Assembly (NCBI GenBank): GCA_021234155.1
Contig: JAJEKV010000003.1
Coordinates: forward strand, 22,409,569 to 22,473,568
Direction: 5' to 3'
Length of the DNA stretch: 64,000 nt
Source: Isoetes taiwanensis
Lineage: Eukaryota; Streptophyta; Lycopodiopsida; Isoetales; Isoetaceae
Positions within the stretch are counted from its first letter, which is position 1. Every line of letters starts with the position of its first letter. The notes below the pieces were generated by a model. The model saw only the letters and a list, made by a program, of their open reading frames with translations, was not told where the DNA came from and did not search any database. Below, one piece after another: positions 1-64,000 of the stretch. The translations under genes and the position numbers were made by a program.

Positions 1-1860
1 CCAGCTGATGCGCCTAGCCCACGCCTTTTCCCCGGAACCAGATCAAAAGCCTTCGCTAAGTCCACAAAGCAAAGAATACAAGTCCCCGCCATGATTCCTA
101 CCGTCTTCAATCGCCCGCAGTAAAGATATGGTCAATCGCTTGAGTGGCGGGGTCTAAAGCTCGCCTTTGTGAGGGCTCGCACATCCGCCGCCGCCGGGTC
201 AATCGCCGCCGAGAATGCCGCCAACTTTTTGGCAAATACCGAATCGACCATGATCGTCCGGTAATTGGCCGGACAAAGGTGGGTCGCCCGCCTTTGTGAA
301 TGGGAACAACCCGCGCCAGGTCCATTGTCGGGGAGACCTTCCCGCAATGCTCGCTGAATGGTAGTGAGGACCGCAAGCATTTTGCCCTCTTCCATTTGAG
401 TAACTCCGCCTGCATACCATCGAGGTCACCGCCTTCCCATTAGCCACCTCGCTTGAGGCCCTCCTCAACATCCTCGCCCACGAAACCAATGGGGGCCATC
501 CCGGGGGGTATGGGCGCACGCTGCCCCCTCGGGCGGGTCATAGAGCCGCCGCAGTACCGCTCCCACCGCCCGTGTGATGTCCCCTCAGAGGGTCGGGCCG
601 GCCTTCAAGCACTCTCAAGCCAAAAGGTTCGAGGATGAGTGTCCAAAGAGGCAACATCTCCCCGATGCGGGCAAGGTACCGCCTTTGTGTCCTTCGATGG
701 GCGCGGTAATCGTGGTGGCCTCGCAAGCTGGTACCGGATCCAGATGTGATGGAGCCGCCGCTATGCTTCTTTACACTCCGCATCAAACCATCGGCTACGC
801 AGAATGTTGCTGACCGACGGGCGACGCTGGGGTCCGCCAGCACTCCGCCCGGCCGCAGATCCCGTAATAGCCGGTAAGTCACCGGGTCCAGGTGGGAGGT
901 CCTGCAATTACCGGGAGGGCGCCCATGAGCATCTCGCCAGAGTCCTCTCGGCCGCTCATAATCTAGTCTCAACCGAGGACGGCGAGGGGTCGGTATAGTG
1001 GGGGTTCTCGGCGGCTTGCCAAACCAGTCCAAATAAAGTGGGAGGTGATCTGAGTCGACCTCCTCATCCCGACTGTCTGTGCCCACCCGAAACGACTGAT
1101 GAGATGCATATCTTGCGCAACTACGAGCACATAGTCCACCACACTAGACCCTCCCCCCTGATTGTCTTGTCTGCATGTGCACTTGCGAGAATCGGGTCAC
1201 CGCGGAAAGGCCATTGCAAATTATCAAGTCAAAATGCCACATAGCAGAGCAACCGCTCGCCAAAGCGAAGTGACCCGGCCGCCATCCGACCCTCGCGGGC
1301 CGCCGCCGCCAAGGGGCGAGCCGCGCACATCGCCGCCAAGGGGGGTCAAGTCGCATGGGCTGCTCTACTCCCTCGTCCGCATTGAAATTCCAAGAAGGAC
1401 GACCCTACCCAACCGGCTGGTGCTGCCAGATGTCATCATATAGATCGACATAAGGGTCCATCCTATCCGCATCGGGGTGGCTACGATAGAAGGTGCCGTC
1501 AAGGTGGAGGTAAATAACAAAGCGCCGTAAAAAGAGGGTTGCCACCGGGTATTATGCACACGAACCCACAAGTACCGGCTTGTGTCCGTCTGCTTTCGGA
1601 GGGTAACCGAATGTGCCAAGGTTGTCCCAGAGTAGCAAGCCACTCCACCATGACCCCTCCGTCCTGTATGTGCATTGAAGACCGAGAAATGTTGGTAACC
1701 CTAAGAGCCAGTAGCTCTTAGGCTCAAAGATGCTCCCATGTCTCCATGAGAAAGATGAGATCCATATCGGCCGCCACGGAGTTCGGGATTGTCCCCTTCT
1801 CCGCCAAGGGAAGCCTCGACAATTCCATGAGACCACCCCGAGACACAATTCCTATTTGTC
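1..1860 (-). pseudogene. LINE ORF2 remnant: endonuclease plus start of reverse transcriptase
   Basis: Non-LTR retrotransposon protein, read on the minus strand and broken by many frameshifts and stops. An AP-endonuclease start (VSWNCRGFP) lies near 1830, followed by endonuclease pieces at 1365-1643 (RVHNTRWQPSF) and near 1030-1090 (SDHLPLYLDWFGKPP, the SDH motif region). The linker to the reverse transcriptase follows, then RT motifs: VVPIHKGG near 300, a degraded copy of the usual NYRTIMVDSVFAKL block near 240-280, FRPRHS near 150, and motif A (FVDLAKAFDLVP) near 30-60. The palm and the 3' end are outside the window to the left. The block is GC- and CpG-rich, unlike the host DNA at 4-30 kb. 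The family call is firm, but no intact reading frame survives. Confidence 0.8.
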
Positions 1861-3430
1861 ACGCAGATGCGCAAAATGAGTCATGGGACGGAAGCGAGGG
1901 CGAAAGGAGAAGTACATGGAGCGGAGGCAAAGATGTGGTCGGAGGGGGCGGGGCCGAGAGGGAGCGAGGAGTAGGAGCTTGGAGAAGGGGGCCGTGGTAG
2001 GAGAAGCGGGGTGGCGTGCGGTAAATTTGGGTTGGGGCTGCTGGTTCCGCAGCAGTAGATAGCGGTCGGGTTTGAAAATGTGCATCCCGGCCGAACCAAT
2101 CCCCGCGGCACCCCACGATGGCGAATGCCTCTCGACCACGACAAGCTCCCCGCTCAAGGTGCCTCTGTTGCATGGGTGTGAGGTCCTCCACGTCTGTGGA
2201 TGTCCCCTTCAAGATCTGCCCACAAGCGCAATATGGCATCACGCACTGCATCCGCAACCGTGAATATGACAATGCGGGTCCGACCTCGGGCCGAGCCCCC
2301 ATGACGAACCCGCCGAGAAATGTGAACTTGTTCGGGGAATGTCATCCGTCGAGAATGTGTGTTCTGATGTTGTGGGCGAGACTCTCCCCCGCCGTTCGGC
2401 ATGCCTCGAACTACCGGATTGTGGCCTCTCCTTTGCGCTCACCGAGTTCTCAAGGGCTGCGGGTCAAAAGGTGGGCGAGGGCCGTCCCGGCCGCCGGGGT
2501 GGTGGTGGTGGCCGGGATGGCGGGAGTGGCTGGGAGTGTGGCCGATGGCGGGGAGTGGCCGGAGGGCGGGCAAAGAAGCGCGGGGCGTGGGCCGGGCGCG
2601 GGAGGCCGGGGCGGGTAGCGGTCCGGAGCCGTGTTCTCGCCCTCAGGAAGTCGGGAGCACAGCTCTTGTAGGGCCTGCCGCCGCTTGGCCATCTCCTCGC
2701 CGCACCGGCCGCAAATGACTATGAACCCCGGTAGGGAGACCCCGCTCGCTCTCAGGATGGTTGCCCGCAACCCCCGGAGCTCCGTGCTCGAGTAGCGAGA
2801 GCGTGCTCGGTGCCCCAAAGACACGGGCGCCGAGGGGCGGGCTTGCTGTCCGGATCTTACTCTAAAGATCCCGGCCGTGTGGTTCCGGCTGTCTGCGAAG
2901 AGCCACCGCACTCCGCGCCATGGTGGTGGCTGCCTCCACCTCCGACCGGGCCGAGACACCGCGGACCATCGCCTCCCCGTGATTGCGCGCTCCCTCTCCC
3001 GTGTCATGGTGTCGAGTGATGAACCGCGAGAGTCTAGGGCGGCCCGCATGTCGGCCACCTCCCCGCCGCCTCGCCTGTCGCCGGCGTGTGCAAGGCCCGG
3101 GCCATCTTCCACATGCGGCGTCGCGGGTCTCCCGGACTGTGATGCGGTTCTTCTCGACCCGATTTGCCTTTTGAGCACATGGGATGCCAAGGACTCCATC
3201 TCCACCGCCATGCCAGCCCAGGTGCAATTTGTTAGCCTCAATACGGAGCACCGTTAGCCTCCACTCCCGCTTTGACGTGGCTCCAATTCTCTGCCGAGGC
3301 GAGGAGTTCCTATGTGGTCTCCGAGCAATCAATCCCTTCCGGCCGGGCCGGGCCTTTGAGGGGGCCTTAGCCTTAGCCCGAAGCTTCCTTCTTCATGGAG
3401 GATGACTCTCCCCGGCCCATGATGGCTGAT
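1861..3430 (-). pseudogene. LINE ORF1 region (probable nucleic-acid-binding ORF), decayed
   Basis: This is the stretch between the endonuclease start and the tandem-repeat leader of the same minus-strand LINE, where ORF1 is expected. The longest frame is 263 codons (3241-2450). It is Arg/Pro-rich, contains a CxxC pair (VICGRCGEEM) followed by a short helical segment (AKRRQALQEL), and ends in a Pro/Ala/Thr-rich tail. A possible start (MGRGESSS) lies near 3420 but is followed by a stop within 16 codons. I recognise no Pfam family. The assignment rests on position and on a basic, Cys-containing composition. Confidence 0.35.
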
Positions 3431-3499
3431 CGGGACCCGTTTGTCGGGCGTGCCCCTCGCCTTGGGTTTCCCAGGCAGCCCATCTTCTCGTGGCCATGA

Positions 3500-3835
3500 C
3501 TTCCAAAGTTTGAGGGGTCTCTGCTGCGAAAGGGTGCTTAGAATTCAATTTGGGGACTCACAAACGCAAGCAGAGCACCTTTTGGGGTGTGGGGGTTTTG
3601 GGGTTCCAAAGTCCGAGGGGTCACCGACCGCCTCAAGGGTGCTTAGAATCCAATTTGGGGACTCGTAGGAAAGGCGGGCAGCACCTTTTGGGGGTTTGGG
3701 GGTTTTGGGGTGCCAAAGTCCGAGGGGTCTCTCAAGCGATTCAAGGGTGCTTAGAATCCAATTTGGGGACTCAGAAAGGCGGGCAGAGCACCTTTTGGGG
3801 GTTTGGGGGTTTTGGGTCTAGAGAGAGATTGTAAA
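3500..3835 (-). repeat. Tandem repeat of about 105-108 bp at the LINE 5' end
   Basis: About three and a half imperfect copies of one unit. The word GGGTGCTTAGAAT recurs at 3532, 3637 and 3745, each time followed by CAATTTGGGGACTC, a GGGCAGAGCACC-like block, then a G/T-rich stretch and CCAAAGTCCGAGGGG. The array sits just upstream (in minus sense) of the LINE ORF1 region, where mammalian L1 elements carry promoter monomers. The array itself is plain in the sequence; a promoter role is inference. Confidence 0.85.
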
Positions 3836-4278
3836 CCCTAGAGAGAGAAAGCCAGAAAGGGGCAAATCAAGGGGGTCTATGCAAGGGGAGTGAGGGCGCT
3901 AGAGAGAGGGAGTAGGGCGCTGGGGAGCTTTGACACCATGCCAGCAAAAAGGTATTGTTTTTTTAATTTGGAGCTAGGGGTCAGTGTTTCGGCTCTTAAC
4001 GATGCAGGCCGGGATGCTCTGCCAGGCCAAATCCGTAGGTAGAGTCTTAAACTTCCTGTAAATCCATCAGCTAGGTCCATGCTTCCCTCACTCCATGCAG
4101 CTGTTCATCCTGCTATACAGCGGCTAAAAGGGACCATGGGATTTAATCTTGCTGCAATGGGCCACATACAGCAAGTATAGGCAATCAATTCTACCGTGTT
4201 GTTTAAGGATGCAGGGACAAAGCTTTTGGGGCTTCGGGCCAAGCTTCCTAATCCAATTGGCCATGACTCAAAGAGGAA
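3836..4278. other. Stretch without an assignable gene
   Basis: GA-rich repeats (GAGAGAGA words) at 3836-3920 are followed by AT-richer unique DNA. There is a short open plus-strand stretch from ATG 3938, but I recognise no protein. No splice structure can be tied to it. Confidence 0.3.
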
Positions 4279-4312
4279 GTCATGATTGGGCTATACATAG
4301 CCCAATCATGAC
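4279..4312. repeat. Perfect 34-bp hairpin palindrome
   Basis: The arm GTCATGATTGGGCTA is followed by the four-base loop TACA and the exact reverse complement of the arm. It lies just beyond the last recognisable exon of the aminotransferase pseudogene, in what would be its intron. No role is evident. Confidence 0.85.
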
Positions 4313-4916
4313 AACTCACCTCGAGCTTGAAGAGCATCATAAAGTTAATGTCTCATACTTATAATGCGATCGGCCATTGCATTCAATTCAACTGTCCACT
4401 TTGAGAACAAGTCACTATCCCCCAAGACAACAAATGCAATTGATACACCACGAATTGGGGGATTTGAATACATTGGCCTTATAACAAGCTTCAACTGACT
4501 TTCAATACAAGTAGCAACTCCGTCGCTTCGGCATATCTATATAAATTCATATGCTAAGTCAGCATGAGATACCAAAAGCCAATTGCTAAACTAGAGATTT
4601 ATGAATTTCTAGGATTAAACAAAATGTCCATCTCAAAGCTACAAGAGAACATGCCTTCTAAATTATGAATGCACAAAAGAACCATGTTCCTTACAATGCA
4701 TAATGCCCCACCTCGCTCTCCATAAAGTCCCAAATTCTTAGCATAGCTTTGTGCAACAAAACATTCCCCTCCACCACCTACAAAAGAGCGGACAACATGT
4801 GCATCTATATCAAGACTACCACTTCCATGCAAATAATGTGCCATATCAAATCTGTAATTTATGCAAATTCAAAGGGCTAACAATTTCTCATACCTGATAT
4901 GCATTGTTAAAGAAAG

Positions 4917-6568
4917 GTAAAGGCAGAGGTTGCAAGAATTGCGAGTTCCACAGGAGTTGCAGAATGTGGTGCACCAGCTTTATGATGGGATTTATGCTGC
5001 ACTGCCTTATGAAGATCGGCGGGTAGCTAGCACTATGGGAGTTAAGCAGGGCTGCCCGTTGTCTCCAACGCTTTTTGGGTTGTACATTGATAGCTTGGAG
5101 ACGTGGATGCAGCACCATGGGGGAGCCGGGGTGCAATTATCTGATGCGACCTCTGTGAGCCAGTTACTATATGCGGATGATGTAGCTTTGCTAGCTCACA
5201 CGGCCAGCAGTATGCAGCAGCATTTGGATGCCCTCAGTGGGTTCTGTGGGGCAACGGGAATGACAGTAAACTTGCACAAAACTAAGCTTCTCGCGATCCT
5301 GTCCTCGCAACACCCTATCCCGGAGTTCTATTACAGGGGACAGGAAGTGGAGATGGTGCGGAGCTTCAAGTATCTGGGAATTGATTTCACTACTAACATG
5401 CTGTGGGATGAGTGTGTGGAGAGGAGAGCCAGTGCAGGCTGGAAGGCTTTATATGCGCGTTAAAACGCTGCGTGTTGCTTGGGATAGATCTCTGTGGATC
5501 GGGCGAGGAGAGCACACCCTTTAGGGCTTTGGTTGAGCCTTTGCTATATGGGGTGGAGGTTTGGGGCCCAAAGAAGCTAGCAAAAATAATGGGGATAGGT
5601 TGGAAAGGGTGCGAAAAGCTTTCTTGACATATAGCTTGGGAGTGAAGGACACCGCATCCGTGCTCATTTTGTTGTATGAGACGGGGTTCGCCTTTACAAA
5701 GATTCTCGCTATGCTGAAGGCATCTTACTTGCTTCCATAAGGTGGATGGGATGGATGAGCATCGCTTTCCCCACAGTGCCGTGTTGTTAACGCAGGGGCC
5801 CCAAATGGTCAAGAGGGTATGGCACGAGCAATCGTAAGGGATGGTTTTTAGAGGTGGTCTATGGATTACCAAATGATGGTGGCACCGGCGCATTCTCGAT
5901 GCGCAGAATGGGCAATTGGATGCGGGCTATGCCGCCACTCGCGGGGATGCCTCTACTCTTGCAAAGCCCAAGACAGAGCACTATCACGCTCAGATTAATC
6001 CCGGCCTTGAGCATGGACCCCATCGGTGCTTGAAAGCACACATCTCTCGTGAAAGAAACGGAGAGCTATTGCCGCCATAAGGACGGGTTCCCATTACCTC
6101 GCAATTGAGACAGTCATTTGGGGGTGAATGGCGGGCACGGGATCCCCGTGGAGGAGCGGATATGTCGGTGTTGTGAGATGCACGTGATAGAGGATGAGCA
6201 CCATGCCCTCCAAATGGTGCCCAAAGATATGCCCATGTCCGAAAGCGGTGGCACACCGATCTTAGATGCTCGACACACCGCTACATCGCCATCGCATCAC
6301 CTATGGTAGCGCGACTGGGAGCTTACATCCTGCAGATTTCGGCCGTCAGACTTGCTCTTCTGGGGCATGGTATTTGAGAGCCTACTGTTAGGGTTTTTCC
6401 TCCCAAGTGGGGGTTTTTTCATCCCGGTAGTAGGGTTCTACTGTATAGTTACATTGTTTGTTTTTGGTGTTGGGGTTTTTGGCTTTTTTGCTTGTTCTGT
6501 GCCGTCTCATAGGCCTCTGGCCTCCGTGGACGTTAAAATAAACTTCCTTCCTTCCTTCCTTCCTTTAG
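4917..6568 (+). mobile_element. 5'-truncated LINE with (TTCC)n tail
   Basis: Non-LTR retrotransposon inserted in the aminotransferase pseudogene on the opposite strand. It starts abruptly within the reverse transcriptase and ends in GGCCTCCGTGGACGTTAAA followed by a (TTCC)n run at about 6541-6565. The same 3' motif with a different simple-repeat tail occurs near 45020, so the family ends in variable microsatellite tails. Loss of the 5' end is typical of target-primed reverse transcription. I could not define a clear target-site duplication. Confidence 0.85.
4930..6260 (+). pseudogene. LINE reverse transcriptase C-terminal half with terminal zinc knuckle
   Basis: One uninterrupted frame at 4930-5463 carries RT motifs B (GVKQGCPLSPTLFGLYIDSL), C (LLYADDVALLA, the catalytic YADD), D (MTVNLHKTKLL) and E (FKYLGIDF). 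After a stop, other frames continue the thumb/connection (FRALVEPLLYGVEVWG near 5520-5570, AFLTYSLGVKD near 5620) and end in a Cys/His zinc-binding segment (RICRCCEMHVIEDEHHAL, 6155-6210) typical of plant LINE C termini. It is dead through frameshifts after 5463. The protein matches the family of the LINE at 1-1860 and of the copies at 56-59 kb. Confidence 0.85.
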
Positions 6569-7361
6569 TTATAATAAGTTGACGAATTCCTTCCCATTGT
6601 TCAGGTGTGGGGTCAACCCTGTTGGATTATGGGCATAAACATGGAGCAAAATCACTAATCCAGACTGAGCATCCCTGATATCTTGCAGCATACCTAATAA
6701 AGCAAAATTTGTAAAGTCTGTCCAATTGCCTATGCTCAAGAAAACAAAAGACAAATGTTTTTCATAAGACAGAGAGGGAACAAATAGAGAAAGATAGAGA
6801 ACACCAATCGGCACAACTTTTACAAGAGCTTCATAATCAAGTCCACGAGTCCTTGGATCATAGTAACGGTAAGTTTTGACAGTCAATCCTGAATTCAAAA
6901 AGATTTTGTGGTGATTTCCCCATGTAAGCACTGGAAGGTACACCATTTTCTGCAATTCAAATGCTTTTTATTCTTCCCTTCATCAAATAGTTATGAAACA
7001 AAAGAGGAACAGAGCATGGCACATTATAATGTTTAGCAAGGAACTCTCCTCCCACCCGCAAAATGAATTCATAAGAAGTTGCTCTCACCGATCACTTATC
7101 AAGCATTCCTCAACATGTCTCACAACATTCAATACAAGTGGCTTACCTTCCTGCATACAGACAGAGAAAAGCGAGCACCAGTTTATGGATCAGCTTTGCC
7201 AAACCCTTTATCACAAATCACAATTATGCTAAGAAAATGTGCACATCCTTATGCAACAAAAAATAATTATAAAGCTAATGCTTACCTCAGTGCGATATGC
7301 ACCAATTCCAAGGTTAAGTTTTATGGGACTAGGATCCTTGTTGAAGGCAATTGTCACATAT

Positions 7362-10300
7362 TAGATTAAGTTCCAATTAACGGTCAGTTAAATATACAAG
7401 AACGATTTGCATAGGAAATAGAAAACTGAAAAATGTCATAGCACGAATTGAATCCCAATCTCCAATGTGGCAATAAGGAAAACCGAGCTACAGTGACATA
7501 AACTTTTTTACAAGTTGCAGAAAATTTATGCTAACCCTGATTATCAAGCTAAAATATTTACGGGCAAACTGTAACTTTTACTAAGCATCTGAAAAACCCG
7601 AGATCTGGATCCGCCCACCGACCCGTTTGAGATTAAAGAGTACAGACGAGGGATGAGCAAGATCCAATTCATTCCATGCTTTAAAAAAATTCCAATCAAT
7701 GATCCAACACAAAAATGAAAGCCTGAATTACACTCCTACCCCGTTAAGAATACTTAAATGTTGCAGAAGAGCGATAAGCACACAAAACCCAACAATCTAA
7801 GGCCCTTTTTCCACGGTACTCTTATCTCTAAAAGTCACATACCCTCCCAGGATACCATCTCTACTCATTAATCAACGAATGCATAGGAAATCGAGGTCAT
7901 GGGGGGTAGCTTGTTATTACAAGACTTCTTTGAACTCTTCTATTTTAATTGAACAAGGCAGACAAAAATGATCTCTACATGTGGATATGGGTGCAGAATC
8001 ACTGTGGAAGTACCATATTTATTGCAGCTTGCTATTTCCCACATATTGATTCATACTTTACCCAGACATGGATAAGACAAGATCCATATGCCAATCCATA
8101 TGATGACATTCAACAACATAGGCTATAGGGACATGTCATGCTGATTAGAGATTTTTATGCTTGTACTGTTGTGACCCAGTTGACAAGGTTCAGCCTTGAG
8201 ACAAAGTTTGCATTGTAGCTTGAAATTGATGAGGCCATATGACAATGCACATCAGCTGGTAGAGATTATGTGCATGTTGCCAGTTACAGATCATTGAAAA
8301 TGAAAGCCACACTGTTAAGATGTCCTGCTTTTGAGATGGTAAAAAATCGTTATTTGACTTTAACATTCCATTCCACACTCCCACAACTTCTCAGGGCCCC
8401 ATCTGTGCATGACTTGAAATTATACATACTTGAGGTTCTAGATGAGTGTCTTCAATTATGAGCCCTCAATAGTCATCATGATCTACTTATATTTTTTTCA
8501 TGCTTGTTTAATATCATCATTACTACAAAGATTTTTCCCTTGAAAATCTTTCGAGGCAGGGGTTTCTTAATTCTAGTAGGAATTGTTGTACTAGAGCATT
8601 GTATGGGTCCCATCGCATTTTGGTCGCCTATTCTATTCTATTCTATCACATGGTTTGGGAGGCAGTTGCTCTAGATGTGTAATACTTTTGAATTGATTAT
8701 TTATAATAGGCCATCCTTTGCCTCATACACTTGTTGATAGAAGAATCGACGTGCCCGTTGACGTGGAGGATTTGGTGTTGTAGACTATGTCCTTGTAGTA
8801 GAACATGTATCTTCATTTGGTCACACATATGCAAGTGGGAATAAATAGCAGGGATGAGGAGGTGGATTTTGACCATCAATCCCTCTTTTGATAGTGATTG
8901 GGAACCAGTACGAATGCAATGTCAGAGGAGCTCTCTAATATTTTATAGCTTCCCAGAGCAACAATATGAAAAACTTGTTCCTGTGCTATTGGCATTGCTA
9001 GGAAGACGCTTTGGAAGGAGACGACTTGGAAGGACTTTAACTGCCTCCTACTTTCCTAATGCATAATTTGATGATCAACATTAGGAGCTTACATGGCAAC
9101 TTAGATTGGTGCTTGATCCTATTCTTTGTATGCAAGTTATGAAGCAATAGAAGCCTTTTCTTAAAGAAAAGAAGGCTTATGCATGGCATAACATCAATGG
9201 GACACGTTCTTCCTTCTGGCGCACAACCTTAAGACATTTTGAAGAAGAGTCTTTTATAAACCCATGCAAGCTCTGGGCAATATCTCTGTAAGTGGATGCA
9301 GTACTTAACACAACTCTACGATCCTCAAGAATGCCACCTAATGTACCAAGGCAGTCATGACATGAGTCATAATACAATGTTATTGAATATATGGGGTCAA
9401 GTGCAACTTTTATCCTATATTATAAAGTTTTACCGTAAGTGTTGGACCACGCCATAAAAATTTTAACGGCCCAGATTTGATCCTAATAGTTTAGACGGTT
9501 CAGAAGAGACTTTTGCCCTTATTCTCGCTCTAGCGATTTAGGGCACGCATAAGATATGTCGGAATTATGGCTCCCAGCGGGATGTTATAGTGTAGGATTT
9601 TCGGAGGAAAGAATTACTTCATGCCCGTTTTTGACTTGCAATTAGGTATTCTGAAGTAGAAGCCCTCAAAACCTCTATTCATGGCATGTGGGCTATCTAG
9701 CTTCAAGCTCAAGAAAATCGGCTCCTTTTTAATGTTTTTGTGCAATGGTGGGCAACAGAGTTGTTGTTGGAGGTTGTCTTTCGCCTCTGCACAGAGTTTG
9801 GCAAAAAACGGCAAGAAAATGCTTGGCCATAATGATTTACTTCAAATGAATGTACAACTCTGCAAACACAGATTTGTTTTTTTTATATTTAGGCTACACG
9901 ACATTACATAGCTACAAAGAATGATCAGAATGTTCTGTACGAAGCCAAAATCACTATTTAAGAGAGGCCTGGCTATGGTGGATGCCATAGTTTCATTATT
10001 GGTTACTTTGACCGCACTCAATACTCTCTCTGGAAGTAAAGTACGTGTGGGTAATTAAATTTCTATCTGTTGTTTTTAGTAGTATGAGTAATGGTGTATT
10101 ACCTCTTCAATTTGTAATTTCCAAGATGTCAACAATAAAAGTTCAACTTCAGAGTAAATACATCGCTCTTTTCTCATTCTTCTTAAAATCTTACAAGTTT
10201 CAATCTAATACTCAGCAACACCGGACACTATTACTATGTTTGGACATTTTTGTTGTAATAAAAGGTTACTGCACACTTTTCTCATTGCAGTCAAAACATT

Positions 10301-13300
10301 TATAGACTTCCAACTTATATCCAGCAACGCTGGGCACCATAACTAGTATTATCGTGTTGCCAACATGTTGGAACCCATGTGTAATATAAATGGCTAATGA
10401 GATTTAATCTACTGTCATGTCTAGTCCAATGGTTCCTAATGATTGCATGATGTCAATAGATTTACATCTCCGTGGAGTAAGCCCTTACAATTCATAACAT
10501 GCTAGCTATCTAGGTGGCATGAATGTATAATCTATTGGCATATCCTATCCTTGTACATGTCAATATGTTTTACATGTACTATGATGTCATAGTATAGTAT
10601 AGGTATGCTGTATAGTATATTGGACCATCACAGGATGGTACGATGAAGATATAACATCAGCATATATCATTTTTTGTCAAAATGGAAAGAAACCTTTTCA
10701 AATCCATTGAAAACCCTTCGGGGGGGTGTTTTGGGAGGGGGGAGGAGATCCTGACAATAATACACTTATTGTTCTCTCTTTGTTTGAGTCCCATAAGCCA
10801 ATTGGTCTCAGTGGATGATAAAAATCCATTTTATTTTATTCTAATACCATCATTGGTGGTTTTTGATCTATGAGGCATGGTCTCAACATTTTCATCTATG
10901 TACAGTTTGAGTTGGTTTACAACCACTGGAGCTGAAATTTGTGCTTACTAAGGCATTGTTTATTTAAAAGTGTGGACATTGTTTATTGGAATGCTAACGC
11001 ATTGAAGTTTGTTACAATTACTTTAAATATTAAAAGCGCTTTACATATTTTTTAGGCACTTTTTATTTGAGAAGCTTGTTATAGGGAATGCCTTATAAAT
11101 ACAAGAAGCTTGCCAAGGCCGCCACAAACATTTCTCTTTCTTGGCCGTCGCAAACATTTCTCTTTCCTTCTGTGTTTGTGTTTTGGAAAATAAGTCGGTG
11201 CAACAAAATGTCTACAATGGTGAAAGCAACGACCATTTCCCTTCAATGCTGTGTTATACAACTTATACAATTACAAAGACATCTGATAGCCCAATTTATA
11301 CTCCTTGATAGCTCAATTCAAGGAGCTCCTTGCACTATTGCAACAAAAAATCCTCAAGAATCACAATGCATTGCATCATTCATCTCGGAAAAATACATCT
11401 TGGATTGTATATAAATATTGTTTTCCATATATAACATGTTATGCAACCTTCTTCTTGATGTTGATTTTCATATAACATGTCATCGAAACTTCTTCTATCA
11501 TAACAATCATAACAGTCCTAAGAAAAATGGATAATTGTTAATAGGTTTTAGATAGATAGATAGATAGATGACCAATATGTTTAATACAAAGGGATTTCTC
11601 CAAATGTAGCAAGTGAATCATATTACAATACATTATAGATTAGTCTTGTGGGTCTTGGCGATGAACATTGGACTGCCCTGTTGTTTTCATGATTCCTAAC
11701 CATTCATATTCTTTGAAGGATGGCACATATATAATTCACATTAATCATACACAATCATTCTCATAGTTTTATACCTCCTTATCGCTCTGTCAGTTGAGAT
11801 TTTTGCCATTGCAACAACTTTAAAACAATGACTTGCAAAAGTTACGCATAAATCTTTTTAACACAAGTAGTAGCTTTTCCAACTTTGTGTCCCTCAAGGA
11901 AAAATTGTAAGCTTCGAACTTAGTATACACCAAGAAAAAGAGAGCCTTAGTTGTATAAGCGTGGTGTGTCTACATAAGAAGAAACAAAGTGCTGCAATAG
12001 AATCCAATTTTCGTTCCCATGCCCAGGACATTTTCTTCTTTAACAAAATCAGAGTCCTAGGCATATTTGCAATAGTAACTTGTTTACCAGTATGTATCTA
12101 CAAAAACCTTGTGAACTCCTTGTTAGTGACGAGCCGAAGGGGAACCTGTTAATATTGCATTGTTGTAAGAAAGGATAATCGTACTTTACATATGTGATCC
12201 AGTAGTTTTTATACTTGGTCATATGTCTAGCCAAGTTACCATTATAGTGGATCACAACAACACGATCAATATCTCTCCTTCGAACATCTGCATCTGCAAT
12301 GTTTTGGCAGTACCAAGCTCATGTTATAAAATGTGGTTAGTCCAGCAGGCAATGTTCCCAACTTCCATAAGGTTCTATCCTCATTCTGATTATCCAACAA
12401 TCTATAGTTAATACAATTAGAAATGAAAAAGGACTCATAAAGGCAAAGATAACTTATCATGTTTTGCCATTTATGGTAGATTCCAGTGAATATCTTGTTT
12501 TATCCATTCCTAAAAAACTCTTGTTTCATAAGCCCAACCACAAGCATTGGGATCAAAGTTAATTAACAACAAACCTACAAACCATGTAGTAGATAAACAT
12601 CATGATCATGAGCATCCATGTGATTAATCAATATTGCACCTAAAATTCAGACAATTGCAATTTTACATCACTTTCATGTTTCTAATCTGATATGAAATGC
12701 AAGTTGCAAACTATGGCATGCTACTGCTTCTGTAGCAGACCATCATCTCTTTGTTCAGATGATGCTCTGTTCCTCCTCCTTTGAAAACAACAAATGTGGC
12801 AGGTAACAAAACAATGTGCACTAAAATGTTTAAGAAGTGAGCCACATAAATTTATGTGGTTCCAATGAAAGGTCTTGAAAATAAGGTGCATTAACTCAAT
12901 AACCTGCCAATATGTTCACAAATATATTACATCAATTTATGTGGTTCTAACAAGCCTGCATGATTTTTCAAGGTGTGCTTAAACAACTGAAATAATGTGA
13001 TGATATGCTCAACCAATCTAGAGAACTGCAATAAGATATATAGATTTGGTGGCCAAACACGGGAATAATACAAAACAGTCTAGGTTATCGTGCTTTGGTG
13101 GAAATGGAAAATGCTATGGGACCTTAAGAAGCAGAAGGGGCAGCTATGGCGCCGGAACCTTGTTCCTCTATTGAGACATGCACATTTTTTTTTCCTCTAC
13201 TTTTTCCTCAATGCCGACGCATGAAACTTTTGTAGAACATGCAGGCAAATCTTGCCTATAGCAATTATACATGTTAGATATACCATAATAAAAAAGATTT

Positions 13301-13635
13301 CCTATAAGTGGAAAAAAGTTTCATAAGCTAGACCCGAATGGTGCTTACCTCTTTTAGATTGATTTGCTTTGCTTTGCTTTATGGGGTCTTACAGAGTGTT
13401 TGCATACTTTCACCTGTCAATTTTATGAGCATTGTAATCAGTGAAGGAAGCAAGGAAAGCATTTCCTACTATTACTCCATTATGCAATGCGTAAAAGATA
13501 AAGTTAATCAATATGAAACATTAAAAAAGTGATTTTTGGCAAAAAGATCCTATATTATGATGATTAAAATACCACTTTTTGCTCAAAGAGAAATGTTACA
13601 AGATATTTTTTAGTCATTTGAAAATCGACAGGCAT
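7362..13635. other. Long AT-rich stretch without a recognisable gene
   Basis: Only short open frames, none with a family signature I can name. Two small points: a LINE 3'-end relic at about 10790-10850 (GGTCTCAGTGGATGATAAAA followed by a TTTTATTTTATTCT tail, a diverged form of the GGTCTCCGTGGACGTTAAA end), and a GATA microsatellite at about 11550-11570. A short CTATTC run lies near 8628-8645. The stretch may hold old transposon debris. Confidence 0.4.
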
Positions 13636-13639
13636 TGAT

Positions 13640-13890
13640 GTTATTTGTGCAAGTCTAGGTCAATAAGGCATTTCTTGGAAGAAAGAACGAGGGAGGCATC
13701 GATGCTAATAGTAATAGGTCAACAAGGCATTTCGTGGAAAAAGGAACCACACATGCAAAGATATGGGAGGTGGGAACACAAGATATGTCACAACATGCAA
13801 AATTGTTCAAAGGGAGGCATTTATGAAGAAAGATCCACATATATGCATAGATATTGGGGGTGGGAACACAAGCTACATCACTACCACATG
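13640..13890. repeat. Imperfect tandem repeat upstream of the auxin permease gene
   Basis: Words such as GGTCAANAAGGCATTTC (13659, 13718) and GATAT..GGNGGTGGGAACACAAG (13760, 13850) recur in the same order, giving roughly two diverged copies of a unit of 60-100 bp. No coding signal is visible. Confidence 0.5.
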
Positions 13891-14905
13891 GGGGATTGAT
13901 CTGAGGGAAGCAATGAGAGGCACCTGTCGATGATTTTGGTCAGAAGGAAGTAGCAAGAGTCGTGTGTTGATGATGTCGAGCATAGAGGCCACAACTTAAA
14001 CAATGGGTTTAAGTTGGGGCCATTGAGTTCTCCATAGGTTTAGTCCCAAGCAAAGCAATCTTGTACATTCATTAGAAAAACAAATATCAGACATGGACAT
14101 GTTTAGCTCTAGATGGGCCCTAAATCACAAAAAAATCTGCTAAGTCCACGAAACCAATAATTTAAATATGACGGACTCCGACATTTACGATGCTCGGAAA
14201 GTATTTTCTGTATCTATTGAACAACGTATTCATTAAACTTGGCAACTGAGTCGGTGCTTTTGCCTCCACAATGGAAAACGGCTCAAGGATTCCGCTCAAG
14301 CGGTCAGCTGCAGGTAAGCATCAGGTCATCCTCCCAGTTGCAATGTTGTGGCAGCCTGGAAGTGGGTCACTGATTCCAGATCCACTCCCGGCTCCCGCCG
14401 GTCGCGGGGCCTGGAATCAGCTCCCCACATTCCATGCCGCCATACAAGGTGGCAAAGAAATGAAATAGAATACCTAACAGGGGCCTACAAAAGACAAGTC
14501 AACAAAATCACAAGAAGGAAAATAAGATAAAAAAAAAAACAAGTGTCCCCCTTCATTCTTCAGCACGGTGCAGACTGCCTGCCAGCCAGGTCCCTCGCAT
14601 TGCTTTGCCTCCTTTCAAGCCTTAATAGCGGGAATCATGGCATCCTCTGTTGCTGCATCAGCCCCCCTTGTCTCTTTTTATTTCTTTCTCTGCAGTTACT
14701 TACTGTCCAAAAAATCAGCTCGGATTTAGCCCCATATCCGCGCTCTTCTATTTCGCTCCTGAGCCAAAACTGTTTCTGGGTTTTTCACATTTGGGGCCGG
14801 AATGAAATAACCTTTAGCTGCAGAAATTTGCGCATGCTTTTGTCCCGAGCTGGAAAATTGTGCTGAGAATTGCATTTTAAGTAAGGGAAAAGATTTAGTG
14901 GCGGT

Positions 14906-17482
14906 ATGAATATCTACAAGGATGACTGGGATCCAGACCGGCAACCACAGCATTATCACAGAGACAAGGAACAACATCATTCTAATCCTAACCATCACCA
15001 TAACCACGGGGATGGCAGATCCTGGGTGCAGACAAAACGTGGGTACATCCTCCAGCAGCTCGAGGAGTTATCAGAATCTCATTTTGCAAAGTCTCTGTGG
15101 CGCAGTGAAACTGTCACCGATGCCTGGCTTATTGCAGCAGCTGCCCAGGTGCATTATATTTCTATTAACTCTTTCTGGATTCGTAGAAATATGTAACTAA
15201 CATATTCTCTTGCTTTTTTCACAGATTGGGCAACAGCTTCTTATACTGCCACAGTCCATGTCACAAATGGGATATGGATTGGGAAGTTTCTTCATCGTTT
15301 TGTATGCCTTGCTCGGGTGCTGGACTGTATATCTTCTTACTTGGCTTTATTTTGAGTTAGAAGCGCGAACTGCAAAAAATAATATCCATCATCGGCATGA
15401 TGAGGATCGTGTCTATCAGGTACAGGAATGCGTTAGAAACATCTATATTAAAATCGTGTCTTAAGAATGTCTTCTCCCCAGAAAATATTATGCTGTTTGC
15501 TTTTTTTTTGTTAAATCACATTGGAAGAGGAGGTCATTCACAGTAAGGCAGCTCTCTCACCTGCCAAGCTTTGGCTTTTAGTAAAGGGCAACTTAAATGA
15601 TAAATTTGTTTTGCCAAAATTTGATCCTGTACAAAGCCATCTAGCACAAAAGAGTGGTCACTGTGTAATAGTCATTTATCTCAAACGATATGAAATGAAC
15701 ACTTTGACCTCCCAGCACAAGAGAGTGGTCACTGCGTAATAGTCGTTTATCTCAAACATTCAAAGACATAACTGATATGAAATGAACACTTGCGTGATTG
15801 TCAATTCTGCACTGATTGGCAGGCATAATGCAAGGAGATTAACACTTTCCTCTATGGAGTCCTCATTTTGCACTAACACTCTTTGCATTTCCAGTATCAT
15901 GAGATGGTCCGAGACATGGCAGGGAGATACATAGGCAACTTCACACTTGTAATAAACATGACATATCTTACATTCACAGCGATATTGCAGCTTGTGGGAT
16001 CTGCAAGGTTCCAGTCTCTGCTTTATTTTTCTCCTTTATTATTTTCATTCTTTAAAATATAGTGATCCTAACTTTCTTGTGTTTTTCATTCAGCGACTTG
16101 TATTATTTGAATTCCAACATGGATAAGCGGCAATGGCAATTTGTCGTTGGTACTTTAGCTCTATTTAGTGTACTCATACCAAACTACAAGCATTTCAGAG
16201 CAGCAGCATTTGTGGGGATTCTTTCCATTACCATTACAGCTACTTACTTAATAGCTGCTCCTCGTGTTTATGGACAGGTCTTTTCCACCCCTCTCAAGTC
16301 TTTTTCTCCATTTGCAGGCCATTTTGTGGAGGATATTTGGAAACTGATGTCCGTGTTTTCTAAGTAATGATTTATAGAGGTTGCATTAGTCAAAAATTGA
16401 TACAAAAATGTTAATGGCATTAAATCACTCTGAAACCTTTCTTGCTACTATTTGCTTTTCTACTTGGAAATTATCCACATAGATCATGAGCAAATATTGG
16501 TGTTTCTATTTATTTCAGAGTGGGGCGACACACCAGGGACCAAAGAGCCCATTGAAAATTTTTACTGGTGCCACAAATGTATTATTTGCATTTGGAGGAC
16601 GTGGCATTACTGTGTATGTTTACCAGCGGTTTTTCTAGTTATTGTTGACCATATCCAACTTAGTTGCTGATAAAGCCCGTCTTTGACATCCACAGAGAAA
16701 TCTTGGAAGCTATGGAGGATCGGGAAAGGTTTAAATATGTCTACGGTGCAGTGATATTGTATTGGCTTATATTAACCATTGCAAGTTCCACTTCAGTATA
16801 TTGGGCTTATGGAGATAGTCTTTTGGGGGCATCTAATGTATTTGCAGTTCTGCCGTCTTCTCCGTGGCGCAATCTTGCAATATTTTCTATGTTTGTACAT
16901 CAGGTATAAACTACTTCTATCTTGCTACATTTAATGGTTACAAACATTAACTACTTTCGAGATGTGCAGAGTATTGCATTTATTATCTTCATATATCCAG
17001 TCTTCGTTGTTGTTGAGAAGTTTTGCAAAGTTCATCATAGACCGTTTGCAAGGATATTGGTGAGACTCCCAGTGGTGTTATTTGCTTGGTTTGTGGCTCT
17101 TGCTGTTCCATTCTTTGGACCGGTAAATGCGGTAGTGGGTGCATTCGTTGCCTCCCTAAGTGTCTATTTCATTCCGCCCCTGACATTTTATTTGGCATTT
17201 CGCGACAAAGATGCACAGAAGGTAATAGGTAGCAGATGTGAAATTTGGCTGCATTATACAAGACAGTCCTTAATAACAGTAGTTGCTTGTATACTCCTAC
17301 AGACTTCGGCCATGAGCTTCCCTCGCTGGCTGCCTAGCTGGTCATTCCTGCATTTCATAAATGCAGTGGTCATGCTGTGGATTTTGGTAGTTGGTTGCGT
17401 GATTGGAGCCTGGGTTAGCATAACCAACCTTGTTGCAGATGTACATACCTTTGGATTCTTCCAAAAGTGTTATCAATGCTAA
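14906..17482 (+). CDS. AUX/LAX-family auxin influx carrier-like permease (8 exons, 489 codons)
   Basis: Membrane permease of the amino acid/auxin permease superfamily, by homology a proton-coupled auxin (IAA) importer at the plasma membrane. Exons: 14906-15148, 15225-15419, 15895-16007, 16094-16277, 16519-16613, 16696-16903, 16970-17221 and 17303-17482. All introns are GT-AG and phases agree, giving 489 residues against about 485 for Arabidopsis AUX1. Landmarks are DAWL before TM1, LPQSMSQMGY, LYYLNSNMDKRQW, FTGATNVLFAFGG, VYWAYGD, RLPVVLFAWF, PFFGPVNAVVGAF and the C-terminal DTFGL..KCYQC-like HTFGFFQKCYQC. Intron 7 (81 bp) reads open in frame; removing it restores exact length agreement with AUX1 between the last two helices, so I take it as a true intron. 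The N terminus is unusually His-rich (HHSNPNHHHNHGD). The copy is divergent but shows no break. Confidence 0.93.
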
Positions 17483-18240
17483 GGTCTGTGTCTTTGTAAC
17501 ATTTTGTAATCATGCCTTCTTCTGACTGCACTCATACAGTATGCTGACATTATTGTTTACAAGGCTTTAGTAATCCTCACCAATACCATCGTGTAATAGA
17601 TTTTGCAGTGTAAATACGCCTGGGCTACATCAAGGATATTGTTATTGTTCTGCTAAAATTTGACTCTCTGCATTGATGTGATGAATGCCATCTGCACTGA
17701 TGAGTGTATTTGACTGTGTTGAAGCACATTTTTGGCAGTGGGAATGGCAAAGGTCTATCTCTGAATTACAAAGAGTTATGCCATATAGATTAAAAGCTTA
17801 TGATGTGAAATGTTGGCCAAACATTATATCCGACTGACACGTCTACGAGCATGAGGCGCATGTTGAATTCAAATTGGCCTACCCCATGAGGCGCATGTTG
17901 AATTCTGGCATTGGAAACAATAATCATTATTGCATTATTGAGCATACAATGCTTTTTGTGGAAGGTAAAGCTAAGCATGACTAGAAGTATAGAATGCACC
18001 CGAATGCACCTCAAGTAAATAATTTCGAGCTGCTAATGTGCAATCACCATTTGCACGTTGTATGTCGACTGCTTTTTGCTTGCTCTCTCACATTTATGTT
18101 TTCATATCCCCGATGAGTGGAGTACATATATCAAATTGCTATTTGTTTCTTGGGGCCTGAAAATCTGCTTTCCATTTGACGTTTGATGAGGTGTTGCTTT
18201 AACAGAATATCTGTCCTATGATTTATACCGCCCTCCTATA
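17483..18240. other. Downstream flank of the permease gene, no gene seen
   Basis: AT-rich and noncoding. The word CATGAGGCGCATGTTGAATTC occurs twice (about 17850 and 17886), a short direct repeat. The 3' UTR of the permease gene must lie here, but I cannot fix a poly(A) site. Confidence 0.4.
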
Positions 18241-18242
18241 AT

Positions 18243-18350
18243 TTGTCTATTTGTCATTTCTCTATCGCCTCTCCTGGATCAATTGGAACAACCCAACCGA
18301 GCAAGAACCGGAACAGGCCAAGCAAGCAACCCCTTTGCAACAGAATCAGC
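18243..18350 (-). repeat. Inverted copy of a repeat found at 29862-29940
   Basis: Read on the minus strand, this matches the plus-strand block at 29862-29940 (shared words GGTTGCTTGCTTGGCC, GGTTCTTGCT and GGTTGGGTTGTTCC). It appears to be a displaced piece of the interspersed repeat that also supplies the 18776 and 29953 copies. The element class is unknown. Confidence 0.6.
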
Positions 18351-18775
18351 ATTCCACAAGCAGCCCGGATTTTCTATAGCATCTTTGAAGCCCTGAGCCC
18401 ACGGTGGCAGCAATCCTCTAAACTCATAAATAACATAAGAAACAAAACAGAACTTGGAGGATTGGAACCTCCGGATGAAGAACATCTACTTACCATATCG
18501 CTCCAAATCTGCAAAGCCTTCCAGACCCGACAGAAACGGCATGGCAGGAAGACCTCTCCACCCAGCAGATCTGACCATGTGTGCATTCGATCCTTTCCTT
18601 TTTCATACCATGCATAGCATCGTGTAGAACATCAAGCCAAAAAAAGAAGATTGACCTTTAATTGCAAACAAGCTCCTCAAACATGAAACAAAATACGGTT
18701 TTCTATACAATATGCCACACGAATCTTAGCCCAACCATGTGAGAGAACCCTTTCACAAATACCAAACTCAACCAT

Positions 18776-19072
18776 GTGCCGTATTTGGAGGCGGCATCAT
18801 CCTATTGTGGTTGGGTGGGTGCTGCAAGAGAAAGGCTCTTAACAGGCTCTTCTTTGGTCTTCCTTGTTTCTGTTGTGTGTGTGCTGTTGTTGTGTGTGTG
18901 CTGTTCTGTAATAATCTTCAGTAGTCTCTCTGCGCAATCATCTCTTATATTGAGTCTTCTTTTGTCGTCTTGTGTAATCGCATATATAAGTCGGCTTGCT
19001 CGTGTTGGCCATGCCAACTATAAATCCATGAGTTTGAGACCATGGTTATGTAAAAATACTGTGTTCATTATG
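18776..19072 (+). repeat. Interspersed repeat, copy 1 (about 290 bp)
   Basis: Close match in the same orientation to 29953-30234, with shared words GTGCCGTATTTGGAGGC, CTTTGGTCTTCCTTG, AATAATCTTCAGTAGT, CATATATAAGTCGGCTTGC and TTTGAGACCATGGTTATG. A TATATAA-like box and a TTGTGTGTGTGCTG stretch suggest an LTR or promoter-bearing repeat, but no coding region accompanies it. Confidence 0.8.
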
Positions 19073-19205
19073 TACTAGGGAAAGTTAAGGTCGAGGAAAT
19101 TCCTTGAGGGAATTTTCCGAGGCGGCGCCGCCAGACTCGGCGGCGCTGCGGGATATTCCCGAGGGAATATTCTGAGACCTGAACTTTCCCGGACGTAATG
19201 AACAC
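19061..19205. repeat. 145-bp foldback (near-perfect inverted repeat) centred at 19133
   Basis: The left arm begins GTGTTCATTATGT, continues GGGAAAGTTAAGGTC and reaches GGCGGCGCCGCC; the right arm returns GGCGGCGCTGCGG, GACCTGAACTTTCCC and ACGTAATGAACAC. The arms pair with few mismatches around a six-base loop. The structure resembles a small foldback element or MITE. Its right arm doubles as one terminus of the inverted pair with 29702-29725. Confidence 0.85.
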
Positions 19206-19568
19206 ATGGTTCAAATTTCCACGCCCTGGTTCTCGCCCTGTTTTTGTGTGCTCTGTTTCCCCGCAGCAAGTCCGACAATGCAACCAAGTTTTCGACCAAA
19301 TCTTCAAGAGCTGCTCTGTAAAAGTTGAAAACTATTAATGTTTATTCGCTCTCATGATAAAACTTCGATTATATTCGCAAAAAATGCAATAATACATCAG
19401 AGCTTAAACCATCTTCCAACACAGAAATCGCAACACAGAAAGTTTTTGCTTCTAAATCAAAGTTAGAAACTCTATTTTGCCTTAAGAACTCAAAGACAGA
19501 GCCAACGGCATCTTAGGAGCCCTCAATCCATTCGAAATCCACTTAAAAGCCACCAAACCGATCAAGAA

Positions 19569-20300
19569 CACTACAAGAGGATAGCCATTTATCGTCACTT
19601 TAATATCACTTAAAATCCTAAAAAACATGGAGTGATATTAATAGTGATATTTCATGTATGGTGACACTACTAATGACGAAAATTGTATCACCTATAGTAT
19701 CATCAATATTGTCAAAAATATGGTCAAAGTTTATATCAGTTTTGATAGATGATGATATACGTGTTGTTACTGGCATCAACAGTAGTATCATATATTTCAC
19801 CATTCGTAGTATCAGCAAATACTCTAATTGTACAAATGACTATATAAGTGATGCTACTTATGTCAGTTATAGTATCACCCATAGCATCACGACTTGTATC
19901 ATATATACTATCGAACATTATATCAATATAAACAAATGATGCTATGTGTGTTGCCCATTGCACCATGTATAATATCACATCTTACATCACCCTTACTATC
20001 AATAGTTATTCTAATTGTGATAATGGTGATATAAGTGTTGAACTTATGTCAACTATAGTATTATAGGCAATACCACTTGTTTCTTAGACTATTGTGTCAT
20101 TATCTAGAATTAACACTATAGGTGTCTCTATGAAAGGCATATGTTGCATCAATAGTTAAGTCAACATTACTTAGTGAATGTAGAAGCGAATGTGTCAGTC
20201 ATAGCATAGATATTGATGTTTCCCATTGGATGTAGAGTCAACAAAGAAGGTAAAGCATACAATTTAAAAGCATAAGTAATAGCTTAAGATGTCCATAAAT
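19569..20300. repeat. CACTA left subterminal repeat region
   Basis: Dense short repeats in both orientations, variants of TATAGTATCA and ATGATACTAT (for example at 19680-19720, 19790-19880 and 19970-20060), with no reading frame of note. In En/Spm elements such regions bind the TNPA-type protein. The motif differs from the En/Spm one, so binding here is inference. Confidence 0.75.
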
Positions 20301-20380
20301 GAGCATGAATATACGTATTAAAGAGTGCCCCCAGACAAAGTACACACTAATATCCATATAGAAAAAGAAAAAGAAAGATC

Positions 20381-23300
20381 CTATAAGGGAAAACTCCCAA
20401 GTGGAACTTCATCCCTTAGATCCTGGGCAATATCCTCTAGTTCATCATCACCAAGCTCTAGATGCAATACATGTCTAGGCTCATTACCAATTTCCTCATT
20501 TTCATCCAGATCATAATCTAGGATATTCTGATTTAGCATCTCCATTGTTGGACAAAATGGATTTTCAATTGGATCGCAATCATCACTTGAATCAGTGCCT
20601 TCTACTTCATCACCTACTATTTGATTGATTTCATATTGTGCAACGTCAATTCCCTCAAGTAAAAGGGTTCCATCAGCCTCAGAAGATGCCAAGTCCAAAG
20701 TAGAAGGATCAATCATGCGCCGAGATCTAGGCATCGCATGAATCACGATCCACCAATTAGTATCACTTTGATTTTTGTGAAAGAAAACTTGCTCAACTTG
20801 TTTAGGATAAACAAATGGCTCGTCCATTTCCCTTAAAAATTGAGTAGAGTTAACCTCATAAAAAACCTGATGGATGCTGCCTCATTGTGCGGTTTCTGCC
20901 CCGATAACATGCTTTGAACCACTTTGCCTTTAACACATTGACTTTGAAGGATCGAAAATCCACTTCAATGATATCTGTTATTTGACCAACATAATTGAGA
21001 TCACCTTCTAGTGGTTGGTTGTCTCTCGTAGATGCTTGACTTTTTTGCTCAAAGCATGCTGCAATACCACTATCAAATGTAACTCTACTTTTGTCAGTGC
21101 TCATGACTCGGAAATGTTGTCCATATGCCCACATTGATGTGTAGAATCTTGCCTGCAAAAATAAAAGCAAAACATAAATTGTACTAAAATGAAAATTGCA
21201 ATAATGTACAAAGTGCAATTTACCTTCTTTGAACAACCAAGTGCTATGTTATAGTCATCCACTGGATTTTCAATGCCTTGGCGTTCTGCTTCTCTCATCT
21301 TACCCAATAACCAATCTCGTGGCATAATTTCTGGCAATATTTCAAGACCTTCTGAGGTTCTTGAACGTTTTCCACGTCTTGGCGTCCTTCCTAATCCATG
21401 GCTCCTTCTAGCTTCCTCTCTTTCCTTGCGTGCAACTTCATATTTTTCTCTCCATGTATCCAAGCTATCACAGTTAGCTATTACCCACTTGTTTATCTCC
21501 AAGTACATTTCCGAACTAAGTCTTCGCTCCACACCAATGCCTTCAAGAACCTCTCCTATATCTTCTACACATTGTTCTTTCTCCCATATACGTGGAGCAT
21601 CAGCATCGATTGATGTCGTTGCATCACTCATAAAGAAAAGAATCTCTTGCACGAAATGTCCTTCAGCCATGCATGCTTCTGGTCTAGCCATTTGACGAAC
21701 AAAGCCTTTCAAGACTTTCATATATCGTTCCAAAAAAAACATCCAATGACCAGGAGCCGGTCCAACCAAACGGATTTCTTCAGGAATATGTACTAGAAGA
21801 TGCAGCTGGAGATCGAACACGCTAGTAGGAAACTCTCGCTCTAATATGCACAATAATTCTGCAACTTCAACTTCCATCGTTGATATTTCAGAGGCATTGA
21901 TTTCTTTTAATGATGCCCATCTTTAGAATAAAAGTAAAAAAAAAAATTAAAATTGTTCTATGTAATAAATTACAAATTACAAAGTTCATGATAATACATA
22001 CCTTGCAAATTTGCCTAGTCGATAAATGGCATCCCGAATTCTTGGTGTCAAGCAATTATCTATTGCACATGGTAGAAGATGCTAGACAAAAGAGCACGTA
22101 TGTATAAGCAAACGAAAATGAAGATTTTAGAAAAAGATCTATGTTTTACCTGTAGGAACTTGTGCCAATCATGCGACTTCAAACCGCTAAGTTCGCCATC
22201 TTTAGTAAATGCCCGACGAATGGAGGCACTATAGCCTGTTGGTGTTCTCATGTTCGATATCACTTGCTTGACTTGTTTTTGCTCCTGTTTGGTAAGAACC
22301 CAAGGTGCATCCCTGCACTTTCCATTATCCAATGGCCATAATTGTGGCACGATATTTAGCTCCTTCAAGTCATTCCTACTTCCCAAAGTATCACACTCCC
22401 CTGTTAAGTGTCTCCAAATTGAATGTCCAACATTTTTGAAGATATGCATGGGGTCAAGCAAGTGTGCAATTTTCAGGTCTGGCCAATACTCAAGACAGTA
22501 AAAAATAGAGAGTCTTTTCATGCCAGGAGGTGGAGTGACCAAACTATCATCAGACATGTTTTGAGACCTACACGCATCTTTCCATGTACACAGCCAATCC
22601 ATAGGAGTCCTTCTTTTCGGTTTCTCAATAGATACATTGCCACGCATATGGTGTGTTGGAGGCAAAAATTTCTTATGGCCACGATATATTTGCTTGTGCA
22701 GATGTTTTGAGCGATAAGATGATAAATTAGCTCCACATGATGGGCATCCATGATACCCACTTGTTTGTAAACCTATGCATTAAACATAAGAATAAGTGAC
22801 TACACGGATATATATATACTTTCAAAATTGTGTACGTACCTGATGCAACACTTAATCCTGGGTAGTCATGAATAGTGAAACAACATATAGCACGAAAAGT
22901 AAAGACATGAGGTGACCTTTGAACATCATACATATTAATCCCCTTCCAAAGTACTTGCAACTCTTCTATAAGTGGCTCTAGATACACGTCCATATTCCTT
23001 ACTTGATATTTACCTATATAACAAAATTATCAGTACACAATAGAAAATAATGCATGGCAAAAGAAAAATACATACCTGGAACAATAAGTGTTAGCATAAG
23101 ATGCCCTGTTTTTGTTGCTAGCCAAGGAGGGATATTGTAATTCACCACCACAACAGGCCATACACTATGACTAGATGATCTCTGACCAAATGGACAAACA
23201 CCATCTAATCCTATGCCAAGACGTAGGTTCCTTGGTTCTTCTTTAAATACGGGCCACTTATCCTCAATGTGTTTCATTGCTTCACCATCCACTGTGAGCC

Positions 23301-24692
23301 GTAAAATGCCATCTGTACTACGATGCTTTGAGTGAAATTCCATAAGTGCACTAAGCGATGGGCAGCGGAATATCCTTTGCAACCTTGGTATCAATGGCAT
23401 GTGACGCAACACTTTCCGTGGAACTTTTGCTGTTCTCATCTTGGTATCATATCTCGGCTCATTGCATTTTGGGCACATGTTCAAGTTTTCGTATTCATTG
23501 CGATAAAGGATACAATCATTCAAACATGCATGAATGGAATTATATTCCAAACCCAATTCTTGCAAGCATGCAATTGCTTCTCTTCTATTCTTTGGAAGGC
23601 AATGACCTTCAGGTAAGATATCCCCCAATAAGCTGCAAATCAACATATATTAATCAACTATTTATAGAAACTGAATGGAAGTTTTTTCTTACCTGAACAG
23701 TTGTGAAACACTATTGTTGCTCCATCCACACTTATGTTGGAGATTTATTATTAGAAGACATGTTGCTAACCGCGAGATTTTGGAATTTGGATACAATGGC
23801 TTACATGCCTCCGTATTCAAGGACATTGCCATCCTTGATATTTCTTCATTGTTTACTGTTGAGTTTGCTTGGTTTGCAACCTCGTCTATATTTGTTGGAA
23901 AGAACTGGTCAATGACATCTCGTAGACCAGGTTCTGGAGAAAAATCTTCAGGTAAGGAAGCATCGAATCCCTATTATTGGGCACATTAAACAGCCATTAT
24001 TATAAACAAATAATCAAACCTTTCAATTTATATGGTTACCTCAACTCCATCAAGGTTTACTCGCCTTGCGCCCATGCTTGGAGTGGGTGCGTCCGTACAC
24101 CATCCATTTGATAATCTATGTTGCTCTCGGATGTCAAAGGTCAATTGCTTACTGCCAACACATTTTGTACACCAACAAAGGGCCTTCTCGTCAAAAACCT
24201 TATCATTTGGGTCACTTTCATAATATGATGATGAAGAGGAGTTGCGCCTACAATAATTAGAGGAATTTTAGAATGCAATTTATGTAAGGAATTTTCAAGT
24301 TATGCCTACATTGATCTAAGAAATTTTAGATGGTAACTTTGCACAAAGAACTTCCAACTTCATCCAAGTAACATTACAAATCCTAAGACTACATGCTCAG
24401 TCCAGATAAAATATTATACATCTAACATATAAACAAATTTGCGTGCTCAAATCTAGAATCTATTGGAGTGTGAAGGGCAGTCTCCAAGTCTAATTGCTAT
24501 TGCAAACAATTCGTCCCATAGCTTAATCCTACATAACAAAATAACAATTAAGCAAAAAAAAATAAAACAACATTAGGGCTACCTCCTTTCATTAACTCGT
24601 CGATGTCTTCGTGTGCGTCGTCGGCGAGCTGACATTGAAGATGAAGACCAGGGTTTAGGGCTTTCGTCTGTAGATGGACTCGGGGAGCTCAT
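20381..24692 (-). CDS. CACTA TNP2-type transposase (9 exons, one frameshift)
   Basis: DNA transposase of the En/Spm TNPD type. Minus-strand exons: 24692-24583, 24247-24040, 23970-23693, 23632-23076, 23013-22840, 22772-22150, 22081-22002, 21920-21224 and 21152-20381. All introns are GT-AG with matching phases, for about 1,165 residues. Domains in order: basic N terminus, a Cys-pair zinc segment (CWCTKCVG), the Transposase_21 core (CLNDCILYRNEYENLNMCPKC, PLIPRLQRIF, LRLGIGLDGVCPFG, SSSHSVWPVVVVNYNIPPWL), a GYHGCPSCGA segment, DUF4218 (LVGPAPGHWMFFLERYM, ARPEACMAEG), DUF4216 and an acidic tail. A T6 run (minus strand; 20860-20865) puts the last part one base out of frame. Removing one T gives GFYEVNSTQFLREMDEPF-like continuity, and total exon length is then a multiple of three. 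I therefore read it as a recent single-base frameshift or sequencing error in an otherwise intact gene. Confidence 0.9.
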
Positions 24693-24883
24693 CGCAGTAG
24701 TAGCTGCAGATTGCTCAAGATTTTGGCTTTAATTTGCAACAGCAGGGAATCACGGTTGATTGCAGGAAGCCGTTAGACGGTGGCAAATTTTATGGCTAAA
24801 TCATCGGGCTCCAAAATGCAAATTCGTATCATTTTAGCCCTATTTCAGCCCTGTTGCAGAGTTCATTTAGCTGCTCCAGCACA
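24693..24883. promoter_or_regulatory. 191-bp divergent intergenic region, presumed bidirectional promoter
   Basis: The start codons of the transposase (minus, 24692) and the second CACTA gene (plus, 24884) face away from each other across 191 bp. Both transcripts must start in or very near this gap, unless a leader intron exists. I see no unambiguous TATA box, so the promoter is inferred from layout. Confidence 0.6.
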
Positions 24884-27800
24884 ATGGATGATGCACGAAG
24901 AAAATCAAAAGGGAAGGAACGTGAAATGGGTTCTAGCAGCAAGAAGTCTAAATCTATTCCTAGAACAAGCAATGCATCCGTTTCCTTGAGTAATTCCATT
25001 TCAAAAGAGGTTCTTACTCAATCTCAAATTCTGGAACAAATTGCATCTCTTACGCAGCTATTGAGCCCAGAAACTATGGGTAAGGCCAATGAGATAGTGG
25101 GTAGAAGGGCTGAAGATGTACAAGGCCGCAAAGGAGGTAGAACAAGTGGCAAAAGCAGAAGGAAATCGTCTGAAGCATCAACTTCCAGTCAGAGGAGCAT
25201 ACATCTGCAAAATGAGAAGAATGAAGATCTTGCAGAAGAAGATGATCCATGTGGAAGGAGTGCTAAATCGATAGAGCTAAAACTTCTCTCAAAATCTAAG
25301 GTATCTCTGTTTCTAAGTTTTGTGCCTTTGTTCTGAGTTTCTAAGTTTTAATAAGTTCTTTGGCTAATAAAGGAAGAAACCTGCTAACTCCAGAATTTCG
25401 TTTAGACAGTCAGCTTGTATGCTATGATTTGCTCTTTTCATATTCTTTCTGACTGCTTCTTCTGTGCACCTGTTATTTTCCTGTTTGACTTTTTTTTGAT
25501 GCCCCTGCTCTACGTCTTGGAAACAGTTTGCAAACAATGATGCAGATTCATCTGAACAAACATGAAGTAGCACTTCTTTTGCAGCTTCAATATTTTTTTG
25601 AGTAACTGCTCCTGAACCTAAACTATTTGCACCAAAAGAAGCATAAATTGCAGTTGTCAAACCTGTCCTGGTCCTATGTTCCTCTTCGGTCTTTTTGACT
25701 GGCTTCAGCTGGTATTTAGGGTCATCAAAGTCATCACAACGTTGCAGCTTTTTAAGACAATCTTGGCTGTATGATTCGCTATCTGCAAGAATAGGATCAA
25801 CCAGAATGTTTAAAAGTGCTATCTAGTGCCAACATGATAATGGAACTGAACTGTGCCAAAATACCTTTCCAGCTGCTATTGAAGTCAATCACTCTTTTAG
25901 TTATCGAATTTTCTTCATCAAATGCTGCATCTAGAACTGAAATTGGACTCAGGTTGTCCTTAGAATCACCATCTATTGAACATGATGCTGATGGGACTCC
26001 TTCTTTCTTGGTGAGAATATCACAAGATCTCTTGATGTCAATCTGCAAAATAGTATCCTTTTCAGTAAAAATAATTGAAGAATAGACGAATGGACATTGA
26101 GCTCCTTGTATTCATATTACTTTGATTTTATGCTCCTTGTATTCATATTACTTTGAAGACTCTTAGCTGTCATATTTTTTGTCACGAGATGTTTACCATG
26201 CTTCTGCTCCTGGGTGCCTTTTATCTGAATGTTGACAGAATCCTGTTTCCTGTTTTTGCTTTCGACGGGTGATTTCTTTCTAAGCTGAACCTTAGCCGGG
26301 CTGTCGAGTCTTGAGCTGACCATCTTCTTTCTTTCTATGTTTCCAGATCTCGTAGATTCAATGAGCTTTTTCCTGCTTTCTAGTTTGTCCTTTGTTACAC
26401 TAACAACATTTGTCTTCAATTTACTTTGTGAAGGCCTGTAAGTGTTAGTTGCTTTGAATCGTGAGACAACGAATTCTGCTGTTTTATCAAAACTGGACCT
26501 TCTTGACACATTGGATTCTGCACGAGAATACTCTCCTTGCATTCTGTATTATCCTTTCCCAATGGAACCTCAGCAATCGCCACAGTCATGCCTACAACTT
26601 TCCTTTCCCCAATTTTTTCTTCCTCTTTAGGGATGCTTTGTGAAGGCTTTGCAACCCTTGATGAGTTCTCAATTTTGTTTTTCTGGTCATCTCTGCGCTG
26701 CATTTTTGTTTTACTTGCAGAAACATCTTTCAGCAACTTCGGTTTAGATTCTGAGTTACTGACAGGCTTTATAAGAACAATTGAGCGTAAAAAAGGACTA
26801 ATGCAGTTAAGAATTTACCTCAGCTCTTAGCATGCAAGTATTCCTGGAATCACATTGTCCCACTAAAGGAGCTGTCTCTTCTCCTACCATTGTTGATTTT
26901 ATGCTCCTTGTATTCATATTACTTTGAAGACTCCTTGACTAGGTACTTGCTTTGGATGATACAGAAGTGTAGGATGCACCATTGACTTTGTAATTCGTCT
27001 TCAACATTCGTCTTCAGTTTATTTGCTCCATTTTCTGCTTATCATCTATTTTCTGCTTCACATTTTATCTGATTCGAGTGCTCTGTGCGCAGTCCAGCAT
27101 GAACTCTATCATGCATTGCATTATACTGCATTAAACTAGTAGGGTCCAATGAACTAATCTTATTTCTTGGATTGCTAGACGTGTACATATGGAGGTGGGC
27201 AGATCCATATGGATTATGAAGGTAAGAAATTTATGAACTCGGCAAATGAGTACATGAAATTTCACTGTTATGATATCCACCTGAAATGGCCAAACGTTAA
27301 GCGTAGCCATAAACAACGCGTGATTCATGATCTGAAGCAGCATTATGGTGTTGGGTTTTCTAAGCGCCATGTCTTGAGAAGACTTGGTAGGAGATGGAAT
27401 CATTATAGGTAACGCTACAGCCTTGTTCTCAAGATGTTGTATTTCAGTCTGTTTTATTATAAGAAGAGAAGATCTTAATATGTTTCTGGATTTTGTAGAA
27501 CAAAGTTAAGGAAGGAAGTAAGAGAAGATCCTAACATGGATAAACCCGATGAAGTAGATGATGATTCTTGGCAGTTATTTATACAAGACAGCAGAAAAGT
27601 CTATACTCGCAATACACAAGCTGCTGCAGCAAGAGAAACCAGGCAATATACGGGTTCTGGTGGGGATGACTATATCAAAACTGAATTTGTAAGGTCATTT
27701 CTTTGGCATTCAAATTGTTTATCTTTTATGCTCGTTCTTACTAGCTTAAGAAAAAAAAATTAGTTCAAGTATTACTGTGGCTATCCCATGGATATGGAAC

Positions 27801-28460
27801 TCGATAACATAAAACAGGTTGGTGGGTTCTCAAAATGGATCAAAGATCAAGAAACATTTGATAAAACGGTATGACTTTATTTTCAAACTTCTTTCATCTT
27901 CAGAAACTAACTCTACCTTTTGCTTAGTTCAATGCAAGGGACTTTGCGGGTAAGGGTGCGACAAAATGCATCTTCAAACCCAAAACAATATCCAAGAAGG
28001 TATTTATATGTTTTGAGCTGCCATCATCTGTTTTTCTGCTCATTTAATTGGCTTTCTTTCTTTTTTCTATTATGTAGGTTAACAATCAGGAGGAAGGACC
28101 ATCCCAATTGAACGTAGTTGAAACTGAAGATGAGGTGGATATAGTTGGTTTAAATGAAGATCCTTCATTACAAGTAGGTTTTTTCCCCTTCAAATCTGCT
28201 ATTCAGAAATCTCTTTTTTAATATTTCTTATTCTGTAAATGTAGGAAATGAATGAAAGTGATAATGACGATACATCAGATAGTAGTGCCAACTCATCATC
28301 AAGTGGATCTTCAAGTGCCTCTTACTCCAGCAGTGGAGATGAGTTCGAAGAATCACCAAGGAAAGAATCACCTTTGAAGAAGAAGAAAACTTGCCGGGAC
28401 ATTGCACGACAAATATATTCCCGACGTGGGGAATCTGAACCATCCCATAACTCCTCTTGA
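24884..28460 (+). CDS. CACTA second gene, TNPA/Transposase_24-like DNA-binding protein (7 exons, 423 aa)
   Basis: Exons: 24884-25300, 27179-27408, 27499-27688, 27818-27868, 27928-27999, 28078-28173 and 28245-28460. Every junction is GT-AG with agreeing phase, and the total is 424 codons including TGA. The N-terminal 139 residues are Ser/Lys-rich with basic clusters (KSKGKERE, SGKSRRKSS) suited to nuclear import. Exon 2 holds a folded basic domain (LKWPNVKRSHKQRVIHDL, FSKRHVLRRLGRRWNHYR) resembling the plant Ptta/En/Spm transposase family (Transposase_24). The C terminus is acidic and Ser-rich (SSGSSSASYSSSGDEFEE). Known TNPA proteins bind subterminal repeats and assist excision; that role is inferred here. 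Intron 1 is 1,878 bp and carries captured DNA. The gene is transcribed divergently from the transposase. Confidence 0.85.
25364..26940 (-). pseudogene. Captured LONGIFOLIA/TRM-like (DUF4378) gene fragment inside CACTA intron 1
   Basis: Collinear minus-strand coding pieces of a plant TON1-recruiting-motif/LONGIFOLIA-type protein (microtubule and cell-elongation proteins). In order: an IVLIKPVS segment with a Lys-rich stretch (26830-26560), RPSQSKLKT..KDKLESRKK and LDSPAKVQLRKKSP (26542-26117), the family hallmark LSPISVLDAAFDEEN (26048-25797), and EAAKEVLLHV..SLFANCFQD..CLNEILEL (25660-25364), which resembles the start of DUF4378. A frameshift or an intron separates the first two pieces, and the 5' and extreme 3' parts are missing. 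It lies antisense in intron 1 of the CACTA second gene, a typical transduplication. The family call rests on the SP(I/V)SVLD motif and general layout. Confidence 0.6.
26100..26165. repeat. Short duplication within the captured fragment
   Basis: The word GCTCCTTGTATTCATATTAC occurs twice here (26101 and 26131) and again at about 26901, each time with TTTGA and, in the last two, AGACTC following. On the minus strand it encodes SLQSNMNTRSIKS. The 26901 copy sits in a plausible exon and looks original; the 26100-26165 copies look derived. Confidence 0.75.
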
Positions 28461-28789
28461 GGCGTTCTTATTCCAAGCTGTTTTAGGACTTGTTTCTTTC
28501 TTTTGCATGTGTTCTCTCCAAGATGTGGTGTTTGTGTTCCCTTGGAGACGTCTTTTCATGGAGAAATGTGTGTTATGGATTTTGGATTTATCAATAAAGC
28601 TTAAACCATTTGAGCAATATCTTTTGGTTTTTTACTATGATTTTAATATAACTACGTAAATAATAATTCAAGTCCTTTGGAAACTCTACAAAACAAACGT
28701 ACAATATATTAGTTTCAATGAAACTATTATTTGCTTGCACAAATAGTACAAAATAGGAAAAGAATTTAAATGATACCAAAAATCGTGGC

Positions 28790-29452
28790 AAATGTTATTA
28801 CATGTGGTATTATATATGACTCTTTAGTGTAATTATAATTTTGTGAATGACGTTATGTATGAGGTTGTGGATGATACTATGAGACATTTATACATGGCAG
28901 TATATGTGATACTATCGTCGACACTAATTAGCATACATTTAGTTCTTAAATGTGGCCGTATAGGTGTCCATATGAATGACAATATAGGTGTTTATATGAA
29001 TGACAATATAAGTATTAATAGATTTGACGTTATTGATGATACAATGGATGATATTATCGTTGATCATATTTGATACTATTGATGATGTATTTTTTAACCT
29101 TATAACTGCTGATATGTGTGGTATTTATGATGGCAATATATATGGTGTTAACCATGGTACCATTCATGATATTTATCTTGATACTACAAATGACATTGTT
29201 ATATCAAGAGAGCTGGTGCTGATGCTGACTCAAACATGACACTTTCAGTGCCACAAGTATTCCATAAAAAATGATATAATAGATGATGCAATGGATGACG
29301 TTATAGGTGATTTTAACGTTGACGAAAATTTGACGCAGTTGCGTCAACAGGTATGGTCATCTATTGTATCACTTGCTAAAAATTTTAAAATCCTCATTTT
29401 AGGCACATAAATGACGAAACTGGTGACTTAAAGTGCCTATCCTCTTGTAGTG
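28790..29452. repeat. CACTA right subterminal repeat region
   Basis: Mirror of the left end: repeated GATACTAT, TGATGATA and ATGAATGACAATATA words (for example tandem copies at 28970-29010) and no credible reading frame. It ends in the 16-bp terminal inverted repeat at 29437-29452. Confidence 0.7.
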
Positions 29453-29728
29453 GAAATACAAACCCTGATGCAGATCTTCATAATACATGTGCAGACGATT
29501 CAACAAAAATCGCTGGATCAGAGATGTTTTGGGAAAATCTGGCTGATCTTCCAAGGAATAAATAGATCTTCGGGCATCCGCAACAGGGGAAGGGGAAAGA
29601 TGAGAGAGGACACAGGGGATCAAGGGAAGGCGGCCAGTGGCGGCGCCGCTCCATGAAGGACGGATATTTTTATGGCTTATAATTTTAAGGGAAATTTAGC
29701 ATAATTTGAACCATGTGTTCATTACGAA

Positions 29729-30367
29729 AATGATGTTTTTAGACCATATGTTCAATCGAGACCATAGGAAATGGCAAGTTCATTTCCTGTCAAAATGTTT
29801 ATAACCATGGATAAGGCACGATGCCAGGAATATGCCACTAATCAATGGCTCCCAATGACATTCCTAAGGGGGTTGCTTGCTTGGCCTGTTCCGGTTCTTG
29901 CTTGGTTGGGTTGTTCCGATTGATTCTGGAGAGGCGATTTTGCTGCTTGTGCCGTATTTGGAGGCTATAAGGAGGCAGCGTCATCCTGTTGTGGTTGGGT
30001 GCAGCAAGAGAAAGGCCTCTGAATAGGCTCTTCTTTGGTCTTCCTTGTCTTCTGTTGTGTGTGTGCTGTTCTATAATAATCTTCAGTAGTATCTGCGCAA
30101 TCATCTCTTATATTGAGTCTCCTTTTGTCGTCTTGTGTACTCATATATATAAGTCGGCTTGCTCGTGTTGGCCATGTCATCTGTAAATCCATGAGTTTGA
30201 GACCATGGTTATGTAAAAATCCTGTGTTCATTATGGAAATGTTGTTTTTAGACCATATGTTCAATCGAGACCATAGGAAATGGCAAGTTCATTTCCTGCC
30301 AAAATGTTTATAACCATGGATCTGGCACGATGCCAGGAATATGTCACCAATCAATGGCTCCCAATGA
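29729..30367 (+). repeat. 127-bp direct duplication flanking interspersed repeat copy 2
   Basis: The block at 29729-29857 (TTTTTAGACCATATGTTCAA .. AATCAATGGCTCCCAATGA) recurs at about 30239-30367 with only a few differences, a period of about 510 bp. The second copy of the interspersed repeat (29953-30234, matching 18776-19072) lies between them. This could be a tandem duplication or the relic of an insertion flanked by long repeats. Confidence 0.8.
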
Positions 30368-30569
30368 ACGAAAGATAAAAAAACCCATAATACTTGAAAA
30401 TAGAGAAATGCCATGAAGACCTAAAAAACACCACTATGACATGATTGGCATTCAAATTGGATGGGGATTTACAACGATCTAGAGAATTGGGAGTGCGCAA
30501 CCTATGAAAGTACACAAATAACATGTATTATAGGCATCTAATTACAATTGCTATATTGCTACGAAAACA

Positions 30570-30628
30570 ACTATTTTGCATTGCAGTCACATACTTGGCA
30601 ATACACTATTCCCAAATTGTGTTCGCAT
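30570..30628 (-). mobile_element. LINE fragment, severed by the LTR element
   Basis: Matches the LINE copy near 58680-58730 (GCAGTCACATACTTGGCAAT against GCAGTCACACACTTGGCAAT). The continuation of the same LINE resumes at 55898 (AGAACTCTACACCAAGATAC), so the LTR retrotransposon at 30629-55897 inserted into it. Confidence 0.75.
30624..30628. repeat. Left target-site copy of the large LTR element (diverged)
   Basis: CGCAT here against CATAT at 55898-55902; the uninterrupted paralogue reads CGTAC near 58725. Two transition differences between the copies fit an old 5-bp duplication with CpG decay. Confidence 0.5.
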
Positions 30629-32214
30629 TGTGACGTTCCACGTATTTATATGCCACGTGACACGTCACTATGAATAATTAATGGTGCATTAATTATTCAT
30701 AAGCTAAGGGTAGCTGTGTTAATCCTTAATTATTAAGGTGGAAACCTAACACTAAACCTGAATTCGAATTTAGGGCTTAACCTAATCTTAAAAGGGGTTA
30801 AAATATTAAATTAGTTAATATTAACCAACCTAGAGTTGACACCTGACCCAAATCGATTCGGCAAGGCAGGCTTGCCAATTTGGGACACCAAAATTGGGGC
30901 TTCCACCCCAATTTGCCCCAATTCGAATTGGGAGAGGGATTGGTGGAGGAGGAGCTGTTGTTCAACCCTGCCCCAGCCAGAAGGATGGAGAACTAGAGAG
31001 ATAATAGATCTAGCTATGGTTCTGGTTAGTACGTAGATAGCTTGGATTCCTAGATGGTCATAGGATTAACCATTCTACGCTTAGAAGATAGCTAGGATTA
31101 ACCCTTGTATGAATAGATGTATGGTTAATCTCTATTTTATGTTCTATTCGAAGCTATGGATGGATGGATGTATAAGGATAGCTCTCTTTCCGTTCCTCCT
31201 GTATTGCATGGGTAAAAAGGGGGTAGAGACCTAAAGGCCATCTAGAAGTAGAGATTTTCCTAGTTAGAACCCTTAAAACCCAGTAAATGCGGCCTGTGCA
31301 TAAGAGCCCACCTAGCTGTGGATGCTATGTTGTGATTCAATACTAGACAACAGGTATGATGGTGAAACGGGAATGGGGTCTTGCCTAGCCTGGCTACAGG
31401 ACTCCTATAGTGTGTTAGATTTATAGTCGGTCACTGAATATGGGCCGGGCATGGGTCTGACACCTCCTGGGTAGCAGGGCAGGTCCCGGAAGGGCAGTCT
31501 CGACTCGATGGGTGCACCGAGGCGGCCCATGGATTTTGGGGGGTTTAAGTTGGGTACGGATGCGTGGCTGCCGAGGTGGCGCGTGTTCTCTAGCACACCC
31601 ATGGATCCGCCATGCCCGGGGAGGGGACGCCTCCCTGGCCTGCCTCATCGGACCGGGGAGATGTAATCCGGAGTAGTCTCATAGGATGATTCATGGAATT
31701 GCATCTCCAGAAGGCTACAATCACGCCATAGCATGTTTCAGCCTATCTGCAGAGTGTGCATAGGAGGGTCGGATGGAGTGGACTACCCTAGCCATTGTTC
31801 TATGCCAGCCAATGCCATTGTATACTTCTTTCTGCTGTTATCCGGAGGCCTTGATTGTCAGTCGACCCCCATGAGTCTGAGCCAGGGATAAAGCCCTTAT
31901 TTATGGTGCAATTCCTTTGTTATGTTGGTATTATGTTGTTAGTTGTATTGATGATGATGGGCCACCCTTCATGGTGGTATATTATTTATTAGTATTGTTG
32001 CTAGGTTCTAACATGCATGTACGCTTCCGCTATATAGGATTCCCATAGAAAGCGTGGGACAGATGACACCTCCGTGTCCTTCACCCGAACACTTGGCCAT
32101 CACAAGTGGTCCGAGTCAGACGGAGGGCCTTTCTGTGGTGATGGAGTCGCCATGGGAGGGGAATTTCCCATATTTATATGATGGGAGCATCGTATGGATT
32201 TAGGGAACGTCACA
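30629..32214 (+). repeat. 5' LTR (1,586 bp)
   Basis: The left long terminal repeat begins TGTGACGTTCC and ends GGAACGTCACA, so the short terminal inverted repeat is perfect. It aligns throughout with the split 3' LTR, with scattered substitutions and small indels (for example in 31030-31110 against 54714-54790). Promoter and poly(A) signals must lie inside, but I could not single them out. Confidence 0.92.
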
Positions 32215-32215
32215 G

Positions 32216-32227
32216 TGGTATCAGAGC
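32216..32227 (+). other. Primer-binding site (initiator Met tRNA)
   Basis: TGGTATCAGAGC lies one base after the 5' LTR. This is the standard plant LTR-retrotransposon site complementary to the 3' end of initiator methionine tRNA, and it sets the element's orientation as plus. Confidence 0.95.
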
Positions 32228-32234
32228 ATGATTC

Positions 32235-33185
32235 TGGTAGACCAAATGATTGCACTGGCCATAGTCTAACTCGTTAGGTTGGTTGGTTGTAGGAGCTTTG
32301 TCTTACGTTAAATTACCCTGATTCCATAGTTAAGATGTGTGTCGGCCTAGTTATGAGAGGACTAAACTAGTTGGGCATGAGGGTGTAAGCTAATATGGTA
32401 GGTATGTTAAGTTGGAAAAGAGGTCCCTCATTTTCAAGGGCCATAACTGTTTCTAGGTAACTCGGATGGAGGCGATTTTTGCACCGACGTGTCGGACACG
32501 GTCCAATTACCCTAGAGGCACCAGTAGCAGGCGTCAGAACAGAATCAGATGGGTTCGGAAGCACAGAATGCGCGTCGAGCATATTGGCGTCTCAGAATAA
32601 AAAAAGAAACTCGTATTTCACCCGATGCACGCTCGTATAAATAAATAATAATAAAAAAAGCTTATTTCCACCGTATTTCAACAATATAAATGTCTTTTTG
32701 CCCCTATGGTAGACCAAATGATTGCACTGACCATAATCTAACTCGTTAGGTTGGTTGGTTGTAGGAAACTTTATCTTACGTTAAATTATCCCGATTCCAT
32801 AGTTAAGATGTGTGTCGGCCTAGTTATGAGAGGACTAAACTAGTTGGATATGAGGGTGTAAGCGAATATGGTAGGTATGTTAAGTTGTGGAGAAAAACGA
32901 TCCCTCATTTTCAAGGGCTATAACTTTTTCTAGGTAACTCGGATGGAGGTAATTTTTGCACCGAGGTGTCGGACACTGTCCAATTCCCCTAGAGGCACTA
33001 GTAGCAGGTGTCAGAACAGAATTAGATGGGCTCGAAAGCACAGAGTGCGCGTCGAGCATATTGGCGTCTCAGAATCGCAAAAGAAACTCGTATTTCACCT
33101 GAGGCACACTCGTATAAATAAATTAAAAAAAAAGAACGCTTATTTCCATCATATTTTCAACAATATAAATGTCTTTTTGCTCCTC
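32235..33185 (+). repeat. Tandem duplication of a 472-bp leader unit
   Basis: The unit starting TGGTAGACCAAATGATTGCA at 32235 recurs at 32707 with about the same length. Both copies contain GTTGGTTGGTTGTAGGA, GCACCGANGTGTCGGACAC, GTCGAGCATATTGGCGTCTC and the TATTTC..CAACAATATAAATG end. It lies directly after the primer site, in the untranslated leader. Confidence 0.9.
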
Positions 33186-36100
33186 AACATAGATTTGAAC
33201 TCGCAACTTTTCAACTAAAGCCTTATGCACCTACCACCACCACGCCAAGCTCACTTGAATGTGATGTACATTTTTCACACTTTTCTTATATATACCTAAT
33301 AGTCTGTTTTCTCTATATAGTGTATTATAGGGACTTGAACCCTTGACCTCCCACCACCTAACCAAATCCTTTACCGACACGTTAAGCCTCATTTTAGTGA
33401 ATATGATGGTCTTTTGTTTTACTTAACCAATAGTATCTCTGTTTCTCTAGTAAGACTTCTGTCTAGTGATCACCCTTCCCTAAACCAATGTTGTGGTGGC
33501 AACAACTCCGCCGGACTTGTGCAATCGTGGTGAGATAGGAATAACCTAAGGGTTCTTACTATCACTGCGGAATGGTTCCCGCAACCGTATCGACGAACTT
33601 TCACGTTGAGCGATAGAAGGGAATTCCTCTGAGTAAGATAGAGACTTCTAAGTTGGAAACTATCATCTTCGATATTCTTTAGGCAATGATAATAATGTCC
33701 AGTTATCGACATTCCTAAACCTATAGCTTTAACTATTTTTTTCCTTTGGTAGATGCCTTGATAACAAAATTTCTTCGGGCTTTGCCATGATTTACTCTAT
33801 ACTACATTCATTATATGCTTTATATTAAACCTTATTCAACATTATATATTAAGGGTTAAGTGACATTTTATAGACATAACTATAATCAACGTTGTTTCTC
33901 TTTAGCATCTAAGCCTTGACTCGTCTCATTTCCCAGAGAAAGGATTTCTCTTGGCCCAACCGACTAGGGACTGCCATGCAATACCCCTCTAGACCATGGG
34001 TTAGATTTCTTTAATCCTATCACCCTTCAATACTTCTTCTCAATGGTCGTGTTTCTTTTATGGATCACTTCCCCAGATCGCAATATATATTCTGTAACAC
34101 ATAGTGATTATGTGTTGAAACCCCCACAGCGATGTCAATACTTTACTCTAAATTATCTAGAGTACAAGCTTTAGTATTATTTTGTGCCAAGCTTCACTGC
34201 CTATATGGCAGTGATTAATTGTCTCTGTCACACGCCTGTCAAATTGACGATGGCCTATCCTCTTTTGGAGTTGTTCTACCATAACGGTCTAATGGCATCC
34301 AGCCATTGTTGAATAGTCATCTCCTTCTAGGGTATCTAGATATGGTTGGGGCAAAGTGTTTCGAACCATTACTTTAGTGCCTAAACATCATTAAGTTCCA
34401 CAAATAAACTTACATATTCTAAGGGATTGTGTGGATATCCCAAAGGATAATACCACTCAAAGACCTCTCAAAAGAGGCCTCTTCTATTAAAAAGGTTCTT
34501 GGTGAATTCAATCCACCATGTTGTCCTAGGAAATGAAAGCCTTCTTCCCTAAGCCGTGCACCAAACCTTTAAAGAGCTTTTTCGCTCTTGCTGTCTTTCC
34601 AGCCAAAAATCTATTTTTGCATGTTAGGAAAGACCACCCTTTATGTTAGGTAATGATCTTGTCATGGGCTGCTAAATATCACGAACAAGGATCCTTTATT
34701 CCTTTTCTTCCTTAATAAGCTTTCTACGTCCATGGTCAATTTTCGTTATCCTGGCCCTTAACATATAGAATTCACCCTTTGGTTGTGGCTTTTATTCCAT
34801 AGGGTCACCAATTCATTTATCCCTTTAGATATTCTTTAATCGTCTTGTGGCTTCTAAGCTGCTATTATATGCCATATGATATAACAGTTTATGTCCAAGA
34901 TTGCTTCCAAAACCCCCTATGTTGTTAAACCCACATATCATTGGGGGTTATGATTCAACATTGTCGTACACCCTAGAAATGTTAGTCATTACGTTTCTCG
35001 ATCATGACGTTATGCCACTGTTGTGGCATTCCAAATGACTTGACATCCTCATCTAAGCCATAGTCATGGCCTAAGTTAGCAAGTGAGCCTTTGTATGAAT
35101 CGTAAGTTATTTAGAATCATCAGGGTATCTGCCTTGCATTTTGTGAGCCTTCCTAAAATACCTACGTTTGATATAACCCGGGCTTGTATCGATGCTCGAG
35201 CCCTGTATGTTCTAACTTATCCATGTAAGCCATGGCGTTCACCTCTGCCTGATCCGAGTATGGATCATGTGGGAGATCTAGTCTTCGGTGTCTATGCCAG
35301 ACACATTCGAACTTCTAGTAGGTAACTGCTATTTGCTACCCATCTTGGAATTATACTATTGTACTGTCGGCTCCATCATCTTAAGCTTTATTCTATTGCC
35401 CATTGATATTTATTTCAAGTGCCAACTACAACATCCTACCTTAGCATGCAACAGATTGACTGTTGTTTGCACATTCCAGACATGCTCCAGACCCTTCATT
35501 GGTACCTATGGGGTACACTCATCTTTCTCTCCTCATCTCACTGCATAGATTACCTCTCTGAGATGTTTATCATATGTGTACATACATAGTAAATATATAT
35601 CCTCATCCCACAATGCTAGGGCTCTGCTCTAACTTAGCTAAAGTGAAATGTTGGTAGTTCTTTGAAACAAATCCTCATCCCACAATGCTAGAGCTCTGCT
35701 CTAACTTAGCTAAAGTGTAACCTTGGTAGTTCTTTGAAACAAAACACATTGCATATGTACCTTTACGACGTGATTGCGCTACCGACTTCCCAAATGGACA
35801 GTAGCCAACTCTATGTTGGAATGGTATATGCTGCCTACATTTTGATAGAGTCTCTAGGTACTTCAACCATTTCCTTAGTGCCTTATAGTACTTCAGTCCC
35901 GTAACTATAATTCTCCCATGGGATTATGCCAAAATTTTGAAGGCTACTACCCCATATGAAGAGCTTTTCTAAAGGCTTCTTCAGATAAATATTCTTTGTG
36001 TCCCCTATATCAACCATGCTTTGTCACAATTAACCTATTTTCTTAGGTTATCATGTCAACTTCAACTTTTGATCAGTTTTAGATGTCGTCGTCTTTGGCT

Positions 36101-36980
36101 CCCTCATGATGAGATGAAGGCATTAAACCCTCTCAATCTCATAATAGAAAAGCCCTATGTTCAAACTTTCGTTAGTAACAGCCATATGGTTATTCGATTC
36201 CTTATCCCCTTAAGCGTCTCAAAGTCATAATCCATAAAAGGTGTGTACCTCAAGGCAAGGGATCCTCCAGCCTCTACTTTGGGGTCTAGCATTGGCCATA
36301 GGGATGATTCCTGCATCGAACATACCACGCTACGCCACTAAAGGATGTGAGCTTGTCATTCTTCTTTGAGATAGGGCCGCCCACGACTTACGGAGCACCA
36401 TGCAGTAAGGATGGTCCTATTGGGAAAAGACGAGGAAGTACTCCTCGAAGTTGAAGATAACCTTTGGAAACTCTATCGAGCAATGAACAACTTATTCAAC
36501 GTCTTGGTAGTAGGCCCGACCATGAAGTATCAGGACATCATCCTCCAAGCTCATCATAAGTATGACTTCCTATGGTCCTTACGGGACAACACTCTTGAAA
36601 TGATCGTGAACCCACTAACATCTCCGAATAGCTATGCCTAGATATAACATCTTATTATCAATAAATCTTCACATTATGTTTTGTCCGTCAAAGGTGCCTG
36701 AATCAATACTATTTACTTTTTACTCGCAATGTTCGCTCTCAGTCGACAACCTTCCACCCAAGCGTTCCATGTCACTTTTCTAATGTTATAATTATATTTG
36801 CCTTCGACCACTATTCTATATGTAGCCCCACTTCACACTCTCATTTGTATTATATAAAAAAAAAATTGTTCGTTAAAACTATGAATAGGATCCTTTACAT
36901 ATGGATGCTACGTGTGTATGTTCAATCATTCTTGATTTGATTCATACACATTTCTCTTCTATAAGTAGTCTGCCTTTTGC
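33186..36980. other. Internal LTR-element DNA without a recognisable gene
   Basis: No protein family is recognisable in six frames. Short open runs (35083-35325, 35288-35548, 36411-36641) carry no motif I can name. A tandem duplication of about 77 bp lies at 35582-35740 (CATCCCACAATGCTAG..GCTCTGCTCTAACTTAGCT). This may be decayed or captured DNA. Confidence 0.45.
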
Positions 36981-37189
36981 TATAGATGGAATAGATAGGC
37001 CCCATGGCCTGCCACAGTGGAACGTCCGTGCTTGACTTGCGAGCAGGTTATCATTCTTATCAAGCGCCAGGTGGCGGAACTACAGGCATATATTTTGCAA
37101 TGTGCACCATCGCCTATGGCTTGTCGTGTGCCTGCACACCATAGACGCATTAAATGCCCACATCCTACTACCATAAAATTCGGACTCCA

Positions 37190-37800
37190 TCGACTCTTCC
37201 GAGTCTGATATTGAACAGGAGAAGTCCATTGACAAGGATCAAACAGTGATTGCCTCTGCAAGTGCTAGTATTTTCCAGACCCGCAAGTTCGTCCAGTTTT
37301 GCAGCGTAGATGCTGATTCTTGGTTAAAGGAGATCCACCAGGTTGCCAATAGGATGGGATAACTGATAAAGCCACCGCGAGACTTGCTATCAGTAACCTC
37401 ATGGATCCTGCCTGTAATTGGTGGGAAGGGTATGCTTTAGCTAATGGCTTAAAAGGTAAAAAGTGCAGGCTCAACACCTTTGCTCAAGCTTTCAAAGCTC
37501 GCTATGTTCCTCGTACTCATAAGTGTCAGCAACTCCCGAACATGGTACATGCATGTGCCACCAAGTCAGTAGCTAAAGCCGCAACAAGAGCCCTTGAATT
37601 AGAGGGAACAATCCCTGTGATCTCGGATCCAGGACCCTCAACCTCTACTCCAATCCAACGCCAGAGCCTGCTAAGATGGACACTATTATGAGTGCTACAC
37701 AACAGTTTCTTCACTCTATTTCGAAAGAAACACAAAAACAGCTCCGACATGATAGGGCATGTTTTCGATGCTTTCGCCAAGGACACTACTTGTAAAGCGA
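37190..37800 (+). pseudogene. Gag remnant of the large LTR element
   Basis: Capsid-like sequence of the retrotransposon gag type: FCSVDADSWLKEIHQVANRM (about 37300-37360), then after a one-base shift ITDKATARLAISNLMDPACN followed by WWEGY (37360-37430, the conserved WW of gag), FAQAFKARYVP (37470-37520), and an incomplete zinc knuckle CFRCFRQGHY (about 37765-37795) whose last Cys is lost at a stop. Gag packages element RNA. At least one frameshift and a terminal stop make it non-functional. Nothing resembling protease or polymerase follows. Confidence 0.7.
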
Positions 37801-40800
37801 AGGGAGAGTATAATAGACATATAGATAGAAGTTAATATGACTAGAATGAGTTTGTACTAAACAATGCAAAAATGCTATCGATCCAAGCCCTCGGATCGAC
37901 ATTCTAGAAGGAGCGAGCATGCATATCTTGCATGCATGCATGCCTTCTCTGGGAGATCGCTATATTAGGCGGGGTTCTTCATCAACATCTCATCGGCGCT
38001 TCCTCTTCTCTCTCAGCAGTACCCTATTCTCTTTTCTTTGAAACCCACCCTCCCCCCCTTAATTGTTTAATGTATTTGTCGCCTGGCACGCGTGACCAGC
38101 CCCTCTATTTGAAGAGGTTTTTATTTTGTTGTCGCGTGGCACGCGTGATCAGCCCCTCCACTTTGGGAGGTTTGTTTTGTCACATTTGTTCTTGTGTTGA
38201 TGTTGTGCAGGTACAGGTTGGCAAGCGCCGGCGGCTTCGACTTCTCCATTTGTGGGTTTTTTGGGAGCGAATTCCCAGACTTACGTTTGTCCAAGCCCCT
38301 TGCCGAAGGCTTATCACTAGGGTTTTTCCTCGAAAACCCGAAAGGGCGGGGTTTTTTAATCCCGGTGATAAGCTTTCGGCAGGTACACAAACAAACATCT
38401 ATTAGCATTGTATTTCATGGGGTCCAAGTTGTATAATTGGATGTTCCCTTTATTTTTCTTCATGGGTAGTACGCATGTGCGCGGCTACCCACTATCAAAT
38501 TATAAGTATGTATTATATTAAAAGAAGAAATAGAAGTTGTCTATATCTATGCCCATATATAATATATAATCAGCTAATGATTTCTAAATTAGATATATGG
38601 TGATATAGTGTCACTGCAATGTATATCTATAAGAGTATAACACGAATGAATAGTCTAATAATGAGAGGTATGGATCGATCAGTATCTTATATTATAATGT
38701 TTTAGTGCAAGTAATGGACCACGCCCTAAATCTGACGGTCTAGATTATTTTGCCTAGATCGAATGGATGGATGGTTGTTTCCACGATTTCCTTAGGCTTT
38801 TTTTAGCGCTTCTGTTTTTGGCTCTATAGGGTTAGAGCTTAGGCTTCCTCCAGCCCGGCCTAGATCGAATGGATAGATGGTTGTTTCCACGATTTCCTTA
38901 GGCTTTTTTTAGCGCAACTATCGAGCTCGCTTCTCCATCCATTCCGGATCATCATATTTGTAGCTTTAGGGCAGTGCTACAATAAAATGATTTGTAGCTT
39001 TAGGGTAGAAAATGGATTAGAAGACTCCTCTTGGTTTTAGTCTGAGGTATTGATGCCGGAGGATACCATAATAGAGGTTTCTAGAGGAGTTTTACAGAGG
39101 GAACTCTCTCATATCTAGAGTTTTACAGAGTTTTACAGAGGGAACTCTGTCATAGTTTGCCACAGCCATGGCCCATGCATTCCGATTAGAGAGAAGCATG
39201 AGAAACCTCTGCCAAACCTCCTACTGCAGATATATGGCAAACACGAAACTCTGTGTCATTCCAGGTCGTGGAGCTGAATCCTTCCTCCTGCAGCATTATT
39301 ATTGCAGCTTCTACTTGGAAACCCCAATAAAGATCCGACGACCCTAATTTCACCCCTCTGGATTGAATGGCCAAGAAAGCATCGAGTTCTAGGGTTCCAC
39401 CTCGAGAGTGAAACAGAGGGAACGGATCAAATGGCCGAGAGGGCATCGAATTCTAAGGTTTCCAGTTTCGCATGGGGTTGATATGGCTTGCCACAGGGTA
39501 ACGAATTATAGCTATGGCAGCTTGCTGTGATGAAGGCGGTTGGATCAGGCTTCTGCAAGGAAGCGGCCATGGCTGCCTCTACAGAAAAATCTGGCTTTGC
39601 TCCAGCAACAATTGGTCACTTTGGATTTGAACAAAAGATTCAACTATTCAGTCCCCTGATAAAGGGACTCACTACATAACAGGAAGGCTCAGGTAGAAAT
39701 TATTTGCCTCATTTCTTTTGGATCAATTCAGTATGCGGGCCACAATCAAGAACTAAGTTGATGTTAGCAATGGAGAAGAGGCCTCAGTTATCCTCTCTCT
39801 TCCACCCACATTTCTTTGCAATATACAGTGGCATGATCAACGATCCAAGGCACATTATGCAAAACATGGTGGGTTGCAGTCCAGATGGAGCTGTTTAAAG
39901 ATCAGAATAAGGGTTTGGAGCTCAGTTTAAAACTCATTTAGCTTGGTGCTAAAAAATTTCCGGCTGTGGTTTGGAGAGTTCTACGAAATTGTTGAAGATG
40001 CAAGAAGATACTTCCAGATGCGGAATCCATTAACTCAAGGCAATCTAATCTCATCTTCTCAGAACCCTGGTAAGAAATAGCAACTTGCTCAATATCTTAG
40101 GCATAAAGTAGAATTTGTTTGCAGGGTTTTGCAAACCAGACTTGAATGGGCCTAGAGCAGGTTGCTCAAAAAATAAAAGTATGTCTTGATGCAGAGATTC
40201 ACAGGGCAAATAAGTTGGTATAAAAGAGTCTGAATATGCATAGTTTGTGAACTAAAACCTGTCGTGGTATCTTGCAAGGAAGATTCTGTATCCTTATGTA
40301 TTGCCTCTAATATAGAAGTGCATTCTGCTAATCCTTTAGCAAACAAGCATGGCAAATCCTCCATTACCGGATTTATGGACTGCCCAGAAAAGATAGGGTC
40401 TCATAAGAATGTCATAGACTCGGATTTACAAGTACAATGAATGGTCAGGGGCTTAATTGGACGTTAGGCAATCAATCCCAAGCAAAAGAGGTTAGCTATA
40501 TATGATAAAGTAAATTTTTCCTCTTTTCTGCCCACTGGCAGAGACAGCAGATCAAAAGACAGAAAAAAAGTGCAAATTTTGAAGCTCTCATCATGGAGTT
40601 GGATCTTATCATGATGTTTGGGTGTATCTTGAAGAATTTGCTTCTAGGATAGCTCTTCAAGGCGGATGTGCTCCAGACAAAAGTTTCTCAATTTATGCTA
40701 CATCTATGCTGATATATGGTCTATTTATACATTTGTATAGTAAGCAGATTCATGTTGCACTTATGGAATCTTACAAATGCATGATCGAAATTTGTTGTCA

Positions 40801-42184
40801 AAAAGAAGTTGCACTTATGGAATCTTACAAATGCATGATCGAAATTTGTTGTCAAAAAGAAGTGCTCTGCATAATTTGCTAAAAAGTTATTGATTGACCT
40901 ATAACATTGCAAACTTTAGGGGTTTTGGATTGCTATATTGCCTTTGTGGATTCTTTAGGCTTCTTAAAGATTCTTCTCAAGCCTTTGCTTATTTTAACTC
41001 GAGGTTTCAACCACTAAAAACAAGTGGAGATAGACATAGATTAATTGCCATTCAGGAATCTATTATCTTGGACAAAGCTTTCATGATTATACGGATTATA
41101 CAAAAGATATTCTTGATGGACAAGAAGGCATGGCTATATGATTTAAGGAACAAGGTGCTGATCATAGCTAACAAACTCAAATGTTTGTTGATATAGCTTC
41201 ATTATGAAATAGAGGAAACTTAAAAAACCCTCATGGTCTAGGAATGTCTAAGTTAAATGTCTAAGTTAAATAAGTTCAAAAATAACATTTAAGAGGCTAG
41301 CCAACAATGTTCAAATAAACACAAAAGCTAAAGCATTTAAATTACAATCTACAAAGATAGCATAGCTCGACCATGCCAAATTTGGATTCCTATCTAAGAA
41401 TAGAAGCTTACGTCCGACCAGCCAACCAACCAATACAAATGTGTTATTTATGTAGCTTTACATAAGATATATTATAAACCAATTTCATTCTTTAACTTTT
41501 TTGCTATTTCATGATCCATTAGAATGCTCAATTTCACATAATCAACCACATTAGAATACAAATAGAACTGAATTGTGTAATCCTACAGAGTCATTGTTCA
41601 ATGCATTTTTCACACAAAATTTAATCAACCATAAATACATTACAATAATTGGAGGAACACACACAATAACTTATGTTGACCGTTATCCATGCATTTTTTT
41701 AAATCTTCGGCCACAATCACATGGATTGCCCACCGAAGGTGGGCAATTTACTAGTAGTGAAATAAAGAAGTGAGTAGTCATGGATTCTAGGAGAGTTCCA
41801 ACCATTGTGGAACTCATCACCTCGAATGTAACAGTGGGACTTCCACAAACCGTCAGGCATTTGACGTCTAATGGTCATGGTTGACCCCAACACATGTTCT
41901 CCGACATGCAAACTTCTGTTGAGAATTCAGGTATCTGAAAGCCTATAATGTCCTTCACATAAGCCTTATCGAGAAGTATACATTTGATCCTAAGATACTA
42001 TATGGATTCTAAATGCTCTTGGATATGACGCACGAGCAAGTGGAACTAGTTCCACATGCACTTCTCGATCGTGCGTACAAGCATACAAGCAATACTCATC
42101 ACCTGTCCTACTTGTTTAACTGGACCCACTTACAGAAGGAGGATACAACATCAATCCTCGAGAGGGATTTTTGTTCAGGCTTGC
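37801..42184. other. Internal LTR-element DNA, mixed repeats, no gene
   Basis: After gag the sequence is noncoding. Recognisable bits: two copies of a GGCACGCGTGANCAGCCCCTC block (38090 and 38140); an inverted pair at 38298-38382 (CTTGCCGAAGGCTTATCAC against GTGATAAGCTTTCGGCAGG) around a LINE-tail-like GGGTTTTTCCTC segment; a tandem copy of CCTAGATCGAATGGAT..CTTAGGCTTTTTTTAGCGC (38751 and 38867); an ACAGAGGGAACTCT repeat near 39110-39150; and an exact tandem repeat at 40754-40861. Open frames near 40894-41196 have no recognisable family. Confidence 0.45.
40754..40861. repeat. Exact 54-bp tandem duplication
   Basis: Unit GTTGCACTTATGGAATCTTA.. occurs at 40754-40807 and is repeated without a mismatch at 40808-40861. 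Identity implies a recent slippage or recombination event. It is 18 codons long but sits in no credible gene. Confidence 0.95.
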
Positions 42185-42641
42185 TGTTGAACCTGGTTCC
42201 CCATCTAGGCCAACACTCATTAAATCGCATCTCAAGAATCAAAAGATCAATGGAATATCAATTAGATAAGACAACAAAATTTGCACAATGAGAAATGTTT
42301 TTTCAATAAAAACATGATCAAGATACAACAAAAAAAACCCCTTGCAAGGGACCTTCAATCAAATGAAGAGGAGGCTGCCACCCTCCTCTTAGAGCACTGC
42401 CACTCCTCCATTTCTAAACGTGAAGGAAGAGGAGTTAGTATCTCCTCAACACATTTAAGGTTTTTTCCAATAAATCTTAGCCAACTATTACATCCCACCT
42501 CTTCATCATAACCTCCCATTTTGCCTCTTCATCTTAACCTTCAACTTCCACCACTTAATCCCAACCCTTAAAATCAACCATTACAATATGCCCCAAATAT
42601 GTTGGCCTACGAAAACATGTTGAACCACTTGTGGTTCAACA
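42185..42641. repeat. LTR 1 of the small element
   Basis: Starts TGTTGAACC and ends GGTTCAACA. It is nearly identical to 43997-44434 apart from substitutions and an indel of about 20 bp near 42515-42535. Confidence 0.92.
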
Positions 42642-43996
42642 TTATGCCCCAAATGGATGTGGGCCGGTCCCCTTGGCCCAACACATAATATAGTGCTTAA
42701 AGATACATTATGAAGTACACAGAAATGAGCTGGACACATCCACATGCCCACATTGGCTACGTTGGCTCTGGACCACGTGTGGATAACCATACTCAACAAG
42801 TCCAAGAAAGGTACTCCCAACGTCCGCACTGGCTACTGTGGCTCTGGTCCACGCAAAAGTAACCCTCCTTCACAAAATAATATAATAAAGTTCTATAAAA
42901 TAGCATCATTAGTGCATGTCGTACATTGGCAAAACCTTAGGGTGTCCCAACAAGAACCATGGGGTGCCCAACAAAACCATGGGGAATATCCGCAATAGCA
43001 AACAAAGGATGGGGGCAATGGTCGAAGTGTTGCACAAAACCGTGGGGTGTCCCAAAAATAATTGGCTCTAAAATAATGTTTCTGCAATGGTAAGATAGAA
43101 AAAAAGAGGAAAATAAAACTCTTAGGGTTAGGGCATGCGATTGGAATGCATCAGGAAGGCAGGCGGTGGATCTAGGGTGGATCGGAAGAGGCAAAAATAG
43201 AATGAGGTATGGCGGAGTAAACAGTGGCGATGCAGGTGTAAGGTTTGGCTATGGCGTTAAATGATTTCGTAGCTGCTTCAATACAGTAGTCTGGCAGAGC
43301 AGAAAGTGATTACGGTGGAGATGGATTCCGACAAAGAGCTCAGCACTGGCAGAGTAGACGAGGCATGCAAGAAACTTAAACTCATTTCTCACTTCTTTTT
43401 TTCTTTCTTCTTGTGCAGATCCGACAAAGGAAATGAAACAGAACTATGAGGCAAGTGATAGAGAAAGGCTGAGCAAAAGGAACAGAACCAAGCAAAGGAT
43501 ATGACATGAATGTTAGCTAAGAAATGATTACTGTAGAAAAGAAGCAACAACGAAAAGCACAAAATGATTTGGAGAAAGGGCTAGCAGGTGCCACGAAGAT
43601 AAACTGACGATCATTTGGCTTGTTTCTTTTGCAGGTAGAGTCCGCCGAAGATTGATATATGAAGAGTATTAGACAGAGAAATATATACAATTGTCTTACA
43701 AATGTAGTGGCTGGGTCTTCAAGAAAACACGATGCTGCATCTTAACTCATAAGATTCATATGGGTCTTCTACAAAATAACTCTGCTGCATCTACTTCCAT
43801 CATTAAAGCTTATTTTGTTCATATGACAAAATATGAGTTAAGATCCAGCATCTTAACTCATAAGATTCATATGGGTCTTCTGCAAAATAACTCTGCTGCA
43901 TCTACTTCCATCATTAAAGCTTTAATTTTGTTCAACCATAGCTCATTGGGGAAGAAAACCTGATCTAAAGATCAGGTCCCACCGGAAGTGCCATAA

Positions 43997-44434
43997 TGTT
44001 GAACCTGGTTCCCCATCCAGGCCAACACTCATTAAATCACATCTCAAGAATCAAAAGATCAATGGAATATCAATTGGATAAGATAACAAAATTTGCACAA
44101 TGAGAAATGTTTTTTCAATAAAAACATGATCAAGATACAACAGAAAAAACCCCTTGCAAGGGACCTTCAATCAAATGAAGAGGAGGCTGCCACCCTCCTC
44201 TTAGAGCACTGCCACTACTCCATTTCTAAACGTGAAGGAAGAGGAGGAGTTAGTATCTCTTCAACACATTTAAGGTTTTTTTCAATAAATCTTAGCCAAC
44301 TATTACATCCCACCTCTTCATCATAACCTACCTTCAACTTCCACCACTTAATCCCAAACCTTAAAATCAACCATTACAATATGCCCCAAATATGTTGGCC
44401 TACAAAAACATGTTGAACCACTTGTGGTTCAACA
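43997..44434. repeat. LTR 2 of the small element
   Basis: Same boundaries as LTR 1, followed immediately by CTTGC. It shows close similarity to LTR 1 over its whole length. Confidence 0.92.
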
Positions 44435-44439
44435 CTTGC

Positions 44440-45065
44440 CTGGATTTCCTACGGCATCACGCATGCTCCACCAATGACGCTCCGGGGGGTGCACTTATAC
44501 ATAAGGGGGGTATGGCATCTGCGTTCAGAGGGTAGCAAAAAATCCCCCTTGTATACGCAATTTCAAAAGGCAATTTGACCCCTTTGTGTATAGATATTGC
44601 TCCAAATTAGTGCCTAAAAACACCCCTAACCCCTAAGTATACGTACGCAAATGGTCCAAAAAACACCCCTCCATTGAACTCTCATGGGTTATACGCTGAT
44701 CAAAGGTGAATCCCCCTGGGATGACGCTATCGACTCCGACTTCGACGAAAAATGGCGCATGCTATAACCACTAGCCAATATCTCCAGAGTCTTAGATCCG
44801 GCAGGGATCATGTAGGCCAGCCTTCATGTAGGGGGGTTCGGGCTAAATGCATCCTTGGAATGGGGATGTGCATATAGGCATGATAGGACGCCTTCGTCTA
44901 CGGCTATAATGGGAGCATTACCATTCCTTACGCCGAGACGGATAGCAAGCCTTACGCATGATAGGTTTCCCCTTTCTTCCTTTTTTCTTCTTCAAAGGGG
45001 GTGGTCCCATGACCTATTGGTCTCCGTGGACGTTAAAAAAACTATTCTATTCTATTCTATTCTTC
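44440..45065 (+). mobile_element. Probable LINE 3'-end fragment with (TATTC)n tail
   Basis: The last part reads GACCTATTGGTCTCCGTGGACGTTAAAAAA followed by repeats of CTATT (45040-45063; broken here only for reading). GGTCTCCGTGGACG is shared with the LINE at 6520-6540, whose tail is (TTCC)n instead. The upstream part has no clear RT motif, so the left boundary is uncertain. Confidence 0.5.
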
Positions 45066-45557
45066 AACCACAACATATAAATTATTTTGTAAATATTGAT
45101 ATCTTATCATTCTGCATGCCCGAAGCACTTATCTTAGCCCCTGCAGCTTCTTCTAAGGGTCGTTGCGGGCCCATGTTCTTGTAGTGATATGTGTTTTCTA
45201 GTGCACTGCTAGGCCCAATAGGCTACGGTCTACCGAGAATCTATGTATCTTGTGACCTGAGTCCGTTCAATCTTCCTTTAACTCTCCTTGTACTTAACCA
45301 TCTAACGCCAATGTTGAGGATAACATAACTCGTTATGTTCGCTTCCATATAATGTTGCTCAAACAAATTACCGTTCAACTCTCGTACAGTTATGAATTGC
45401 ACATTACGCGTCATTTCAAATTTGATCACTTTGAACATAACTTCTGTGTAACTTATAATTTCGTGTTACCTCTTAAAGGTGGGGAGACTTGCTTCCGACA
45501 TGCCATGTGTTGGCCCAAAGCAAGAACAGTCTTGATGCTGAGGACAACATCATTTTC

Positions 45558-45570
45558 AAGGTGGAGAGAA
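45558..45570 (+). other. Polypurine tract of the large LTR element
   Basis: AAGGTGGAGAGAA lies immediately before the 3' LTR start at 45571, the site expected to prime plus-strand DNA synthesis. Confidence 0.8.
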
Positions 45571-45974
45571 TGTGATGTTCCGCGTATTTATACACCTTTT
45601 GGGTACAAATACATGACACGTCACTATGAATAATTAATGGTGCATTAATTATTCATAAGCCAAGGGTAGCTATGTTAATCATTAATTATTAAGGTGGGAA
45701 CCTAACCGTAAACCCTAATTCGAATTTAGGGCTTAACCTAATATTAAAAGGGGTTAAAATATTAAACTAGTTAATATTAACCAACATAGAGTTGCCGCCT
45801 GGCCCAAATCGATTGGGCAAGGCAGGCTTGCAATTTGGGACACCAAAATTGGGGCTTCCACCTCAATTTGCCCCAATTCGAATTGGAGGAGGGATTGGTG
45901 GAGGAGGAGCTGTTGTTCAACTCTGCTTCAGCCAGAAGGATGGAGAACCAGAGAGATAGTAGATCTAGCTATGG
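45571..45974 (+). repeat. 3' LTR, first part
   Basis: Aligns with 30629-31027 of the 5' LTR, beginning TGTGATGTTCCGCG. It is cut by the hAT insertion after AGCTATGG (45967-45974) and resumes at 54705. Confidence 0.92.
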
Positions 45975-46282
45975 CATAGTTATGAAAAACGAAAATGAAA
46001 GTAAAACGGCTGGTCATTTTTTGAAAACGAAAAACGAAAACGGCAAAGTACTCAGAAGATACAGAATAGGGCCATTTTACTAGAAAATGATATTAATTTA
46101 CTCAAAAACAACATAATAAGAACTCTTGTAGTCATAATAAGAACAACTAACATAATTGAAAATGTTTATATATAATAGTCGATATCTTATACTCACTTCA
46201 CTACATAATAATATACCAACAATACTTCAAAGATTGAACATTACAATAACAAACTAACATAAATGAAAATTCAAACCAGTCT

Positions 46283-46913
46283 TCAAGTCGCCATATATGG
46301 ATTTGATCCAGAATCCCTGTAAGCAACACCTGAAGCAGATGAAGGAATGTAATCTGGTGAAACATAACAAGTCTCATCCTCATCTATGACATTGTGAGCG
46401 GCAACATTAACATCATGGTCAACCACATCCTCATCACATTCATCTTGCTCTTCCACGTCATCCTCCCAATCCTGTGGTTCTGGAATGCTTTCCTTCTTTG
46501 CAAAGCCAATGTAAGGCTCTCCTTGCACCTGTCTATGACACTGAATCAACTTTAAGTTAGCATTCACAAACACCAAATCAGACATCCTTGATGGAAGAAG
46601 CCTTATTCCTTTTTTGCTTGCCACATGGTTAAAGACACTAAAAAGCCTCTCAAGTGGAGAAGAGGATTCCCCTTGGCTAAGAATGTGAACTGCCATGGCT
46701 TGCAATTCTGGTGTCTCTCCTCCAAACTCCTCCCAGCAAACTTGAAGCGAGCTGCTTGTGCATCCATTGTTCCAAACCTCCCTCCCTTCCGCCTATCGAT
46801 TCCATATTATTCTCTTATGATGTGAATTTTATCCACATCTCCAATCATCATTTCAAGCATCCTGCCATTGCTTGTTTCCTTGGAACTTGGGATCCAAGTA
46901 AAATGCTGCAGAA
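46283..46913 (-). pseudogene. hAT transposase C-terminal part (dimerisation domain)
   Basis: Minus-strand coding from AAFYLDPKFQGNKQWQDA (about 46910-46858), through a frame change and a stop after HIIRE, into GGRFGTMDAQAARFKFAGRS, then the hAT dimerisation domain LQAMAVHILSQGESSSPLER (46708-46640) and LPSRMSDLVFVNANLKL. An acidic tail ends at 46283. These are diagnostic of plant hAT transposases (Dimer_Tnp_hAT). At least one frameshift and a stop show it is inactive. It continues the piece at 54130-54429. Confidence 0.88.
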
Positions 46914-46924
46914 AATTGAAATAA

Positions 46925-47560
46925 CATTATGCTCCCACCTTAAGTGAGAGTCTCCAGTAGCATTTTTTGAGATTATGCTCCCACCTTAAGTAAGAATCTC
47001 TAGTTGCACTTTTTTATTCCTTATGCAGTGTAATGTATTTCTAGAATGATGGAGTGAATGGTGCATTGCATTTGCTCCTCTGTACACATAATTTTGTGCT
47101 CCCAATATTGAGACTACGAATAAGCTAGGTTGTGCAGACATGACAAGCTATTAATGTTGCATGCAATGGGCAAAGACCATGCATTGCTCTTAATGCATGC
47201 AATAGGCAATAGTTTACATGATTCTTGTATTGCAATATTGAGATTACAGATAATGAATATAATGACAGTTGTTTGCAATGGAAATAATTTGTTTGTCTTG
47301 ATGTTATTATGCTTTTTAGTAATTAATATTTAGGCCCATACAGTTTATTTATGTTTGCTTTAGTTAGGGCCCGAAGGGCCCAATTTTTTTTTTAATATAA
47401 CAATCAACACACAACTACCATTAATGTTATTAACACAAACCATTGCATTTAACACATTTAAATTAAAATCCCCCTTAAACCCCCTTTGGTTTGGGTGCAT
47501 ATAGCAACACCCAAGGTGAACAACAACAAAGAGTGCATGAACCAAAAATATAAATGAAAA
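46925..47560. other. hAT interior / insertion flank without a gene
   Basis: AT-rich. A tandem copy of TTATGCTCCCACCTTAAGT (46927 and 46973) is the only clear structure. Either hAT intron or the 3' part of the inserted retrotransposon. Confidence 0.4.
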
Positions 47561-47782
47561 GAGGCGCCCCCCCACCTAGCAGGGCGGGAAGGGAGGGAAG
47601 CAACGAGAATGGAAGAAGTGCTGCTATGAGAAGACGCCGATAGCCGGTCCCGAATGGGGAGTGGCCTTATATAATGGCTCGTCCATCCCTAGAATGGCGA
47701 TCCGAAGGCTCGGATCGATGCGATTCTGGGAAGGGACTCGCAAGAGACAACAAAACCGGCCGACTACCACAGAACTTCCTAA

Positions 47783-48700
47783 CTATAAGCCCAACCACCG
47801 CGAAACCTCTAAGTGTTGAGTCGGGTCACGAAGCACGTAGCGAGAGTGAGAAGAAGAGGAGCGCCAACGATCGTGAGCGCGAGCAACATCATGTGGAACC
47901 CCCCGAGCTGCAGCTGCCGAGGCCCCGCCGCGACGAGCAGAATGTGTACCATATTGGGATGGATCCAAGCCGATAGCGAGAAGACAATCCCTCCACCATA
48001 AGCAGGCAGTCGGATAGGATAAGGGGCACAGAGAGGAGGGAGAGGTGCGAAAAAGAGGGCCGCCTGACGGAGGATCGAGGAGATGATAAGAACTGGTGGA
48101 AATCATACGCTGAAGAATAGTGATGGTGCAGGCGAGTGACGGCAAACGAGCTAAAGAAATCGTATGACCGCAAGCAAGTTGGTCTCGTTTAGAATGGCGG
48201 ATAAGAATGTCAACATGAGACAACGAAAAAGAGAGATCACGCCAGTTGAGTGCGAGGGCCTCGGAGATGCGCAAAAAAGCGGCAAAGAAAAGCATGATGA
48301 GAGCAGCGCGGGCCAAAGAGGGGAATGGAGCCGTGGGAGGCGCAAAGTGGAGAACAATAGAGCGAACATGCTGAGGCAGGAGAGGAAGAAAGGTGCGAGG
48401 GGGGCGGGCCCGACGAGAGGTGGACTGACGAGCCAATGACGGTAAAGGTAAAACTGTGGGGGAGGGAAGGTTGAAAATTTGATGAAAAAAGGATATGGCT
48501 GCCGAGGTCGAAGTAATGGACGAGGGCGACATATGAGAATGATGAAGAGAGCGCGAAAAAAGCAGAAACGACAAAGGGGGAAGCAGGGAGATAGGAAACA
48601 ACATGTAGACGGCACCAAACAACAAAGCGGCAGAACATAGCTATGTAAGCTGTGAGAGTAGATGGGGCACGTGAGGAAAACACCAAAGGTAAAGTCGAGA
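47783..48700 (-). pseudogene. Tyrosine recombinase (YR) of the DIRS/Ngaro-type element
   Basis: Phage-integrase-type recombinase that would insert the circular cDNA. The N-terminal core-binding part starts near RAPSTLTAYIAMFCRFVVWC (about 48680) in one frame and shifts near 48540-48560 into the long frame ending at 47783. Catalytic landmarks: Arg in FFAAFLRISEALALNW, a Lys-containing RHSKRDQ, the HxxR box THSARRGGASAAAARG, the AHDRW position, and the nucleophile Tyr in SRYVLRDP. The Arg, Lys, HxxR, His/Trp and Tyr set is complete. The C terminus (LEVSRWLGL) and TAA/TGA end look natural. Only the one N-terminal frameshift separates it from an intact gene. Confidence 0.88.
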
Positions 48701-48929
48701 GGAATAAGGGGACCTCCTAGGGAGCAAGTAAGCGAGAGGTAGCTGCCACAAAACAACATAAAAAACATGTTAAATTTAAAAATTGACAACGAAAAACATA
48801 AAGAGCTACATGACGCTGACACCCTGCAAAGGGTGTCGATATATGGGGCAATAAAGCCAATGAAAGCAGAGGGCCAATGAAGCACCACCAACATAATACG
48901 AGCATGACACACAGCCGCATGGTGTAAAA

Positions 48930-50674
48930 CGCGGGGAACTAAGGCAGGCGGTGCGGATATGCGAACTGAGTATTATAAACTGGGAGCTTGTGGTTAAGGG
49001 GAGAGGCAAAACGATCAACATGATGCGGGCCCCACAAGGAATCAATATAACGAAAACACCACGGGGCGAGGGCAAACTCATCTGATTGAGGAAGGCGAGA
49101 AAGATAATCGGCCCATTCATTTTGGGAGCGAGGAATCCAAACAGGCTCCAAGGAGATGGAAAAATGAAAACAAAAGAGGAAAATCTCTAGGGTGAGAAAA
49201 TGAATATCGGGCGAGGAGGAACCCCCTTTTTGGAGAATGGTGGCAACATTAAAATTATCCCCACGAACAGTGACCAGGCGAGCATGAAGAAAAAGCAAGG
49301 CCGAGCGCAAAACTTGATAGAAGGCTAAGAGTTCGCGCCAAATGGAAGAATGAGAAAGTTCAGACTCAGAAAAAAGGCCAACAAAGTCCAAGCGGTTTTG
49401 CCCCAGGAGAAGGAGCCACCCCTCCCCCTCCCCCCCAACCAAATGAACTAGCATCAAACCCAAGGACGGCGGAAGGACGTCGGGGTGGGGAAATAGGGCG
49501 AAAACTCAAAGAAGAGGCGACGGATTCCCATAAAACCACTTCCATGCGGGCTAAAGAGGATAAAGAAATAGGGGCATCCCAGTGAAAAGGTTGAATAAGG
49601 CGATAAGAAAAGAATGTTAAAGCGGAGACAAGGGAACCGAAAACGATGCGAAGGGGCTGTAGAAAGCCCAAGAATTTGGCGAGGTAACGGGATGTAAGAT
49701 GTGAAGAGGAAAGAAGCGAAGAGGAGACTTGAAAAAACTTGGCTAATTTCTTGGAAGAGAGGCAAATAACCATAGCAGAAGCATCAAGGAGAAACCCAAG
49801 GAAAATGGTGTGGTGTGACAAATGCAAACGACATTTAGGCCAAGCAATGAGAAGACCAGCAGCTTACAAATCAGAAATGATGCGATGCTGAAGAGAACTA
49901 GGGTCATGCTGAGTGTTAAAAAGGAAATCATCCATATAAGGGGTGCAACGAATACCGACCGCTCGCCAATGGCGGACTAACGAACGCATCAATTTGGTAA
50001 AGACAAAGGGAGCAGAGGCCAGGCCAAAAGACAGCATAGTAAAGACAAAAAATTGCTGGTCAAACTGAAAACCCAAAAAAGTGTGATGAGGAGGCCAGAT
50101 GGGAACATGATGGTAACCGGATTTCAGATCCAAAGTAAAGAGGAAATCCTGGGGTTGAAGGGCAGCGACTCATGATGAAAAGAAGGCACAGACAAAAAGG
50201 AGTTAAGATAGCGTAAGTCCAGAATCAAACAGAACTTGTGGTCTCCCTTAGGCACAACGCCGAGGGGCGAGCAGAAAAAGGACAAGATGGGACTTGCATA
50301 ACAGCACCAGAACATAAAAGGTCTTGAATGGCAGAACGGGCAAAAGGAATATGCGACGACAGAGAGGAAAAGTTTGGGCGAAGAAATGGTTGAGGTGGAG
50401 GTCCCTGAGCCCAAGGAAGAGCATAACTATGTTGGATCCAAGACAAGACAAGAGGATTGGCAGAAATAGAGTGCCAAAAGGGTAATGACGCGGGGAGACG
50501 CCCGCGCACCGATAAGGTAGCATAGTGGGAATCGAGAGCCACAGGGTCAAAAGGGAGATGGGGTAAAGGGGAGGTAAAAACTCGGCAATCTGCAAAAAAA
50601 GACCCGTCAGAAAAACAATATCCTTTATTAATGATCAAAAGGAAATACAACATATAGTGAAGAACAGACAACAA
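48930..50674 (-). pseudogene. Reverse transcriptase-RNase H of the DIRS/Ngaro-type element
   Basis: RT motifs in order: GRLPASLPFWHSI and AIQDLLCSGAVMQV (about 50500-50290), then after a frame change CSPLGVVPKGDHKFCLILDL with RYLN (50280-50210), DLKSGYHHVPI (50133), FGLASAPFVFTKLM, and the catalytic YMDD in RCTPYMDDFLFN (about 49945). A stop at 49864 is followed by the thumb (IFLGFLLDASAMVICL). RNase H residues: Asp in VLGFDASSFGWG, Glu in SIWRELLAFYQVL, Asp in VTVRGDNFNVATIL and Asp in PRSQNEWADYLSRL, i.e. a complete D-E-D-D set. The tail GPHHVDRFASPLNHKLPVYN is characteristic of this retrotransposon group. Breaks near 50280, 49865 and 49375 disable it. Confidence 0.88.
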
Positions 50675-50684
50675 CTAAACTGGC

Positions 50685-51623
50685 TCAAGAAGACCAAGAC
50701 GGGGGTAATGTAGGTGGAGGAAGAGCCGGATGATGTGTCTGCGGGGGAAAAGCCATCAATAGAGTAGGGTTGAGAGGAACTGAGTGAAAAAACGGTGGGG
50801 AAAAGGGAGGAACTGCATTATGGAAGAACTGACGACGAAAACAATTTCCGGCAGTGTGCCGAAAACGACCACAAATAGTACAGCGAAGGGCGGAGGGGTT
50901 GGCGGAGGAAGAAGCAGAAGAAGAAAAAGTGGCAGACGAAGGGTAAGGAGAAGTGCGAGCACGGGGTAGGCGCTTCTCTTGGGCGAATTTCTTAGCTTGG
51001 TGCAGACGTTTGGATTCGTCCGAAGAAAAATTCAAACTAGGGGACTCACTAAATTGCAAGGCGACGTCGTATCCGTGTTGGTCAGCAATAAGGACAAATT
51101 TCATTTCTTGGTCCGCCAAATGCTTACCTTCTTCCGCCATCTGCAGCACATCGTCTGGAATGGCGACCCCCAACATAGCGAGATGTCCATGAATCCATCG
51201 AAACTGGGTGTCCATAGCCGAAGCAAACTCGTAGTAATGCCGCATGGAGTCGCGCTCAAAAGAAGGGGTAGGCTGAGCGGCCCATTCTCGAATATCCTGT
51301 TGAAGGTGCTCAAGTTGGGTCTGGACTGACAACTGCTGGGTCATTGATGTCTGGAGTGCCTGAAGTGTGGCCCGTTGCTGCTGAAGCTCATGCAATAATT
51401 GTGTATAATCAGGAGAAACTGGAGCAGAAGGAAGGGGTACAGCAGAGGCGGGAGATGCGTGCGGCAGAGAAGAGAAAAGAGGAGCCATCTGAGTTGGAGA
51501 AGAAGGGGCGGTGGCACCGGCGAGAGAAGAGAAAGGGGCAGCAAAGGCTGAAGGAGTCCAAAAAGAAAAAATCGACGAAGCGGAAGCGGGAGAGGTGGGG
51601 GGAGAAAGTGAACTGGGGTCCAA
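50685..51623 (-). CDS. Gag-like protein of the DIRS/Ngaro-type element
   Basis: Long open frame that continues upstream without ATG to about 51733, so the true start is unclear. The N-terminal third is Ser/Pro/Ala-rich; a Gln-rich helix follows (LLHELQQQRATLQALQ), then a globular part with FVLIADQHGYDVALQF, reminiscent of DIRS-order Gag proteins, and the basic segment RLHQAKKFAQEKRLPRAR. One zinc knuckle CTICGRFRHTAGNC (CX2CX4HX4C) would bind nucleic acid. The C-terminal tail is Pro-rich. It lies immediately upstream of the RT frame, with little spacing. Confidence 0.75.
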   Translation of the reverse strand: MDPSSLSPPTSPASASSIFSFWTPSAFAAPFSSLAGATAPSSPTQMAPLFSSLPHASPASAVPLPSAPVSPDYTQLLHELQQQRATLQALQTSMTQQLSVQTQLEHLQQDIREWAAQPTPSFERDSMRHYYEFASAMDTQFRWIHGHLAMLGVAIPDDVLQMAEEGKHLADQEMKFVLIADQHGYDVALQFSESPSLNFSSDESKRLHQAKKFAQEKRLPRARTSPYPSSATFSSSASSSANPSALRCTICGRFRHTAGNCFRRQFFHNAVPPFSPPFFHSVPLNPTLLMAFPPQTHHPALPPPTLPPSWSS

Positions 51624-52039
51624 AGATTCCGGCTCAGGTGAGAGGGAAGCTTCACGTTGACGACGAGAACCAACAGCGCGAGCCGTGGGGGAGAAAGCGA
51701 ACTCGCAGGAGAAGAGTTGGAAGTGTTCGCGATGGACGGCATCAACTCAATGATCTGAAAAAGGAAATACGTTAGAGCACAAAAACAATGGTAAGAAGGG
51801 CGTGCCAGCCACGAGATGGGGAAAGAGGTCACCCCGACAAAAGCAAGTCAAGCCCTCGTGATGACGAGTCCAAGAAGGCATACCGGCGCGCCCCCACGAG
51901 GACGGCAAACAATAAGGCCAATGCAAGAAACCAACAATATAAGCGGTTGAAATCAACTCCAATAAGGAGAATGCGACACGAATGATAGAAGCCAATATCC
52001 AGCTAGGTAGGATCAAGCTATGCAATTGCAGATGATGCA

Positions 52040-52640
52040 TAAACACGAGAAGAAAAACAAACCATGTTAATGCATATAATGCATAAAATGAGGCCTACTT
52101 ATGCAAACCCCTAAGTGGTCAATAATGATGAATAACCCAATAGAAAGGCAATAAGATGCAGAGGAAAAGCCAACCCATGGTAGTGTGTAAGATGCATAAA
52201 CGTTAAAAAGACAAAGTGCAACCTTGCATATGGTTAACAATAAATCACAAAGAGCTATATAGGCGGCAGAATCGGAAACACGACATAGGCAATAACACGA
52301 AAGAGAAAAATGAAACCATGGTAATGCCTAAAAGAGGAAAAACAACGTTCAACTGCTCATATGGATAACAACATTTCAAAAGGAAATTACAACATAGGCA
52401 ACAAGATCGAATTGAACCAAAGCACATGCAACAATACAAAAAAGAAAAATGAAACCCTGATAGTGCATAGTAAGCATAAAACGTTGAAAATAGTTTGATA
52501 CATCGTATTCCAATATATGAAAAATGCAAATTCGAATGATGCCTAACATAAAAAGTCAAAAACAACCATGGGAATGCATATGATTCATAAGATGATGCCA
52601 ACATATAGCAAAACCCACGTGGTCAACCATAACGCAAAAA
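52040..52640 (-). repeat. Imperfect tandem repeats in the leader of the tyrosine-recombinase element
   Basis: About five diverged units of roughly 120-140 bp, each with an AACCATGGNAATGCATA-like word (52065, 52173, 52317, 52453, 52566) followed by CATAA and, often, a TATGGTTAAC or GTGGTCAAC word. They separate the upstream ORF from gag. Confidence 0.65.
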
Positions 52641-52974
52641 ATGCAAAAAACTAACACAGGAAAAGAGAGACATGCCCGAGTCCAGAACCATGAAACATCC
52701 TGTCACAAGACACCTATAAGTGCCTTATACATGATAAACAACAATAATAAGTAGGAACCTTTATAAAAATCAACCCCCTTATAAGAAAAAAAGAAAGGGG
52801 AAGCACATATAGGAACCCGCAATAAAACCATGCTATTTCAGCGTTTATGATCCAGAAACATGAAAAAACATAAACGTGAAAAGCAAAACAATCGCTTTAT
52901 TTCATATTATTCATGAGATGGCGTCGACACTTAGACAATGCCAAGGCACAAAGCAAAAAACGGCCGCCCAGAGG

Positions 52975-53583
52975 TCAGATCAACCCCAAGGAAATTGCCA
53001 GATAAGTGGGAAGAAATTGCGGAGGATACTCAGTCAAGATAAGAAAAAACTCGCGCAACTCAATGGGGCATAAGGACGAAAACCCCCATTGCAGAATGAC
53101 GTCCCCTAAGAATCGAGCACGAGCCGGGTCGACAAGTCTATATGAGCGGAACACCCGACGAACAGCAGGAGAAAAAGACGCGTAAAGGCGAAGCGCCCAG
53201 AAGAACTCCTCAGGCCAGTCAATGTCCGCATGTTCAAGTTGTAAGGCATTGCGAGCAAATGGGTGCAAGGCGTCCAAATGGAATGTGTAAAGATGGTGAG
53301 TCATCATAGCAATTTTTGGAGGTGCAAAAGGAGGAAAAAAACCAACAGGGAAGATCTTGGCGGAGCAAAAGGGGCAAGGGAACGGCATCGGGACCTGTGA
53401 AAGGACCAAAAAAGATATACGGAAATGAAGCAGTAGTCCAAAGACAAACCCTGTGGAAAGGGAGTTGTGGCAGGAAGACTTAAAGAGCAACCAGTAGGGC
53501 ACAGAGGGAAAAGACGAACGGCCACAAAAAACATGCAAGCAGAGTGAATGGAAGCCGAGGGCGCACTGGAGAAAAGCATGCAA
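52975..53583 (-). CDS. Upstream ORF of the tyrosine-recombinase element, unknown function (202 codons)
   Basis: Open frame with the same GC-rich composition as the element. The middle holds a possible C2H2-type zinc site, FPCPFCSAKIF followed by MMTHHLYTFH. The second half is well-folded-looking (EEFFWALRLYASFSPAVRRV, ARARFLGDVILQWG). I do not recognise the family. It lies about 1.3 kb upstream of gag on the same strand; whether it is an extra element protein or a captured host piece cannot be told from one copy. Confidence 0.45.
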   Translation of the reverse strand: MHAFLQCALGFHSLCLHVFCGRSSFPSVPYWLLFKSSCHNSLSTGFVFGLLLHFRISFLVLSQVPMPFPCPFCSAKIFPVGFFPPFAPPKIAMMTHHLYTFHLDALHPFARNALQLEHADIDWPEEFFWALRLYASFSPAVRRVFRSYRLVDPARARFLGDVILQWGFSSLCPIELREFFLILTEYPPQFLPTYLAISLGLI

Positions 53584-54129
53584 CAGAATGAATGGTAGCC
53601 AAGATCAGGCAAAAATAGCGAGCCCAAAGAGGAGGAGCCGAAAATACAGCAGAAGACTGGTGGGAAATGAGAGAAACATACCATAGAGAGAGCAGGGGCC
53701 GTCGGATCTTGTCAGCACAGCAATCAGAAGGAAGGAGGACCCGGCCACAGCACCTGTATGCCAATGGGTGATTGATCTGAAGACACCCTTCAATGAGGTG
53801 CCGAAAAACTCCAGTTCCACCAAGGTGGGAGCGAATCGGGGTGAAGGAGGAAGCAGACCATGGCAACATGGATGAGCAGAGGCTGTGCTAGTGGAAATCG
53901 GAATCGAAAGGAACAGATACCGACAAGGCAAAGGACAAATAGAAGGAGCGAAGGGGGCCCAAGCTGAGGCCCAGCAAGACAAGCTAAAAGCTTGGATAGT
54001 AGAGTAGTGATGGCTAAGAAACGATGCACCCTAGAAATACTATTTAGTATGCACACTCAAATACAACAACAAAATCATAGAAAAACTATATAGAAAAACG
54101 TATAAAAAATCAAAAGGAAACCCTCTGTT

Positions 54130-54429
54130 ATAATGCTAGATATTTGAATTGGAGCATTCTAATCATCCCATCTTTTTGCACACAATTGATTCAATTGCTC
54201 AAACTTCTCCTCATTCTTCTCCAACTTCTTGATGCCCAATCATCCTACGAAGACCTTCATAAACCTTGTCAATGCAAGAAACATTGCTATCAACAAGGCG
54301 TAGCATCAATATAATTGGCTCTACAACTAGAATGTAATGCTCAACATCAGCCCAAAAATCATCATCAAATACTATCTCATAGCAAGCTTTACCTTTAAGA
54401 AACATAAAGAAATATACCTTCTGAAACAT
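54130..54429 (-). pseudogene. hAT transposase central part
   Basis: Minus strand: FDDDFWADVEHYILVVEPII and LMLRLVDSN..IDKVYEGLRRM match the conserved hAT segment before the dimerisation domain. Then, one frame over, NEEKFEQLNQLCAKRWDD is followed by a stop. The BED finger and most upstream sequence are missing between here and the 54696 terminus. The reading continues at 46913 across the retrotransposon insertion. Confidence 0.82.
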
Positions 54430-54696
54430 ACCTTTTAAGCCAAATATAGAATGCTAAATGGGGATTCCATGCAAAAGCACCATTGTTTCAGCGCCGCAGT
54501 AGGTCTACTTCCAGATTTTTTAGGTTTAACGTTGAAAAAACCAAGAACAGAAGGGATTTTGTGCAAGTATACTGAAAACGACCGTTTTCTAAACCGTTTT
54601 TTCAAAACGGCACTGTTTTCCATTTTCAAAACGGCAAGCAAAATAAATCCATTTTTTCTAAGAAAATGACCAAAACGACCGTTTTCTGTAACAATG

Positions 54697-55897
54697 AGCT
54701 ATGGTTCTGGTTAGTACGTAGATAGCTTGGATTCCTAGATAGTCATAGGATTAATCCTTGTATGCTTAGAAGATAGCTAGGATTAACCCTTGTATAAATA
54801 GATGTATGCTTAATCTCTATTTTATGTTCTATTCGAAGCTATGGATGGATGGATGTATAAGGATAGCTTTCTTTCTGTTCCTCCTATGTTGTATGGATAA
54901 AAGGGGGGTAGAGACGTAAAGGCCATCTAGAAGTAGAGATGTTCCTAGTTAGAACCCTTAAAACCCAGTAAATGCGGCCTGTGCACAAGAGTTCACCTGG
55001 CTGTGGATGCTATGTTGTGATTCAGCACTAGACATAGGGTATGACGGTGAAAAGGGGGTGGGGTCTTGCCTAGCCTGGCTACAGGACTCTTATATAGTGT
55101 GCTAGACTTATAGTCGGTCACTGAGTGTGGGCCGGGTATGGGTCTAACACCTCCTGGGTCGCAGGGCAGGTCGCGAAAGGGCGGTCTCGACTCGATGAGT
55201 GCACCGAGGTGGCCCATGGATTTTGGGAGGTTTAAGTAAGGTACGGATGCGGGGCTGCTGAGGTGGCACATGTTCTCTAGCACACCCATGGATCCGCCAT
55301 GCCGGAGGAGGGGACGCCTCCCTGACTTGCCTCATCGTGCCGGGGAGATGTAACCCGGAGTAGTCAATTACGGTGATTCCATGGTGCATCTCTGGAAGGA
55401 TACAATCACGCCATAGCATGTTTCAATCTATCTGCAAAGTGCGCACATGAGGGGCGGATGGAGTGGACTACCCTAGTCATTGTTCTATGCCAGCCAACGC
55501 CATGTTATACTTCTATCTGCTATTATCCGAAGGCCTTGACTGTCAGTCAACCCCCACGAGTCAGGCTCGGGGTAGAGCCCTTATTTATGGTGCATTTCCT
55601 TTGTTATGTTGGTATTTTGTTGTTAGTTGTATTGACAATGATGGGCCACCCTTCGTGGTGGTATATTATTTATTAGTATTATTGCCAGATGCTAACACGT
55701 CTGTACGGTTTCGCTATATAGGATTCCCATAGAAGACGTGGGATAAATGACACCTCCGTGTCTTTTACTTGGACACTTGGCCATCACAAGTGGTCCGAGT
55801 CAGACGGAGGGCCTTTTTGTGGTGATGGTGTCGCAATGGGAGGGGAATTTCCCGGATTTATCGATGGGTGCATCGTATGGATTCGAGAAGCGTCACA
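54697..55897 (+). repeat. 3' LTR, second part (begins with the hAT target-duplication copy)
   Basis: AGCTATGG (54697-54704) followed by GTTCTGGTTAGTACGTAGAT-type sequence that aligns with 31021-32214 of the 5' LTR and ends GCGTCACA at 55897. Confidence 0.92.
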
Positions 55898-57717
55898 CAT
55901 ATAGAACTCTACACCAAGATACTTGTAGCTATCTATAGCTTCAACTTCGTGGCTATCATAGTACATGGTTGGAACAGTATGTCGAGAAGATTGAACTACC
56001 AAGGGCTTGGTCTTTTAGAGATTAACATGCAGGCCTGTGTTCTCACAAAAATTATACAGAGTATGTAAATATTGTTATATACTAGTAGCTGTATGTGCCA
56101 TAAGCGAAACATCATCAGCATACATAAGTTGCCTGATGATATGGTGTGCTAAATGTGGGCCTCTGCCACTATGGTGATCAAGCCATTCTTCCAATTGATC
56201 AATGTACAAGCCAAAGAGTGTAGAAGATAGAGGGCAACCCTGACATACTCCAGTATTCTTGCAAAGATACTGTATTAAAGGCAGAAGTAAAATCCATAAA
56301 GCATATGTAGAAGTCTTATTTTAAGCTTCGATTATGTTCAATAAGCCTGCCTGTCCTACAGCACGTACACCAGTATGTTCATCTCATGATGTCAACCGTT
56401 TCTCAGTAATACTGGCTAGGAGCTTAGAAAATATGGAACTGTCCATGATCATGCAATAATTAGAAGGGTCATTCTTATCATCTGCTTTGTGAATTGGTAG
56501 GACCTTACTGTGAGGAACATGAAATCCAAATCTCTTGCCACTGAATTTATGTTGTTCCCTTTCTGCTATGGGAAACCCCTACAATTCCATGACACCATAG
56601 AGGCACAATCCTTATTTGGAACCATGAGTAGCGATAGTTGCAACATAGAGCTAACATGTGCAACACATAAGCCTATATAATTAGAGCCATCATTATACGC
56701 AACATTAGCTGTTGTTACATTTGCATAAACAATTGTAGCAAGAGATATACCTATGATAATGGAAAAGGTAGCACAAACATGCACTGCATCAACAACAATT
56801 TCTATGGAACCCTCCCCTATTTTCTTAATTGGAAACCTCCCCAAGTTGCACAAAGAAAATTGAGGAGGTTTCCACGGAAAGTTGGGAGGTTCCCCTATTC
56901 TCTATAGTGGAAACCTTCCCAAGTCATAGAGGAAAATTGAGGAGGTTTTCATAGAAGACTAAAGAGGCCTCTAGGAAAATTGGAGAGGTTTCCATGAAAA
57001 GGTAGGGAGGTTTCCAGAGAAAGTTGGGAGGTTTCGGTGGAAAGTTGGGGAGGTTTCCATTGAAATTCAACCCAATGTTTATAGCATCCCTAACATTTGG
57101 CTTTGGTGGCCGAAAGATACAACCCTTACCATGCATCCAGCTATTGCATACCAGCTTGCCATATGTCCCTCACTCGTGTAATTCTTGGCCTTGTGGCTCT
57201 TGCTGCAAAGCAAGAATAACTAGATTTTTTAATGTTCAGTAAGACCAATAGGCCATGGGATCCATACAAAAGTTCCTTTAAATTTTCCTACCTGCTGGCA
57301 GAGAATGACATTCCAAATAAGTGCATCTAATACTATAAACTTAACAATAGGTGGACAATTATGACGTACAATGCCAAGGTAAATTGCTTTGAAAATGCGT
57401 GCAGGAGCTAAAATTTGCATTTAGGAGAGAATCTTTATCTGCATTTTGCTTGCGAGATCCTCATCTGCTTCCTCATCCAAAGCATGAATTATCACATTAT
57501 GACATATACACCTCCATTCCTGTTACTTCATAAGGGTCTGTCTAGTACTTTGTGTTGGACATCTATCTGTCGTGTTGTCATGACTAGGACCAGCGCGACT
57601 AGCATGGACGAAGGATCTCCCTAAATTTTATTTGGTTTTTGGTACCTAATGGATGGGAGATCTCCTTCTTTATCTGCCTTTGATACTACTTGTTGGTAAA
57701 ATTTTATTTCCAATTTT
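55898..57717 (-). mobile_element. LINE derivative, copy A (internally deleted)
   Basis: Minus-strand order: leader, Pro-rich minisatellite (57060-56810), an NVAYNDGSN-type segment, an endonuclease start SMVSWNCRGFP (near 56580) followed at once by RT sequence (VRSYQFTKQ in a shifted frame, equal to VVPIHK in copy B), then VVQSSRHTVPTM and SYKYLGVEF (56000-55910). The middle of the endonuclease and early RT are absent in both this copy and copy B. It is severed at 55898 by the large LTR element and continues at 30628. Confidence 0.75.
56810..57065. repeat. Minisatellite with GGAGGTTTCC core (copy A)
   Basis: Repeated 20-30 bp units built on GGAGGTTTCCANNGAAA and GTTGGGAGGTT, with strand bias (purines on plus). 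On the minus strand it can encode a Pro-rich repeat (NFPPKPPNFLWKPP). Confidence 0.85.
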
Positions 57718-58600
57718 GCCAACCGATATATGAACTCATGTGCCAGATTGAATGAGGATATCTATGATTGTTTTACCGAGCCCATGTATTATATTAGTCA
57801 AGTCTGTCCATTGTTGTATAAAACTGGCTTGCAATGCCTCTACCTCTTTTATGGAGTGTTAAACAATATTAAACTGGTCCACATTTTTTTACATACATTA
57901 ACTTATCTCCTTAGTCCCATACTCTCCTTAGAAATCTGAAGTCTATATGTGTCTAAAATGTCTTCTTTAGGTTCATTGTATGCACCCGCTTTATATCTTC
58001 TTGGAGACTAGTAATGCTAGCTTTACTCTAAAGGGTTTCTACTTCGAGCGTCTTAATGGCCAGTTGTTGTGCAACTAATTGCATTTGTAATTGCTACTTT
58101 TCTACATCAAGTTAGAGATAATCTCTTCATTATGATGAGAGTCTTTCAATTCAATTTAATTCTCTAACTTTTTCTCAAATGCAAACAAGTTAGAATTGTT
58201 TTGAGTCAATACGTGAAATGTCTCTTCAAGTTCAACTAACTATGCTCCAATGCTTTATTCATATTATTTACATATCCATGCAACCGATCTAACCTTAAGA
58301 AGGTAGAAACTCCATGTATTACAATGCTCTTTCCAACATCGTTTCAAACGTTGGGGAGATTCAACCATCAAGTGCGAGATGAGACCATCTATCATCATTT
58401 ATGTGATGCACCTTGCTGATGTAATGGAGATGGCGCTTCATGGCAGAATGTTGAAGAGGCAAAGTAAAAGAATAGTATAGGGCACTGTAGTTTTAACTCC
58501 TAGGCTGTAAGTGAGAAAGGACTTTTGCGCCCATTCCAAGCTCTCCCAAGAACTAGCACTAATGGCAGGCACTTCAGAACCATACAGTCAAGCAGGCTCT
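57718..58600. other. Spacer between LINE copies, no gene seen
   Basis: AT-rich, with only short open frames. Part of 58500-58600 belongs to the 3' side of LINE copy B (minus-strand FLTYSLGVK near 58510). Confidence 0.4.
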
Positions 58601-60474
58601 ACCAAGTGGGCTTTCTATGACCAATCATGAATCTCTGCACGAAAATAATTTTTTCCCATTGCATCGAGTGCTCTCCAATTAGCAGTCACACACTTGGCAA
58701 TACATTGTTCCCTTAGTATGTTCGTACAGAACTCTACACCAATATACTTGTAGCTATCTACAACTTCAACTTCGTGGCTACCATGATGCATGGTTGGAAC
58801 AATATGCCGCGAAGATCGAACTACCAAGAGCTTGGTCTTTTGAAAATTAACATGCAAGCCTGTGTTCTCCCAAAAATTGTATATATCATGTAAATGCTGT
58901 TGCATACAAGCAGCTATATGTGCGATAAGCGAAACATGATCATCATATATAAGTTGCCTGATGATATGGTGTGCTAAATATGGGCCTCCACCATCATGGT
59001 GATCAATCCATTCTTCCAATTGATCAATGTACAAGCCAAAAAGTGTAGGAGATAGAGGGCAATCCGTACATACTTTAGTATTGCTAGTGATTTAGGTACC
59101 TATGATGCTAGACACTTAGCAAAGACCCTTTCTTAGAGCTATCGTAGAATGGCCTGGATGAAAGCCTGCCTGTCCTACAACATGTACACCAGTATGTCCT
59201 GCTCATGATATCTACTGCTCCTCAGTAATACTGACTAGGAGCTTGAAAATTATGGAACTGGCCATGATCATGCAATAATTAGAAGGGTCATTCTTATCAC
59301 CTACTTTGTGAATTGGTACGACCTTATTGCAAGGAACATGAAATCCATATCTCTTGCCACTGAATTTATATGGGAAACCCCTACAATTCCATGTCACCAT
59401 AGAGGCACAATCCTTTTTTGAGAGCATGAGTAGCGGAAGTTGCAGCATAGAGCCAACATGTGCAGCATATAAACCTCTATCATTAGAGCCATCATTATAA
59501 GCAATATTAGTTGTTGCTACATTTGCATAAACAATTGTAGCTGCAAGAGATATAGCCATGGCAGTGGAAAAGGTAGCATAAAGATGCATTGCATCAACAG
59601 CAATTTTCTATGAAAAGCCTCCCCTATATTCTGAATTGGAAACCTCCTCGTACCAAGAAAATTGGGGAAGTTTCCACGGAAAGCTAAGAGGTTCCCCTAT
59701 TTTCTAAAGTGGAAACCTCCCCAAGTCATAAGAGGAAAATTGGGAAGGATTCCATGGAAGACTGGAGAGGTTTTCAGGAAAATCGAGGAGGTTTCTATGG
59801 AAAGGAAGGGAAGTTTCCAAGGAGAGTTGGGAGGTTTTTGTGGAAAGTTAGGGAGGTTTCCATTGGGGAGGTTTCCATTGAAATAACCTAGTGTTTACGC
59901 AGCGCCAAAGGATACAATGCTTACCATGCATCAAGCTATTGCATACCAGCTTGCCATATGTCCCCAACTCGTGTAAGTTCTTGGCCTCGTGGCTCTAATA
60001 GATTTTTTAACATCCACTGAGACCAATAGACCATGGGACCCATAAAGATGTTCCTTTAAATTTTCCTGCCTGCTGGCAGAGAATGACATTCCAAATAAGT
60101 GCACCTAGTACTATAAATTTAACAGTAGGTGGACGATTATGGCGTTCAATGCCAAGGTAAAATGCTTTGAGAATGCGTGCAGGAGCCAAAATTTGCATTT
60201 TGTAGAGAATCTTTATCTGCATCTTGCTTGCCAGATCCTCACTCGCTTACTCATCCAAACCACGAATTATCACATTATGGTATTTCATCCCTGTTACTTC
60301 ATAAGGGAATGTGGACATCTATCTGATGTGTTGTCATGAGTCATGACTAGGACCAGCATGACTAGCATGGATGGAAGGATCTCGCTTTTTATCTGGTTTT
60401 TGGTATCTAATGGATGGGAGGATCTCTTTCTTTATCTGGCTTTGATACATGTTGTTGGTCAAATTGTATTTCTC
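58500..60474 (-). mobile_element. LINE derivative, copy B (internally deleted)
   Basis: Direct-orientation paralogue of copy A: 58722-60474 aligns with 55898-57717. RT pieces on the minus strand are MYIDQLEEWIDHHDGG, IYDDHVSLIAH (a degraded YADD), GLHVNFQKTKLLVV and SYKYIGVEF (59034-58615). The endonuclease start TWNCRGFP is joined to FHVPCNKVVPIHKVGDKNDP (59400-59290), the same internal deletion as in copy A. It is decayed by stops and frameshifts. Confidence 0.78.
59640..59885. repeat. Minisatellite with GGAGGTTTCC core (copy B)
   Basis: Same unit as at 56810-57065, in the same relative position within the LINE derivative. The last unit (GGGGAGGTTTCCATT) is exactly doubled near 59850-59880. 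Confidence 0.85.
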
Positions 60475-62130
60475 GGCATTTCTTGGTCACGGCCATTGAG
60501 GCCATTTTTGCTGGGCCATAATGTCGAGGCATAGGATGTTATCAGCCTGAACATCCTGGGCCGAAGCATTTGGCCAGAAGATGATTTTTTTGTTGTCATC
60601 ACTGTGAGTTCTGTAGATTTCATGACAGAAGCAACAATATTTTACAGAGATAGACAAGATTAGACAGCATGAGTTACTTTACAACAGCAAAAAACTATCA
60701 TAAATAGGCTATGGCATCGTAGCAGCAAAAATGGTCGGAAACCTTAGCATTGCAACAGTCAGAAGCCTTGGTTATGGCCTTGTTGTAGAAGCAAAAATGG
60801 TCCAAAGCCGGACATGAAAATATATAGAAATGCTAAGCCTTTTTGCCACGATAGTTTTATTTCTAAAAGTCACATATTTTAACAAATGAGGTTTGGCCAC
60901 CTATAGTCCACAAAGATAAGCACTTTTCCGCTATGCAAATTCTTCTTTAGATTTGGATAAAACTAGCTAAAACCGCTAGTTTTCTCCGCTAGCTAAAAAT
61001 AATGCAGGATGCAGCGGAAAAACAAATTGAAATTTGTGTGTCTCTTTTTTTCCCCTAGAGGCACAAATAGTGTCATAAATAGTGTCATATGTTGTACCAC
61101 ACCACAATATATTTTGCGTAAAAACCACTTAGTCTCCATTCTATCCCATCGTCCAATGAGATATCGCCATGTGGCAAGTTTCATTTCCAAGAATCTCCAT
61201 TTACTTGCATTCTACTTTTACTTACATTCTATTTTTTTTTCCACTAACATTCTTGATTTTAGCCGTTGGATGTTTGAACGTGTCATAGAATGAATGACTA
61301 AGTGGTCTCCACGTTACAGTCAATTTACTTGACATTCCTGTATACTCCTGTATACGGAAAAGCATAACATCCTGTTGGCACCCTGTTAATGTCATAGCCT
61401 AACAGATTATTACGGAGATAACGCTTCTGCAATGTATGGTTGAGATTGAATCCTGCACCCAAAATGCTGAGGGACAGGACGTTAAGGAATAGCGTTTCAA
61501 GAATGAAGCTACATAGCTCGAGAATTCAGCACGTCTTCGCAGAAAAATGCAATTTGGGAATTATGGAGAAATCTAGTGGGCTCCTTGTGGGAGTACAGAC
61601 GTTTCCATTTGGCCATTTAAGTTATTCTCGCGCGCCGCTTCCACCGGAACTGGCGCCGGACCCAAATACAATTCATCTCTCTTGCTGTCTGGCAGATCCT
61701 AGCATCAAACAAACTATGTATAGACCAAGGTTAGCTGTAGACAGTTTTTCTTATGCTTTGCAGCTTCATTTCTCTAAGATTTTCCGTCACTGGAGCGCTT
61801 CAAGTATTCTGATCTGTCCCTTGTTGGAAACGCACCCTTAACTCTATCTCTATTGCTAAGGGTGCCTTGTTATTATGAGGTGCCTTCTTAGATCCACCAC
61901 TGAGTGGGGCCAAACGCACAATATTTCATATGCATAAATCATCTAATAAACACACTTTCTTGTGGTGTCTTGTGTGTCTGGGATTATTCTCTTGTGTCCA
62001 TCTGTCCGTTGATTGTTCTTGTCTTTCTAGTTGCATTGTTTTAAAACCCCTTAGGCTGTTCAAACCTTTCTTTATTCCTGATGATTCAGACTATCTGATT
62101 GCTTGTTTCTTGTTGTTAACGTAGTTAGAC
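60475..62130. other. Upstream region of the anion-channel gene
   Basis: No recognisable gene. It contains a MITE-like element (61125-61305) and a 133-codon open frame at 61440-61841 with no family signature. The promoter and 5' leader of the SLAH-like gene must lie here. An in-frame TAG at 62122-62124 closes the reading frame just before its ATG. Confidence 0.45.
61125..61305. mobile_element. MITE-like element with inverted ends (181 bp)
   Basis: The left end CCACTTAGTCTCCATTCTAT is mirrored by the right end ATAGAATGAATGACTAAGTGG, and a second inner pair (CATCGTCCAA against GTTGGATG) also matches. It is AT-rich and noncoding. No clear target duplication was found, so superfamily is unassigned. 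Confidence 0.6.
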
Positions 62131-64000
62131 ATGGCTGATGAACATAATACTAAGGAGCCTCGAGAAAATCATGGAATTGACATAGATTTGCCATCAAATT
62201 TTTGTTTCCCTTCACCAGGAGCTTGTAACCCAACAATACATCCAAGATCTCCTTCCTCTCCTCCTATTTCATTTATGTCCGACAATGAAGAATATTCTAG
62301 AAATGAAGCTCATCCGTTTGATGATAAACTTCTTCCAGATACTCCTAGAAGTACAGTTGCTATAGACCCTTCACACGAGGTCAGAATCCACATGGAGACA
62401 AATGGCAATTATATTGCAGGGGATACTGGTTTGGAAGGAACATCTGTTCCTTCAGAGAGGCCAAGCTTTTCTTCGAAGTCAGATCATGGAACACCTAGAG
62501 GAAGCAAGAAGTTCACCAACTCCTCACACAACTCCTCACACAGCGGAGACAGTGAAAGTTATGGGTACTTTAGAACAAGGTCTTCTAGCCTGATACCTGC
62601 ATTAGAAAAGCAGTTGTCCAGATTGAAAGATAAAGATCCTGGTGAAAAGTTGGATGGCATACCATATGTGCCTGAGACGTGTCCTGAAGTTCCAAGTAAT
62701 CTGCCTACAGGTCGTTATTTTGATGCGCTACAAGGAGCCGAGCTTGAAGAATTAAAGGTTCGTCTGCATTTAGAAAAGAATATTACATCATAGCATATGC
62801 TTCACGGATGGTAAAAACTGATTGGTGACTTTGACATTGCCTATTTAAAATCCAAGTACAAAGTTAGACTATTTTAAAGGCTAGTAGAAATTTCTCTAAC
62901 ATCAGCTACTTGATTCAGGGATCCGAGGATATTCTCCTACCAAAAGACCAGCAGTGGCCTTTCCTTCTCCGATTTCCTATTAGTTCTTATGGGATTTGTC
63001 TTGGTCTTGGCAGCCAAGCCATCCTTTGGAAACAATTGACATTGAATTCAGCCACAAAGTTTCTACATGTACCTTCTTCTATCCATGTGGTACTATGGTC
63101 TTTGGCACTTGTTGCATTTCTTCTCATCTTTTTCACATACATGCTAAAGTGCATCTTCTACTTAGAAGCTGTGCGACGAGAATATCAACATCCAGTGCGT
63201 GTAAACTTCTTCTTTGCACCTTGGATAAGTGGAATGTTTTTAGCTTTGGGAGTTCCTTCCATGGTTACAGATTCGGCTCATTCTGCAACATGGTGCATCT
63301 TGATGGTTCCCATTTTTGTTTTAGAATTGAAAATATATGGAGAATGGCTTTCTGGAGGGGATAGGAGGCTGTCAAAAGTGGCAAATCCTTCTTCACATTT
63401 GTCAGTTGTCGGCAATTTTGTAGGTGCGCTTTTGTTTGCTACAGTTGGATGGAAAGAGGTGGCAATATTCTTCTGGGCAGTGGGACTCGCTCACTATATA
63501 GTTCTCTTTGTGACTCTTTATCAAAGACTACCTACCAATGAAGTTCTTCCAAGAGAGTTGCATCCTGTTTTCTTCTTGTTTCTTGCAGCTCCAAGTGCAG
63601 CAAGTCTCGCTTGGGAAAACATTACCGGTGACTATGGATATCCATGTAGATTGGCATATTTTACTGCTCTTTTCCTATACTGTTCACTTGTAAGTTTCCT
63701 GTAACTAAGGCCAACTAGAACAGAGATGAGCATGTGTACATATATCCTCATTTTTGTCTGCTTCCTATGTTTCAGGTAGTCCGAGTCAACTTTTTCCGAG
63801 GATACAAGTAATGATCTTTGTTTAAGCTGCATTTCATATAAACTTGTTGATTTTCTTCTAAATATTATGTATTGTATAACAGATTTTCCATTGCATGGTG
63901 GGCATACACATTTCCAATGACAGAGCTCTCCCTTGCCACCCTTAGATATGCCCATAAGGTTTTGCATCCTGTGACACAAACAATGGCAATTCTGCTTTCC
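62131..64000 (+). CDS. SLAC/SLAH slow anion channel, SLAH2/3-like (3' end outside window)
   Basis: Plasma-membrane S-type anion channel (nitrate/chloride efflux; guard-cell and stress signalling in known plants). Exons: 62131-62757, 62919-63689, 63776-63807 and 63883 to beyond 64000, all GT-AG with matching phases, about 516 residues visible. The start is supported by an in-frame TAG nine bases upstream. The cytosolic N terminus (about 209 residues) is Ser-rich, with FRTRSSSLIPALEKQLSRL resembling the conserved pre-channel segment and an RxxS-type kinase target. The channel domain opens GRYFDALQGAELEELK and DILLPKDQQWPFLLRFPISS, then VRREYQHPVRVNFFFAPW, VFVLELKIYGEW-like ELKIYGEWLSGGDRRLSK, VANPSSHLSVVGNFVGA, LAHYIVLFVTLYQRLPTNE, LHPVFFLFLAAPS, RVNFFRGYKFSIAWWAY and TFPMT. 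These match SLAH2/3 more closely than SLAC1. No break is seen. Confidence 0.93.

Follow-up and report, generated by a model that had tools for sequence, protein, structure and literature searches.

A truncated DIRS-order tyrosine-recombinase retrotransposon, probably PAT-like in structure, in the genome of the quillwort Isoetes taiwanensis

The minus strand of a 64,000-nucleotide stretch of the Isoetes taiwanensis genome (contig JAJEKV010000003.1; hereafter the window) carries what is very probably a dead, doubly truncated retrotransposon of the DIRS order, encoding a tyrosine recombinase (YR) and PAT-like by structure, which belongs to a multi-family and recently mobile quillwort lineage and would have followed the cycle proposed below. 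An earlier note on this DNA had described the element as DIRS/Ngaro-type. Its identity as a DIRS-order YR retrotransposon, multicopy in a vascular plant, held up; the assignment to Ngaro did not, since the relatives carry a methyltransferase-like region.

The copy in the window

Homology to other copies runs on the minus strand from position 54014 to 47500 (W1187 to W7701, where W position p equals window position 55201−p). This corrects the extent of 47560–54130 given in the earlier note; the stretch up to 54130 is another repeat. The copy is an internal fragment, in which the outer ends A1 and B2 are both missing and the internal B1A2 is kept, and it is dead, being truncated at both ends. 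It had also been called lightly damaged, which understates its condition: gag and reverse transcriptase (RT) are spread over several frames, RT has an internal stop, the N-terminus of YR is out of frame, and the methyltransferase region has been deleted twice. The element is CpG-rich, as had been noticed, with an observed/expected ratio of 0.80 versus 0.56 in the remainder of the window.

The copy is nested inside a hAT gene. Uninterrupted hAT paralogs without the insert were found in the genome, and they explain the junctions between hAT and retrotransposon, at which a bad join had been considered. On one flank, repeat X (54010–54144) forms the beginning of a stretch of 181 bp that L030 and L031 have in common; on the other, repeat Y (46907–47502) is the interior of a longer repeat common to L027–L029. 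X and Y were weighed as the two ends of one element that received the window copy, and they are shared with different loci.

Coding domains and relatives

The gag, RT, RNase H and YR that had been reported are all present in the minus-strand translations, RNase H being recognised weakly by Pfam. The gag ORF (50685–51746), whose N-terminal part lies in another frame, contains the CCHC knuckle CTICGRFRHTAGNC at about 50841–50882 and has a codon-position bias of.091/.081/.258. RT occupies broken frames at 49864–50674 (Pfam RVT_1, 4.3e-12), with YMDD at about 49927–49938. The region at 48939–49505 holds RNase H, with its acidic residues, and the first part of a Dam-like methyltransferase region, both assigned with the help of the relatives' alignment; the RNase H match is under the cut-off (RVT_3, 0.039). 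YR lies at 47783–48742 (Phage_integrase, 6.3e-7), its catalytic ORF at 47783–48640, and the residues R-K-HxxR-H/W-Y are readable in the translation. These RNase H and YR residues are the catalytic ones. All 8 sequences of the YR alignment have K, HxxR, H, W and Y unchanged, and the relative L020 lacks the first R.

Corresponding domains were found in the relatives, with RVT_1 at 1.8e-15 (L016) and 7.6e-19 (L019), RT_RNaseH_2 at 3.9e-4 (L019) and 0.2 (L016), both under the curated cut-off, and Phage_integrase at 6.5e-9 (L016) and 4.7e-5 (L019, under the cut-off). Motif inspection identified the CCHC zinc finger of gag in both families; the Pfam scan gave no hit for it. No DDE integrase or endonuclease appeared among the Pfam hits of nine window ORFs and eight relatives' ORFs, in agreement with the earlier note. 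In family 1, the ORF0, gag, RT, RNase H and YR segments all show codon-position bias, and non-coding controls are flat. Together with the 110 matches that its DNA has across this genome, this indicates that the element is not a product of chance.

Searches of the genome gave 122 matches for YR (121/3085 candidates scored) and 102 for RT (100/10171 candidates scored), with many frames open, and the relatives fall into at least two families. Alignment of the copies revealed terminal repeats of the split direct kind. The better-preserved copies measure 7.6–8.6 kb and have the order A1 – ORF0 – gag – RT/RNase H/Dam-like domain – YR – B1A2 – tail – B2, with ORF0 seen in family 1. YR has the same orientation as the other ORFs, the internal repeats lie downstream of it, and the tail separating A2 from B2 is about 730–780 bp long in L006 and L016. 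On the minus strand of the window, the internal repeat B1 (47723–47763) ends in CCCAGAAT and matches B2 of other copies at 91–98%, and A2 (47597–47722) begins with CGCATCGATCC and matches A1 of L006, L007 and L010 at 83–87%.

ORF0 (52975–53388, minus strand, 137 aa) contains a CxxC...H...H motif and a predicted helical part, and is conserved from its ATG in the relatives. It has 152 matches in the genome and substitutions of.111/.070/.276 per codon position, and by sequence comparison it is probably a fourth ORF under selection. Its structure model has a pLDDT of 57.6; a Foldseek comparison of the model with the PDB returned 15 matches at E≤10 and none at E≤0.001.

Methyltransferase region, rival explanations and classification

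The earlier note had seen no methyltransferase and had reasoned from this to Ngaro. In the relatives, however, a Dam-like domain follows RNase H, and the alignment shows that this conserved region is kept in both families. Pfam Dam and phrog_111 match it, weakly, in all seven sequences tested (two of family 1 and five of family 2), with best values on the cut domain of 7.8e-4 for Dam and 3.4e-5 for phrog_111. The Dam score of member 1 is 15.2 bits against a curated cut-off of 28.1, and Dam reaches only 0.29 and 0.20 in whole relative ORFs. A whole-genome Dam search, of a type that may miss weak matches, gave three matches, none over the cut-off and none at a recognised copy. The structure model of the region was uninformative (pLDDT 45). 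Searching the PDB by sequence with this alignment returned two hits, both taken as probable chance matches; the better one (0.0082) is to a WD-repeat protein and spans 22 positions. What the window retains is a remnant at 48820–49050 on the minus strand, in which deletions at two places, about 48952 and 48866, remove 61 + 76 bp relative to L004 and 61 + 74 bp relative to L005 and L006. It is the window copy whose methyltransferase is broken; the family as a whole does not appear to lack one. A true Ngaro element, with split direct repeats and no methyltransferase, is improbable: the deletions and the region conserved in both families speak against it, even if the window copy has no intact methyltransferase and the Dam matches of the relatives are weak. 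Ngaro is defined partly by the lack of a methyltransferase (PMC3266345, PMC4157794), and the relatives have one, which sets them apart from that group.

Very little weight is given to the view that the window copy is typical of an old relic lineage without recent activity. Several other copies, for example L006 and L011, are indeed broken and diverged like the window copy, but A1 and A2 are identical (100%) over 126–160 bp in L016, L017 and L023, which are three of the nine measurable copies, and open frames without stops, judged ORF by ORF, extend to 767 aa for RT and measure 330 aa for YR. Moreover, the joined flanks of L017 match empty sites in two paralogs over 255/255 bp (100%); for L023 the empty sites of three paralogs match over 290 bp at 97–98%. 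Recent insertions of the family, whose possible activity the earlier note had raised, are shown by the identical repeats and the L017 empty site, and the related, partly very recent copies suggest that a YR lineage has been active in a vascular plant. That the element is contaminant DNA or an assembly artefact is scarcely credible. The published assembly was made from non-axenic plants, with contaminant contigs filtered out, but contigs of 8–53 Mb carry 17 of the 20 copies fetched, which argues against contamination, as do the insertions into multicopy sequence for which empty paralogs exist. With the patterns used, no relative of the RT alignment was found in viral contigs or GTDB genomes (27 and 151 pattern stretches, respectively, none confirmed by tblastn).

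By published structural criteria, the DIRS-order elements described here would be classed as PAT-like. Split direct repeats, a methyltransferase, a gag zinc finger and a YR in the same orientation correspond to the description of Pat1-like elements (PMC4157794), and the echinoderm element SpPat1 has the same gag zinc finger, RT-RH-methyltransferase and same-orientation YR (PMC4157794). The Isoetes elements differ from SpPat1 in their vascular plant host and may also differ in an additional selected ORF0, the tail, acceptor-like sites and a B1A2 hairpin. The green-algal PAT elements Kangaroo and Toc3 share the split direct repeats, the methyltransferase and a host of the green lineage; unlike the Isoetes elements, both lack a gag zinc finger, and Kangaroo has an inverted YR and internal repeats between methyltransferase and YR (PMC4157794). 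Neither of these two Kangaroo features is present in the copies compared. Ngaro has the same repeat order A-pol-B-A-B, a YR and no DDE integrase, and differs in the methyltransferase. DIRS1-like elements have the same RT-RH-MT-YR, and their integration at a short crossover sequence, which leaves no target-site duplication (PMC3266345), resembles that at the family-1 site tested. The inverted terminal repeats of DIRS1 and its internal complementary regions were not seen here. Self-comparison of L016, L017, L018, L022 and L023 gave direct terminal pairs, with inverted matches only around the hairpin, and a DIRS1-like structure was rejected. YR elements are liable to misclassification by structure alone (PMC4157794). 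A single damaged copy can also mislead, as in this case, where the copy and not the family has lost the methyltransferase.

A 2011 review reported DIRS1-like elements as undetected in streptophytes, and a survey published in 2022 on the transposable elements of land plants left out the DIRS superfamily as absent. In the literature searched, we found no anatomical description in any land plant, only repeat-table labels and general statements. If a lycophyte harbours a diverse YR lineage that was mobile recently, the distribution reported for land plants would have to be revised, and the question would arise whether PAT-like elements were inherited from green algal ancestors, with losses elsewhere among land plants, or came in by transfer. 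The recent copies whose empty sites are known would offer a plant system for YR-driven retrotransposition.

Proposed cycle and integration site

In the cycle that we propose, full-length RNA would be the genome, and the downstream ORFs would be expressed from spliced RNAs via three acceptor-like sites. Reverse transcription would yield cDNA whose B2 and A1 ends would be joined with the internal B1A2 as template, in a published kind of model for the DIRS order. The joined cDNA would be a circle with a B-A junction (...AGAAT|CCC...), which YR would recombine with a chromosomal (N)AT. The window copy would afterwards have lost its ends and decayed.

The three putative acceptors lie on the minus strand. 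The signal before gag (CTAAC ... TTTTTCAG, 51753–51772, AG at about 51755) has its AG in 12/13 copies, that before RT (TGACG ... TTTTTTTGCAG, 50590–50612) in 11/13, and that before YR (TTAAC ... TTGTGGCAG, 48743–48775) in 14/14 aligned family-1 copies; family 2 has TTYCAG before YR in 4/4 copies shown. A search for a 5′ splice donor site identified none. Family-1 copies are located at (N)AT sites, and target-site duplication, which DIRS-order insertions are expected to lack, is absent at L017, the one family-1 site tested; L023, of family 2, has an apparent duplication of 12 bp, not zero.

Integration may conceivably take place at a folded site, single-stranded or cruciform, as with integron cassettes, although we consider this unlikely: the B-A junction in the circular cDNA would form a hairpin, YR would bind two stem segments, and strand exchange would occur at AAT beside an asymmetric internal loop. 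The integron attC is likewise a recombination site that forms a hairpin, and its asymmetric internal loop lies close to the crossover, a comparison of working only. For attC, a bacterial cassette site, use of the folded single strand is shown; for the Isoetes elements it is suggested only. Here the crossover is off-centre in the double-stranded form, and the B1A2 crossover hairpin varies in sequence among sub-families with a constant fold and place of AAT. The hairpin is strong (z of −4 or lower) in 16 of the 20 copies folded and appears decayed in the window (47678–47734, minus strand), where z is −3.0, versus −6.1 to −9.8 in five relatives.

The window copy and its surroundings

The minus-strand ORFs of the window copy were scanned against Pfam, and the motifs named in the earlier note were seen in the translations. 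Reverse transcriptase (RVT_1, 4.3e-12) and tyrosine recombinase (Phage_integrase, 6.3e-7) were matched, and RNase H gave a weak RVT_3 match (0.039) below the cut-off. Similarity to 12 other copies in the same genome (L004-L015) extends from 54014 to 47500. This stretch holds ORF0 (an extra ORF upstream of gag), gag, reverse transcriptase (RT), RNase H, a broken methyltransferase region, the recombinase (YR) and the repeats B1 and A2. The outer ends are absent, and the copy is broken in gag, RT, the methyltransferase region (61 and 76 bp fewer than L004) and the YR N-terminus.

In both of the hAT paralogs L024 and L025, a single unaligned base lies between the equivalent of window 54144 and that of 46911. 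Because both are continuous there but for that base, window 46912-54143 counts as an insertion with respect to them. The hAT is separated from the retrotransposon by pieces of two further repeats, X (54010-54144) and Y (46907-47502), whose borders to the element are sharp: X stops at 54010-54012 in all three loci compared across the border, and Y starts at 47502 in most matches listed and in all three loci fetched. A dispersed repeat also lies at 54697-55399 and 31012-31714; it has at least 39 further matches, one of them in the window, at 84-90% identity (40 of 7767 candidates scored).

Anatomy, copy number and classification

Twenty-one copies were examined (window, L004-L023). The better ones have the order A1, ORF0 (family 1), gag, RT/RNase H/methyltransferase, YR, B1A2, tail and B2, and measure 7904 bp (L016), 8137 bp (L017), 8331 bp (L006), 7637 bp (L022), 7564 bp (L023) and, from repeat positions, about 8550 bp (L010). 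An A1/A2 pair was measurable in nine of the 21, and L005, besides these nine, has a partial pair; the sequence fetched for L010 and for L019 starts at A1 or within it. The two repeats are identical in L016 (127 bp), L017 (126 bp) and L023 (160 bp), where zero differences set an upper bound on divergence of about 0.02 per site. Identity is 98.8% in L022, 97.8% in L018, 96.9% in L010, 96.2% in L007, 96.0% in L019 and 92.2% in L006. In L012 (C1034:4895900-4899800) with L041, B2 and A1 at the outer ends are each reverse-complemented and correctly face outward, and the core, partly deleted and in the opposite orientation to these ends, stops where B2 is expected to begin. The tail of L019 (family 2) contains a 281-bp near-palindrome (8751-9031; 89%).

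Searches of the whole assembly (1,658,258,908 bases, 1110 contigs), in which the window lies on contig C1034, gave at least 110 matches to the whole-element DNA (33 of 5381 candidates scored), 122 to YR (121 of 3085), 102 to RT (100 of 10171) and 152 to ORF0 (150 of 304), each count being a lower bound. Among the matches listed, amino-acid identity to the query lay between 49% and 100% for YR and between 50% and 100% for RT, and many of the full-length matches were at about 50-56%. L016 shares 55-58% identity with L019-L023 in the RT-RNase H-methyltransferase part. Judged by sequence, the copies fall into two broad families that include sub-families: family 1 comprises the window copy and L004-L018, family 2 comprises L019-L023. 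ORF0 relatives about 50% identical, with an open 139-aa frame (C1026:13841463, C923:2368992, C1096:1400699 and others), are probably a further sub-family. The family-1 terminal B motif, with at most two mismatches, occurs 1703 times in the genome (reversed control, 0), a count that takes in B1, B2 and short derivatives. Part of it are the compact loci L038 (C548), L039 (C919) and L040 (C72), arranged tail-B1A2-tail-B2; in L040 a unit of about 772 bp is present twice in tandem, the two being 96% alike.

Both families share, with slight variation, a conserved region after RNase H, labelled METHYLTRANSFERASE, which reads WGPHHVDRFASP...LFNN.CFPP..L.P.VLHHA...A..TL.V..WPSAPWWPL in the alignment of relatives. 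Cut out and scanned singly, it matched Pfam Dam in seven of seven copies (L016, L018, L019-L023; best 7.8e-4; member 1 at 15.2 bits against a cut-off of 28.1) and the DNA methyltransferase phrog_111 in the same seven (best 3.4e-5). Within whole ORFs the Dam matches were weaker (0.29 and 0.20), and a genome-wide Dam search gave zero matches over the cut-off. In PMC3266345 and PMC4157794, Ngaro is defined by lack of a methyltransferase domain, and PAT by that domain together with split direct repeats. Because PMC4157794 also cautions against classifying YR elements by structure alone, the label PAT is structural only for these elements.

Coding capacity, hairpin and insertion sites

Substitutions were counted by codon position against the window copy, over the longest aligned block per copy. 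The values were.111/.070/.276 for ORF0 (10 copies),.091/.081/.258 for gag (12),.086/.054/.206,.054/.045/.163 and.075/.043/.206 for the RT and RT-RNase H segments (12 each),.100/.057/.214 for YR (12) and, counted from a shifted start,.200/.035/.037 for an RNase H segment (11). In three non-coding controls the positions were about equal (.169/.184/.174, 6 copies;.161/.178/.147, 8;.167/.160/.149, 12). Because of this bias and the flat controls, we read ORF0 as the fourth protein-coding gene of the element. The C-x2-C...H...H motif of ORF0 is suggestive of nucleic-acid binding; the L016 ORF0 had zero Pfam matches at E<=5, and its model zero structural matches at E<=0.001.

Directly upstream of gag, RT and YR lie a branch-like motif, a stretch rich in pyrimidines and an AG. 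In the aligned family-1 copies the AG is kept in 12 of 13 (gag), 11 of 13 (RT) and 14 of 14 (YR), and TTYCAG stands just upstream of the conserved YR start in all four family-2 copies printed, despite differences in spacer length. A donor for these acceptor-like signals was sought and none was found. We infer that the ORFs may be expressed from spliced RNAs, the unspliced RNA being the genome.

Folded as DNA, the B1A2 junction gives z scores against dinucleotide shuffles of -6.8 (L016), -7.7 (L019), -6.1 (L020), -9.8 (L023), -7.0 (L022) and -3.0 (window). Against mononucleotide shuffles, 16 of the 20 copies had z at or below -4, the weaker ones being L004 (-2.2), L011 (-1.0), L012 (-2.8) and the window (-3.9); in the stretch of L021, the 21st copy, that was folded, the hairpin is absent. 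Its inner stem sequence varies between families, and of 11 inner stem pairs three differ between L023 and L019, all three compensated. In family 1, in L020, L022 and L023, and in L019, the 5' arm carries an AAT close to an asymmetric loop. We liken this hairpin to the attC site of integrons, to which it may be comparable. A literature search for hairpin, palindromic or attC-type sites in such elements found no paper on YR retrotransposons among the 12 of 1,685 listed; the words hairpin and palindrom do not occur in PMC6681497 or PMC3266345.

The family-1 right end is ...AAT in all 12 copies printed, and the last bases of the left flank are (N)AT in all six: TAT in L006, AAT in L007, L010, L016 and L017, and GAT in L018. 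Empty-site comparison covered L017, L023 and the hAT. When the flanks of L017 are joined with a single AAT, 255 of 255 bp (100%; query 45-299 of 299) match in each of two empty paralogs, and query 1-45 matches about 280 bp off within the same two loci. For L023 (family 2), three paralogs matched across all 290 bp at 97-98%, and TTGCCAATAATG stands at both ends, in place of the final bases of B2. This duplication could be a repaired heteroduplex; the L023 ends are at odds with a simple zero-duplication rule and are counted against it.

DIRS elements in land plants

DIRS1-like elements were reported in 2011 as undetected in streptophytes, PMC9033089 (2022) is cited for absence of DIRS from land plants, and PMC3537659 (2012) has complete ALOG-type DIRS1 elements as unknown from streptophytes. 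In a table of PMC4157794 the count is 0 for both Arabidopsis lyrata and A. thaliana, and Volvox has elements. An absolute claim of absence is countered by the 361 'DIRS' elements (45 kb) in the Ceratopteris repeat table (PMC6890710), the 8.26% of the Cunninghamia genome reported as DIRS (PMC13415678), a statement that DIRS occur in plants (PMC6696364), their display among plant transposable elements (PMC11630846) and the DIRS category of PlantRep (PMC9035001); the available parts of these five contain no element anatomy. Among the open-access titles listed, none described a DIRS-type element in a land plant (lycophyte, fern, bryophyte, Isoetes and Selaginella included), and the term DIRS does not occur in the main text of the Isoetes taiwanensis genome paper (PMC8566536). 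The assembly searched here has two rbcL matches, one on contig C840 (35 kb) and a full-length open one at C1052:5415903-5416829 within a contig of 11 Mb; the latter is probably plastid DNA within the nuclear genome.
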